NCBI GenBank assembly: GCA_014871385.1
Contig: CM026423.1
Coordinates: 1,277,128-1,341,127, forward strand
Source of the DNA: Ceratodon purpureus
Lineage: Eukaryota; Streptophyta; Bryopsida; Pseudoditrichales; Ditrichaceae
Length of the DNA: 64,000 nucleotides
Reading direction: 5' to 3'
Shown here: one piece after another, positions 1 through 64,000 of the stretch
Layout of the letters: each line of letters opens with the position of its first letter
How positions within the stretch are numbered: the stretch's first letter is position 1
Made by a program: the position numbers and the translations under genes
Notes under the pieces: model-generated
Database searches by the model: none
The model's input: the letters and a program-made list of their open reading frames with translations, nothing else
Told to the model about the DNA's origin: nothing

Positions 1-1414
1 TCCTGTCCGGGAGAGGAGAGGGAGGCAGAGGGAGATATAACTTATATGTATGTGTGTCCGATATGTGGAATCTGGATGTTCTGCAAGGAGAGTAGAATAT
101 TCTATTCTGGACTCGTCCTTGTCCTTGTCCTCGTAACTTGTGTCATCTTGATAACTTCGCACAAAATGTTGTCATGCCAACTGACGTCCTCACTCCTCAC
201 TCCTCACTCCTCACTCCTCACTGTGCTCACATTATTTCTATACTAGGCCTAGTACTACACTATTGGTTCTAGGTACTGGTTGCTTCTTTTCTAGCCTAAG
301 TTCAGTTCACACTCCTTTCCTTTTGACGTGCTACTGTACTCATGCCCCCTTCCCACCCGGAGGTTGGAAGTAGGTAGTGAACAAGTTAAAGCATTCTTAC
401 GGAGTTGCCCTTTCACACAAGGAAACATTGGAATATATTTCCCGATCCTAGTTATGACCTTACATGGCATAGCTTTTCAGAGGATGTAGCAACAGTGGTA
501 GAGGGTTGTGAGAACGGTGGCAAGAAGGACGTTTGGAAGGGTCTTCTACTACCTTTAATAGAAAAAATGAGAGAAAGATGTAAAGGTATGGACTCGGTTA
601 CTTTGAAGGCAATGAAGTTTGTACTTCAGATATAGTTTATTTGGGAGGTCAGTTTAAGAGACCTTGTTAAGTTCGAGGTACAATTAAAGCTTTTTCAACA
701 AAACTAAGAGTATAAAGGGAGAGGGACAAACTGAAATTGGAGAATGTCCAAATCGCTCAAGAGCAGACATGCTTGGTCTTAATGAATAAACAAATGGTGG
801 TACAAGCAATAGCAAATTTGGCATTTGCTTAATCGGGCTTTGTTGGCTCAATACCCCCCGGCTACTCCGCTTGAATCTATCCGCACACTGACACAAGAAC
901 CGGCCCTTAACAAAGATGCCCTAGCTTCACCTACACCAAAGTCAAGAATAGAGGTCAATATTGTATAAAATAATTGTTACGACATCCTTTAATCTGCAAG
1001 TACATAGAGTATATTTATGGAGAATGTGCTTACCATTCATTAAGTAGCAGCCTCCATTTCTGCTCGTTCCGTCCTCTTCCTGCTCTGTCCCGATAGTGTA
1101 GTACCAAATAGTGTAGTTAATATAGATCCCATAAAGCGTACATTCAACAAATGCCGATAAGACCGACAAAAAACATTTTCTCTATCTACTCTACCCTATG
1201 TTCCTCATGTTTACTTATTAATAAAACTGCTCCATCTACAAACAGTAGATGGATATAATAATGTGTATTGAATTTTTCACTTATCCTAAATAAGATGTAT
1301 CCATCATAATATAGCCCTCTGACCACCCGCCCTCGCCTCTACCTGAGAACAGCTCCCTACCCTTGTCTCGCCCAAGTACAGTGTCTTCTAGCACTTCAGT
1401 GACAGCAATTGCTA
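1..1414. other. Intergenic DNA with a short tandem repeat
   Basis: No recognisable gene is seen. A perfect tandem repeat of the 7-mer CCTCACT occurs five times at 188-222. Short open frames here have no recognisable domain. Confidence 0.6.
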
Positions 1415-2455
1415 CTAACTACCTATCATGTACCAAGAATGCTGCAAGCATTCCGCGCTTTCTCTCGCCCTCAACCTCACTCCGAGAAGGGCCGTCTTCC
1501 GCTGGGCGCTCCTGGACGGGGTCCTCATCCACACCATGCGCCATTCCTTCCCGCTGGAGCATTGCAAGGAGCCTATCGACCTCGGCCGAGCTCTATCCAA
1601 GCACGAGGTTATGGAAGATGCAAAAACAAACGATCACGTCTGGCAACAACGTAACATAGAGGTCAGAGGCGCTGTGAAGTTCACAAAAAGTCTACTTTAG
1701 TATCCTGAAAGCATTCTCCATGATGCTCCTCACCCTCGAAAGCTTCCGTTAAAATAAAATCTCTTAAACCGACCCCCTCCTACCCGGAATATCACGGTAT
1801 GGCGTGATCAGCCAGGGAAAGATGGGATATCCTTTGTCTCCAATTTAATAAGGGACGAATCCTTCAACAAAGTCTGTCAGGTCAAAGAGTCTAATAGTTG
1901 TTGCTTTTTTATAAAGCATGGACATACGTAGCTATCTGGCGTCATTTGTCGAAGCAGACATAGCAACTAACAAATCAATGAACTTCCTGCTCCAATCGAC
2001 GATTTTTTGGCACTATATAGTGAACCTCCCACTTTTAAAGTGAAAATAATCTTCAAAACTGTCGTTAGGCTTCCTCATGTGGAAGTGTGTCCCGTCAATA
2101 GCACCCACCTCACCCCGCAATCCTAAGAACTTCATGAATTGGGCCATGATAAGGTGCAACCGGTTTCCTGTTAGCCAAGATATTTCATGCCGAAGCTCGT
2201 CGTTGATGGCCTTGACAACATTACAGATAATCCGTGACATTGTGCTTATCTGATCAATTGCAAAAATCTCTAAGTATAAGAGCAAACTAGCACCTTGACA
2301 CAATTTAAAGAGCGTGCATGCCAGACGAACAATAGGAGGAATGGCTAAACGGTAGTGGGTGTTCTATCTTTTTATGTAGAGGTGCAAGAGGTTCGTTAGA
2401 CTAAACACAACAGTCTTTGTCATCCTGAAATTCACTAGCCATCCGTCATTAGGGA
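1415..2455 (-). pseudogene. Decayed PIF/Harbinger transposase (DDE_Tnp_4 type)
   Basis: Read on the minus strand across several frames, this stretch is colinear with the intact Harbinger transposase at 32713-33879. From high to low coordinate one finds the N-terminal segment (like DHRWLQMFRMSKR), YRLAIPPIVRLACTLFKL, the first catalytic Asp in GAIDGTHF (about 2095), FHFKSG (about 2045), FIDLLVAMSASTNDAR (about 1945), the second Asp in IGDKGYP (about 1835) and the catalytic Glu in MENAFRILK (about 1700). A PDVIV...FHNLVLG segment follows near 1610. Only 2013-2303 remains open over a useful length; the rest has stops and frame changes. In an active element the enzyme would cut and paste DNA at TIR ends. 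This copy cannot make a full protein. No TIR partner was found for it. Confidence 0.85.
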
Positions 2456-2460
2456 AATTT

Positions 2461-2489
2461 GGGGTCTCCAAAAGGCCTTTGGGTTCCCC
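2461..2489. repeat. Imperfect palindrome, left partner of an inverted repeat with 10087-10105
   Basis: The 19 bases 2461-2479 (GGGGTCTCCAAAAGGCCTT) are the exact reverse complement of 10087-10105. The flanking bases (CATTAG.GGAAAT) also match in inverted orientation. The left copy is itself an imperfect palindrome (CCAAAAGGCC/TTTGG). These could be the ends of a large element of about 7.6 kb, but no direct target duplication is visible. Confidence 0.45.
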
Positions 2490-3222
2490 ACGTGCCTAAA
2501 ATTTTGGCCAGCTCGTGCACTTTATCCGCTGGCATCAATGGTGCCACGAGGTTGCCAAATCGGTGTTTCAAGGGTTTGGCCAATAGTCGGTCAGAAAGGC
2601 GCGTGCCCCCTCACGCGTGTGTTCCTGTAGGTCAAGAGCAAGGCCTACGTAGCGGACCAAATCCAAGTAGAGAAAAGGGTGTCACCGGTAGTGGGCTTTA
2701 TGTATTCCTGCAAAACTGCCTCAGTTTGGCCACCTACCGGAATCGAGTTGCTCCACCTTCCAGATGCAACGTGCAGAAGGTGTTGATGTCGAAATGCTGC
2801 CACCTGTCATTCGGAACATCATGCGTTTCTGTCAGAGAGTTGACGTGGTTGCGTTGTCAACCAAGATGAAGCGGTGGAGGCCTCCAAAGGCTTCATTAGG
2901 TTTTTCAATTTGGGTTTTGGGTGGTCATGCATTGTGCGATAGAGATTTAGAGTTTAGCTGCAGTGGTCTCCCAAACGCTGCCAGCGGGCTTGCGTCCACA
3001 ATGCCACATAGGTTGGAGAAATTACCTGAGTTGGGAATTGGGGTTTAGGGATGAGGTTTAGGATAGCTCGTACCTTGCTTGCGACGCCGTGGAAGTTGGA
3101 ATTAGCCGCTTGTGATGGTGGAGGGTGTGTTGACAGCACATAGCCTTCGCGGTTGCTGTCAGCGACGACATTATCTATAAGTTTTTGTCGTCACAGTCAA
3201 AAATTTCGTGCATAGTAGTGGT

Positions 3223-6200
3223 ATGGCTAGACGGCCAAACTCCCTCGTACAGAGTGTCATCCGGCATAACACTCAAGACGTAGAAGGCAACTGGATCTCC
3301 ATGAGGGTGGATCGTGATTCATGGGTTATGCTGCAACCAGCGTCGGATGGGCCTTGGGGTTGAAAGGCAAGGCGCCATGGTGGAGGAAATTTTTGGGAGG
3401 CCTTCAAAGCGCAAATCAGAGATTTCTCCTGGATCTCCACGGAGCATGGAGCATGCAACCTCCATAAGGTGCATGTCCAGCATGCATATCAGCCACGACA
3501 TCTATGCTTGAATCCCGTGGAAGCAGCAACCAATTCGGGTATGGCAAACTACTTGTATGCGTCACTTTCAGAGGATTGGATACACCCTGCATCTATCCTT
3601 GGTCCCATTTTTGTGCTCCATGTCGAGATTGGGAAGGCAACACGGAATCGACAAAGCCACGCGGAGTTGCAGGACATAGATACATTCTTCCTTGGTCTTC
3701 TGTATTTGCCTCCAACAGGTGACACGCCATACGGGAAGGTTGAAGCACTCCCGCTTCCAGGATTCAACGATGTAGAGTGGCCTTCACTATAAGAATCCCG
3801 CGTTTTAGGTGACATCCCGAATCATGTCTAAAAAAATAAGTGGACGTTGTAAAGGATGTTGTGCAGACATGAGAACATCTAAGACGCAGCAAAAACAAAT
3901 GCAGACATCCGAAAAAACATGCAGACATCTCCGTAGCACGCGCATCTCCGGGTGATTTTGAGGGGCAGTGAAGTATGCAACGTGGACGCCACGTCGACGA
4001 CACTTCAGCAAAGTTTTTTCCGGGCAGTGCCACATGGAAGGAGGATGTCATCGCTGCCATGGTGACGTAGCGGACCACGTGGACCCGCCATTTTCTGACG
4101 TGGCAGCGTGAAATTCTGACGTGTCAGCCGCGAAGAAGTGACGTGGTTTGCCACGTAAGCATAGTTTCCGGTGATTTTTGAGTTAGAAATTCGTTACTGT
4201 AGACGTCATTGAGGACATCACCGTGATTTTTGAGACGTCTATGTGGTGACAACGTGATGTCCACGTCGATGTCTGTGCGGACGTAAACTGTGTCCGACAT
4301 TTGTTATAGTGGACATCCCCATGCTGTAGAATTTGCTATGCTTGACATGGCCATGTCAATGTGTACGTGATGTGTGGAAGGGTATTTTTGCAAAGATGAA
4401 TGTGTTTTGGTAGACATGAAGGTGTTTTGCAGACATGAGGGTGTTTTTTGTAGACATGCGAGTGTTTTTGCAGACATGAAGGTGTCTTTGCAGCCACAAA
4501 GGTGTTTCGATAGCCGTGATGGTGGCATTTGATCACAAGAAAACAAAGGAAAGAAGATCACATGAAGAAAGGAACAAGGGAGGAAAGGAGACAAGAAGAA
4601 GATGGAGAACAAGAATGAAGTTAGGAGAACCCCCCGGATTTTTTTGAAGTACCTTTCAGTTTTTAGGTTGCCATCTCTCCATTCTAGCTTGGATTGAGGC
4701 GTGCCTTAGCTTTTTGAAAAGCTAAGTTGATTGTGCATCTACCCTCAAAATCTCAAAAGCATAGGATCAAAATCCTCGGACTGTTTGCTAAAAATCCGAG
4801 ACCCTTCCTCCAGCCGCACTCCTTTGACAACCCCAACTTTGGGAGGCAATATCTCACTACCTATAAATCGGAATTGGACGTGCTAACTACCATTGGAAAT
4901 CCCTACAAGAGATCTACAACTATGATGAATCTCACTGTACTTGGAGAAGAAACAAGGGACTGATAGGGAAAACAATGGGAGACAGTCCATGGAGGAGGAA
5001 GGAAACACCAAAAGCTTGAAAACAAGCTCTCAAATACAAGGTGAGAAGCCGCCGAAGTGGCGGCTCACCCTAACCCTACCAAGGCTGAAAACCCTAACCT
5101 AAAGCCTTGATGGATGAATGTTGCCACCAATGAATGAAAAATGGATTATTGAACATCACCATGTCTCGACAGATGTCTGTGTCGACATCTTTCGAGACAT
5201 GCGGACATCTCCAAAAAAGAAAGAGAGAAGAACTTTGATATTGTAAATTTCATTTATAAAGAAAAAATAAAAAAAGATTCTTCAATCCCTCTCGGCCTTT
5301 TTTTGCTCCCTTTGCTGACCCTGCCCTTCTTGTGGTTTTTTTCACTGTGGGCAGAAAGTTACCTTGCAGCCCCGTAACTTCGCGCCCATTTTACCGTCCG
5401 TCAAAACGAGGTCGTTGTTGACATGGCAATTACGTGTCTACAAGGATGTCCTCTGCCACGTCCCCATAGACGCGGACGTTTTTCCAAACGTCTTTGTGTT
5501 TTTAGGATAGCGCGCTCGTGTCTGGTGACGATAAGCCCAGTTTATCTCAAAAAACAAGTTAACGTCTTCACGTTCCTCAAGACATGAATGACTAACACAG
5601 AGACATGAAAAAAACACGACCATGTTTTTGGAGAACGTCACCTAAAACGCGGGATTCTTATAGTGCTTTGCCAGACATGCACACATTTGAGGCGTTTAGA
5701 ACAAAGCTCACTTTCGAATTTTGCAAATGCTATGAAAGCAACAACTGGTAGCAGCTTCGTCCAATAGCAATGGTTTCTGCCAATCCATGTGAGGGTTGAT
5801 TTGTTTGCGGTAGCTGCTGACAGCATTAGGGGGACACTTGCACTGTTTGTTTTGAATAGTCCATCTAAGGCTCTGCTAAGGAATCTGCTGAACTTAGGGT
5901 GGAACGAGAAGTTCCACATTGGCCAAGATGTCATCACGTGCGTTGGCAACAGGTCCAGCATTGTTTTCCGCTATCATGTGGGAAGACAAACATTATACAC
6001 CAGGTTCATGTATACAAGGCATAGGGAGGCTGCCAGCAGTAAATGGGAAGCAATGGATTACCTACCAGAGGATGAGATGGTGGAAGTGTCTTGTATGTTT
6101 AGAGGGAACCTCCTGCCAACATTTGAAATTGGCAAGGCTTGGCCAGCATTCCACCTACGGCACGAAATTGCAATGGTACATAAAGATGACGTACCTGGGC

Positions 6201-6431
6201 AGTACAACATGGTTGTGATAGAGGCCAACGGTGTTCGTAAGAAAAAGGTATGAGTCTCAGCAAATTCATCTTATTGTTTAGATGAGTTGGAAATTTGCGA
6301 TTCAGGGCTCCTTGCGGCCAATAAACGAAACTGGCACGATTTATTGGGTGGAAATCAACCAGCGTCATGAGGGACACCTCACAGCTGCGGAGGTCACGGT
6401 TCCCAAAAAGATCAAGATTGTGGAGCTGTAG
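3223..6431 (+). pseudogene. Unrecognised plus-strand gene, interrupted by a CACTA element
   Basis: A discontinuous set of open segments runs on the plus strand: MARRPNSLVQSV from 3223, a frame through 3469-3784, and, after the CACTA element at 3785-5665, a continuation in the same frame (PDMHTFEAF...) for about 34 codons. A further long segment follows (about 5766-6246; GNLLPTFEIGKAWPAF, QYNMVVIEANG), then an exon-like piece after CAG at about 6307 that ends IKIVEL-stop at 6431. Removing the CACTA element and one CTT duplicate keeps the frame open, so this was once a coding sequence. Stops and frame changes occur elsewhere in it. I recognise no domain. It faces a second unknown gene on the minus strand (6.9-9.1 kb), and both lie inside the inverted pair 2461/10105, so they may belong to one unnamed mobile element. 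Confidence 0.45.
3785..5665. mobile_element. Non-autonomous CACTA (En/Spm-type) transposon, copy 1
   Basis: The left end begins CACTATAAGAATCCCGCG at 3785. The right end, reverse complemented, reads the same for about 28 bases and finishes at 5665. The 3-bp sequence CTT stands directly outside both ends (3782-3784 and 5666-5668), the standard CACTA target duplication. The interior carries many degenerate subterminal motifs (variants of CAGACATGA), a hairpin AGCCGCC/GGCGGCT near 5047-5065 and a short open frame (4727-4963), but no transposase. An inverted, diverged relative of the whole element occupies 10739-15455. Mobility would need enzymes from an autonomous CACTA element elsewhere. Confidence 0.9.
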
Positions 6432-6787
6432 GATAAGTGATTTCGGGATGAGTAGTTACAGTATGTGGGATCTCATTAGGTTTTTTGCCAAGTTGTAAGT
6501 GTGTTCAGGTAGTGGTTTCGCTTACCATTCAGGACTTTCTGTAGGACTTCCTCTATTAACATGTTGTATACGGAAAATTTGAAGGACCCTCGATTTTTGT
6601 GCTGCCTGGGGAAACAAAAAATAAAAAAAGTTGCAAATAAGAAATGAACCGCGGGGTGCATATAAAAAATAAAATAAAGAACGAGAAGTCTAAAGAACAA
6701 CATTTCTTTCAAAGAGCTTAGGTTTAAAGAGAAAAATTGCTTTGAACTTGTAGTGGCGGCTAAGATGGTGGAGCCTATTGCTAGCGC

Positions 6788-6868
6788 AAATAAGAAATAA
6801 AAACAGTTGTAAATAAGAAATAAAAACAGTTGCAAATAAAAAACCAAAACAGTTGCAAATAAAAAATG
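6788..6868. repeat. 23-bp A-rich tandem repeat, about 3.5 copies
   Basis: Units at 6788-6810, 6811-6833 and 6834-6856, plus a partial one, share the core AAATAAGAAATAAAAACAG. The gap 6432-6909 holds otherwise only A-rich DNA, with a related unit near 6618. Confidence 0.75.
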
Positions 6869-6909
6869 AAGTAATTTTGAAATAAAATATAAAATAAAGA
6901 AGAAGGAAT

Positions 6910-7926
6910 TTAAAGAATGCCATTTCTTTCATAGAGACTGGTTGCAAGGTGAAGAGAATTGCTTTGAACTCGCAATTGGCGGGTAAGGTGCAGCCCTTGC
7001 TGCCAAACGCTTAATATAAATAGTCTGCTGGCAACAACCCCACTGAAAGATGGTGTCTCTAGCACATTCCCTATGCTGCCACTCAGTTTCGGATCCTTTC
7101 TAATCTCCAAGTTGCCATCATGAGCCCAGATAACTGACAAGGACTTCTCCATCTGCTCTATTGTTGTAGCCTTGAGTCTTTGATCTTGTATGTTCCAGAC
7201 ATATATGATATATTGATGCACAATCTTCTTCGTTAATTGAACATGGGCATGGAGTGTACAAATGTACACTCTATGTAATGGAATTGGCAAGATAGGACGC
7301 CACCTTGAATGTGCACGCATGTCACAAGGTTCTGGCGCCACAAAGTTGGCAAACAGTCCCCCCACCCAATTGGATTTTCCACATTTTCTGATGGCAGCAT
7401 TCGCCTGACTTGCTGTCCCTATGGTAGGCTTAACCCTCTTCTTCTCGCAGTATATGTAGTTCATTGCACACGACGGCCCGGACTGAAGTCCGTACATAAC
7501 CTTAATCATCTTCATGTCCGCAGCAAAATGCCACTCCACATAGAATTCACCAACTTCAAGGACTTTGAGTTTCTCGCCATTGGACTGTGTTGCAATCACA
7601 AATGGAAATTTGGATTTCCCAAATATCCAGGAGAGAACTTTGTAGGACTTCTTTTCCACTTGAAAGGTTGCCACTGGCCAAATTTCTTACTCCGACTAGA
7701 CTGAGAAAAATAGGGCTTGGTTCCTCTGAATGTCTGTATCGAGCGCCCTATTTATCAACGTGATGCTGACACGTTCAAATTTCTTACCATTCACAATCTC
7801 AGCCTCGTCTAACTTCATGACAAATACTAGCGATGCCCCTCTTAACTCTTTTGAAACATGGCAATTGGTTGTGAGGGCACAATTTTCTGGATAAATGCAC
7901 CTGCTAACAGCAAACTCTGAAAACAT
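6910..7926 (-). pseudogene. Unrecognised minus-strand coding region, C-terminal part
   Basis: Two open minus-strand segments, 7696-7926 and 6910-7674, are separated by only a few codons that contain two stops, so they probably were one reading frame. Visible stretches include CHVSKELRGASLVFVMKLDE, VEKKSYKVLSWIFGKSKFPF and GKSNWVGGLFANFV. The second segment runs for more than 200 residues and contains no obvious membrane segment. No known domain or catalytic motif is recognised. It continues the run of minus-strand open frames at 7926-9118 and faces the plus-strand unknown gene ending at 6431. Either a multi-exon host gene or the coding part of a TE is possible. Confidence 0.4.
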
Positions 7927-8400
7927 CAGTCTAAGGTGATTACGCTACCTTCTTCCGTGATGCCGTAGAAGATCACCATGCTTCTTTGGACCACCTGAAG
8001 GTCTGTGAAAAGTGAATTCTTCTTAGTCAAAACGACTTCTTTTACCATGTCCTCGGACTTCTTGTTCTTCTTAGAACTTGCTGGCAACGTAAGTCGTCCT
8101 TCAGCATGGTAGTATTTGCCAATATATTGTGGCAAGTTTGCATTTAACTCCTGCCGAAGCAGTTTCACATGATAGGAGCTTGGCAAAATACTACTGATGA
8201 CTCGAGTGTTCAGATTAGCAATGGGAGCCTTCACAGCTTTGTAGATAGCATCATATCCTCGATCTAGGAAACCCTTGCCAAGTCGCAAGCACCAAGAATT
8301 TTGTCCAGTCCAATACTCTTACCAATCAATTTAAGCACATTGTTGGCAATCTCTGCCTCAACATGTGCTATAGCACGCTGAGAAGCAGGGGCTACACTTT
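7926..8400 (-). pseudogene. Unrecognised minus-strand coding region, middle part (one frameshift)
   Basis: The open frame 7926-8288 (GKGFLDRGYDAIYKAVKAPI..., NANLPQYIGKYYHAEG, VVQRSMVIFYGITEEG) is preceded on the minus strand, in a shifted frame, by a coherent segment at about 8290-8400 (RAIAHVEAEIANNVLKLIGK...). A single frameshift near 8288 would join the two. The charged lysine-rich stretch SSKKNKKSEDM lies in the middle. I recognise no family. The segment lies between the coiled-coil-like frame upstream and the longer frame downstream and probably belonged to the same gene. Confidence 0.4.
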
Positions 8401-8452
8401 CATGCCTTGACAAAATTCAAGCTAGTGCTACTGCGGTCCTGTTTTGGGACTC

Positions 8453-9118
8453 TTAATTGCCCCACATGCGTTGACGGCGACGCTCCACTCGGTTTCTGTG
8501 GACAGCAGATTGCACCACATCTGGTTGCAACACTGTCCGCACAAGCTTCACTCTTGCTTTTGTTCCACCTGATCCAGGTTTCAACTTGCGAATCCCTCTA
8601 AGAGCCCGAGCCCTACTTTGCATGCCTATGGGGGTCTCCTTCTCGAAGCTAGCCCTTCGCTGGCAGCAGTCAACATCTTCTTCAAGACCCCGCACATGGC
8701 ACTGCAATTGCTCCACCGTTTGGGCATGGCAATCACAGACAGCCTGTAATTCAGCCTGCAAATCCGTCCATGTCTTTTCTAACTCAAGGCAACGCATCCT
8801 CTCTAGTTGGACATCTTTGGCTGCCCTTGAGTTGCTGGCCAGAGCTTTGCCTCTAAGCTGAAGCACTTCTTCGCTCAACTGTGTCACCTGGATCCACGTC
8901 TCCTCCTGTATGGGACCATGTACACAATGATACAGCAACCTGTATGAATATCCTTGGAGACCTTGCTCTCCATGACATATGAATTCAATGAACTCTTTAA
9001 GCGATTTGATTGGAGGTGACTTCTCTATCACAGGATCAACAGGGTAAATGTCTCCATCGATCCACAAGTCAATGTTCGTGTCTCCAAGCAACCTCCGTGT
9101 TGGAAACGAGCTCCTCAT
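8453..9118 (-). CDS. Unrecognised protein segment with a predicted coiled coil
   Basis: This 221-codon minus-strand frame starts at an ATG at 9118. Residues about 75-165 are rich in Leu, Glu, Gln and Arg (WTDLQAELQAVCDCHAQ, QLQCHVRGLEEDVD) and look like a coiled coil. The C-terminus is basic (NRVERRRQRMWGN). It is the first of several consecutive minus-strand open frames reaching to about 6.9 kb. No domain is recognised, so the function is unknown. It may be an exon of a multi-exon gene or part of a mobile element. Confidence 0.4.
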   Translation of the reverse strand: MRSSFPTRRLLGDTNIDLWIDGDIYPVDPVIEKSPPIKSLKEFIEFICHGEQGLQGYSYRLLYHCVHGPIQEETWIQVTQLSEEVLQLRGKALASNSRAAKDVQLERMRCLELEKTWTDLQAELQAVCDCHAQTVEQLQCHVRGLEEDVDCCQRRASFEKETPIGMQSRARALRGIRKLKPGSGGTKARVKLVRTVLQPDVVQSAVHRNRVERRRQRMWGN

Positions 9119-9707
9119 GCACAGCTCTACTTGTTTAGAACCTCATTTGATGACCGGGGCATAGCGTGCATCTAGTGAAACTTGGGGAATGTACTGAGTG
9201 CTTCGTGAAGCCCTTGCTACCATCGTGAACCCAATAATCGGTAGTCTTGATTGAATCTCCCTTGGGCAGCTTAGTGCTTTGCAAGTAATCGACAAAACTT
9301 GTTATGATTCTGGGACACCTCCAACGCCCAAAAAAATTATTAACAAACTCTCTAAATCGTGATAATTATTGGTGGATGACTAAATTCACAATCACAAATA
9401 CTTTTAACATAATTCGATAGACCACGGCATCTACACATTCGACCAGGAAACCTATTTTGCTCTAGACCGTTGTGGCAGCAAGGCCTAATGGCACCAAAAT
9501 TCAAAATCCTAAAACCCATTAGCCTAGAAACACTCCACAAAGGTTTATCGTGGCAACTCACCTTCCCTTCAAGTACATCAATTTGCATCTCTTTGATGAA
9601 GCCAATGTCGCTAATTAAGAACGAGCCTTCGCCGCCGGCGCTGCCAGCGGACGCTGCCAAGAAATTAATCTAAATCTCAATTTTGCGCTACCAATCTGGG
9701 GCGCCAT

Positions 9708-10087
9708 TGTCACTCCGAATCTTTGGAGCAAATCACTTACAATTTTGCGTGCCACAATGGCATAAACGAATTGCTTGAAGCAGAACAGGGCATTGCGTTT
9801 TCTTGGTGCTGAACGGCGTAGAGCCGGTGGCGCTATCACGCCTAAACCGTTGTGGCAACAAATTGAAGAAACCATGGATCGAGGCAACGGATCGAGGGAG
9901 TTTATTATTTGCAGAGCAATGAATTCCACTCCTTGGCGCTCAACGAACACCGTCGTCACCTAGGCGCCAACGAGGCAAAACCCAGCCACGCAGCTCCCTA
10001 CCAAACCCTATCTGCGTTTGCTCCTCCTATTAACAGCTGTAGAGGGATTTTTAGGCAGGAAGGTCACCTAATCCGGGCTGTCTTACA
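9708..10087 (-). mobile_element. Possible LTR with adjacent primer-binding-site-like sequence (minus orientation)
   Basis: On the minus strand a segment starting TGTAAGAC (10087) and ending GGAGTGACA (9708) is followed, after one base, by TGGCGCCCCAGATTGG (9706-9691). A TG..CA segment followed by TGGCGCC resembles the LTR/primer-binding-site junction of retroelements. No second LTR, polyprotein or target duplication was found, so at best this is a fragment. Confidence 0.25.
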
Positions 10088-10105
10088 AGGCCTTTTGGAG
10101 ACCCC
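10087..10105. repeat. Right partner of the 19-bp inverted repeat with 2461-2479
   Basis: The exact reverse complement of 2461-2479. The flank GCATTTCCTCTAATG mirrors the left flank CATTAGGGAAATT. See the entry at 2461. From 10106 to 10738 I see nothing recognisable. Confidence 0.45.
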
Positions 10106-11424
10106 GCATTTCCTCTAATGTATCATCGTACTCTTAGAGCACAAATCGAGAATACCAAGAGGTGGATCGGGGAAGAACCTACCATTCTAGTTCTTGATCT
10201 AAAAGGATTGTTGCATTGACTATACAAAAGTTGTGATGAACTGACGTGACAATGGAGTTCATATTCACTAGGGATACCTAAACTATGCCAACATCAACAG
10301 ATCCATCTCCCTTATCGGGAGCTGTTACCTCTCCAGCGTTGAAGATATTGTCAACTACGTTATGGAGAAGGACTACAAGGGGAAAAAAAAAAAGCAACAT
10401 TTTGGGGATCAAGATGGTAGTCCATCAGATAGGGCTCGGTGTCTACTACGATAGCAATCTTAAACCCTAATTGTAATAACTCCCGCTATTGGAAATTCCG
10501 CTACAACAAACGCTGAATTGACTAGAGACAACGATACGTACCTGGCTACTGCGCACAATTGTAACCGAGAGCTTACCAATTTGTCAACCCCACACGTCGG
10601 CCGACCTTGAAGCACCGAACCAATGAACTACAAGACCTGCACTAGCAAAGAGACAACGATTCAGAGAAGGAAGGCATTCCAGAAAAAAGAAGGTTCACGA
10701 AAAATTTAGAGAATCAAGCATAGTAAAAGAGAAACTCTCACTATAAGAAACCCGTATTTTGGGAGATGCTCTCCATAAACATGGTCGTGTTTTTTTCATG
10801 TCTCTGTGATGGTCATTCATGTATTGGGGAAGGTGGGGACGTTAACGCGTTTTTTGAGATAAGTTGGGTTTATCGTGCCCAGACACTGGCATGTTATCCT
10901 AAAAATGCAAAGACATCTGGAAAAATGCCCGCGTCAATGGGAACGTGGCAGTGGACATCTCTGTAAACACGAAATTGCCACGTCGGCAACGGCCTCGGTT
11001 TGACACACAATAAATAAGCGCGAAGTTACTAGGTTGCCAGGTAACTTCCTTCTTGCAATGAATTAAACAACATGAAGAGTTGGGTCAGCGAAGGGAGCAC
11101 AAAAAAGTTGGGAGGGATTAAAGAATGTAATTCTACTATTTCTTTGTAAACGAAATTTACAATATCAAATTTTTTTTCTATTTCTTTTTTGAAGACGTCC
11201 ACATGTCTCGAGGGTTGTCATAATAGACGGACGAGCCATAAAATTGTCGTGTAGTCACGTGACGGACGTGACGGACAATTATCGGACGAGCTCCCCCGCG
11301 CGAGCAAAATTACTGTCCTCACAGTTTATTACTGTTTACCATAGGTGGCGCCCGTCGTCGCATCTGCTCGCGCCCGCAGGCACACGCGCGATCACTCGGA
11401 TGCGCGCGCAAAAAAAAAATAATA

Positions 11425-11529
<105 letters not shown>

Positions 11530-11616
11530 TTTTGGTTTTTTGGTGCGCGCGCCCACATGCTCGCGCCTGAATGGTCACGCCCGTAGGCACGCGCGTGAGC
11601 ACTCGGGCGTGCGCGC

Positions 11617-11641
11617 AAAAAAAAAAAAAAAAAAAAAAAAA

Positions 11642-11682
<41 letters not shown>
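11617..11682. repeat. poly(A)-TC-poly(T) tract between GC-rich inverted arms
   Basis: About 25 A, then TC, then about 39 T, with GTGCGCGC on the left and GGTGCGCGCGC on the right in inverted orientation. Such a tract would extrude readily as a hairpin. Confidence 0.9.
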
Positions 11683-11683
<1 letters not shown>

Positions 11684-12144
11684 GTGCGCGCGCTAGAGTG
11701 CTCGTGCGTGAATGCTCACCCGTTCGCACGCGCCTGAGAGCTTGCGCGAGACTTTCACAAAGAAATTGTTCATTTCATTTTGGTGATAGTTCATCCTTTG
11801 GTCATGTGCATGTAGGCATGCACATAGGAAAAAATAAAGCACCAAAATGAAATGAACAACTTTCTTGGTGGACGTTGGGTGCGTGCGTGTCGCTGAGCGT
11901 ACAAAAAACTAGCACAAAAATGAAATGAAACCGAACTCCCAAAACTCATGTAGATAAGTTCTTGTATGATTTGAATCCTGATTTTCGTACTATTAAAGTT
12001 ATTCATGTTAAATGTAGTTTTATATTTTGTTCATAATTAAATATGTAAATAACTTAAATTTCATGTTATTCTTGAATTTATTTACCATGTTTCATTCAAT
12101 TGGCACATATAATAAGTTTACTTAACAAATATAGGAAAAAAAAT

Positions 12145-12790
12145 ACATCATAGACTTGGAATGATAAAATAAATACATGATAGACTAAGAATGGAAGAAA
12201 AAGAAAACAAGAAGATAGAATGGAATAATAATGAACTTAAAAAAGGACTAGATGATAGAACGGAAGACAATCGGAAAAACTGAAAAAGAAAAAGATGGAA
12301 TGGGTGACTAATGGAAGAATAAATAAATAAATAAATAAATACATCATCCACTAGAAATGGAAGAAAAAGAAAATAAGAAGATAGAACGGAATAATAATGA
12401 ACTTAAAAAGAACAAGATGATAGAATAGAAGACAATTGGAAAATTTAATACATAAAAATAAAAGATGGCATGGGCGACTAATCGAAGAAAAAATAAATAA
12501 ATAAATACATGATAGACTAAGAATGGAAGAAAAGAAAAACAAGAAGATAGAATGGAATTATAATGAAGTTAAAGGAATGAGATGATAGAATAGAAGACAA
12601 TTGGAAATTTTAATATATAAAAATAAAAGATAGAATGTGAGACGAATGGAAGGCTAATAAAATAAATAAATACATCATCCACTGGAAATAGAAGAAAAGG
12701 AAAACAAGAAGATAGAATGGAAGAAGAATAGAAAAATCAACAAATAAAGGGATAGAATGGGAGAAATATAAAAAAAAGTCATGGGTAAAA
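12145..12790. repeat. Purine-rich tandem repeat, about four copies of a 160-180 bp unit
   Basis: Each unit contains GGAAGAAAAAGAAAACAAG followed by AAGATAGAATGGAA and GAAGACAATTGGAAA and ends with ATAAATAAATACATCATCC or a variant. Copies begin near 12170, 12350, 12510 and 12675. The strand is almost free of C. Open frames on the minus strand here are low-complexity artefacts. Confidence 0.75.
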
Positions 12791-13074
12791 AGCCATCAAG
12801 TGTGATGAACGACATAGTCAACAATGAATTGACGTTTCAATAGATTATGATTTAATCAACACGAAGATAGTGGAAATGTACACAAAATGCTCTAGTTTCA
12901 ACAAAATTAAACTAACTCCAAAATCTTCTACTAACCTAATTATCTATGCCTTTTGCTACTATTTTTATTTAATGTCATATTACAAAAATGTTCTCATCAC
13001 TCATTGATCTCCATCACATTGCGTACAGAGCAATTGAGCTCCTTGGACTAGCAACAATTATTTGTGCATAAAAT

Positions 13075-13268
13075 TGCAATGAACACCTTCTTGATCGAAG
13101 TCCGATGCAAGCTATCGGGCGAGTGCGGACGGGCGCGACTACTTGGGCGCGAGCATATCGGCGAGTGCAAAGGAGGAAGTAGTACCAAAATGAAATGAAC
13201 AACAACTTGGTGGAAGTCCGGTGCACGCCATCGGGCGAGTGCGGACGGGCGCGAGCATATAGGCGAAT

Positions 13269-13309
<41 letters not shown>

Positions 13310-13770
13310 TTGGCTGGTTTCTGTGTGCGTTTTTGCTGATATGCTCGCGCCCGTCTTCGCGCGCTCGATTGCTCGCGCCCATGTGCGCGCGCCCGAGTGC
13401 TCGCACTCAATGGAGGAAGTAGCACCAAAAGGAAATGAACAACAACTTGGTGGAAGTCCGACGCACGCCATCGGGCGAGTGCAGACGGGCGAGTGCGGAT
13501 GGGCGGGAGCATACGGGCAAGTGCGAAAAAATTTTATTTTTTTATTTTTTATTTTTATATTTTAAAAAACTTTGGCCGGTTTCTGTGTGCGCGTTTGTTG
13601 GTATGCTCGCGCTCGTCTGCGCGCGCCCAAGTGCGGATGGGCGCGAGCATACGGGCGAGTGCAAAAAATAAAAATAAAAATAAATATAAAATAAAAAATA
13701 AAAAATTTCGCACTCGCCCGTTTGCTCGCGCCCGAATGGACGCGCACGAGCGCGAGCGCGCCCGAAAGTC
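13075..13770. repeat. Array of GC-rich hairpin cassettes around A/T-rich loops
   Basis: A unit containing AACAACTTGGTGGAAGTCCG, then GCCATCGGGCGAGTGC and GCGCGAGCATA, is followed by an A/T tract (13271-13307, about 13520-13570 and 13663-13707) and then by the inverted GC arm (GGTTTCTGTGTGCG...TATGCTCGCGCCCG). At least three cassettes lie in tandem. A related arm near 11860 carries ACCAAAATGAAATGAACAAC. No gene is present. Confidence 0.75.
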
Positions 13771-15458
13771 AGCGCCAGGTTAATTCCTTTTACCCTTACC
13801 ATGAGTCAACCGGTCAACGCCCTTATCGGACGGACATGGGGGTGTGTCTTGTCACCATGACGGACTAACGGACTAACGGACGGTCTGTCTGTTATGACAA
13901 CCATGCATGTCTCGGAAGATGTCGACAGAGACATTTGTCGAGACATGGTGACGGTCATGCATCCAACGTTTGTTCATTAGTGGCAACATTCATCCATGAA
14001 GGCCTTAGATTAGGGCTTTGAGCATTGGTAGGGTTAGGGTGAGCCACCACTTCCGCGGCTTCTTATCTTGTATTTGAGAGCTTGTTTTCAAGCTTTTTAG
14101 AAGCCTTCTCAATCTATATTGATTTTGTCTCTCTTCCTCCTTCACTTGTAATGGTTAGTTTTTAGGAGAAGGAAGGCTATGGGCCTCCTTCTCACTCCTC
14201 TTGATCTTCTTTTCCATCCTATTAGTACTTGTATTGAGCTTCATTAGTTAGATGGTGTTTTCTTCCTTCTCCATGGAGTGTCTCTGATTGTTTTCCTCAT
14301 CAGTTCCTCGTTTCTTGTCCAAGTAGAGTGAGTTTTGACAAATCTGTATATCTCTTGTAGGGATTTTCAATGGTAGTAAGCACGTCCAATTCCAAGTTAT
14401 AGTGGGTGAGATATTGCCTCCCAAAGTTGGGGTTGTCAAAGGAATGCGGCCGGAGGAAGGGTCTTAATTTTGTAGCAATTTGTCCTAGGCTATTGATCCT
14501 ATGCTTTTGATATTTTGAGGGTAGATGCACAACCAACTCAATTTTCCAAAAAGCTAAGACACGCCTCAATCCATGCTAAGATGAAGAAATGACAGCTTAA
14601 AAACTAAAAGGTACTTCAAGAAAATAGAGGGGGGTTCTTCTAACTTTATCCTTGTTCTCCATCTTCTTCTTGTCTCCTTGTTCCTTTCTTCATGTGATCT
14701 TGTTCCTTTAACTTCCTTGTGATCAAATGCCACCTTCATGTCTGCAAAAACACCTTTTGACACATCACGTCACCTGAATCCTATTTTAGGAGATGTCAGC
14801 ACAGTCACGCATATGCTAAGACAGACATAAGCCCTGACATCCATAATATCATCTTTAAGACAACTACAGACAATGACTTGTCATCTTGGATGTTAGCAAT
14901 GATGTCAACATTGACATGACTATGTCAATCATGGCAAATTTTGTGACATTGGGATGTCCACTAAACCAAATAACGGACATAGTTCATGTCCGCACAGACA
15001 TCAGCGTGGACATCACAATGTTACACTCTGACCTCTCACAAACCACGGTGATGTCCCGGGTAACGTCTACAGCAACGCACTTCTGATTCCAAAATCACCG
15101 AAAACTATGTTTCCGTGGCATGCGACGTCATTCCTTTGCAGGTGACATGTCAAAAGTTGGCGGGACCACGTGGTCAAACACGTCACCTCTGGCAACGATG
15201 ACATGCTTACCTATGTGGCACTACCCGTCATAAACTCCGGTGATGTGTGGTTGACATGGCCTCCATGTTGTTCACTTCTCTGCCCCTCAAAATCACCTCG
15301 AGACACGCGTACTATAGAGATGTCTCCATGTCTACATTTGTTTTTTGTTGCATCTTAGATGTTCTTATGTCTGCACGACATCCTTTCCCACATCCACTTG
15401 CTTTTTTAGACATGATTTGGGATGTCATAAAAAACACAGGTTACTTAATATAGTGTCT

Positions 15459-16380
15459 TACCTTATTGACGATTAGCGCTCCTGAATGCGTTTGATTGCG
15501 GAGAGCCCTCAGAATTGCACAGTTGCAAAGGATTCCGCGATTCACAGACGATAGTATCAACACAATTGAAGGGAGTACTGCGAAAAAGGATTGCAGAGCT
15601 TTGGAGGGGAAGACAACGTAGTATCATGCGGCCACAACATTAATGTATGCAAGATCAGACAGATACGAGGGGCTGAATGATATTAGGCGACATAAGAAAT
15701 CAACATTGAAGCTTGTGAGAGCATTTGACGCACATTCAGAGTGAAGAAATAAAATGAGACGTTGGGAGAAGAAGGGGGGGAAGAGACGAAGAAGGTGAAG
15801 AAGAACTAGGGTTGAATTTGGTTGCCCGCCCCTTTGCCACGCTAATCTCCTCCCTGGCCAATCTGTTGCCCAGCTAAACAATCCCGGAGTGTCACTTTAG
15901 TCCTGTCATCTTTCTCGCCTCCCATCTTCTCAGATTTCTGTGATGATGGACAACAAAGTGCTCTGTAGCCACGTTAGTGAAAACGCCCAGCTCTATACCA
16001 TTGCCGCCTCGTACCCGTCCCTTTTCAAATAACCTGATCAAAAATTACAAGTGTGAACGCGTCCAGGATATTCAGCCGTGTACAGTGTTAATCTCTACCT
16101 TTGCATAGATAACAAACTACCGATGCAAATGGGGCATCAGAAGCCCAAACAATTGAACTTGTGGTTTATAAACTTTGTAGAATTTTGCAAACCTTTTTTA
16201 ATATTTTTATTTAAAAAATAAAAATTGAATAGATGGCATTTTTTGTACAAATTAATTAGTCGGATTTGCCCCGAAAAAATCATTAATAAGTTCTTGTTAC
16301 AAAGAAGTTTCAATTCATGAATCTATTTTTTATTTATATGTGTATAATTTTTATAATAATTTTTCAAACCACACTCTTAG
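15459..16380. other. Intergenic DNA, nothing recognised
   Basis: Mixed-composition sequence turning AT-rich after about 16190. No protein-coding similarity is recognised on either strand. Confidence 0.5.
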
Positions 16381-17468
16381 AATGCAACCACATTCTGTGA
16401 ATGAAACCTATTCTAAGAATACAACCATCGCATCACAAACAAATCTCCATCCATAAAACACCACACAGACCACAACAAATTCAACTAAATTAGAATCAAA
16501 ACACACTCTACGAATGAAACCAGATTTTGAGCATGCAACCACATACAACACACCTCAAGCATGCTCCAAAAATCCCAAACAACATAACCCTAAATCCATG
16601 CCCTCCAAACTTCACCAATTCAATATATCACAATACCAGTCAATCCAACGTCCATTCCAAATTCCTTCTCTTTGAAATCGTGCAAATGTACAAAAATTTC
16701 CATACACTTCACCTACATATCAACAACAAAAATTACGGATCTTCTAAAACAGTACCTTCAAAGCCTCAAAAAACCTCACCACCAAATATAAGCCTACACA
16801 ACACTATCTGCCTCGCAAAAACAAATACTTGATCTACAAAGCATCTTCAATTGACAAAACTGATTCGATCCACACAAAGCCTGAAGAAGATACTCTAGCC
16901 TCCACCAAACATTTCAAAACACTTGAAATTCGTTAAAACCCTCCACTATGCAAATCCTCCGACCTCCACCGATACACTTCAACACACCTCCTCGGCTAGC
17001 AAATCTCTACCAGAGCTCACCAAAAATCCTCTACATCACGAACTCCGACCTTTACCGATACAATCCACCACACCTTCTCCTTGCTAAACACAACCTCACA
17101 AACCTCCAAACAACAACCACCACAACAAACACACCCTTTTCAAAATAATCAAATATACAAATCTTTACTCCCCTTGTAAAACCAAAAAGCACAATCCTAA
17201 AATTGGCCTTGGCTTATGGTGAAAAAAAAACATCACACATGCAATAATTCACAAAACAAGACAAGATATAAATTTGATTCAACAAACAAATACATCAATT
17301 TTTTACAAATTCTTTGTGTGCACAAATGCACAAGTCCAACACATAAATCTACAACCTAACCCCAATTCCAAAGGAATCAAATCAACTCCTCTAAAAGGAG
17401 ATATAGAGAGAGTCAATTGCTTCAGCTAGACAATGGATGCAACACAGCTTTGCCAATCAATGATTATT
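16381..17468. other. A+C-rich, G-poor block
   Basis: The plus strand is almost free of G for several hundred bases (for example 16440-17160), so open frames here are compositional. The reverse strand would be T+G-rich, as plant introns and UTRs often are. No protein is recognised. Confidence 0.6.
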
Positions 17469-18157
17469 GAACATAAAGAGGAAGAATCTCCCTTTCCAAC
17501 CCAATAATCCTTGACGGTTGCAGCTCTGTGCTTGAAATTGACTACTGTCTAACAACCAAACCGGATTACAGCAACGCCTGGTCGCACCAGCGGAGTGTAC
17601 AGCAAAGGCTTTGCAACCGGCCGTCAAAGCAACCAACAAAAATAATAAAAATAATAAATACAAAAAATAAAATAAAAAAAAGACACAAAGATAACCAACT
17701 GCCGGTGCCAAGTACCCTCCAGTCCATAGCAACCTTGCAGCTTGCACCGCCGAATCTCAACCACATGCACCCAACTTCAAGCTTCCTTTGGCCACAGCTG
17801 CAACCTCAAGCACACAAGTCCTCACACCCTACAGTCGCTTCTCCGCTTTGAAGGAACCAACTAGACCAAAATAAAACAAAAGAACACTAGACCACAGCCG
17901 CCACCGACTACAAATCCTTCTAGCCACCAAGTCTCTACTCCATCGAGTTTCCAACGGCCTGATCATCGGCAAAACTAAGGCTGCCTCCTCTTCCAAGTTT
18001 CAATTGCACTTGTCCTTCAGTTCAACAAAAATAAAAATAAAAAAAAATAAAAAAAATAAAAAATAAAAAATAAAACTAACACCACCGCTTGAGGTCAATG
18101 AAGCCAACTAGTTCCGCTCCCGAGCACTCCTTCTCACCACATCCAATATTGCCTTTG
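17469..18157. repeat. Long direct repeat, copy A (pairs with 22991-23680)
   Basis: Begins GAACATAAAG and ends ATTGCCTTTG. About 689 bases match 22991-23680 with only a handful of substitutions and one A-tract length change. The minus strand holds an open frame with a hydrophobic Phe/Leu-rich segment (FFLFYFLYLLFLLFL) in both copies. The repeats directly bracket the Crypton-like gene region. Confidence 0.95.
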
Positions 18158-18195
18158 ATTAACAATGTGAATGTCATATGTAGGCTATGTTTCAG

Positions 18196-21100
18196 GCGAT
18201 GTTATTGTTTCAAGCGATGTGGGAGTTCATGGAGCGGAGGATGAGTCTAGTATGCATTTGTCTAATTTACTCTATGTAATGGTGATTGTCTTGAGATGTT
18301 GATTGTTTTTGTTATTTATACTAGAATTTTTCTTTGTTGATTTGTATGACTTGAAGAGGCCGATGTACTCGCGGTAGCACAGTTTTGAAATCATTTTGAC
18401 TTGTGTTTTTTTATGTGTTTCGCAGGCGATTTGGAATATGAGGGTGCCAAGGTTGAACTTGGTCAATATTTACTTCATTTAATGTTTATTTGTCTTGAGA
18501 TGTTGATTGTTATTTTTAAAATTATTTAAGCTCATTGTGTAGAGCATGGTTGCTGATAAATTGTTTGTGTTATGTTTTGTGTTTGCAGATGTGATTCCTT
18601 GTTCTCCTGTTGGTTCTGTTGCAGCATACAACGTTCTAGATGGACTTGTTGAGATCCGAGCCAACGAGGAAGGATACGTCGACAGAGGTAATTCTCCTGT
18701 AGATTTTAGATTGTTGTTGTCGTTTTCTGATTGGTGTAGAGTATCTAACTTCTGGTTTTAATATTTTCAGACAACGGTGTCGTATATGTTTATAGTACGC
18801 GTGAAGCTGAAATTCGAAGAAGATTGTGTTTTAATTACATACATGATCCTAGGGTAGCTAGCTTTTATGGAGGTAAATATAATCTGTCTAATTTTAATTG
18901 TTTATCTATTCGTCTTTTATTTTTCATACTTCATTTCTAATATCTGTGTTTCTGCAGTTTCTGGTGCGGTGATTAGTAATAATGACAAGCCAGTTGCAGA
19001 AGAGAAGGCCGAGGATGAAGAGAACGGTGAATTTAAGGAAGATATTGATGACGATTGCCAATTCTAATTTGATCGAGATGATGATGACGAGGAAGACCCA
19101 AACAATTTCTTTATTCCGAAAAGCGGAAATTTCCCAGAGGATGATGGTGATGCAGCGGGAGACAAATATTCAAAATCTTCCTAAGGATCAGCGTAATTCT
19201 GGTTAGCTTTTTTACTCTCTGTGACATTTGTGTTAATTTTAGAATCTTGCATTGTAATTTTGATTTTCAATTTAAGTTTATAATCTTTATTTAACACAAT
19301 TCTAATATCTCTTTGAGTTAATTGTGATTTCTCTTAGGCTTGCCTGGTAGAACTAATGGGTTTTTTTTGTCGCAGATTCTACTTCAAAGGGTACTAGATT
19401 TTGACCTCTTGATGAAACAGAGTTGAAGAATGCTTCCATGGGGGGTGAAAGACGCAGCGGACATTCTGAGAAATGGGCCGAGAACGCCTTCGATGAGTAG
19501 AGGAGATTCCGCGGATATTCTACGGAGAAGACTATTGGTGAACTGTCAGAAGCGGAAGATATTCGTGGTTTTGTGCAGCTCCTCTATGATTTCATCTGCA
19601 AGTTACCAAACAGGACGGTAGCCTGTATGAACCTGGATCGTAAGTTTTCTTGAACTTTAATCTCTAGTTTATTCTTGGTTGTTCAAGTTTTGTTGATTTT
19701 CAATTTCTGCATATTTTTGTACTTTCACTTATTTACTGTTTATTGTTTTCAGATTGCGGATTTTAAGTTTGAGAGTTGCAATTTCAGCTTTGAATTCAAA
19801 GCAGTTTGAGAGTTGGAGTTTCGGTTTCAGTTTAGAGTTTACGGTTTTAGTATACAGTTTAGTCTTACTATTTTTTGTACTTTCAGGTTGCAGAATATGA
19901 TAAGGTCTATTGGGTGAATCATCCACTGTCAGCAAAAGTTGCGGCTGCAACGGACTTCGAGCGTCGAGATACCGTTTAACATAATGTTAGACCCTCGTTA
20001 TCGTCGAGTCAAGTTTGCAGGTATAGAAAGTGTGCGACGTTCCTTCAAGCGTGGTCTCGGACTGAAGACGAATACTTCTGACGTACTGACAAGGGAGGAG
20101 GAGATACTGATCTTGAAGTCTCCAGCATCGTCGGTATTGACCCCATCTGGACTAACTCTCAGGATGGTATATTTTTTCTGTCGTAATTTCTTTATTAGGG
20201 GCCAAGACGAATTATGTGCTACGCACGTGGGGTAGTTCGAGCTCCTTTCTGATGGTGGCGTGGAGTTTCTGAGGTATTCGATTTTTTATTTTTTAGGTTG
20301 AATCTGTATTTTGAATTTGTTATCCTAACTCTATTTTTTGTGATAGCCTAGCTCTAGCTTAACATGTTCGAATAACTTTAATGTTTTTTACAGTTTTAGC
20401 TTATAACACAGCGCAACGATCTTTAATGCCTGAATGATATACTTTTGTTTTTCAATTCAGTGCATTTTCTTATCTTAGAGGCACCTCATCATTTTTGCAG
20501 AAAGCCATATGTAACTGATTCATTAGCCTTACTCTATTTTTTGTTTTTCTTTTTTCAAATATAATCCCAGCTTGTCCAAGACTTATAAAATGGACATAGA
20601 CCATTGTAGCAAGCACAGTATCAGGCAAAGCCTCGATGTATCTGATTTTGATGTAGTTGATGCTTACAAGTGAATGAGCGCTAGATGGCCTAAATTTAGC
20701 AAACGAGACTTAGAGGATAGAAACCCGCATCCTTATCTTTCTGATGGCAAAAACGAATTTCAAGTATGAAGACAAGATTTGGTTCCAAAAGAGGGCCGTG
20801 GGGAAAAACACGCTTGGGAAATCCGTGAAGACTCTAATCGATTCTACTCCTGGTAAGTGTTTCTGAGCTTAGAATTCCATTTCATCTTTTAATATTCTCT
20901 TATATTTTTTACTTCAGGTTTTGTGATTTCTTTTCCTTGTTTGAAGTTTCTAATTTGTTTTTCTTACTGTTTCAGGGATCATTGTCGGTGACAGGAAGTT
21001 TTCTAACAAAACTCCACGCCGAATGGGAATTACACGCATGGCTGAGGCTCATATCTCCATCGACAAAGGCATGATGATGACAGGTCACAGGGATGCTAAA

Positions 21101-22148
21101 TCTTATAACCAATACAATGCTAACCCCATTAAACTGCAGATGGACATCTGTCAGAAGATAATATCTGGCAATGGTAATAACTATTCCGTAGTTTTGTCTC
21201 AGGAGCTGAAAAAGGTAAGTTTCTGATTTTATTTTCGCTGTTTTGCACATAGTCTAAGTTTTTCATATCTTTAGTTTTTTGGTTTTTTTTCTTACATATG
21301 TTGTTGTTTCTTGGTGTTTTTACAGAATCGTGGAACTTTTGCTATCACTATGAAGTCCGGAGTCAGTTTGAAAGCTGAAGAGAAACCAGAATCGGAGTCC
21401 AAAGCTGACGTCAAGGCGGGAAGAGTGGAAACAATATCAGCAGTTACGAATTCAGAGTCGGCTTCTCTAGCAGAGGTGATTTACTTGCATAATTTGTTTA
21501 TCTTTTTGCTATTTGTTTTTTGCATAGTTTCTTTTTATCTTTTATTTCAGGAAGGGTAGCACTATGAAGAATATCAGTAAGTTCACTTTGGAAACTTACT
21601 TGATACCAAGAATTCAGAGTTTGTGATATCTCTTTTTCCTTCAGTCTCTCTTAGCGTGTCTATGTGTATTTCTTTGACTCGATAGTTACACTCTTTCTTA
21701 CGCCAATTTCATCTAGAACAAATTGCCTGTTCGTTGCTTTCCCTTATGTCTCTGATTGGTATGACTTTCGGGTGTCGATTTTTTGCTATTCGTTATCTTC
21801 TTTGATAATGACTTTTCATTTTATTTTGTGCAGGTGTTGTCCAAGGCTATTCGGGGGAATATGTTTCGTAAATCTAGTACCTCTGAAGAGGTAAGTTTGC
21901 TTTCTTCATCGATTTGTTTCTTATCTTATATTTGATTTTCATCTGTATCATTTTCGTATTTATATATCTTCACCTCTGGTATTGGAAATAGTATTTTGAC
22001 AATTCTAATTTTGCTGCAGTGTTTTGTTACCAATGGGAATACAGCAAGTGGCTTTGTTTTTGGTTCAGCCTCTGGCTATAATTTTTTCAACTTTAACGGC
22101 CCGATTGACCCCAACCTTCTGAGTAAACTAATGTCCAATGTTTCCAAG
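18196..22148 (+). pseudogene. Crypton-like (DUF3504/ZMYM-type) tyrosine recombinase gene, intron-rich and decayed
   Basis: I can follow at least 13 exons by GT..AG borders: about 18196-18249, 18426-18461, 18589-18687, 18771-18872, 18958-19201, 19376-19639, 19887-20273, 20571-20852, 20976-21214, 21326-21475, 21551-21576, 21834-21890 and 22020-22148. Early introns are all phase 1. The sixth exon carries a ZMYM/QRICH1-like N-terminal core (KWAENAFDE then RRFRGYS, GELSEAEDIRGFVQLLYDF, with KQDGSLYEPG in a neighbouring frame). The seventh carries IMLDPRYRRVKF, the LTREEE segment and the region of the first catalytic Arg (FFIRGQDEL). The eighth and ninth carry WFQKRAVGKNTLGKSVKTL, NKTPRRMG (HxxR box with Lys for His) and the box with the nucleophilic Tyr, GHRDAKSYNQY. 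Nonsense codons (TAA 19065, a Trp-position TAG in exon 6, others) and frame changes show decay. Such enzymes recombine DNA through a 3'-phosphotyrosine link. Confidence 0.75.
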
Positions 22149-22990
22149 GTGAAGTATTGTTGTACATTGAATTTGATTATCAACTTTGTGATTTTAGTTT
22201 GCTGATATCGAACTTGTTTGTTATAGTTTTTAACTTCTTTAATTGTCTTGTGCCAAGTTGAAGCTGTTCCTCCTATCAGTTCGCAGTAAATGATTTTAGA
22301 TTCACTTTTTAGTGTTTCAAATACAGATTTCTACAGTTTCAGATTTGTATAGGCTAGAAGTTTTGTTCTTTGCTTTAGCAAAATTTTCTTTTGGAAATGA
22401 CCAAATTGTAAATGACCCAAATGGTTTTCCAACCATCATGGAACTACTTTTTTGAAAATGCCATGGAGATGGTTAAGTTAAAGTATATGATTTGTATGTG
22501 ATAGATTGTGAATAAGTGTGGTGTTTCTTAGGGCTTTTTATTCATTCTTTTCTTACTGCAACAATTCTGTCGGTATTCAAATGAATTAAAATGTATATGC
22601 TTTTTGTAATATTTTTTGCTGTAATTAAAGATTGAATGAACTCTCAATGGACTCGGTATTTAACTCTTTCCCTAAAAATAGTAAAGCCTACTGTTGATAA
22701 GCCTAATTGTTGAAAAGCCTATTTCCTCAAAAAGTCCAACGCAGTAATAATAATTTTTTCATAAGAACAGTGAAATGTTTACTTTTTCAAAGTTTATTTC
22801 TCAGTTTTTTATATAAAAAAAAAAAAAAAACCAAAGGAAAAATTTCGCGCCAGCCCAGGTAATCTGCCTCCGAAGGTTATTTGGCGTGGCGGGTTTGTTA
22901 GCCAACAAACCCAGGAGGCAAACCGTCGCGGGGGATATCACAACGGAAGGTGCCTTCGCGTCAATAGAAAAAAATTCAAAAGTGTGTTAC
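22149..22990. other. T-rich tail of the Crypton block with a strong hairpin
   Basis: No exon is recognised. A perfect 9-bp stem with a 4-base loop (GGGTTTGTT AGCC AACAAACCC) lies at 22891-22912, followed by CAAACCGTCGCGGGGG and then direct repeat copy B. GGCGCGAAATTTTTCC-type sequence stands near 22850 on the minus strand. Confidence 0.6.
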
Positions 22991-23680
22991 GAACATAAAG
23001 AAGGAGAATCTCCCTTCCCAACCCAATAATCCTTGACGGTTGCAGCTCTGTGCTTGAAATTGACTACTGTCTAACAACCAAACCGGATTACAGCAACGCC
23101 TGGTCGCACCAGCGGAGTGTACAGCAAAGGCTTTGCAACCGGCCGTCAAAGCAACCAACAAAAATACTAAAAATAATAAATACAAAAAATAAAATAAAAA
23201 AAAGACACAAAGATAACCAACTGCCGGTGCCAAGTACCCTCCAGTCCATAGCAACCTTGCAGCTTGCACCGCCGAATCTCAACCACATGCACCCAACTTC
23301 AAGCTTCCTTTGGCCACAGCTGCAACCTCAAGCACACAAGTCCTCACACCCTACAGTCGCTTCTCCGCTTTGAAGGAACCAACTAGACCAAAATAAAACA
23401 AAAGAACACTAGACCACAGCCGCCACCGACTACAAATCCTTCTAGCCACCAAGTCTCTACTCCATCGAGTTTCCAACGGCCTGATCATCGGCAAAACTAA
23501 GGCTGCCTCCTCTTCCAAGTTTCAATTGCACTTGTCCTTCAGTTCAACAAAAATAAAAATAAAAAAAAATAAAAAAAAATAAAAAATAAAAAATAAAACT
23601 AACACCACCGCTTGAGGTCAATGAAGCCAACTAGTTCCGCTCCCGAGCTCTCCTTCTCACCACATCCAATACTGCCTTTG
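22991..23680. repeat. Long direct repeat, copy B (pairs with 17469-18157)
   Basis: Nearly identical to copy A. To its right the A+C-rich sequence continues without a break, whereas copy A ends abruptly at the Crypton block, so copy B may be the more complete one. Confidence 0.95.
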
Positions 23681-25930
23681 CACACTCCAAATCAAATCGT
23701 CGCCGCCTAGTCTCTTGTTCGTATCAGTCTAGGAGCAGCTTACTCTCCTCTTCGAACTCCCTCACCAGTGAATACTTCAACCAAACCTCTAGCAGAAAAT
23801 CTTGTAGCTCCAGCCACACCAATGCTCATCACCGAACAACACTAATCAGCGTACTAAAAAATAACTTGAAATCGGAACTTCACACTTGGGGCCAAACCGC
23901 CGCAGCTCCACCAAATCTCACCACAAGCTTTCAACTTTGAACACTACTTCTTTCGACACCAAGTGACTGCCTTGTTTAAATACAACCAATCGACCACCTT
24001 TTCTTGTCTCTATTCTTTAGACACACACTCCGCCGGAATTTCCAACGAGTAACCTCGTCGACACCCAGCCTCCAAAGCTCAACCAACACGCTTTGTAGCG
24101 AGCAGCCACCTCCCAGCCAAACCAACAGCCACCGCACAAAAACCTCGCCAGAGATTCCGACCAATCCGTCCTTCGCTGCTACGCTCAATCTGCAGCTTCT
24201 CAATCCGTCAAGTTCCTCCAATCGAATGCATCTCTGTCACCGCAGTCTTCACACCGCAGCCTTGGCTGCTGTCCACATCAACGAGGTTCCACTAAACTGA
24301 CCTCTCTCTAACCCTCTAACTAACATCTAATCTCTCCACTAACGGAACACTTACACACCATTACCCAACATTCCCACACAGCCGCCTCTAAGCAGCATTA
24401 TCCCTAACACCTTATCTGCTGCACACACTACTAACTCACACATAAAAAACTGTTGCCCTTCCTCTCACCAGCAGCATGCATGTTTGCTAACTCTTAGCCC
24501 TTAGTCACTCACACTCTAACTCCTGCTAACTTCCCACAAACAAAAAAACTAACCCTATCCCCTTAGAGAGACTCTCCCCTCACTCCTAACCAACTGCCCT
24601 AAGCCGCTATCCTTTCTCATCATACCATGCCCATGCTATGAACATGCGCATGCACTTCATACCCCATTGGCCAGCTTTTATTTATTTGATTTCTCCACCT
24701 AGCTTATCCTAAACTCCAAAACTAAATTGGTAATGTGGAAATTTCATTTGGTCACAACCCCTAACTACTAAATCCCTCATTTCATGACTCACGACTTCTC
24801 TAGTTCTAAAAACTAGGATCCTCATCGCGTCAATTTCCGTTTTTCTAAAACTAATTTTTGTGCTTCTAACAATAGTTCATCTTGGCATGCGCGCATGACC
24901 GTACATTGTGGCAGCTGCATAAATGTAGCCGCTTTGAGTTCGTCAATTTTTTTAGGAACTAAAAATAAAAATAAAATGTGGGATAATGAAAAAATAAGAA
25001 TAAGAAAAGAAAGTAAAGGAAAAATGGAAATCAGATTTTAAGGAAAAATTAGAAATATGTAAAATAAAAATTAAAAGAGAAATTGGAATTTAGAGGAGGA
25101 AGAAAAATTTAAAAAATAAAAAAAATAAAAAAAATAAAAAATAGAAAAGTCAAGCCTAAGGATTTTGGAAAAAAATAGTAAAAATAGAATAATTAATATT
25201 TCTCAGTCTAACTACTCTAGCTTTGGTTATTTTTAATCTATAAAGTGCAAATTTCTACTAAAATAAGGGATTTTGGATTAAAAAGATAAAAGTGAGCAAA
25301 TTAGGACCTCACATCCCTCCTGCTACCTTTGTCCTAGGCTCCCATTCCTTGGATTCAGGCGTAGGGAGAAACACCCCCACAGAATGCGATGGGGAATCAA
25401 GGAACAAGGGCGGTAAATCGTACAAACTATAGAGATTCACCATAACAACTACACACATCAAACTCGATAATTAAATCAAACTGTAAAACAACCAAACAAC
25501 ATACACAGATTCCAGAATCATAAGTACGGAATAGTTATGCGGAGATGGATCAGTGTGACTCAAGAAAGAACCAGTAGCGATTCCCACAAACGCCAATTCT
25601 AGCATCACTCTATTTGACCACACATATCTTGACCCATATTGTGACAGCGCAAAAACATGGGGGAATGGAAGGAGCCAGTACCGTCGCCGCCGTCAAAACC
25701 ATTCAACCGACATAAATAGGTTCTTCATATCTTCCCGAGTCAATGGCACTTCCAGCATCTTCAGAATGAAGTCCCGCAGCTTGCGAAATGCATACCCGTA
25801 CACTGAGAGCATAGGCCGCCACCGGAAACGCCGCCTATACACTCGCATAGAGATCATCCAATCCTCTAGCCCCGGATACCTATCTCTCATTTCTCAAGAC
25901 CAGGGCGACCGGATTGATAACACCAAGGCC

Positions 25931-25961
<31 letters not shown>

Positions 25962-25980
25962 GCCACTACCACTGTACATA
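23681..25980. other. A+C-rich block, no assigned gene
   Basis: Composition is strongly skewed to A+C on the plus strand up to about 24660, then AT-rich. Minus-strand open frames at 23976-24221 and 25693-25890 (MISMRVYRRRFRWRPML) have no recognised domain. A 28-base A run occurs at about 25930-25959. Confidence 0.5.
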
Positions 25981-25985
25981 AACTC

Positions 25986-26054
25986 CAAAAAACACACAAA
26001 ATACCAAATACATACAAAAAACACACAAAATACCAAATACATACAAAAAACACC
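25986..26054. repeat. 29-bp tandem repeat, 2.4 copies
   Basis: Units at 25986-26014 and 26015-26043 and a partial one share ACACACAAAATACCAAATAC. Confidence 0.85.
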
Positions 26055-26227
26055 AAGGCATGCACATCCGAGCACCCCCACTTTCATCATTTTTCTCACC
26101 TCAACAAATCTAATCACTATCATTCCAAAACACCCAAAACACTACCAGATCCTCTGAATTGTCCAAAATCTGTAAAAATGCCCATAAAGCAAAGGCACTT
26201 TTGATTTCCCTCGATAAAACACTCCAC

Positions 26228-26629
26228 TCATTAGGAGAAAAATGAGCTCAAAATAAGGCCGTGTAAGCCTGCCCTTTCTAGGTGAACTCCCTACTTTGGG
26301 CACCTCTGCCGCTGGCAGCGGATGCCAGAGTTGCTGCCCGCACAGAACTGCGTGGCGCACTCACAACAAAGGTCCTCGGAATATTAGGTGAGACATGAAT
26401 GCCTCGGCTCGGGCTTTGGTCCCAAGTGGGCAGATTGTGTCAGCCCGACACTGTAGATGTGCCCTCCACACGCCTCCCTCGGAGGTCATTGGTTCGAGCC
26501 CCCGTGGCGGTTGCTGGCACCACGGTGGCACAGCCAGTGCCATGTCAAAAAGTACGCGGGCAGCGCCCGTTTTTTTCTCTCACGTGCCGCTTACACGGCC
26601 TTTTTGTGACCTGATTTTTCTCCTAATGA
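26228..26629. mobile_element. MITE-like element with 41-bp terminal inverted repeats
   Basis: The left arm 26228-26268 and the reverse complement of 26589-26629 agree at 37 of 41 positions, both starting TCATTAGGAGAAAAAT and ending GGCCGTGTAAGC. The interior has a tRNA B-box-like GGTTCGAGCC at 26491-26500. No clear target duplication was found and no coding capacity is evident. Confidence 0.75.
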
Positions 26630-29020
26630 CTCTAACAACTCGAGCCCAAGCCAAAAACCTAAGTTAAAACAAACTTACCAACATAAATCACTTCCAAATA
26701 AAAGAAAACCGGATAAAATACTCACAGCTCCAAACCCTAAAATCAATATACACATACAAATCAAAATTCATAAACATCCATACATGCTAATATAAATATA
26801 TCAAATAATTTTACTAAAATAAACGCCGCATGAATACATATCATAGAAGACTCACAATATTTTTGTTCCAAAACGAAATCACTCTAATGTCCAAAACATT
26901 GGCAAATACATGCCACAAAAAATTGTAACATCGGCTATGGAGAAACCCCAACAAAACTTCAATGCCCAACTATATCCAATGTTGTTTGCATCAGCCCTGG
27001 AGTAGAAGGATGTTGCTCCATAACCCGCCCACTCACTTCTCCTTCGGTGAAATACCCTCCATATATCCGAACTCATGCCTCTCTAGCCACACGCTCCTCA
27101 TGAAACAAAAAAACAAAAGTTCGTGCACGGCCATCCAATTCCTCTACGATTGGGAAATCCTCCCTTGTACCCTCCATATGCTCCTGTGGAACATGTGAAG
27201 TTTCAGATACACCAACTTCCCAAATACTAAGTACTCCAAACTTTAACAGATCCATCACAAACACATAGTTGCAGAAACAAACAAAACCTCCAACTCCAAA
27301 CGCACACAAATACAACAAAGATAAAACCTTCTATCGCAATAAAACCTAAACACTCATTAAACCTCCATCAAATACAAAAGACTGAACAAAAAGTGCCAAA
27401 TACCAACACATACCCCACTTCCCTGCACCCACGTGTGGAGACAAGTCCACGAGATCGAAGCACTAGAAACCACAATACTCTCATACTATCTGATCATTGA
27501 CTATTGTGATCCCCATAAGTAATGTGCTGGCATTGGCATACATCACACCGAAAACACACATACATATACCTGCCCAAAACAACTAAACACAAATGAGATG
27601 GGATATATCCAACAAGTTCAGACATAGCCAAATCCACGTGCCAACAATCAACATATTTTACAAAAAAACCCCAAAAACAAACTATAAAAGATACATGGTT
27701 TATTTAAACATAGAACGCACGGGAACATAGCTCATTCCGGATAGCACTACTTGTCACAAGGGTTCAGAGGCCTCTATTTCCTACCAACTGACACCAGCAT
27801 ACTGCCACACCAATCCACCCGAGTCTTCAACATGACTCAAACCCGGACGGCCACACTTTCTAAAGTGTATCATTATAATAGAACAAACCAACATACCCAA
27901 CACTCTGGATGTCCATGACACTCAACAACAACGTACTTATCCAAACACTCAAAAAACACACTCTACAGTCCACACAAACTTCCAGGAAATACATAACTAT
28001 AATAGTCACCGTCCTTCTATAATTTTTAAACTTGCTTGTTTCTGCAGAGCTTTACCTCTGAAAAGGGGCACTAAATCCCAGAAGAATCTCAATAGGCCAC
28101 GCGGCCTACAAACAACATTCTTAAAGATTAAAAGGCCCTTTATTCACGTTGGTATTATTTATGCCAGAGTTAACACTCTGTCTCTCTCCAAATTGACATC
28201 AAAATTCCTCTTTAATCGGAAAGGTAGGGCATCAGCCTGAAGGTCAGAGAAATAAGACTAGAAAATACAAAAAAATTGTAATCTTCTCCGATTATTTTGA
28301 GTGAGTCCAAACATCAGCATATATAAGTAGAAGAAGAACAAGCTGCTATTGACACTACCTTCCTTTGCAATCATGATGCATGGCATTGCCTGCTGAGCAA
28401 CATATGTATGAATGTCATTGCTCAAACTGTTTATGAAACAATATTATGTTTAGGCATTGAACTCAGGGTATTTGAATCACTTTTGTTCTTGGCCAAAGGA
28501 TTGTATAGGAAGGTTGAGAAACCAAAAACTGTAAATGCCCTCTAGGCGTGCAATAGAGTTGCGGTAAAACATGGAGGTGGTAGACTGAAAACAGAGAATT
28601 TTTGCATGACCAGCCGTGTTTTGGTGGACTAGCCATGGCTTTGAACCACTATGATCATATCTTCAACATTTATTTGAGTATGTTCTTATAGAATTGCATT
28701 AGAATGTTAGCGCTGATTTAGAAATTAGCTTGTTTATCACTTGTTATAACGGTGAAATCATTGGAACAATGCCTTACATAGTCACATTTTCGACTTGTCA
28801 CCACCTGTGGGGACAATTTTCTTCATAGATCTTACAAATGAAGTGTGCAGCTCGTAGTAAAATTTCATCTTAGTATTTGTATAAAGGATTGAAGCCTGAT
28901 GTATATGAATTTTGTTAATGGTTGCAACTATGTACACAGTGACTAATGTGAATGGGAAACTCTGGTGTTTGTGTGGAAGTCCTTTTGTGTGTGTCCTGTA
29001 ACTTGAACCGGGTGTCCGGG
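26630..29020. other. A+C-rich then mixed DNA, no assigned gene
   Basis: Up to about 28000 the plus strand stays G-poor. On the minus strand 26879-27318 there are two open frames, one after a CACAG acceptor-like site (EHMEGTREDFPIVEELDG), which may be exons of an unrecognised minus-strand gene. From 28000 to 29020 nothing is recognised. Confidence 0.4.
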
Positions 29021-29029
29021 TATATAAGG
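29021..29029 (+). promoter_or_regulatory. TATA-box-like motif
   Basis: TATATAAGG follows GGTGTCCGGG. A polyadenylation-like AATAAGAG stands about 80 bases later. It could be a core promoter or part of a solo LTR; neither is confirmed. Confidence 0.25.
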
Positions 29030-30290
29030 CGGAGATAGACTCTATACCATTTGGGACCCTATTCATGTGAGGTCTCTCCACCTCTCTCGGAGCTCTCAAG
29101 GAATAAGAGCAGTAGTTCAAGATATTTTGACTCTGAAGTTAGAAAGGGGGAGGTAACCTTGGGAGTGAGTGGGGACTACCGGTTTAAAAGGTGTGGATCT
29201 GCTCCAATTGCCCAACTTGAAAACTAATATGAACTTTGACTCCAAAATAAAAAATAAAATAATAATATGAACTGTCATCAAGCTGAGTCCAAGAGTGGAA
29301 CATGAATAATTTATGAAGGTTGGATGCACCATCTTGTGATGATTGATGCATTGCTATGTTGGTATGAGTATTAACCAGAGGCAGGCTGCTACACCCAGCT
29401 ACATCAAAGCATGTGAATGAATTGATATACAGTACTTGTAAAGAGGCTGCACTAAGTTATCCTTTACAGTGCCCAATGTTGAGCCTGAGCCTTTGAAGAC
29501 GATCATCCATCCATCCATCCATCCCAGCAGACATGAGCAGTTGGGAATACTGTCGATAGAAGTGACGATAAGTAGCAATATACTGTAGGTCATATTGGGG
29601 CTAAAGGTGTGTTTGCACCTGGCAATACAAAAGGATATCACTGCTGTGAGTACGGTATTAAGATATGAAGCGTTCACACATGCGTTAGTTAGGGAATACC
29701 GAGCCTACGTGGAGGCGGAGGTGGCAAGGTGATAAGACCGGACTTTGCTGTAAAGGGGAAGTTAACTTTGAGATTTGTGCGGCACTACTTGGTGGTCTGG
29801 AGTAATTATCGATCTATTGAAATCCTAGATACTTCGCACGTAGTAGCGGTGCTACGTATTGCAGCCCTCCGTGTCACATTACATGTGATCGGTCTTTGAT
29901 ATCACCTGGATATTCTGCTATGAACATGCAATTCCTTGCTTTTCCTCGCCGTTTTTTGCCACTGGCCGCAAAGGTTACGGATTGCGGAGTGCCGAAATCG
30001 AATACAAATGAGGCTGTTGATTTAACTACCTCTACAGTGGACGTCGTCGGTGTTTCAACGTTGTTGCTCTCAAGTCGCGGTACGTACGTGCGCATTGTGT
30101 TCTTCCCGTCGCTGGTGTGTTCGTTTCGTACGAGCCTGCAGTGGTTCCACTACGTAGCTTGTTTGAATCCTGATATTCATGTTCGTCTTGTGTTTCGTCT
30201 TTGTCAGCAGCGTCGAAGTTCACCGAGGCTTTTCTGTTGTGCAGGGGACGTGGACTTCAAGACGATCTTCTTCAGCTCGGACTGCCAACA

Positions 30291-32320
30291 ATGTCACGAC
30301 ACGGTAAGTTTGTGTTATAAAATTTTGCGATTCTCATAGAAATGGATACAGTCCTCAAAGAACTCTGCAGTCGGATAGAACATGCATAAACAACGGAAGG
30401 CATTGTGATGTAAGCAAACTCTGAGAATGGCATAATTTGAAACCATGAGATTGTTGTCACAGGATGTGAAGTGCACCATGTACTCTGTCTCCTCACATTG
30501 GATTTGCTGATCACGGTTTCTCACTTCCCTCAGATACCACGGAGAGGATGGACAACCGCTCAGAGTCGCAGACGTTCGCAACGCCGTACCGTCCTACTGC
30601 ACTGCCGGCAGAAGGTATTTTTTTTAAAATTTTTAATTTTTCTTCTTTCAAAACTGGTATCTGCTCAAATGAATTCGGGTATTGACAATAGACCTGCACA
30701 ACACACAAACCCCCTCCGATGCCTCTATGAGTAAATGTATAAACAAAAGAACAGTACACATGCATTTGCAAAACACATAAAAAGAATCAACTGAACTAAT
30801 AATGTCATGGAATTTCAGGTTCAAGCATGCTCCCTCCTCTCGCACAAGGCCGCCCAGCAAGTCGAGGGCCTACTGTAACGGCAGTGCCACGCGCTCCATC
30901 GGCTCTGAACAGCAGTGCGCGTGGTCCTAGTCCTCCGAAAAGGGCACGCAAAGACAGGGGGCCGAATTGGCTCCCACAAGAAATCGCTGCACTTATCGCA
31001 GCAAAGCGCGAGATGTACCTACAGGAATTGGACACTGTGGACGGGAGAGATTTGATGACTCCCGAAACCAGCAAGTGGATTCGTGTCTCACATTGTGTTA
31101 ATGGTGCAGGTTATTCGCCAATTGTACGAGACGGTCCGGCATGTAAGGCAAAGTGGAACCAGTTGGTACCAGACTATAAACGCATTGCGGACTATCTGAG
31201 TAGAACAGGTCAAAATGCTGCGGACTACTGGGATTTGAGCCCTGCCGAGAGGAAGAGTGAAGGACTGCCGAGAGTATATGCCCAAGAAACGTACGACGCA
31301 ATTCACGAGTGGTTCGGGGGGCGGCCTATGATCCAACCCCCCCACATGAGAGACACTTTGGCCTCGAATGACGGCAATTACCAGCATCCCGCAGCTCAGA
31401 CTTTGCAAGGAGACGAAGGTGATTCAGAACCTGATACAGAGGACCCCATTGACTACACGCAGCGAGACTACGTACAGGCCACGGACGACAGCACTCCGCC
31501 ACGGTCTCCTCGCGTTGCGTCGTCTACACCATCACGCTCCGCTAGCGCCACCGAATGTGCGAGAACTCCCAATTCCCGACCCTACAATGGACTTCCCCCA
31601 GGTATCACCCCACAAAACATCAGCTCGTCAGATACTTCACATTTCGGTGCTGGACGTCGGCCAGGAAACACATGTGTCAAGAGGAGGAATATGACCGGGC
31701 ACACCGTCATGGCGGAGGCCACAAAGGCAACAGGTGCAACAATGGCTCAACAAATGCAGGATATTGCCAAAGCCTCGAGGGAGCTGGAGCGCTCTAAAAT
31801 AGAGGTGCAGTTGAAGCTTTTTAGCGAACAAATGTCGTACCAGCGGGAGAAAGATAGGAGGCTTTATGAGAATGCCAGCATTGCCAACGACAATGCGAGG
31901 CTAAGTATCCTGAAGCAGGGAGAGATGGTGTCATGTCTTTCCCAGCTGTCCCAGGTACTCAGTCAATCTTTAAACGTTAACAAGAATTACAGTTTCCAAG
32001 CCGGGCATCAAGCAGCCGGGGAAAAGGACAGCACATCCACCGGTGCATTCTATGCTGCAGGCACTTCACCTAAACCGGCGTACACACCAAGCCCTATGAA
32101 CGAGTACCCGGGTCGACCAGTGCTCGCCCACAGCAGGGGAGGCATTCCTAGTACATCATTCGCTTTTCATCAAGACAAAGAATGCTTCACCCCCGGCCAC
32201 GATCAAACTGGCACGGAGACAGCAAGTGTGGATACCGCACAGCAACTAGTAGGAGCCTTCGCGGCGATGTCAAGCGATCCCCATGCCACCGCAGCAGATG
32301 GAGGCAATGGAGCCAACTGA
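30291..32320 (+). CDS. Harbinger accessory protein with Myb/SANT-like domain (ORF1)
   Basis: Three exons join in frame: 30291-30303, 30534-30614 and 30819-32320, giving 531 residues from an ATG at 30291. The borders are GTAAGT/CAG and GTATTT/CAG. The first 60 or so residues are low complexity (Pro, Ala, Arg). A Myb/SANT or trihelix-like DNA-binding region follows (about residues 75-170: WLPQEIAALIAAKREM, CKAKWNQLVPDYKRIADYL, YDAIHEWFG). An acidic/Ser-rich linker and a coiled-coil-like stretch (ASRELERSKIEVQLKLFSEQ) come next. In PIF/Harbinger elements this partner binds the transposase and the element ends and brings the transposase into the nucleus. The frame is intact with no stop. It faces the transposase gene across about 390 bases that include an A-rich run near 32630. 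Confidence 0.85.
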
Positions 32321-32629
32321 ATAGACGCCAAGTACAACACTACAGATACTACACTCTATGACAGCAGCCTAATCGAGGGAGAGCCATGTCGGAGCCGCTG
32401 CAAACTCCACCGTCCATGATCTTCACCTGCATACAGTAGAGACGTAGTTTGTTAGAATTTGACTGGCATGTTCTGAACTTATGCTTCAATTAATTAAGAC
32501 CATGTGTCACATTCCATACTCCTCGTGTTCAATAACATCTGCATACTTGTTTTCCTTCATCTACCATGCCCACGGACTGACATCAAACCATTGACTACAG
32601 CAATGCTTAAAACTGTACGAGACTGTATG

Positions 32630-32668
32630 AAAAAAAAAAACAAAAGAAAAAAAAAAAAAAAAAAAAAA
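32630..32668. repeat. A-rich low-complexity tract between the convergent Harbinger genes
   Basis: An A run with two interruptions in the common 3' region of ORF1 and the transposase. Being A-rich on the plus strand, it may lie in the ORF1 3' untranslated region. Confidence 0.7.
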
Positions 32669-32712
32669 CACAAGTACCCCGACAAAGATCAAGACGTACC
32701 TTACCAGCAACG

Positions 32713-33879
32713 TCAAGGCCCCTGGTTCCTTTGCAGAGTCAAGAAGACCGCCAGGTTTTGACGCACTTGAGTCCCCCCTTCAGTCACAACGTCCTCCCCG
32801 TTCTGGTTTGCAGGTTCCTCTGGCTCAACGTCTTCGTCAATTACTTCTCCCTCCAGCCCTTCTCTGCGTAAAACTCCTAGGAGCTCCTCCACCTCCTCAG
32901 GCGACTGACCGAGAAGAACATTGTGCAGGATTGCGCACGCAAGAATAACGTCTGGCATAAAAGTAACATGCAACTGAGATTTCACAAGTAGTTCCTTGAA
33001 TGTTTGTTTTAAAATCCCGAATGCGTTTTCTACCACACACCGACCCCTCCTGAGCCTCCTGTTAAACAGCTGTTCGGCTATGCTAAGCTGGCCGGGCCCC
33101 CGCTGCGGTACCATCAGCCACGGTAATAAAGGGTAGCCAGAATCTCCAATCAGGAAAGGAGCGAACCCTTCAACAGCCATTTCCCTGTCGAAGAGGTTGT
33201 TATGCATCCCTAAATGATGCAAGGAAGATCTTCTGAGCATTCTAGCGTCATTGGTGGAACCTGGCATGCCGAGAAACAAATCAATGAAACGTTTATTGCT
33301 ATCTACAACAGCCTGGCAGTTAAGAGTATAGCCCCCGGACTTGAAATAATAGTAATCAGCAGGGCCATGTTGTGGTTTACTGATAGAAATATGAGTCCCA
33401 TCAATGGCTCCTACAACTGCAGGTAACCCGCAAAGGTTTCTGAAGTCTGATTGGCATTCCCTGAGTCTATCCCCCCTAGGCCAAGTGAGTTCATGCCGCA
33501 TTGTTTCGGTAATTGCGTTCACAACCTCACGCAAAATGATCGAGACCGTGCTTTTGCCAATGGCAAACATCTCCGAACAAATTAGAAGGCTTGCCCCCTG
33601 GGCTAACTTAAACAATGTACATGCGACTCGAATGAGAACAGGGATAGCAATTCTGTAACGAGTATCTTGCCGCTCAACATGAGGCCTTAACAAGTCAGCC
33701 AATGCCATGACAGACCTCTTGGACATTCTGAACATCTGCAGCCATCTGTGATCGTCATACTGTTCCAATAGAAAGCGACTGAACCATGTTGTTGATCGGG
33801 GGCGCACCCAGAATCCAAGCTCTTCGTCAAGCATAGGGTACAAAGTGGAGAACCTGTAGTGATTGAGGCACAAACTCAA
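32713..33879 (-). CDS. PIF/Harbinger transposase (DDE_Tnp_4)
   Basis: The open frame covers about 388 codons, with the first ATG in this frame at about 33834 (MLDEELGFWVRPR). Catalytic residues of the family are all visible: the first Asp in VGAIDGTHISI, the second in LIGDSGYPLLPW and the Glu in VENAFGILKQTF. Typical family signatures such as YRIAIPVLIRVACTLFKLA, YYFKSGGYTLNCQAVVD and PGSTNDARML are present. A segment on the same strand at about 33880-34102 (MFALAAWIILQLLSEQ, then an acidic stretch) lies in another frame just upstream. It may be an N-terminal exon joined by a short intron, or there may be one frameshift. The C-terminal tail is acidic and typical. The enzyme would excise and reinsert the element at TWA sites. 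It could be active if the N-terminus is intact. Confidence 0.88.
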   Translation of the reverse strand: MSLCLNHYRFSTLYPMLDEELGFWVRPRSTTWFSRFLLEQYDDHRWLQMFRMSKRSVMALADLLRPHVERQDTRYRIAIPVLIRVACTLFKLAQGASLLICSEMFAIGKSTVSIILREVVNAITETMRHELTWPRGDRLRECQSDFRNLCGLPAVVGAIDGTHISISKPQHGPADYYYFKSGGYTLNCQAVVDSNKRFIDLFLGMPGSTNDARMLRRSSLHHLGMHNNLFDREMAVEGFAPFLIGDSGYPLLPWLMVPQRGPGQLSIAEQLFNRRLRRGRCVVENAFGILKQTFKELLVKSQLHVTFMPDVILACAILHNVLLGQSPEEVEELLGVLRREGLEGEVIDEDVEPEEPANQNGEDVVTEGGTQVRQNLAVFLTLQRNQGP

Positions 33880-34945
33880 TCATTGTGTGGGCATCATGGC
33901 TGGGCGCCATCAAATCCCCAGCCATGGCGGGGAGTGACTCCTCGGGTTCCTCATCGGAGTCAACACCAATTCGGAGGATATGGGACTGATTTTGCTCACT
34001 GAGCAATTGGAGGATAATCCACGCAGCAAGAGCAAACATGGAGGTGGGAGGCATCCCAGGATCCATTGAGAACGTCTTCAATCTCTCTGCACACGCGACC
34101 ACAACAGATCGTCAGTTTCTGCAGACCTTCCCTGATTATAGTTCCTTCATAATTTCACCAAGTGAACACCTGCATCGGTAGCAATAGCCGTATCCACTGT
34201 CCGCTTAACCCTAACCCTACTGCAAAAGAAGGACTTCTCTAATTCCCCACTTTGGAAATGAAATTGGAAGAGCAATTCATCGACAGACAAGCACACGAAA
34301 TACAAAAAAAGAGAAAACAGAGAAGAGAATGAACCGGACTGGAAGCCGCGAGCACTTACCTGAGAACACAAAATCAGCGCAGTAGCATCCCCCGGGTGGG
34401 CCAATTTCAACAGTGCAAGAAGTCGCCGAAACAACAAAGGAATTGCTGATTTATTCTGCGAAATCACTCCCCTCCGAAGATAACTACTGCACAACGAGAA
34501 CACGGAGAGCGCAAACACCTGGAACAACGACTGCCAACACAAAACAATGCAACAGCAACCACATAGAAGAGCAACCGGGGGGGGGAAGGGGGGAGAAGTA
34601 ATGTGACATTCAGGACCAGCTCTTGAGAGAGACAACGCCCTCTCAGAGACGCGACAGTCTCGATGTGAAAAAGACACCCACTTCCCCCACTCAACTACGT
34701 ATGAGCGATGGGACATCCAAAACACTCGTTATGGAAAGTCTAATCCATACGCTACGTGGCAGTGTACATACATATAACCAAGTGTACGCTGAACGTCCAA
34801 TACGTATTACCAGACATTACATACGGCAACCAGGACGGACCGCCTCGAACCGGTTTTCCAGTGTGAATGCAATCGAGCTTTTTGGAGGCACCCGGTCTTA
34901 TCATTTACGAACCAGTATTACATGTTGCCAGGTGCGAATGCACCT

Positions 34946-37164
34946 TAATAGAATTGCAACACTTGGAAGGTAGGCTGGTGGGAAAGAGTTGTTGTTATAT
35001 TCCAAATTAGTGTAGTGCCATGCATGGGTATGGAAGTAGTCATCACAATGTTCATCCTGAACTTACGTGACAGTGTTATCATTCGTCCAAGTAAACCTAG
35101 GTCCTGGAGGTGGGATGGTAAAGGCCATGCTTTCCTGCCAGTGCAGTGCCAGTGCCAGTGCCGTGCCAGTGCCAGTGAGGAAAGAAGCAGGAAGGAATCC
35201 AGGATGATGGAAAGCACGAGTGACGACGACGACGACAACGACGACTAAGTGGAAGAAGATGGAAATGACGATGATGGAGGGAGGGAGGGAGGGAGGGAGG
35301 GAGTAGCTAGAAATCATGTATGAATGTCGGCCAGCACTGGAGCACATGGGCAGGCTAGGCTACACTAACTTACTAATGCATGCGAGGGAGGGAGGGAGCA
35401 CTAAGTTCCCACTGTGCCTCGAATATTCCTCATTCGCTGCCATTGGATGAACAGAAGGAAATGCTGCCAGGGCTCTCAGTGCCGTCTGCCATTCGATGAC
35501 TACTACTACTACTACTGCGGAGTAGGAGTACTACTTTGTAGGCACTGGCTGCAGTGACGAACGACTCTTCCATTGGGCTGCCTGCCTACAGGACTTTCTT
35601 GCTTTCTAGGCAACGGCCCTTCTTGGCCTTGGCCTGGAAGTTGGGAAGGAAATGAGAACACTAACATACACTAACTTACTCTTCTACGCGTACAGACCGT
35701 GACAATTACTAACAGCCTGCTCAGTGCTCAGTGCTCACTGTTTCACAATTAACATAGCCTACTAGAGTAGAGTGAAAGCAGCACGAGTCGTTACTTAATT
35801 GAAAGAAGCGATTACAATGAATTTCATTGAACTTGCACAGTGACCACTGACCACATTCAAGCAGTGACAACTTACTTGTTGCTTTCACTCGGTCCCTGCA
35901 CTTTTTCAGACTCCTCCACTATATCTGGGGACCGGCTGCACAGGCACAGGGGAGGCTCCCCTCCTTCCGCCGCATGCGGCATGCCACCCAAATTCCAAGT
36001 TCCAAGTTCCAAGTTCCAACGATAGATATTGTGTCACTGCAATCTGCAAACCCTGACTCCGTCAGCCTCATGCCAACTGCTCAAGTAAGTTGTAAGTTGT
36101 TGTTGTTGATGTATATTTGAATTCAGTCGGCTATACTACCACCAACTTAACTTAGTTGTAAGTTCTGACTGAGTTTGTTCATTCGTTCCTTGCTTGAAGC
36201 TTGTTGAATCAATCAGTGGTGATCCTGGTGCCGTGGTGCCGGTGTTGGTGCAGCAAAGTGCAACCCCCCCTCCCCTCCCCTCCCTCGCTCCCCCTTTTTT
36301 AGCTCTCCACCTGTGCCCTGGCGCGCGCTCCTCGGGATCACGGGGCCGCGCTCTCCGCTCCACTGGCACTCACTGGGTCTGGAGTCTGGACGACTCACTC
36401 TGGCTGCTTCTTCCATTGCTCCTTCAATTGCTACTCCTACTTCACTTTCTCACGGACAGACAGACGGACTAGTGCCTGCCCCCCTCCCTCCCCCCTCTCT
36501 CTGCTGTCACCATCTCCTTCTCCCTCGTTTGCACTTCGCCTTGTGCGTGCACTCACAGGACTCATACTCTCTCACCCCCCCCTCTCTTGCGTTCGTTCTC
36601 CGGGTCTGTCGCTGCTTCCAGGTACTCCGCTGATTGTGATCATGCTCTATACATCTCCTCTGCTGGAGCTATATTGTGTCGTTTGCCCTTTTCCAAGACT
36701 TCTCAGTTTGCGGAACTGTTGTGGGTTTCTACGTGGGTGCTTGCTTGAGTCTTCTCTCATATCTGGGGTTTCGCGATTTGTTTCCTGTTGCACCTCATGT
36801 GGTCCTTACAACTTTCTAGAGCCCTGTTTCGCATCGTTGCTCTCCTGCCTTTCTTGGGTGCCGAATCGCTGAATTACATGTCAAAGTTCCTTGCAATCCC
36901 TTCACAGGATTACCAGGATATCGTGAGAGACTGTATGTGTGTTGCACATGGTGCAGGTGTGTCCTCATCTGGTCATATCGTTATCACAGAGTGGACCAGC
37001 TTCATAATCTGTGCGTGACTGTGTCTATACTGAACCCTAACTTTGCATAGCACGGGGTGTATTTTGCAGAAGAATGCATTGCAGATCATAGTGCGCATGT
37101 AGAAGACTAGACGAAAGCGGGTTTCGCTGTCGTTCGCGAGAAAGGGTTGGAATCTTCTATTTAC
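34946..37164. other. Upstream region of the Ca2+-ATPase gene with simple repeats
   Basis: No separate gene is recognised. Simple repeats include CCAGTG units near 35142-35180, GACGAC units near 35220, a GGGA array at about 35276-35303, CTA triplets near 35500 and AAGTTCC units near 36000. From about 36240 the plus strand is C+T-rich (CCCCTCCCCTCCCTCGC), as plant promoters and 5' leaders often are. The ATPase transcript leader probably begins in this stretch. Confidence 0.5.
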
Positions 37165-40100
37165 ATGCCCGAGGGAGAGGAAGGTTTTCTGTCCCCTCGA
37201 GGACTGGCCCCTCGACTGGAGAATTTGACTTCGATGAGGAATTTCACGATTCCTTCGAAGGGCGGTGACCCTGAATCGCTGGAAACTTGGCGTAAGTACA
37301 GCCTCGCCCTGAATGCTACCCGCCGATTCCGATATACTGCCGACTTGGAGAAACGGAGAGAGCGGGCAGAAGCATTGGAGGTGCGGAATTATCTGTGCTT
37401 CTCCCATCTTTTTATTGGTTATGGGAATTCAACCCAGGATTCTCGCTTTTCAATAGACTTCACGCCTCATTTCATTTGGTGTTGCTGATCTGCGCCAGTC
37501 CTCCGAGTTTCAAAATTTCTCGAATTTCTGTTTGTGAACTTTCATCGATTCATATCAGCCGATTACAGTGAATGTTTTAGTCTTTCAATTTGGATGTAGC
37601 CCGGTTTAAGATGAAGGCTTGTACATCTAGTGCTTACAATTTTTGAAGACTAGACGAATCTGAGAAGGATATTTTGAGCCAGAGAGGATTCTCTCAGTAA
37701 CTCTCATTGTTGAATAATGGTATCGGCGGATTGGATCCGCTCTCTAATTGCCGCTGTTCATGGTGTGGGTGAGTGTTGTTAAGAGCATGCTTGACCTGAC
37801 TACCATGCTTAAGTGACACAGGCAATTTCCCAAGGCTACGACTGTATGCTTTTCTGTCGAGTATGTCTCTCACGTTACATCTTGTTCATCTGTAATTGTG
37901 GGCATTGTATACGTTCTGATGTCTCAAGGACATTCTGGTTTTATGTTTGCAGCAAAAACGTTGTAAACTGCGCACGGTTGGTGCCGCCGCTAAAGCTGCA
38001 TCCAGAATCAATGGCAGTAAGTTTGCTACCTGTTGCACTCCCGTAGTGTTCCTCCTCACATGCAGCATGGGAGGTTCCAACCTACCACTTGAATTCTTGC
38101 TCTTGTGAAGTGCTTGGTACAAACCTGCCACTTCCGTGAACTCGTTTGACGGAGGTAAATACTGTGTTTGTTTTGATTTCCATTCAGTGCAGTTGCGTTT
38201 TTGTGCACAATACATAGATGAATCACGTTGATGGTTGGAAATTTGGTTGCAGTAATAAAGAGCATGAAACCTTCAGCGGACGTGCAAGGGATAACTAGTT
38301 ATGAGGTGGGGGTAAAACAGCTTGCACATCTCGTTGAAAGTAAAGACTCAGATATGCTTGAAGATTTGGGTGGTGTCATGGGGTTAGCTCAGAAGCTGGA
38401 GACCTCCCCAAAGCAGGGTCTGCAGATGGATGAGAGTGATCTTGATCAGCGACGTGACGTCTTCGGGACAAATACGTATCCGGAAAAGCCACCTAAAGGG
38501 TTTTGGACCTTCGTGTGGGAGGCCATGCACGATTTGACTCTCATCATTCTGGCCGTGTGCGCAATTGTTTCCCTCATCATTGGTGTCATTACGGAGGGAT
38601 GGCAAGAAGGGTGGTACGATGGTGCTGGAATTGGATTTAGCATCGTGCTTGTGGTATTTGTGACGGCCACTAGCGACTACCAGCAGTCTCTGCAATTCAG
38701 GGATCTCGAAGCCGAGAAAAAAAAAATATTCATTGAAGTGACGCGCAAGTCCCGCCGCCAGAAAGTACTCATCTTTGAGATTCTCGTTGGCGACATAGTG
38801 CACCTGAGTATTGGTGATCAGGTTCCAGCAGACGGTTTGTATATCTCTGGATGTGGTCTGTCTATCGACGAGTCGAGCATGACAGGTGAGAGCGAACCTC
38901 TAAAGATTAATGAAGAGAACCCATATCTTCTTTCGGGGACGAAAGTCCAGGACGGTAGTGGACTGATGCTTGTCACTGGGGTCGGCATGAACACGGAATG
39001 GGGTCATCTCATGGCCACACTAAGCGAGGGTGGCGACGATGAAACCCCCTTACAGGTGAGAAGGCTCTTCTGATATCCATTTCGACAAATGACATACTCC
39101 TAATACGTATACTCACACTGTCCACTTGCTTCGTACACAGCGTGGTATCAGGAAATGTAACTTTGCCATTTATTTGAAAATTTGTTGGCATTAATTAGAA
39201 CTCTCATGCACTAGAACTGAAGGGCTGGCGTGAACTTTAGAGATATAGAAAGGGACACATGACAATTTACATTTTCAATGAGGTGTTTCGTCCATCTTAT
39301 TCCCGCATTTCTGTGCAGGTGAAATTGAATGGTGTGGCTACACTCATCGGCAAGATCGGTTTGATGTTTGCAGTCGTAACCTTCTTAGTCCTCTTAGGGA
39401 GGTACTTGTATGCGAAAGAGTCGCTTTCAGAATGGTCTGGCGCGGACGCATTGACTATTGTGAACTACTTCTCCATTGCTGTGACTATCATTGTTGTCGC
39501 TGTTCCCGAAGGACTTCCATTGGCTGTCACACTTACGCTTGCATTTGCGATGAAGAAAATGATGTATGACAAGGCTCTTGTGCGGCATCTGTCAGCTTGT
39601 GAAACCATGGGATCAGCTACCACTATCTGCAGTGACAAAACGGGTACCCTGACCACAAATGAAATGACTGTCACCAGGGCATGGGTCGCAGGAAAGCTTC
39701 GTGATGTGGCGAACATCAAATCTGATCTTTCTGAGGAATGCTTTCAAACACTTCTGGAAGGGGCATTTCAAAACACCAGTGGGGATGTTCAAGATAGCAA
39801 CGATGGTTCTCCTGCCTCTCTCCTCGGCACACCCACTGAAACAGCTGTTCTGCGGTTCGGTTTGGATGTGGGTGGTAAGTTCAAAGAGTGCTGCAGTAAA
39901 GGCGAGATGGTGAAAATGGAACCATTTAATTCCATTCGCAAGACAATGGGAGTTGTTGTGAAGGACTCCGAGACTGAGCAACTGCGTGCACATTTGAAGG
40001 GTGCGTCTGAAATTGTACTCAAGCAGTGTGACAAGTATGTTGACGCCGATGGAAACATTGTTCCCTTGGATGAGGCTAAAGTGAAAGAGATCAAAGGCAT

Positions 40101-42171
40101 CATTCACACATTTGCCGATGACGCTTTACGAACTTTGTGTCTGGCTTATAGAGAAATTGATATTTGCCCTGGTCGGGATGATCCGATTCCGGACAAGGGT
40201 TTCGTATTGGTAGCGATTGTAGGGATCAAGGATCCTGTCCGTGATGGAGTCAAAGAGGCTGTACGGTTATGTTTTGCTGCTGGAATTAAGGTAAAAGCGA
40301 CCTTGACTTTGCTGGGATATCTATCTGTCTGTTTATCTATATATCTACGAGTTACTTTTGAAACGACATATATTTGACAATGTAGTAATTTTCAAACGTA
40401 TGAAGGTGCGAATGGTGACTGGCGATAATCTCACTACAGCAAAGGCTATTGCTCGGGAATGCGGGATTCTTACTGACGGAGAGGCAATCGAGGGTCCTAC
40501 GTTCCGGGATATGAACCCCCAAGACATGAAGGAACTTATCCCGAAGTTGCAGGTGAAGTTTCATGTAGAGTTTGCTCCTTCACTTTCGAATCCATTTCTC
40601 AGTTATTAAGCATCTTTCCAGATTGTGCAATCTTATCATAATCTGTGTTGCGTTCTGGATACGTGACAGGTCATGGCAAGATCTTCACCTTCAGATAAAC
40701 ATACATTGGTCCGTGAGCTTCGTGAATTGGGAGAAGTGGTGGCTGTGACTGGAGATGGCACCAATGATGCTCCTGCTTTGCATGAAGCTGATATTGGATT
40801 AGCCATGGGCATTGCGGGCACGGAGGTACGTATCTTTTACGACACGTACTTGGAGATCTGGAGAGCTGTAACCACGAATGGCCATATGATTGCTTATGTC
40901 CAAAGTGGCAAATGTTTATTACACAGTGACATTTTTGAAACCGATAAGCTAAAGGAGCTAGGCGATATTTGTTTTTTGGGTTCATTTTTATGCTCTATAC
41001 ATCTTTCAAGCAGTTTAGAAATCTCTTGAATACATTTGAGTTCCAGTTTTGGGATAGATTGGTCCATGATAATTTGGATTTCTCCTGGCTTTCAGGTCGC
41101 AAAGGAGAGCGCTGATGTGGTGATTTTGGACGATAATTTTGCCACCATTGTGGTAGTTGCCAAATGGGGTCGGTCTGTATATTCCAATATTCAAAAGTTT
41201 GTTCAATTCCAGCTCACCGTCAACCTGGTTGCCCTGGTCATCAATTTCAGTTCCGCTTGCATCACAGGTGACTTCTTATAAAAACCTATCCTACAGTCTT
41301 CGATTTCAGGATATCGTATGTTGTATCGTTCAGTGGCTGGACGGCTTCTTATCTTGCATTGACATATTTGCATGATGTATGCTATCAGGTACTGCGCCTC
41401 TTACCGCAGTTCAGCTCCTGTGGGTGAACCTAATAATGGATACGCTAGGGGCGCTTGCTTTGGCCACGGAGCCCCCTTACGACGAGCTGATGACGCGACC
41501 TCCTGTTGGTCGACATGGGAGCTTTATAAGCAATGTGATGTGGCGCAACATCTTTGGTCAGGCTATTTACCAGTTGGCTGTCCTCTCTGTATTGCAGTAC
41601 AAGGGGAAGGAGATTCTTCACCTTGAGGGGGATGGCTCCACAGAACTATTGAACACAATGATTTTCAACGCCTTTGTCTTTTGTCAGGTATTATTTTGCA
41701 GTTCCACATTGTCTCTGGAGGTGATTAGAACTTTTCAGTTCTCAACTTTGTACCTGGCAGTGCTTTTTATGAATAGAACATTTTGATTACACAGATCCTG
41801 AATTGTTGTGGCTGGCAAATTTGTTATTTCAGGTATTCAACGAGATCAATGCACGAGAGATGGAAAAATTGAACGTCTTCGAGCACACATTTAACAATCC
41901 GGTCTTCATTGCCATCCTTTCTTTCACCGTTGTCTTTCAAGTCCTATTGGTACAATTCTTGGGGAAGTTTGCAGGTACAGTCCCGTTGAATAAGGAGCAA
42001 TGGATTATAACTGTGGGCATCGGGTTTATGAGCTTATTTATAGCCGTAATTGTAAAGTTCATTCCCACACCCAAAGCTCCAATGTTCGGTGGTGCCTCGA
42101 GAAGTGATCCTGATTTTATCGAAGTCAACGGCTATCGAGTGCTTGCCAGTGAACCTGGACTTGATGCGTAA
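37165..42171 (+). CDS. ACA: Autoinhibited P2B-type Ca2+-ATPase (calmodulin-regulated)
   Basis: Nine coding exons join in frame to 1055 residues: 37165-37380, 37953-38016, 38253-39055, 39319-40290, 40406-40552, 40670-40825, 41096-41267, 41389-41687 and 41833-42171. The first two encode the plant-type N-terminal autoinhibitory, calmodulin-binding region ([20 protein letters not shown], basic [18 protein letters not shown]). Then come TM1-TM2, the actuator motif MTGES (about 305), TM3-TM4 with [11 protein letters not shown], the phosphorylated Asp467 in [11 protein letters not shown], the nucleotide-binding KGASE, MVTGDN, the hinge [11 protein letters not shown] and TM5-TM10. The protein pumps Ca2+ out of the cytosol using ATP, at the plasma membrane, ER or vacuole. 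No break or missing key residue is seen. The start is the first in-frame ATG before the basic region; upstream in-frame sequence offers only TTG. Confidence 0.96.
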
Positions 42172-43644
42172 TCGTTAAGATTCGCCAAGTTTCTACTAGG
42201 CTGGCTGGATTCAGTACGACAGATCATTTATAGGGATACTAGCGTAGTACGGTGTTGAGGAACGATGGCCGGTCCTTCAGGGGATAGTCGAGCCAGACAT
42301 GGAATTGCGGTTGTGCATGGTCATCTAAAAATTAGATTCTGAGTCGTGAGTTTTTGCTTGAATCAACAGTGTTTACTTCATTATATTCTTGTTCGAATTT
42401 TTGGGTATATGAAAAGAAGTTGGCCGAGATGTTTTATTAGAAGGTAGTGGTAGAATCAGATAACTCAGGCTTATGTTTAAGCTTACCCTTTCATCGGAAG
42501 CAGCGGTAACTTTTCTAGCTGTATTTAATGAGATGGTTTTCTTGATTTTTGAAAATCCTTCTTTTTGATATTTTTGGTCCAAATTTGTAATCCTTCATTA
42601 CCAACTTCCATTGTATAATTGATGGAATTGGATGAGTAGTAGTTAGCTGTTTGTATTCTTTGTGGTAGTACTTATCATGTTGTCGGCTCACACATACTGC
42701 CTGAGCTTATGATTCACAGGCTACGTAGAAATAATATTTCTTACAAAATCACCGTATTTCAATACTTCCTGCACTGCTCGTATTAAACTGTAAGACATAG
42801 TACACTCATGTACTACACCTCTCAAGGAATTTTCAGTACGCTTACCAAAGCTCGGCGAGTGCTCCAACTGCCACTGGCCAATCCAAATTTCTAACTCAGT
42901 ATGAATTCTAAGTCAGCCACAATAATAAAAACAGTGGAAATAACTTACCACTGGTTTCCAAACTGATGACGGTGTTGTTGCAACGAGTATTTAACACCGA
43001 GAGCACCTTGCAGCGGTAGCCACTACGTCGTCATTCTTCACTTTTCGGAGGGAGGGCCGGCGCTTGCACAGCTGCCAACTCTGCTTCTCTAGAACTCCTC
43101 GATTCTTCAGTCTTGATCGTCACTACGAGTTACTAATATGTTGCTTGCAAGATTTTGCATCATTTTCAAAGCCTGTAGGCTGTAACGTGAACACTTAAAT
43201 CCTGTCGGGTGTTACAATTAGTATTAAATCTGTTCGAATTTATTTCATGTACTCAGATAACTGCGAGCTTGCGATTGATTGTCTTCACGGTTCTTCATTT
43301 AACGCCACTGAATCAGGTGCTCGGTAGTCAATCTTACCTTTGTGGCTTGCACTCGTATCTATTACAGCACGTGAAGCTAGCCAGCGGGCTTTGCAGTGTA
43401 AGTAAATACAGACTCACATAGTGCATACCACTGGAGAAAAGATCTATAGAAATATTCGCTAGGTTTCCAGGGAGATCAACATTTCTATTGATCAATCGGG
43501 TAATGTCTCCAGGAATATCCGATATTGAGTTAGTGATAGTTGTGAAGCAATCAATATTCTCTTAACTAGATCAGTGGACGGAATATGTTCCATAAATGAC
43601 ACAGAATATAACCATGCTTGAGTGTTGCCAGAGACAGAGCTCAA
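42172..43644. other. 3' region of the ATPase gene and spacer
   Basis: T-rich sequence to about 42700, likely 3' untranslated, then a spacer without recognisable coding sequence. The leader of the next gene probably starts in the last few hundred bases. Confidence 0.5.
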
Positions 43645-44640
43645 ATGGCACAATCATCGGCAGAAGCGGCAGCACCAGCGGTGGCCGAGGCCGAGGCCTT
43701 TCTCCGAGTTCATGCCGATGATGCTTGCGATGAGACTTTCTTCCAATGCGGGGCGGTGGATCTGGCCGTCAGCCTGATAGGCCAGTACCTCTACTTTCAC
43801 GACAGCAAAATTGCGGTTCGCATTCTGGAGACGGAAGCGTACCCCGCAGATGATGAAGTATATGGTTATAAGTTTTATGACAGGGCGGTTAACATCAAGG
43901 CTTTGTTGAAGCTCAGGGGCGGTACCCTTGTGGCCTGGAGTCCCTCACATTACACAACAGACTACCCAGACATTTACATCAGTGCTGGGCCGGTGGACAA
44001 CGGCGACTTGGTGCTCATCCGATCATGCGAGCCCATTTTAGGTGCTAGAATATCACACTTCTAAACGGTTTTCGCTTCTGTCCATTGCTCATTTCACATA
44101 TTAATTTGCACACATCATGCATGCACATCTGGTAGATATATAATATCATGTAATAATCATGTGATAATGATGTGATACTTAGGTGCAGTTTGATCTTGAG
44201 AAAAGGACTAATTAGTTGGCACAGTGGCAACGTTGCAAAGAGTCCTGTAATTAATGATCCAGCACACTGAACAATAATATTTCTGTAAAACCATTGATAC
44301 AATATGTGTAGGACTTGATGAGATACTGATTCGTCGCAAAAACCCGGGGACAGCCTCGATCAGAAAGAACCTCCTGATCGGTCCAACAAATGTTTCGGAG
44401 GGGGTAGGAACGGAGTGGCAAAATGATCCCATCCTCTACAGACCCGGAGGAGTGCAGCTCTTTTGTGCAGTATCCGACTTGGCTACAGAGAAGGTGAAGC
44501 GTGGGAAGCGGATCCTGTCACGAGCTACGGCGCATTATGGGTGTGAAGGAACGGACTCCCCGTTCCGCTTTGCCTTGACTACCCCGGCGAACTACAGCTA
44601 TTCTTCCAAGTGCGACGGTCTGCACAAGTGGGAGATCTAG
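43645..44640 (+). CDS. Divergent alkyladenine (3-methyladenine) DNA glycosylase-like protein
   Basis: Two exons (43645-44041 and 44312-44640) join in frame to 241 residues from the first ATG. In order one sees: the lesion-binding helix region (LAVSLIGQYLYF), the active-site motif ILETEAY, whose Glu activates water in the family, a beta-rich stretch ending GDLVLIRSCEPILGLDEILI (compare the LLRALEPLEG block of AAG enzymes), IGPTNVSEGVG (compare the SGPxxLxxALG block) and a C-terminal SPFRFAL. The order and spacing fit the AAG/MPG fold (base excision of alkylated purines in nucleus or organelles). Several usual residues between ETEAY and the EP block, such as the Ala-His-Ser segment and the tyrosine-rich YIIYGM segment, are replaced. 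Activity is therefore uncertain. Ala- and Glu-rich residues 1-20 precede the domain. Confidence 0.6.
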
Positions 44641-47600
44641 ATATTGTCACTCTCCGATCGATGGATCGATGGATGGTCCGATGGATGGATGGATCGAGCG
44701 CAAGTGAAATAAAATCATATACTCCTAATTGATAAGAATTAATTTTGTCCAATGTCCTGCTGTGGTAATCAGTGAATAAAAATAATATTCACCGTAATTG
44801 TGAAATTGTTGTAACTATATATCATGTATTGCGTGGAAGGGAGTATATGTTTGCATATTATGATTAGTGTAGCCACAATAATTAATTAATGGCACAATTA
44901 AAATGACGTTCCATCTCATCAGACTGGGTGACAGAAATTACCATCACCATATATCCATGATCCATGTGCGTATGTTTGTTTTCAGGTTTCCACACCAAGC
45001 TAGGCCTAATTGCTTCCTCCACGAACAACGTCGTGCCATGTTCAACGTAATGTTCGCAGAAGCCAGCGATGACCTCTTTTGCTCTTGACAATATAGTTGG
45101 ACTTTGCGAAAGCTGAACTCATATCATTCGCATACAACTAACTTAGTCATCATCCTTTGCTCTAGCCAACCCACCCTGATACAGCAGTGAACACAAACAA
45201 ACAGCATAATGTAATATATTATGGTTCATTTTGTCTTTAGGAATTAAACCCGTATATAATTCAGACTGAAAGTGCTCCTCACTATGTGCCCAAATCTCAC
45301 TGTGCACCCGGAGTTTAATTAATTAATTAATGCGGGGGTTTGGGGAGGGGTCCACGTAGATTTCCGGAGGGTCAGGGGGGTCCACGTAGTTAGGGTTTAG
45401 GTTTGCGTCAAGCAACAACAGTCTGCTCGCAGGCACCGAAGGCAGAGTTTAATGGTTTTGGAGTTCGGGGTGGATGCTCATGAATTTTGGGATGTTTTAG
45501 GCTATTTGGGTTCCGGGATATGGCAAGGTGAGCGTTGTGGAGTTTGGAGTGAAGGAGGAGGTGTTTTTTGGGGGGTTTGGATGGTAGCCCTAATTTGGGG
45601 AGGAGGGTTTTGAGTTTTGGTGGATTTTTTGGAGAGGAGGGTGTTTGAGTGAATGCTACATTGCGATGGTGAACTTGACCATTCGCCTGGACAAGCCCGA
45701 GGTTGGTCCATTCAGGAAGCAGGAGCAGGGAGCAAACTCCGGGAATGTTGTCAAGGGGCCGTCGATTTCGCCTCACTTGGTCGACACAGACTTGCCGCTC
45801 TTGAAAGGAGTGGGGACTATGTTCTCGGAGCCTTGCAGTGTGAATTTTGTTGGGGTGAAGGCGCGTTGCAGGCAATTTCTGCGTGCGGTGCAATTTCCCC
45901 ATTGCGGTTTACGGTCGGCTGGTATGAGCTCGTTCTGTCGTGGATTTTTCTTTCTTTGAGCACTGGAATTAGGGGTTTGGGATTGTTGGGATAGTTCTCA
46001 TGTTGGTGTATGTGAGTTGGTACAGGGTTAGGAGAATTAGCGGGTTGTTTTATCGATGCGTGTTTTTGCATTGAGTATGTCTTGTGGCTGCTGTTTTTGA
46101 CGCTACATTCGGAGGTCTTGTGAATACTTAGGTTTATGGATGTTCGGGACCAGGGGACTTATGGATGTTTGTTTGGTTCGAAGACTTAAACTGTATGTAT
46201 GGAGAGAGATACGAAACCAGAGTGAGAATATAGAACCAGACATCGCAAATTTATTTTTGAACTTTGAAGGATAGGTTTTATTCTCAATGAGAATTGACGA
46301 GGTTTTGGACTGAATCCTTAGAGACGACATGCAGTGTTGTTAGCATGTTTTTCTCAATGACAGCACATTATTTATGTCTTAATGTTTTCTTGTAAGGCAC
46401 GGATGATCTAGAGCATTTCAACCGGCTGTGTTCGCATGGAATCTGCAGCCGTATAAAAAATACACATACTAATACGGATGAAGTTATGAATGCCACGTAG
46501 AACCCCCTCAAAGGGGTCCACGTGGCACGAAAGGCCCCACAATTAATTAATTAATTAATTCAAAAATTGCACCTTTGACACCTTTGACACTATCAGGGAC
46601 ATCACTAATCAATTCCACCATCATCATTCCTTACTCTTCCACTTAGCTCTTTCCATAAACTGAAAAGAGAGCATTTTAGTGATAATTTCCTGCACATGTA
46701 GGTAGATGACATAATAGGTAGATCATATAAATGGCACTCACGCTGCAGCTTAACCACGAACGAGACAAAACCTCATAGGTACCAATTGCCTTTAGGTAGG
46801 CTATTAGAAAATAATGACTAGAATGAATTAATTGTTGGTAATTTAATCACCATGTCATTAACCCCAATAGGACGAAGCAACCACTTTTGGGTTACGCTAG
46901 AAATAGAAAGCAATGTAAAATGCCCTTGAAGGATCGGATTTGAGTGTTTCTTGTTTTTAACCTCTTTAGAATCAAGTTGGCAATAAGGATACGCTGAAAA
47001 TTCACTAAGAAAGTGCACCCATCATTTTAGAAAAAAGAAATAAGTTGGGTGGTGAGAGTGTTTTTACTGACTCTGAGCACTGTATTTGAACATTGGATTT
47101 CTGTGTATTTTGAACACATTGTGCATTGAAATGAGGATCTCTGCAAGCTGATTCTTTTCTTTAGTATGTTATGCACAATTTCTTAAAGATTTTTCCGAGT
47201 TACCAATTTGGAGAAAATAGGTTTGACATAAGTGTCACTCTGAAATTTGATTTATTTCAACAATGAGTTGTTCCTAACATACTAGAGAAAAGAATTAGCT
47301 TTAGTTGCCAAGTTTCTATAAATTTCTAAAGTAACAATTTTTAGTCAAAGGCGGAAACTCAATGTTAGTATTTCATAAATTCATTGGTCTTTCACACTTC
47401 ACATGTTATTATCTCCCAATCCGGTGCTTCCCCACTACTTTGAAAGATCTTACGGTTAGATTGCTTATGGTGTTTCTCAAATTTGTCTCACATTGGAAGA
47501 TGGAGGTATGACACTATTTTGACTGAAAAAATGTGGAAATTACCCCTTCTTTTTAGGGGTTAATACAGTAACCTCCATTAAATTCACAACTTAATGGCAT

Positions 47601-47894
47601 TGTTCTATTCTATTAGAGGTGGTTGTATAAGGCACTAGTTAACTCACTCCTACAGGATCTCAGGCTTTTATTCCAAGTAATATCATCTAAGCTCAGTAAC
47701 ACCAATCTAAGAATTATATTGCAAGTCATATTATATTTAGAATATCATCTACATCCATAATATAAGATGAACTTTATCCAAATCTGACAAGTAGAAAGTG
47801 TAGCCTTACATTATTCACAGATAGGTCACATCGTAGCCTCAAACTGAATCAATAATTAATATGGGAATTTGTGCTAAAGTACAATTTATTAATT
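44641..47894. other. AT-rich intergenic DNA, no gene assigned
   Basis: Contains GATG/GATC-type simple repeats at 44655-44700 and AATT runs at 45317-45331 and 46541-46560. Open frames at 45408-45994 overlap on both strands and have no recognised domain. The rest is AT-rich. Confidence 0.5.
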
Positions 47895-48556
47895 GGGGGA
47901 GAGCACAATAAAGTGGACTACAAAGTACAACATGTATGATGTGATCACTAGTAAGTGAATATGAAGTGTACTGTTTTTTAAAGATCAAAGCTGATTTTGA
48001 GCATTTTCGTTTAGTTTTTGAGCATTTTAGTCACTTTCTAAAGTGTCATAAGGTATTTTACAAGCATCTTCATAAAAAAAGATCTTCAATTGAAACGTAA
48101 TTTGACCACTAATTCTAAGTTATAAAAATGAACTTTACCAAAGTCTTAGTTTCTTCATTTGGTGCCCTCTACTGTCTTTAGAAGATGTTTTTTTGAATTT
48201 AAAAAATAATGTTCCTTGAAAAAAAACTCACCAAAAGTACTGCAGAAGTGATCCTCTAAAAAAACATCCTTGTGGTACTTTCGGAACCCTAAACCAATTA
48301 ATGAGTATATGAATTGACTATTTTAGAATACCTCTTCGAATACTTCTAAAATAGCTAATTCATACAATAACTTTAAAGTGTCTACTTTGCACAAAACTTT
48401 TCCAATTTGTAGGAAAAAAAAATTTGAGAATCTATATTAGCAAAAACAATTAACTTCAATTACATCTTTCCATCATTTTTGTGCAATTTTTGCAAAAGGG
48501 CTGAAACTGACAAATAGTTAAGCACTTTTATGGTCCACTTTATTGTGCTTCTCCCC
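47895..48556. mobile_element. MITE-like inverted-repeat element
   Basis: Ends are inverted copies: GGGGGAGAGCACAATAAAG at the left and, reverse complemented, GGGGAGAAGCACAATAAAG at the right, with a perfect 16-bp core (GCACAATAAAGTGGAC at 47903-47918 and 48533-48548). AATT stands outside both ends but is palindromic, so it is weak evidence for a target duplication. The 0.66-kb interior is AT-rich and non-coding. Confidence 0.55.
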
Positions 48557-50254
48557 AATTCCAATGTAAACAATCTCATCAACAGACTTTGGACCAGAAA
48601 GAAAGATAGAACCATCTTCCATAAGACATCGCAAGCAAAGTTATGAAGGACAGAGTTTTAGAATACGTCAGTCAGAGTGAGTGCGCATAGGCCTCTCAAT
48701 TGACATGTTAGAATTCAGAAAAAAGTTACTGGACAAGGAATGGAAGGAGATGAAAACATACATTTGTATAGGGTTGAATGAAATATAAAGTTTACAATTG
48801 TATACTGTTATTTCTCCTTTGACAAAAAAATTAAGAAAAATAGTTAATTAAATTAACCCCTAAAGTTCTGAGGGTATTTCTCATCAAAACTGCCTCAATA
48901 CAGCCCCTCTTCAAAGCAAGGTGGATTTTGCAAAGTTGGGGTCTTTTTTAGAACATCTAACCATAAGATCTTGTAGCTAACTTCTATGTCTACATGTCCA
49001 CCAAATCTCACACATTCATTCTTCAACAATTGCAAGGTCATAACATTCAAAGTAGAAAAACAAGTTTTTTTTCCCTGCAAAAAAAGGGGACATCAGAGTT
49101 TTGAAGGCCCAAAAAACCATTTTTTTGCATTATGGATTTTGGTGGTTTTGATGCACGTTAAAGAAGACTGAATTAGCTAATTGTACTAAGAATTTTTTTT
49201 TCAAGAAAGTTGTGGAAAGTTGCCAAAAAAATCATTTTCCGCTAGGGGGTATACTGAAATTCACAAACAAAGGCCGTTTTTGGACAATAAAAATAGCATA
49301 TGAAAAAATTTTGGATTAAAAATCCGAACGGTGAAAACATGCTCTACTTCCTTCTCTATACATAGAAATTTTTATTTTTGAAAAATATCAAAATCTTAAT
49401 TTTTGGTGGAATTTCAAAGTTTCGTCTTTGGGCAGATTTTGGCAGTTTTGGGCAGTTTTGGGCAGTTTTGGGCAGTTTTGGGCAGAATTTGCTGCATACA
49501 CAGTGGCTTAGAAAAATTCAGCAGCTGCCCAACGAGCAGCGTTTGACACTTAAACCTTCATAACTTTTGATCCTATGTCGGAATTGAAAAATAAAAATAC
49601 CCACACGAAGATCTCCGAACGGCCCACCTTCAATAAAAATTTCAGAAAATCTTGATATAAATTACATTCATAGGTACATGCCCAAATTCCAAAAAAGCCC
49701 AAATGTGGCAGATTGTCCTTTAGGGGTTAAGTTTTTTGAATAAAGTATATACTTTTTATGAAATTATCTTATTAACATAAGGTTTTTAAAAGCCATTGAG
49801 CAAAGCAAGAAGGGTTTGACTAAGGGCAACGGGTCTCATAGAACTTGTTGTCCATTAAGTCTTAGGATTTTACTCAAAACAACAATTGCGCCATAGCTCA
49901 AGTCAATCTCATTGGATTTTGGATTTTATAGCCCCTATACAACTCATCCAAATAATGTTAAAAATAAATAATATTTGACTTATCAAAATCAAGGAATGAA
50001 GATGCAAAAGACCATTAATAAAAAATATATTTTTCAATAAATATTCACTTGATCCAATAAATCAAATTAGCTTTTTACTTTCCAAAAATCATGAATATAA
50101 TGTTAAAAATTCTGAATTTTATTTTGTAAATCATTTATTATGAATTTTATTATAAAATTAATTATTATTCATTGTATAAAATAAAAAAAATAAAAAGAAA
50201 TTAAGTGAGTTCGTGACTCCATGACAGTTTCATTCCTGATTCATACAGTGAGTA
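48557..50254. other. AT-rich intergenic DNA with a 10-bp tandem repeat
   Basis: Four perfect copies of TTTTGGGCAG occupy 49446-49485, preceded by two degenerate ones. No gene is recognised in this stretch. Confidence 0.6.
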
Positions 50255-53200
50255 AGGTAGGAGCACCCATAAGCAAGCGTGTATCCATGGGCGAGCCCTA
50301 TATTTGTACCCATTGGCGAGCTTTTCAGTCCTATCACTGGCTGCAGTGAAAAAAAGGCGGTAATGGATGAACATGGGAACATAATTAGGTCCAGATGGGT
50401 TGCTTAGAGGTTCTATGGATGACAATGAATAGTAGCCTTGTGAAAAATAGAGAGGTAGTTGGAAGCTTGGTTTAGGGTGCATACAATGGGTGTCTTAAAG
50501 GCTTCTACGCACAATTAAAGGTGTAAGTGGAGGCGGATCATCTCATTTAATGGGATATATATGGGTGCTAGAGTGGCGGTTTAGAGTAAGTAAAAGGTCA
50601 TTAAAATGTAACTTTTCAAGGCGGCTATGGAAGTACCAGCTCTTGGTATAAGGTGCTCATTGTTAAACTGTGATGTATGGTTGTCTTTTCTATGTCTTTC
50701 CTCTTGTTCTTATGCTCTAACGTAGTGACTTAGCTATAGTCTTCTTGACGTGGTTAATTGTGTTAGTATTTGCTTGTGTCTACTATTGTTATTTGATTTT
50801 GTTGTCAACATGTCAAATTCATTGAGGGAAAGTGATGAGTATTTAGAGGACAGTTTTAATGAGCCTGAATCATAGGCACCTGAGTTACAGCAATATGAAA
50901 TGTCCAGAAACGGGGGGGTGGCTCGAAGGTGGGCTCCAGGTTGCAACAACTATGCATCCCAGGAGTCAGATCAGCTTGAGTTCGATGTGAGTGGCCGAGG
51001 TTGCATGCGTGCATGGAGCCAAGGTGTGAACAGTAGAGGCGGTCGGGTGAGCAGCCAAGGATTACACGGCAGATGGCAGTCTCCATACGTTGCAAGGAGC
51101 ATGGATCCCGGTACCGGGCCGAGAGGCGAGCGTCATGACTTCCTGCAGTCGGAAGCTGCAATTCCACCTGCGCAGGCAGCGTCGCCGAATGCACTAGGAG
51201 ACGTCGACAATGCACAAGGACAGCATGGACAAGTAGCTAGAAATCCACGATCAAGAAAAAGAACCGGGACATGGTCTGACGAGACCTTGGCTGCGGCAAT
51301 TGCAGCAGTCGATGCCGATGGGAAGCTGCGGACTGTAGGTCGGGATTTTGGAATACCAGCCTCCTCTCTCCGAGATCATGTCTACGGCACAGTGAGACAG
51401 CGAAAGCGAGGAAGGGCGGGAGTGCTCACGGCAAAAGAGGAATCCGATCTGGTCACTTGGATGTTGAGCATGCAGGATCATGCGCATCCAATTTCGGTGC
51501 AAGAGCTCCGGATCAAGGTTGCGGAAATAACTCAAGAACGCTGGATCCCGTTCACCGAAGGCATTCCCGGCAGGGGCTGGATGCGGTGGTTCCGTAGGAG
51601 ACACCCCGAACTCACACTGAGAGCTGCGCAGGGATTAGAGGAAGGTCGGGCGCGAGGTCTGAACTCCGTCAGCGTAGCTTCATTCTACGAGAACCTGCGG
51701 CAAGTTTATGAGAAACATCAGTACTCCCCATCCCAGATCTGGAATGCCGATGAGTCAGGAGCTCAAGCCGGCCGAAATGGAGGTGGGACTCTGGTTTTTG
51801 CAAGACGTGGGAGTAGATCTGTGCATACAACAGTGCCAGATAATAGGGAGCACATAACTGTGCTCTCATGCGTGAATGCAGCAGGTGCGTACATCCCTAA
51901 TTTCTACATCTTTAAGGGAAAACGTAGGCAGCGAAATTACATAATTAGATGTGAGCCTAAAGCATGCATGGCAATGCAGCCGAACGCATGGATGACAGCA
52001 TCTCTATTCTCAGCATGGATCTCGCATTTTATTAGCATCGTGAAAGAAAGATATGGGATTAGCATGCAAAACAGACACTTACTGGTACTTGATGGACATG
52101 GATCACATGTCACCTTAGAGGTAGTTCAGAAGGCTAGAGAGCAAGGACTTGACATCCTGACATTGCCAAGCCACACAAGCCACAGACTTCAGCCATTAGA
52201 TGTGAGCATCTTTAAGCCATTCAAGGTAGCATTCCGAGCATGCAGAGATCGTTGGACAATAAACAACAAAGGAAAAGGGGCTTCTAAAGAAGACCTTGCA
52301 GATTGGGTTTCACAAGGACTGAGGAAGGCTCTCACCATAGACAAGATCCAGAAAGGATTTGCGGCCACTGGAATTTGGCCTCTGAATCCGAACGCGATGG
52401 AGAAGTACATGCAGCCCAGTTCGTGCTTTGAGGAGGCAGCAGGTTCAGACTTCGAAGGCGCCTCCGACTCGGCCTCTGACTGCGACTTGGATGCGGTGAC
52501 TGCTGGACACGGCCCTGGGCCTGCAGAGGGTGAAAATGGCGAGGGAGGTCCTGCACAGGAAGACCAATTTCGAGACCCACATTTCTTTGTGGCTTCGGAT
52601 CCCGACCTTGGCTCTGACGGTGACGGCCACGCTGCTCAGGACTCGGAGGAAGATATTGGCTCCGCTGCAACAGCCCGCAACCTGTTTGCGCTACCTCAAA
52701 TTGTGCGCCGCACTCCACGAGCTCGCAGAATGGAAGAGCCCCTAGTCGACTACTCGAAATCCATCATCATGACCTCTCAGGACTACATTGACGCAATGGA
52801 AGCAAAGGCAGCCAGAAAATTGGCAGTTGCAAAAGAGAGGGAGGAGCGCAAGATTCAAGCCGAAGCCAGGAAGCTCTAGCGAGAAGAAGAGAAGACCCGG
52901 AAGGAGGCGGAGAAAGTGATGCGCAGCATCCAGGCCGAGAGGCGTAAGGTGGAGCGCGAGCGAGAGAAGGCCAGGAAGGTTGCTGAGAGAGCGAGGAAGA
53001 AGGCGGAAGCTGAAGCACTCAAGCGCCAGAGAAGGTCGGGGGGATTCATGGCGGGGGGAAGCTCGGCAGCGCAGCATGCGGATCAGGCGGAGAGTCTCCG
53101 CCAAGAGCCGTTGTCATCGGCTAGGGACAGCCAAGCCTCCAACGGACTCCACGTTTGAGCATGGGAGCGCTCTCATGTTGTGGGAACCAGATCATGTTTT

Positions 53201-53766
53201 GGGAACCTTGATCCCAATGACTATAGTAGCCAATGCAATTTCAGCAGTAGCACATGCCACTAAGGAGTGATAATTGGGTGTGAGGTGGCAGATTTTGGGT
53301 GCCCATGAAAACTAATGTGGGGGATAGCTTGAACATGATATGATATGATGGTGTGTGACTTTAAAGCCACTTAAGTTTAGTTTTTGGGATCTACGTGTTT
53401 GGAGACTAGTGTTCAATAGATTACAGTTTTAGTAATCAATAGATGGTTACCATCAAACATAAGTGGACGGTTTCGTGTACTAGTGACCTCCTTTTTAGAG
53501 GCTCTTTGGCTTCATTTTAGATCACCACAAGGCAGTAAAGGCTTACACTTCAATCCATTCTAACAACCTCTATGGACAAGTTTTGAAATAAATTGATTTT
53601 TGACTTTGCAATATTTTAAAAAAAAATTGATCATGATTCACTAACTTCTACCAATACCAATATTTTTGCCTTCCTCTTGCTAATCCAAAAACATGGTTTT
53701 CTCACTACATTGCTCACTGTAAATAAGCAGAATCCCTTAAACGCATGCTTATGGGTGCTCCTACCT
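50255..53766 (+). mobile_element. pogo-type (Tc1/mariner superfamily) DNA transposon
   Basis: TIRs at 50255-50280 and 53741-53766 match at 25 of 26 positions and begin AGGTAGGAGCACCCATAAGC. TA flanks both ends (50253-50254 and 53767-53768), the expected target duplication. The interior has a single transposase reading frame on the plus strand with DDD catalytic motifs. The near-identity of the TIRs argues for a fairly recent insertion; the transposase frame carries two amber codons. Confidence 0.92.
50810..53158 (+). pseudogene. pogo-type transposase (psq HTH, CENP-B HTH, DDE_1), two in-frame TAG codons
   Basis: One reading frame runs from ATG 50810 to the stop ending at 53158, interrupted by TAG at 50873-50875 and TAG at 52877-52879. 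The longest uninterrupted part is 50900-52879 (659 residues). It contains an N-terminal psq-type HTH (WSDETLAAAIAAVDADG..., ASSLRDHVYG), a CENP-B-like HTH (VQELRIKVAEITQ, RGWMRWFRRRHPEL), then the DDE_1 core with the three acidic residues in IWNADESG, LLVLDGHGSHVT and LQPLDVSIFKPFK. The C-terminal part after the second TAG is a Lys/Arg/Glu-rich coiled coil (EREREKARKVAERARKKAEA). The enzyme would excise and insert at TA. Both TAG codons replace what look like CAG Gln codons; otherwise the frame is intact. Confidence 0.9.
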
Positions 53767-56246
53767 TAAAGCTATCCTTGCCTGCATGAGTTGGGCAGGT
53801 TATTTTTACACATACTCTAAGGTGGTTACCCTAAGCCCAAACAAATAAGAATTACAGATATGAGCCATCAATATTATTTAGTGTTGTTGTTTTAAAGGGG
53901 TTGGCAAGAAGAAACAAATTCCAATACAAGTCGAAACATAGTTTTTGGATGAAGAATGAATTAGTTATAAATTTTCAAAGTTGCAGTATGACCCATCCCA
54001 TTCATGTCATATACGTACACCTCTTTCTGTCTACTAAAGATGTTGAAACCAACAAGAACAAATCCATAACCACACTTACATATACTAAAACCAACAAGAG
54101 AGAACCCACTACCAATTGTAACTCATGCTACAACCAACATCATTACAACATTGATTGCGGATAATACCCCCAGCTATTGGTGAAAAGAGCCAGCTAGTGA
54201 TGGGGTAACCACCCTACCCATAATCTGCCCTCATTAGGCTATGTGCACCTAGAATGGTGCACTCCAAAACTAGTAACTTTTGATGGCCTCGACTCCTTCT
54301 GTAAAGCAACCCTTTTTATTATATGAAAACACCTCACATTATATTAGAATAGCAACACCGGCATTTTTTTCTCTCTCAAAACAATTATCAATCATGGCAA
54401 AGATGCAGACGTTCGACAAAAAAATATAATATCTTCATATTATATTTTATTTTGCTTAAAATAAATGCCTGCCTTCTGGCTTAAGCCTGGCAAATACAAT
54501 CCATCAATATGCTATGCAAGAAGACGAGAAACTAATCTGCAAAATTAAAATTTGCACAATTGATCATCAGGCATCAAGCTAATGAATTTGTAACAACTTC
54601 TTCACACATTAACCTTAGCCTCTCCTTGCACTGGCCCAACATTGGAAGATATGAAATTACTACTACTATTAGGCTAGTCTTTAAAATCAAATACTAATCA
54701 AATAGAAGTGAATATTTATATGTATTACTGAGTGTAAATTATTTTAAAGTTCTTTTTTAAGTTTCATTTTATATCAATGGTAAGATTTGCTACTAATATG
54801 GTCTTCAACCACCTCATTGTTTAATACATATTTTACACACATTATTTGTGCTTGAAATATCTACTATATAATATTATATATAAATCCACAATTATCATTT
54901 ACTACAAAGATTTTCCATTTCTTGAATTTTTTTTAAAATGTTAAAAACACGGGTCTAAAAGTATTTGTCACCTTTCAATTGACAAATTAATCTCCTATAT
55001 TGTAAAACTCGTTAATGATTTATTTGTATCTTTTTTTGAATTAGGTATATTTTTATATCACGATGTCTTCATTTTCATTCTTATAGATGTATTTGTGAAT
55101 TAAATACCCAAACATGAGAAAGTATTTCTAGACAAATAAACTTCATGAACATACAACTCTCCTATTACGGTATGTTCAAAAACTGTGACTTCTGCTTTAC
55201 ACGTTTGCTTTTTAAAACTAAAAAAAAACTCTAAACTGAAGCTTACAAGATGTAAATAACAATAATAATAATAATGCAAAAGCGTTTGAAGTCTAATTCC
55301 AATCACTGGGTCGATGCCATTCCGGCTACATGAAATCAGTTGAAAAAATCACTGTTCGGGATCCTGTGTTCTGTAATAATTTTGTAAATAATAGTTTAAC
55401 GTCCAATTTACAGGAAGATCGAAAGGAGTCTGAATTGCTCTGCTATTGATATGTGTTGGCATGTGCTGTCCTAAAGTGTTGATAAGTTGTTAATTTCTCT
55501 CTTGTCTGGCCTTTGCTGCTTGCTGGAGAGAGGGCTTACACTAGCTGGACACGAAGTAGACTCACGGGTTCACCCTGTTCATCCTTGTTCCGCGGTTTGT
55601 TCATCTAGGCTTCATGGTCCAGATTGTAGTGCATTTTCCCGTTGCGTTGCCCTGTCATTGATCCATCGATGTATTACAAACTTTGACTTCCAGATTTATC
55701 TCAGGAATCAGGGATACAAAGTGAGTGGGATTTTTGTCAATGAGGTTGTTTACAGCGTTGTTATTCTGAATTTCACAAGTAAAAGGTTTAGCCACAAATT
55801 TCACAAGTGCAATAGTTTGGCACATAAATTCTACAATCTCAGCACATATGTGCCATGATGCTGGAATGTGCAAGCAGGAGAAGAGACACGAAACGAGATC
55901 GGAATGATATGCAAGTGACGTTCCAAAAATGATGTACAAGAGTTGGGCCAGCTGGGGACCATGTCACATACCACCGTCGAGAAGACGGTGTGTCCAGCCT
56001 CTAACCCCTCCTATGTTAAAAAGAATTCTGAATGTGTCCTAGTAATGGAAATAACAGCAACTCCAAGTAAGGCTAGTCTCCAAAATGACTAATGGAATCC
56101 TAAACTAGAAAACCAGAGTATGAAGTAATTGCCAGGGTAGTGTGCAAATCTACAGAGCCTCACCGTCCCCAGTTCTACCTAAGAGTATACAGCCCCACAT
56201 TGAGGCATTCAAACTTTGCAATATACAAAGTGCAAGTGCACAATTC
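53767..56246. other. AT-rich intergenic DNA, no gene assigned
   Basis: Very AT-rich between 54350 and 55300. The open frame 55487-55858 shows no recognisable domain. Confidence 0.55.
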
Positions 56247-57624
56247 TCAGCATACCTCCTGAAGCGCCTGTGGTGTATGGAGGTTCCCTCGTCTAACAGT
56301 GTCTCCGTGTTGCATCGAGTCGAACGCCTGGATATCTGCCGGTTCGGTGTCATTGGTGGTCATCAGGTCGGTTGCAGAAGAGGTCGGACGGTTTGATTCA
56401 GATGCCTCCTCGTCTGTGTGCATTAGGTCCGCTGGAGGAGATGATGGAATACATGTCTCCTCCGTGGGGTCCTCATCTGCATGCATCGAGTCGGGTGACA
56501 GTGATGAAGAAGCACCACCCTCATGCGTTTGCATCGCCAAGTCGCTTGGTGGGTAAGCATACGCATCGGGGATTTTCTGAGCATCGAGGTGGTCCATCGC
56601 CGGCGCTCCAGAGTTGAAGACGATAGGGAACTTTGTCACCCGGGGCTTGTCCGCAAGAATGTTACGCTGCACCTTCTCAATGAGTACCTTGGTAGGGGGT
56701 TCCTCACGCAACGCCTCCTCCACGTAGTCATTGCTTACATAGTAGCCCACTCTGATGAACTCCTGCCCCTGGTAGGAACACGTCAACAGAAGCACTGTAA
56801 CGCCGATGATGTCCTCCTCTGGAATCTTCGAGAGTTCGGGCGGATCCGCCTGTAAAACACCACAGCCAAGCTCATTCACCTCACCATTCTCACCCTAAGA
56901 AAAACAATCACAATATTCCCTAGCGCTTCCCACACGCTGGGCGGGAACCCAGTCCACAACGGTAACAAACTCCCCGACAAACACATTTCCCTTAACAAGC
57001 AAACATAAAATAAAAAACATCAAAAAGCAGACCCCATCGATAACCCTAAGAACCAACAAGACAGACACTTAACACAACAAGTCACCAAAAGAGACATACC
57101 TGAAAAACAAACCGGTAATTCCCGACATTCACAGGCCCAACCAACACACTCTCCAGCACCTGATCGTACTTCTCATCCTCCGCCGACCCAACATATATGA
57201 GCTTCCACTCAAGATCTGCAACCACAACACAAACACTTAATTCCAATCCTAAACATTACAAACACTAACCCACACCCTGAAAACCAATCCAGAGCAAAAA
57301 GGACCACACTCACCATCGTTAAAGTCAACCAGGCACACATACAAAATCTCGAACAAGAAGAGGCTCATATAGAAGAGGCTCATATAGATGATATCGAAAG
57401 CTAACAAAACAAACCGACACACTCACCATCATCAAGTGCAACCAAGCACACATAAAATTCGGAACCAGAATGGCTTCATAAACAGAAAACAGAGCAAATA
57501 AACCAAGACACTCACCATCATTAAGAGCAACCAAGCACTCATACGAAATCTCAAACTGGAAGGGGTTCATAAACATGGACGGATTGTCCAGCACGGTCAC
57601 GTTGGTCACATTCACAGCACTCAT
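56247..57624 (-). CDS. ASF1: Histone chaperone ASF1
   Basis: Three minus-strand exons join in frame: 57516-57624, 57100-57215 and 56247-56849 (275 residues). The first encodes [18 protein letters not shown] and [16 protein letters not shown], the second [19 protein letters not shown] to NYRFVFQ, and the third [37 protein letters not shown] and RVTKFPIVF. This is the complete immunoglobulin-like ASF1 core of about 155 residues. It carries H3-H4 dimers to CAF-1 and HIRA during replication-coupled and -independent nucleosome assembly. The C-terminal tail (about residues 165-275) is acidic and Ser-rich, with four DSM/DLM-type repeats ([31 protein letters not shown]), longer than usual for plant ASF1. 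The last codons overlap a possible donor (GAG/GTATGC), so another short exon is possible. Three E2F-type sites lie upstream. Confidence 0.95.
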
Positions 57625-57871
57625 GATGATGGGAACGAGACTACAACCAACGCTCTAAAATCAAAAACTCCAACCACAAGCAACCCAAACTGGAGATGAA
57701 TTGCGAATACGATTCTATAGGCAAGGCAGGTGGTCACGGAAGCTCCAAAGAGTGGGTGCAGAGTAGAGCGCCAAGTGAAGATTGGAGAAGGAAGAGTGAA
57801 GAGTGAAGAGTGAGGAGAGTAGAGACTGAGCCAACTGCGGCGCCATGTTGAGCTTTTGGGGCGAAACCAAC

Positions 57872-58033
57872 CGCGGGAACAGACACCTTTGAATTGCGGG
57901 AGATGACTGGACGGGTTCCTGGCAGGGTATGGGCTGTATCTTGGGGGTGCATAGGCGGGTATAGATCCGGGTTTGGGTGGGGGTGGGGCGCGGGAAGGGA
58001 CGGGACGGAGAGCGCGGGAGTGCACCGCGGGAA
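57872..58033 (-). promoter_or_regulatory. Cluster of three E2F-type sites upstream of ASF1
   Basis: On the minus strand TTCCCGCG (consensus TTSSCGSS) occurs at 57872-57879, 57990-57997 and 58026-58033, about 250-410 bases before the ASF1 start codon. ASF1 genes of Arabidopsis are known E2F targets, so S-phase regulation fits. Confidence 0.65.
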
Positions 58034-58039
58034 GAGCCT

Positions 58040-59234
58040 GAGGGAGGCAACTTAACGTTCAAATCGTTGGGCGATTGATTGATTGATTGAGAGCCCGTGA
58101 ATTTGTTGTCCATCCAAATGTTGTCCTAAGTTAGTTGAGTCAGAACAGAGTTCATTCTACAAAGTACAAACCGAGGAATCGTTTGTTGGGAGCTTGGGAG
58201 CTTGCGTGGGTGCTTGTGGGTTTAGGGTTCACGGTGCGTTTGGGATATGTCCTCAGTTACATGAAGAAGAAGCAAAATTCCGCTTCATTTTTGGGCCCGG
58301 CGTGAATTATGCGTCTGTTTTTGTTAAGCATCTTTTATCCGTGTTTGCAACACATGGCAAAGTTCAAGAATGATTACTCCCATCCTAGAGGAAGGTAGAC
58401 ATTATGTTATTCAGTTGCAAGGTTTAAGAAACAGGTTTAGTTCTTGAAAGTCGAAACTTGGGTTTGAAGAGTAATGGATGCTGACTCATCTCAGGGCGAT
58501 GGCTGCTTTATGGATTTTGGGAATTGGGTAAATAGCTGCATGAGCTGGATTTTTGTTTGAATGTGCAACTTTGTGCAGTTTTCTTTAAAAGATCATGTTT
58601 ATTTGGGGGTTTTAAAGTGGAACTAGGATTTAGACGAAGGGGATGAGATTGTTTTGGGAGTATGGACTCGTAGATAGAGTATATGGGTACTGGGATACAA
58701 ATTTTGGCTGTAAGTTTCAAATGATTACATCAACATATACTAAGGAGTGGGCTTTCATATACTGTCTGTGTTGGTACAATCTAAATGTTACAGCTACTCA
58801 GATTTCTACATGAACCTAAGGTTTGATAAATTGGATCCAATGAATTGTTGGAAACTTCAATGAAAATACAAGTGATAGTAATGAGTTGGTCTAATCGAAT
58901 TCATCATGGTTTGAATGTTGGTGCTTGCTTATCACCTCCGGCAGTTTGCTCGTATAAGATTCGGGGGCCGAATTCTCGGTATGGATCCTCTTGTCGCTTC
59001 CACTGCATTCATGCAAAATAAAGTTGTATCATTGCACCTTTTTTTACGAGATGTTACTTTCATAGTCCAAAGATTGATGGTCGATTGATGAAAAGCAGCG
59101 GTACACTTAGAAACGATTTCGATGCATCTAAAGGAGTTGCACATCAATTAGAAATATCCTGATTAAGCAAATATTACAGTCAAGCAAACTAGTAACCATG
59201 CAATAGTTCAAAATCACGGCGGAAGTTCTGAAGA
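58040..59234. other. Spacer between ASF1 and the acyltransferase gene
   Basis: Contains GATT repeats at about 58072-58089 and no recognised gene. The last few hundred bases likely include the 3' untranslated region of the gene to the right. Confidence 0.5.
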
Positions 59235-62200
59235 CTATACCAGTAAGTACTCGAAGCCTCTCTCTACCTCACCCTGCACATGCTTGTAAACAGCTTGTGC
59301 CTCCTTCTTGTCTTTCTGCAGCTCCTTTTCCCTGCCTGGAACCAACCACACAAATTATCTTCATCAGAAGACTGATAACAACTTATAGACTAATCGAAAC
59401 CAAAACAAGAACAGGAGTGTGCTCGCTAATCCCCTTTCTTTAAAAAAAGGACTCCGTCTTCGTGCTTGAGCTACGTCTGAAATTGAAGGATCCTCTAATT
59501 CTGGCAGATTCACGCAAGTGAATATCTAGAGCTTGATCTTTACAGACCTAAACCTGAACAAGACAACCGTGAACTACATTATGGGATAGATTTATACCTG
59601 CAGTAATAATGGGTTTCCCAAATTTGACATACATTCTCCCTGGCGTGAGCTTAGGAGTTGCAAAGGGAAAATGAATAGGCTGATCTGCAACTTCATCAGC
59701 GAGATCCCCCCTGCCAGCAAGAAAATCACCAAGTTATTACCGCACGAGAATGAGGTTAAGAAAGACACCGCATAATGTAGCCCAACTGAATGTGTTACAA
59801 GTTAAACTGACCGATGCTGAGATTAGCGCCCTTTTGGTATAAGAAAATGCATTTTATAAACTAATTCTAAACCTTGCATAGAATCAGTAAAATTATTAAA
59901 GCCCTTATTCGCATTTTCATCAAAGTATAACTACATGTGAGCTAATTATATTTCTGACATGCATCCGATTTGTACTTGAAAGGTGAGTGCTCTCTGGAAG
60001 CGTTGTTCACCTGAGATTGATAGCAGGTATTGAAACCTTCTCTTCGAGATTTGGGATACGTCTGATATCATTCAGATCGAAGATAATCTACACAAAGAAC
60101 ATGCGGATTAACAAATCACTCAATACACAGTAACAGCTGTTAGAGACATCACGTTACACCATCTTGAGTTCTTCGTACATCATGGTGATGAACGCTCGTA
60201 ATACTTCACTAGCTCCTTCAAGTTATATGACACAAAGATGCAATGATTCTCGGTTCTAAGAACTAAGTGGATTATGATTTCGTTTCTGATAAGCCAGGCC
60301 GAAAGTTCTTACGTTGAGTATCTCATCCTCTCCAACAGTTGAGACCGGGATGATGGTACACCCAAATCGTGCCGCCATCCGAACAAATTCTGATCTCTCG
60401 GGCCAAAAAAGTTTGTGAGCTTCACCCTGCAATCAGCCTTAGAAAGTCAAAACGAGTGTAGACATTGCTCCTTAATAAAGGACCAGCAAAGATAGGAGAA
60501 TGTAACAAAGAGTTTTTAAAACTCCGTAATAAAACACGGAAGACTGAGTCTGTTCAATTTTCCATGAAGATAGAAATTCATCTGGAAAATAACATTCAGA
60601 TATCTCCCTTAACCAGGATGTGTGATAATAATACCTTGCGATGTAGAGCCTCCCGAGCACCTCCTGGATACAGCAATGTGGAATATCCAGTTTTTAAGAG
60701 CTTAAACATTGTTTTCCCGGACACAGGTACCGCACCGAAATTACGATACAAATCGGACATACTGGATTCCTGGGGCCAAAAGAAAAAAATCCAGACATGG
60801 TTCATATCAGACTAATCAGAATACGTTTTCGTTACAAAATATATGGTAAGCAGAGTTGACAGTCAGAATTTCTGTCAAAATTGTTTACAGGATTGTCTCA
60901 AACTAATCAGATCACTAACCATTTAGAGATATGTTATACATCATCTCCTACAAAACCTGATTCAGATGTCGTATGACAAACCTGCAAGTCTTCCTCCCAT
61001 TTGGTTTCAAACAACACAGGATGGGCCAATCCTCGAACCATAAGGCCCCTCTCCTTGAAAACCTTGTATATGATTATTGTCATGTCCAACCCGAAGTACA
61101 TGTGATTTCCTACAAATAGCACTGGTCGATCATTGGGTATGTTCTGAAGTCCGAGCTCCACTTCACCGCTATCGGTAGTGGAGAAAAATACAGGACTAGT
61201 CGCCTGCCATATCAACCTGAAAGTGATTTCCATACGGATTAAGTTAAAATCCATCTTGCAGTTGTTGCAAGCTACCTCCTGGACAAAGCAGACTCTTAGA
61301 AACGAGTGACTGCACAATTTATAGAAGAAGAATCTGCTGTAATTTGGCCTAAGTACAATTTCATTCCTCTGATGTCCGACCAATATCACATGCTCCGATA
61401 TCATGCTTCGTTTCTCTATGAAGCACTTCTCTGAGATAGCATAATTGTCTGATAATGCAGCACAATAAACAGCAACAAAAATGCAGAACAAGAAATATTT
61501 AAAAAAAAAAAGAGGAATGTTATCAAGGAACTCACTTAGCGTTTTTATTATAAGCAGCGTCAAATTCATCCTGAGTTGGGACAACAAAATCACTAACTAC
61601 GTCTTGGTTTCGTCCGCGCCGATAAATACCAGTTCCCTGTATCACTGAGGCTAGATTAAGTCCACCTTCCTGCAAATGCCATAATCATCTCTTAGAGTTG
61701 TCATAAAAGACCATACCCTCCTTAGTTAAAAACAACGAATACAAAAAGTGTTGCACAATAGTCTAGAAGACAAGTTGAGAAACAGGAGAGAGGGGGCCCA
61801 AACCAGCAAGAGGGTGTGCCCGCTGTCTTTAAAGTATCTAGTTCGGCAATTGGGCAAAATCTGTTTTAGCCTTCTAGCCTCATCTGCACTCGGCAGCATT
61901 TGATCCTTTCCACTGAAACCCCACAGATATAATAAATAAGACAGTATAGCACATCAATAAGTCAACTCACTAAACCACAAAAGTGTTAGGCAGGACGGTG
62001 GACTTTGAAAAGATTGAGCTACAATACAGATAAAGCATTTATCAACCTCCCTGGCTCCGACTTCAAAGTTATTATTAACGCAATCCGGTCATAGCATAAA
62101 GTTCTTGACCATTCACATACCTAGCTAGTATCAACACCTGGGCTCGTACAGCATGAAGCCGAGAATTCGTATAAAGCGCTGCTGAATGAAGCAGTTTTAG

Positions 62201-64000
62201 TTTCCATAACAGTGCGTCTTTTGGAACCACATCTGCCAAAGTCTGTGTCAAACAACAAATAAGTCACTTGAAAACAATAACTCAATGAGCTATAGTTACG
62301 AGGCAAATAAACGTTCAGGAAATAGTACCGGCAGCGTTGGCAATAAGGTGAGAAGGGATTCACGCAGCTGCAGTGACCTCTCAGCAGGAGAAGCGTTCAT
62401 TTTCACTTTCGCTTCCGCCATTTTTATCGGATCACCTGAAAGTTCGAACAGTAGCTGTCAAACACACATTCATTTTCGCAGAATATACATTAAAAATACA
62501 ACTTGAATCGTGTAACTGAAAAGATGCAGTTAGACTTACCCATGATGAAACTCAAAAGATAAGGAACAACACCAAACAACTGGGATGGCGTTGCTTGTAG
62601 CAGAGGAAATAGGGGCTGTAATTGGGACCTGTCAAAAGATGTCGCTAAACAACGTGCAAAACAAATAAGAAACATGTCAGAGCGATTGATAGGACACTTC
62701 AAATGTTAAAAAGGATGGCATTCTAGCAGCTTCAACTATCGTAGACTAGAACAATATGATAAGCAAACTGGAGATCGAACTGCTTGGGAGGAAGATCAAA
62801 CTGAAGAGCATGCTGCATAACGGACCTGGATTTGCAAGAACTAAGACCAGATCAATCTTAGGATTTCGCGCTGCGACAGCCAAGGATAGAGATCCGCCAA
62901 AAGAATCACCAATCAGGTATATAGGCACGTTTGGCCGGCGCGCATGTTCTGTTAACACTGCTTCCTCTGCAATCTTGAGAAGATCTGGAATTTCACATTC
63001 CAGCCTATTATTGATCTATTGCAAGCCAGTATTCGACCATTCAAACACCCTACCAGTGTGTTATACTTCTCCATCCATAAGACACAGCTGACGTAATGAA
63101 TACCAAAATTCCACTCAAATGCAGGGCCGTTTATGAACATTAAGGCTGAGTACCTGTAAATGGAGTTCGATCTCGAACTGGAATGTGAAGGCATTGCATA
63201 TTAAATAACCTGCAACCATCAGCTCGTCAAATGTGTACTTAAATTATTCATATCTCAAGCTTCGAGTTCTGTCGCTACCGGTACTTCTGCTAATACAAAT
63301 GATACTGCATATATAAAACTCACCAACGGAATGTATACTTACCTGCCAAGTGATTCATAATGCAGTATAAGGCCCAGCCCTGTGCCATCCATTCCTGCAT
63401 TTACGTAAGTTATCACGTGGTTAGGCCTGTGGCAAATATCCGATTCTCCTGAGCAGTTGAACTTGCAGCAAACAGATCTTCGAAATAGGTCTTTGAATTA
63501 AGTAATTTCAACTCTGAGGCATTCGTTCCTGCCACGAGTTAGAATTTATTGCGTGAAAGAAGGGAGCCCCATGAATGCAGATACATTGACAACACGAACC
63601 TGAACGATTGATCCTCAGAACAGAGACGACATATCAACTAGTTAAAACAGAGTTTCCAAATAGCACGTCTCACCTGGCAGAAAGAAGAGGTTCGGCGCAT
63701 CAGCTGGTGGGGCAGGAACAACGGGAGAGAACCATCGAGGTGGACCGCCATCGTCGGTCAGAAACTCTGGCACCTAAGATTTCATAAAAAATATATAAAA
63801 TAAAAACCACCATGTTACTAACCTAGTCCAAAAATCAATACTACCAAAGAACCGACTCAACCCATCAGATACTAACTGGTATGGTATTCACTCATCTAAA
63901 CCAGATTCCTCACGAACTACTTCAATAACACAAATGATAATAAGTGCACATGATGTTCGTATGCTAGTACCATGCTACACTAGGATATAGTATCTGTACT
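59235..64000 (-). CDS. PES: Phytyl ester synthase / diacylglycerol acyltransferase-like protein (PES family), 5' end outside window
   Basis: Fifteen exons are visible (low to high coordinate): 59235-59335, 59598-59710, 60011-60087, 60313-60426, 60635-60769, 60982-61216, 61536-61669, 61804-61912, 62121-62242, 62329-62435, 62540-62644, 62826-about 62978, 63154-63209, 63343-63394 and 63674-63773. Most junctions were checked to keep frame. In protein order there is an alpha/beta-hydrolase domain (APNLFFLPG, MDGTGLGLILHYESLG, nucleophile elbow IGDSFGGSLSLAVAARNP, catalytic His in DSGHTLLL) and then an acyltransferase domain with the NHMYFGLD (HX4D) motif, LLYPGGAREALHRK and GCTIIPVSTVGEDE. Plastid proteins of this type transfer acyl groups to phytol and diacylglycerol, in plastoglobules, during stress and senescence. 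The stop is TAG at 59235-59237. The transit peptide and first exons lie beyond 64000. Confidence 0.92.

Follow-up and report, generated by a model that had tools for sequence, protein, structure and literature searches.

In the moss Ceratodon purpureus, a locus on contig C3 carries an intron-rich gene resembling the tyrosine recombinases of Crypton transposons, and it raises the question of whether this gene belongs to a plant lineage of mobile elements or is a domesticated host gene in decay. To address it, we analyzed a stretch of 64,000 nucleotides (C3:1277128-1341127, hereafter named the window) together with related copies from the same genome. Our main reading, to which we give a probability of roughly 0.85, is that the locus is a dead copy, truncated on the left, of a large DNA transposon whose intron-rich gene encodes a tyrosine recombinase (YR) of the DUF3504/Crypton type, which the element would use to move. 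The remnant extends over 18158..22991 on the + strand, wider than the 18196..22148 delimited by an earlier sequence-only reading; its right part and right end are kept and its left part is missing. A search of the whole window with the left-end sequence gave no match. From 18200 to 22989, the remnant aligns in five blocks, at 75-92% identity, to a stretch of the same genome on contig C5 (L025, C5:1740000-1749999).

The plant-like setting first recognized from the letters was borne out and fits a moss. Flanking open frames in the window match a P-type cation ATPase, a methylpurine-DNA glycosylase, ASF1 and two kinds of DDE transposase. One of these, a DDE_Tnp_4 transposase (32716-33879, - strand), lies beside a Myb/SANT-like ORF (30803-32317, + strand), a pairing that we take to be a Harbinger-type transposon layout. 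The 667-aa open frame at 50876-52876 (+ strand) combines a Tc5-type helix-turn-helix with DDE_1 and is apparently an uninterrupted transposase. Inverted repeat blocks with 76-88% identity face each other at 3810-5665 and 10739-15427. An Rfam search of the window gave no match.

The seven peptide strings on which the sequence-only reading was built are all found, in the order proposed, in + strand translations between 19405 and 21226. They belong to one gene, as indicated by a DNA copy of one exon elsewhere in the genome (C5:1744525, 91%), by 20 further matches and by matches of the protein of a relative, L038, whose queries reached E values down to 1.7e-64 with the window alone as search space. 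Three exons lie upstream of the recombinase core, all features of the gene being on the + strand: PCSPVGSVAAYN...EGYVDR (18588..18688, approximate borders), which has a closely similar translation in L025; n1 (18770..18874), 80% identical to its L038 counterpart (E 6e-16); and an acidic, stop-broken exon (18960..19205, approximate borders) with a similarly acidic translation in L025, to which the surrounding DNA block 18200-19340 is 75% identical. The core itself consists of four exons. Exon e1 (19387..19640), the N-terminal part, is delineated by its L038 match and its splice sites, and contains stops and a frameshift; e2 (19887..20274), with the arginine of the RG motif, contains two stops and is 76% identical to L038 e2 (E 1.7e-64); e3a (20560..20854) contains a stop and a frameshift and has lost the conserved acceptor; e3b (20976..21214), with the KxxR, GH and Y motifs, is 75% identical to L038 e3b (E 1.5e-39). 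Further downstream, a conserved stretch with an open translation (22015..22150) is a probable exon; in most fetched copies it is recovered as a separate block, at or overlapping that stretch, with 68-80% identity. The proposal of an intron-rich, multi-exon gene stands, with seven exons backed by relatives; the proposed minimum of 13 was not confirmed.

The window copy is dead and left-truncated. In-frame stops are present in the core exons at 19402, 19498, 19915, 20233 and 20671, with a further one at 19065 in an upstream exon. Two frameshifts map within 19590-19614 and within 20735-20763, and the acceptor used by relatives before e3a no longer ends in AG. Because of these stops, frameshifts and lost acceptor, this copy is a pseudogene. 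In a tree built from this genome's copies only, its branch (0.121) is more than three times that of its sister L025 (0.035). The suspicion that the gene was decayed is thus true of the window copy; the family, on the other hand, holds intact cores.

The family assignment was examined with Pfam profiles. When the window pieces were joined with X at the stops, DUF3504 was matched at E = 0.0082 and 16.6 bits, below the curated cut-off of 29.7, so that the window alone does not carry the proposed assignment; two relatives do, L001 (part of L043; E 4.3e-8) and L038 (E 6.5e-8) both being above that cut-off. In an alignment of seven rows, six relatives plus the window, DUF3504 is found at E<=1 in every row (best 3.2e-8), with weak matches to Phage_integrase in three of seven and to PriCT_2 in two of seven (best 0.082); at E<=1, no other Pfam family, DUF3435 included, matches these rows. 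Residues R184 (RG motif), K321-x-x-R324, H347 and Y356, the latter placed nine residues past H347, are invariant in the seven rows; we take them to be the YR catalytic positions. The usual H of the HxxR motif is replaced by K in all seven. A PDB sequence search found no relative, and an AlphaFold2 prediction for exon 3 was unusable (pLDDT 34.5).

The intron organization is shared by the copies. The three core introns, read by eye, are GT-AG-bordered and identically placed in L025, L026, L031, L036, L038, L039 and L040; in the distant L043, also read by eye, the first two are present and the third is absent. The same seven copies, of 20 fetched, have an intact four-exon YR core: none of the four exons contains a stop, and no more than one residue is missing, though upstream exon n0 of L031 is interrupted by a stop. 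Among the other fetched copies, L043 is open but distant, and most of the rest show stops, frameshifts or partial exons. This organization bears on whether the element could be a YR retrotransposon of the DIRS or Ngaro type whose reverse transcriptase (RT) was overlooked. Such elements also use a YR; however, no RT is encoded by any of the 13 ORFs (90 aa or longer) that lie in the leftmost 4.9 kb of a 10.8-kb copy (copy A, C5:16635672 to 16646472), nor by six scanned ORFs of L038/L043, and an element copied through RNA would tend to lose the spliceosomal introns that are conserved here. With no RT among the scanned ORFs and with introns retained, this origin was rejected as highly improbable.

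The recombinase gene is repeated throughout the genome. We searched 362,488,568 bases in 151 contigs; C6 accounts for 110,524,308 bases and eleven others of C1-C13 for 16-29 Mb each, to be compared with a 360-Mb genome with sex chromosomes of more than 100 Mb, about 30% of the genome, in the available part of a published description (PMC8000587). A search with one window exon gave 22 matching places, counting the exon itself. With exon e3a of L038 as the query, 97 rows were obtained (weakest E up to 3.6e-4) and merged by hand, second pieces being joined, into 92 loci, including the window, which are distributed over every contig from C1 to C13. The 110-Mb contig carries 36 of the 92 YR loci, with about 28 expected from its length.

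Between lineages, pS reaches 0.55-0.90 over 389 codons and pN only 0.09-0.18, which argues that the YR enzyme is under purifying selection and has been kept functional over a long time. Conversely, L038, L039 and L040 differ from one another by only 2-7 changes, pointing to recent movement of that group at least. Copy A and a copy on C1 (copy B) are 99.4% identical over their right 6.3 kb and 91-98% identical in shared blocks further left, with unrelated flanks. Together, unbroken cores and near-identical copies suggest that the transposon family has probably moved recently. Four other copies (C6:102984653, C6:78764336, C1:25721180 and C12:7250452) have a similar length of 11.2-11.6 kb and similarly scored left ends, and a 268-aa open frame covers exon e3a in each; they look like another recently moved group.

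Both ends of the element could be defined. The window copy terminates on the right with GTGTGTTACG (22982..22991, + strand), an end shared with 12 other copies, and the flank starts at 22992. A scan whose pattern required GTTA, the ends of five copies having been found earlier by pairwise comparison, recovered the right end in 13 of 21 stretches, the window among them, as GTTACG 11 times, GTTATG once and GTTACA once; the other eight show no right end under this pattern. The L043/L044 pair has a different right end, CTTAACG. On the left, the element begins as [NNNN]G-TAnAGGGTGAGCC..., a palindrome of about 140 bp starting with TAnAGGG and strong in copy A (z -9.2 relative to shuffles). A G directly precedes the TA in all 22 left-end rows that were read, two of which represent one duplicated locus. 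The five bases at the left end are TTACG, as at the right end, in three of the 22 rows, and NNNNG in the others. The left 4-mers nevertheless resemble TTAC, with 36 matches for 22 expected (P 0.00035; 20 sites, assuming 30% A, 30% T, 20% G and 20% C). Two of the 22 left ends were dropped from this test, L064, which is shifted, and L068, a duplicate of L067. The left ends L067 (C4:8814150) and L068 (C7:14485180) have identical flanks in the stretch shown, and the pair is accordingly read, from this identity, as one insertion copied by segmental duplication of the surrounding stretch, not as two separate insertions.

The window offers empty and filled versions of one target side by side. A host segment of 690 bp, with no strand assigned, is present at 17469..18157 and again at 22991..23680, with 99% identity (6 substitutions and 1 indel). 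Together with the preceding sequence, the left copy keeps an uninterrupted, empty target, ...GATTATTG|AACATAAAG; the right copy adjoins the filled right junction, where the element's GTTACG is followed by the same AACATAAAG. The first 92 bp or so of the repeat belong to a host repeat family found at six other places in the genome, and the four of these that were read are all uninterrupted through the ...GATTATTG|AACATAAAG point. From the empty left copy and the filled right junction, the window target would read TATTG|AACAT, with the element placed after the G. This suggests insertion without target duplication, the window's own left junction being gone. We also asked whether the 690-bp repeats could be LTRs or a giant duplication of the target; both readings were rejected, since no further full-length match to the segment exists in the genome, its first 92 bp or so are host repeat and its left copy corresponds to the uninterrupted site.

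These observations are consistent with the following scheme. By analogy with YR biochemistry, the recombinase would join the two ends into a circle with a predicted junction ...AAGGGTG-TTACG-TAAAGGGTG..., and the circle, with TTACG at its junction, would recombine at loosely matching targets. The TTACG core, or a sequence one change away from it, would stay on the right end. Since a G precedes the TA in the 22 left-end rows and TTACG is kept on the right, insertion appears to take place behind a G; TTAC-like targets would be preferred and no duplication would be made. Tn916-type integrative elements are bacterial and conjugative, and their YR integrates them at loosely matching targets, leaving variable bases beside an end; the moss element is like them in mechanism only. 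As for the shape of the window locus, an empty and an occupied allele may later have recombined unequally, joining the end of the host segment to the middle of the element. A tandem duplication could have had the same outcome. Either event would have cost the element its left part and placed a copy of the 690-bp host segment on each side of it.

Ends and copies also settle the second option offered by the sequence-only reading, a domesticated Crypton-derived host gene that is now decaying. The many introns of the gene would suit a host gene, and animal genomes keep DUF3504-type genes derived from Cryptons, as described in the accessible part of a 2011 survey (PMC3212892). The same source, however, describes these animal genes as devoid of most catalytic residues, and the moss family is present at 92 loci; its ends are conserved at unrelated sites, some copies are recent and near-identical, and the catalytic positions are kept. 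For the family, domestication is ruled out because the gene is multi-copy, has defined ends at unrelated sites and retains its catalytic positions, and we regard it as extremely unlikely. The same features fit the first option, a plant Crypton lineage, and we read the family as a moss lineage of Crypton-like transposons, that is, a known kind of element with unusual ends.

To delineate whole elements of this Crypton-like family, 40 of 124 candidate left ends and 40 of 60 candidate right ends were scored. A YR exon lies 5.1-18.5 kb downstream, on the same strand, of 30 of the 40 scored left ends; none of the 40 has a YR exon in another arrangement within 25 kb, and ten have no matched YR exon. 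A right end in the correct orientation was found within 30 kb for 22 of the 40. The resulting spans are 7-12 kb in 18 of these 22 pairs and 0.5, 13.1, 17.6 and 25.4 kb in the rest, the 25.4-kb pair, on C3, being possibly not a single element. The shortest pair, C6:17084093-17084636 (544 bp), contains no YR exon and, known from its coordinates alone, is probably a non-autonomous copy.

Near the left end, copies A and B contain a second open frame (ORF2; 175 and 253 aa, respectively) on the opposite strand, 1.1-1.2 kb from the end (L045:739-1266 in copy A, with its counterpart in copy B). Pfam found no family above cut-off for ORF2 of either copy, DUF2196 being matched at E 0.058. When 150 of 476 candidate places were scored for ORF2 relatives and 27 distinct ORF2 rows were compared with the left ends, 14 of the 40 left ends had an ORF2 within 9 kb, in opposite orientation in 12 of these 14. 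For the other 123 ORF2 rows, no left end of the 40 lies within 25 kb, and a matched YR exon within 25 kb is absent for 131 of the 133 rows checked. With most rows far from left ends and YR exons, ORF2 belongs to another abundant repeat as well.

Second frames and variable lengths invite comparison with larger mobile elements. A plant cargo-carrying YR element that works like fungal Starships would account for sizes that vary from 7 to 18 kb and for the opposite-strand frame at 12 of 40 left-end loci. Yet ORF2 is shared with another abundant repeat and matches no known function, no host-like cargo gene was recognized, and DUF3435, the domain used by Starships, matches none of the seven YR rows, so that this reading is an unlikely one. 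YR integrases occur in large DNA viruses and virus-like elements. The locus could be the leftover of such an integrated element, for which these integrases and the second frame of some copies would speak; against it, the scanned ORFs contain no viral hallmark, a PHROG search gave no match, none of the 71 IMG/VR stretches that fit the search pattern was a confirmed relative, and 18 of the 22 measured copies span just 7-12 kb. A viral origin is hence very improbable. In GTDB bacteria and archaea, 31 stretches fit the pattern and none was a confirmed relative.

Beyond the moss Crypton-like reading of the locus itself, we lean slightly toward a broader picture: mosses may have their own long-lived and recently active Crypton-like lineage, mostly of 7-12 kb, with an intron-rich YR gene and, at one end, a palindrome of about 140 bp, and inserting behind a single G without duplicating the target. 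In some of its lineages, a second, opposite gene shared with another abundant repeat could mark an early stage in the making of a cargo-carrying YR element in a land plant. Intact and near-identical copies would also make such a moss a plant system for studying Crypton integration.

In the available portions of the literature, land plants are seldom associated with Cryptons. The 2011 survey names no land plant among the hosts in its accessible part, where a figure key names a Chlamydomonas sequence (PMC3212892), and the accessible text of a 2022 review of land-plant transposons does not contain the word "crypton" and does not count DIRS as a land-plant member (PMC9033089). A table of a 2015 survey, as far as that source is available, lists Crypton among the superfamilies in all its taxonomic groups (PMC4438587), and presence in plants has therefore been tabulated before. 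The word "Crypton" also occurs in the available parts of four plant papers (PMC8245426, PMC13084152, PMC4743950 and PMC6482515). Among titles and abstract starts of the open literature, we found no description of a plant Crypton, one known only from Repbase or subscription papers being possible; in the open literature searched, no paper mentioned Crypton together with Ceratodon.

Compared with the Cryptons described in the available part of the 2011 survey (CryptonF, S, A and I; PMC3212892), the moss element likewise has a YR of the DUF3504 kind, with no RT found here; its two ends are not related by terminal inverted repeats, it occurs in several copies at unrelated sites, and it has a probable non-autonomous derivative. 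Its own features are the moss host, the greater length (7-12 kb in 18 of 22 copies), the left-end palindrome of about 140 bp and K in place of H in HxxR; the likeness drawn here is one of domain and features. Fungal Cryptons have matching 4- or 6-bp direct repeats at their termini, whereas the left bases of the moss element are variable and target-like and match the right 5-mer in three of 22 rows; the absence of terminal repeats is a feature of animal Cryptons. The animal genes KCTD1, KIAA1958, ZMYM2-4, QRICH1 and WOC share the same Pfam domain but, in the accessible part of the survey, are fixed host genes whose catalytic residues are lost (PMC3212892), in contrast to the mobile moss gene, which keeps its catalytic positions. 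Fungal Starships, as far as described in the available part of their source (PMC12134995), are likewise YR-driven DNA elements larger than typical transposons. They differ by their DUF3435 captains, their many cargo genes and their size of 15 to ~700 kb, the moss element having no DUF3435 match and no recognized cargo.
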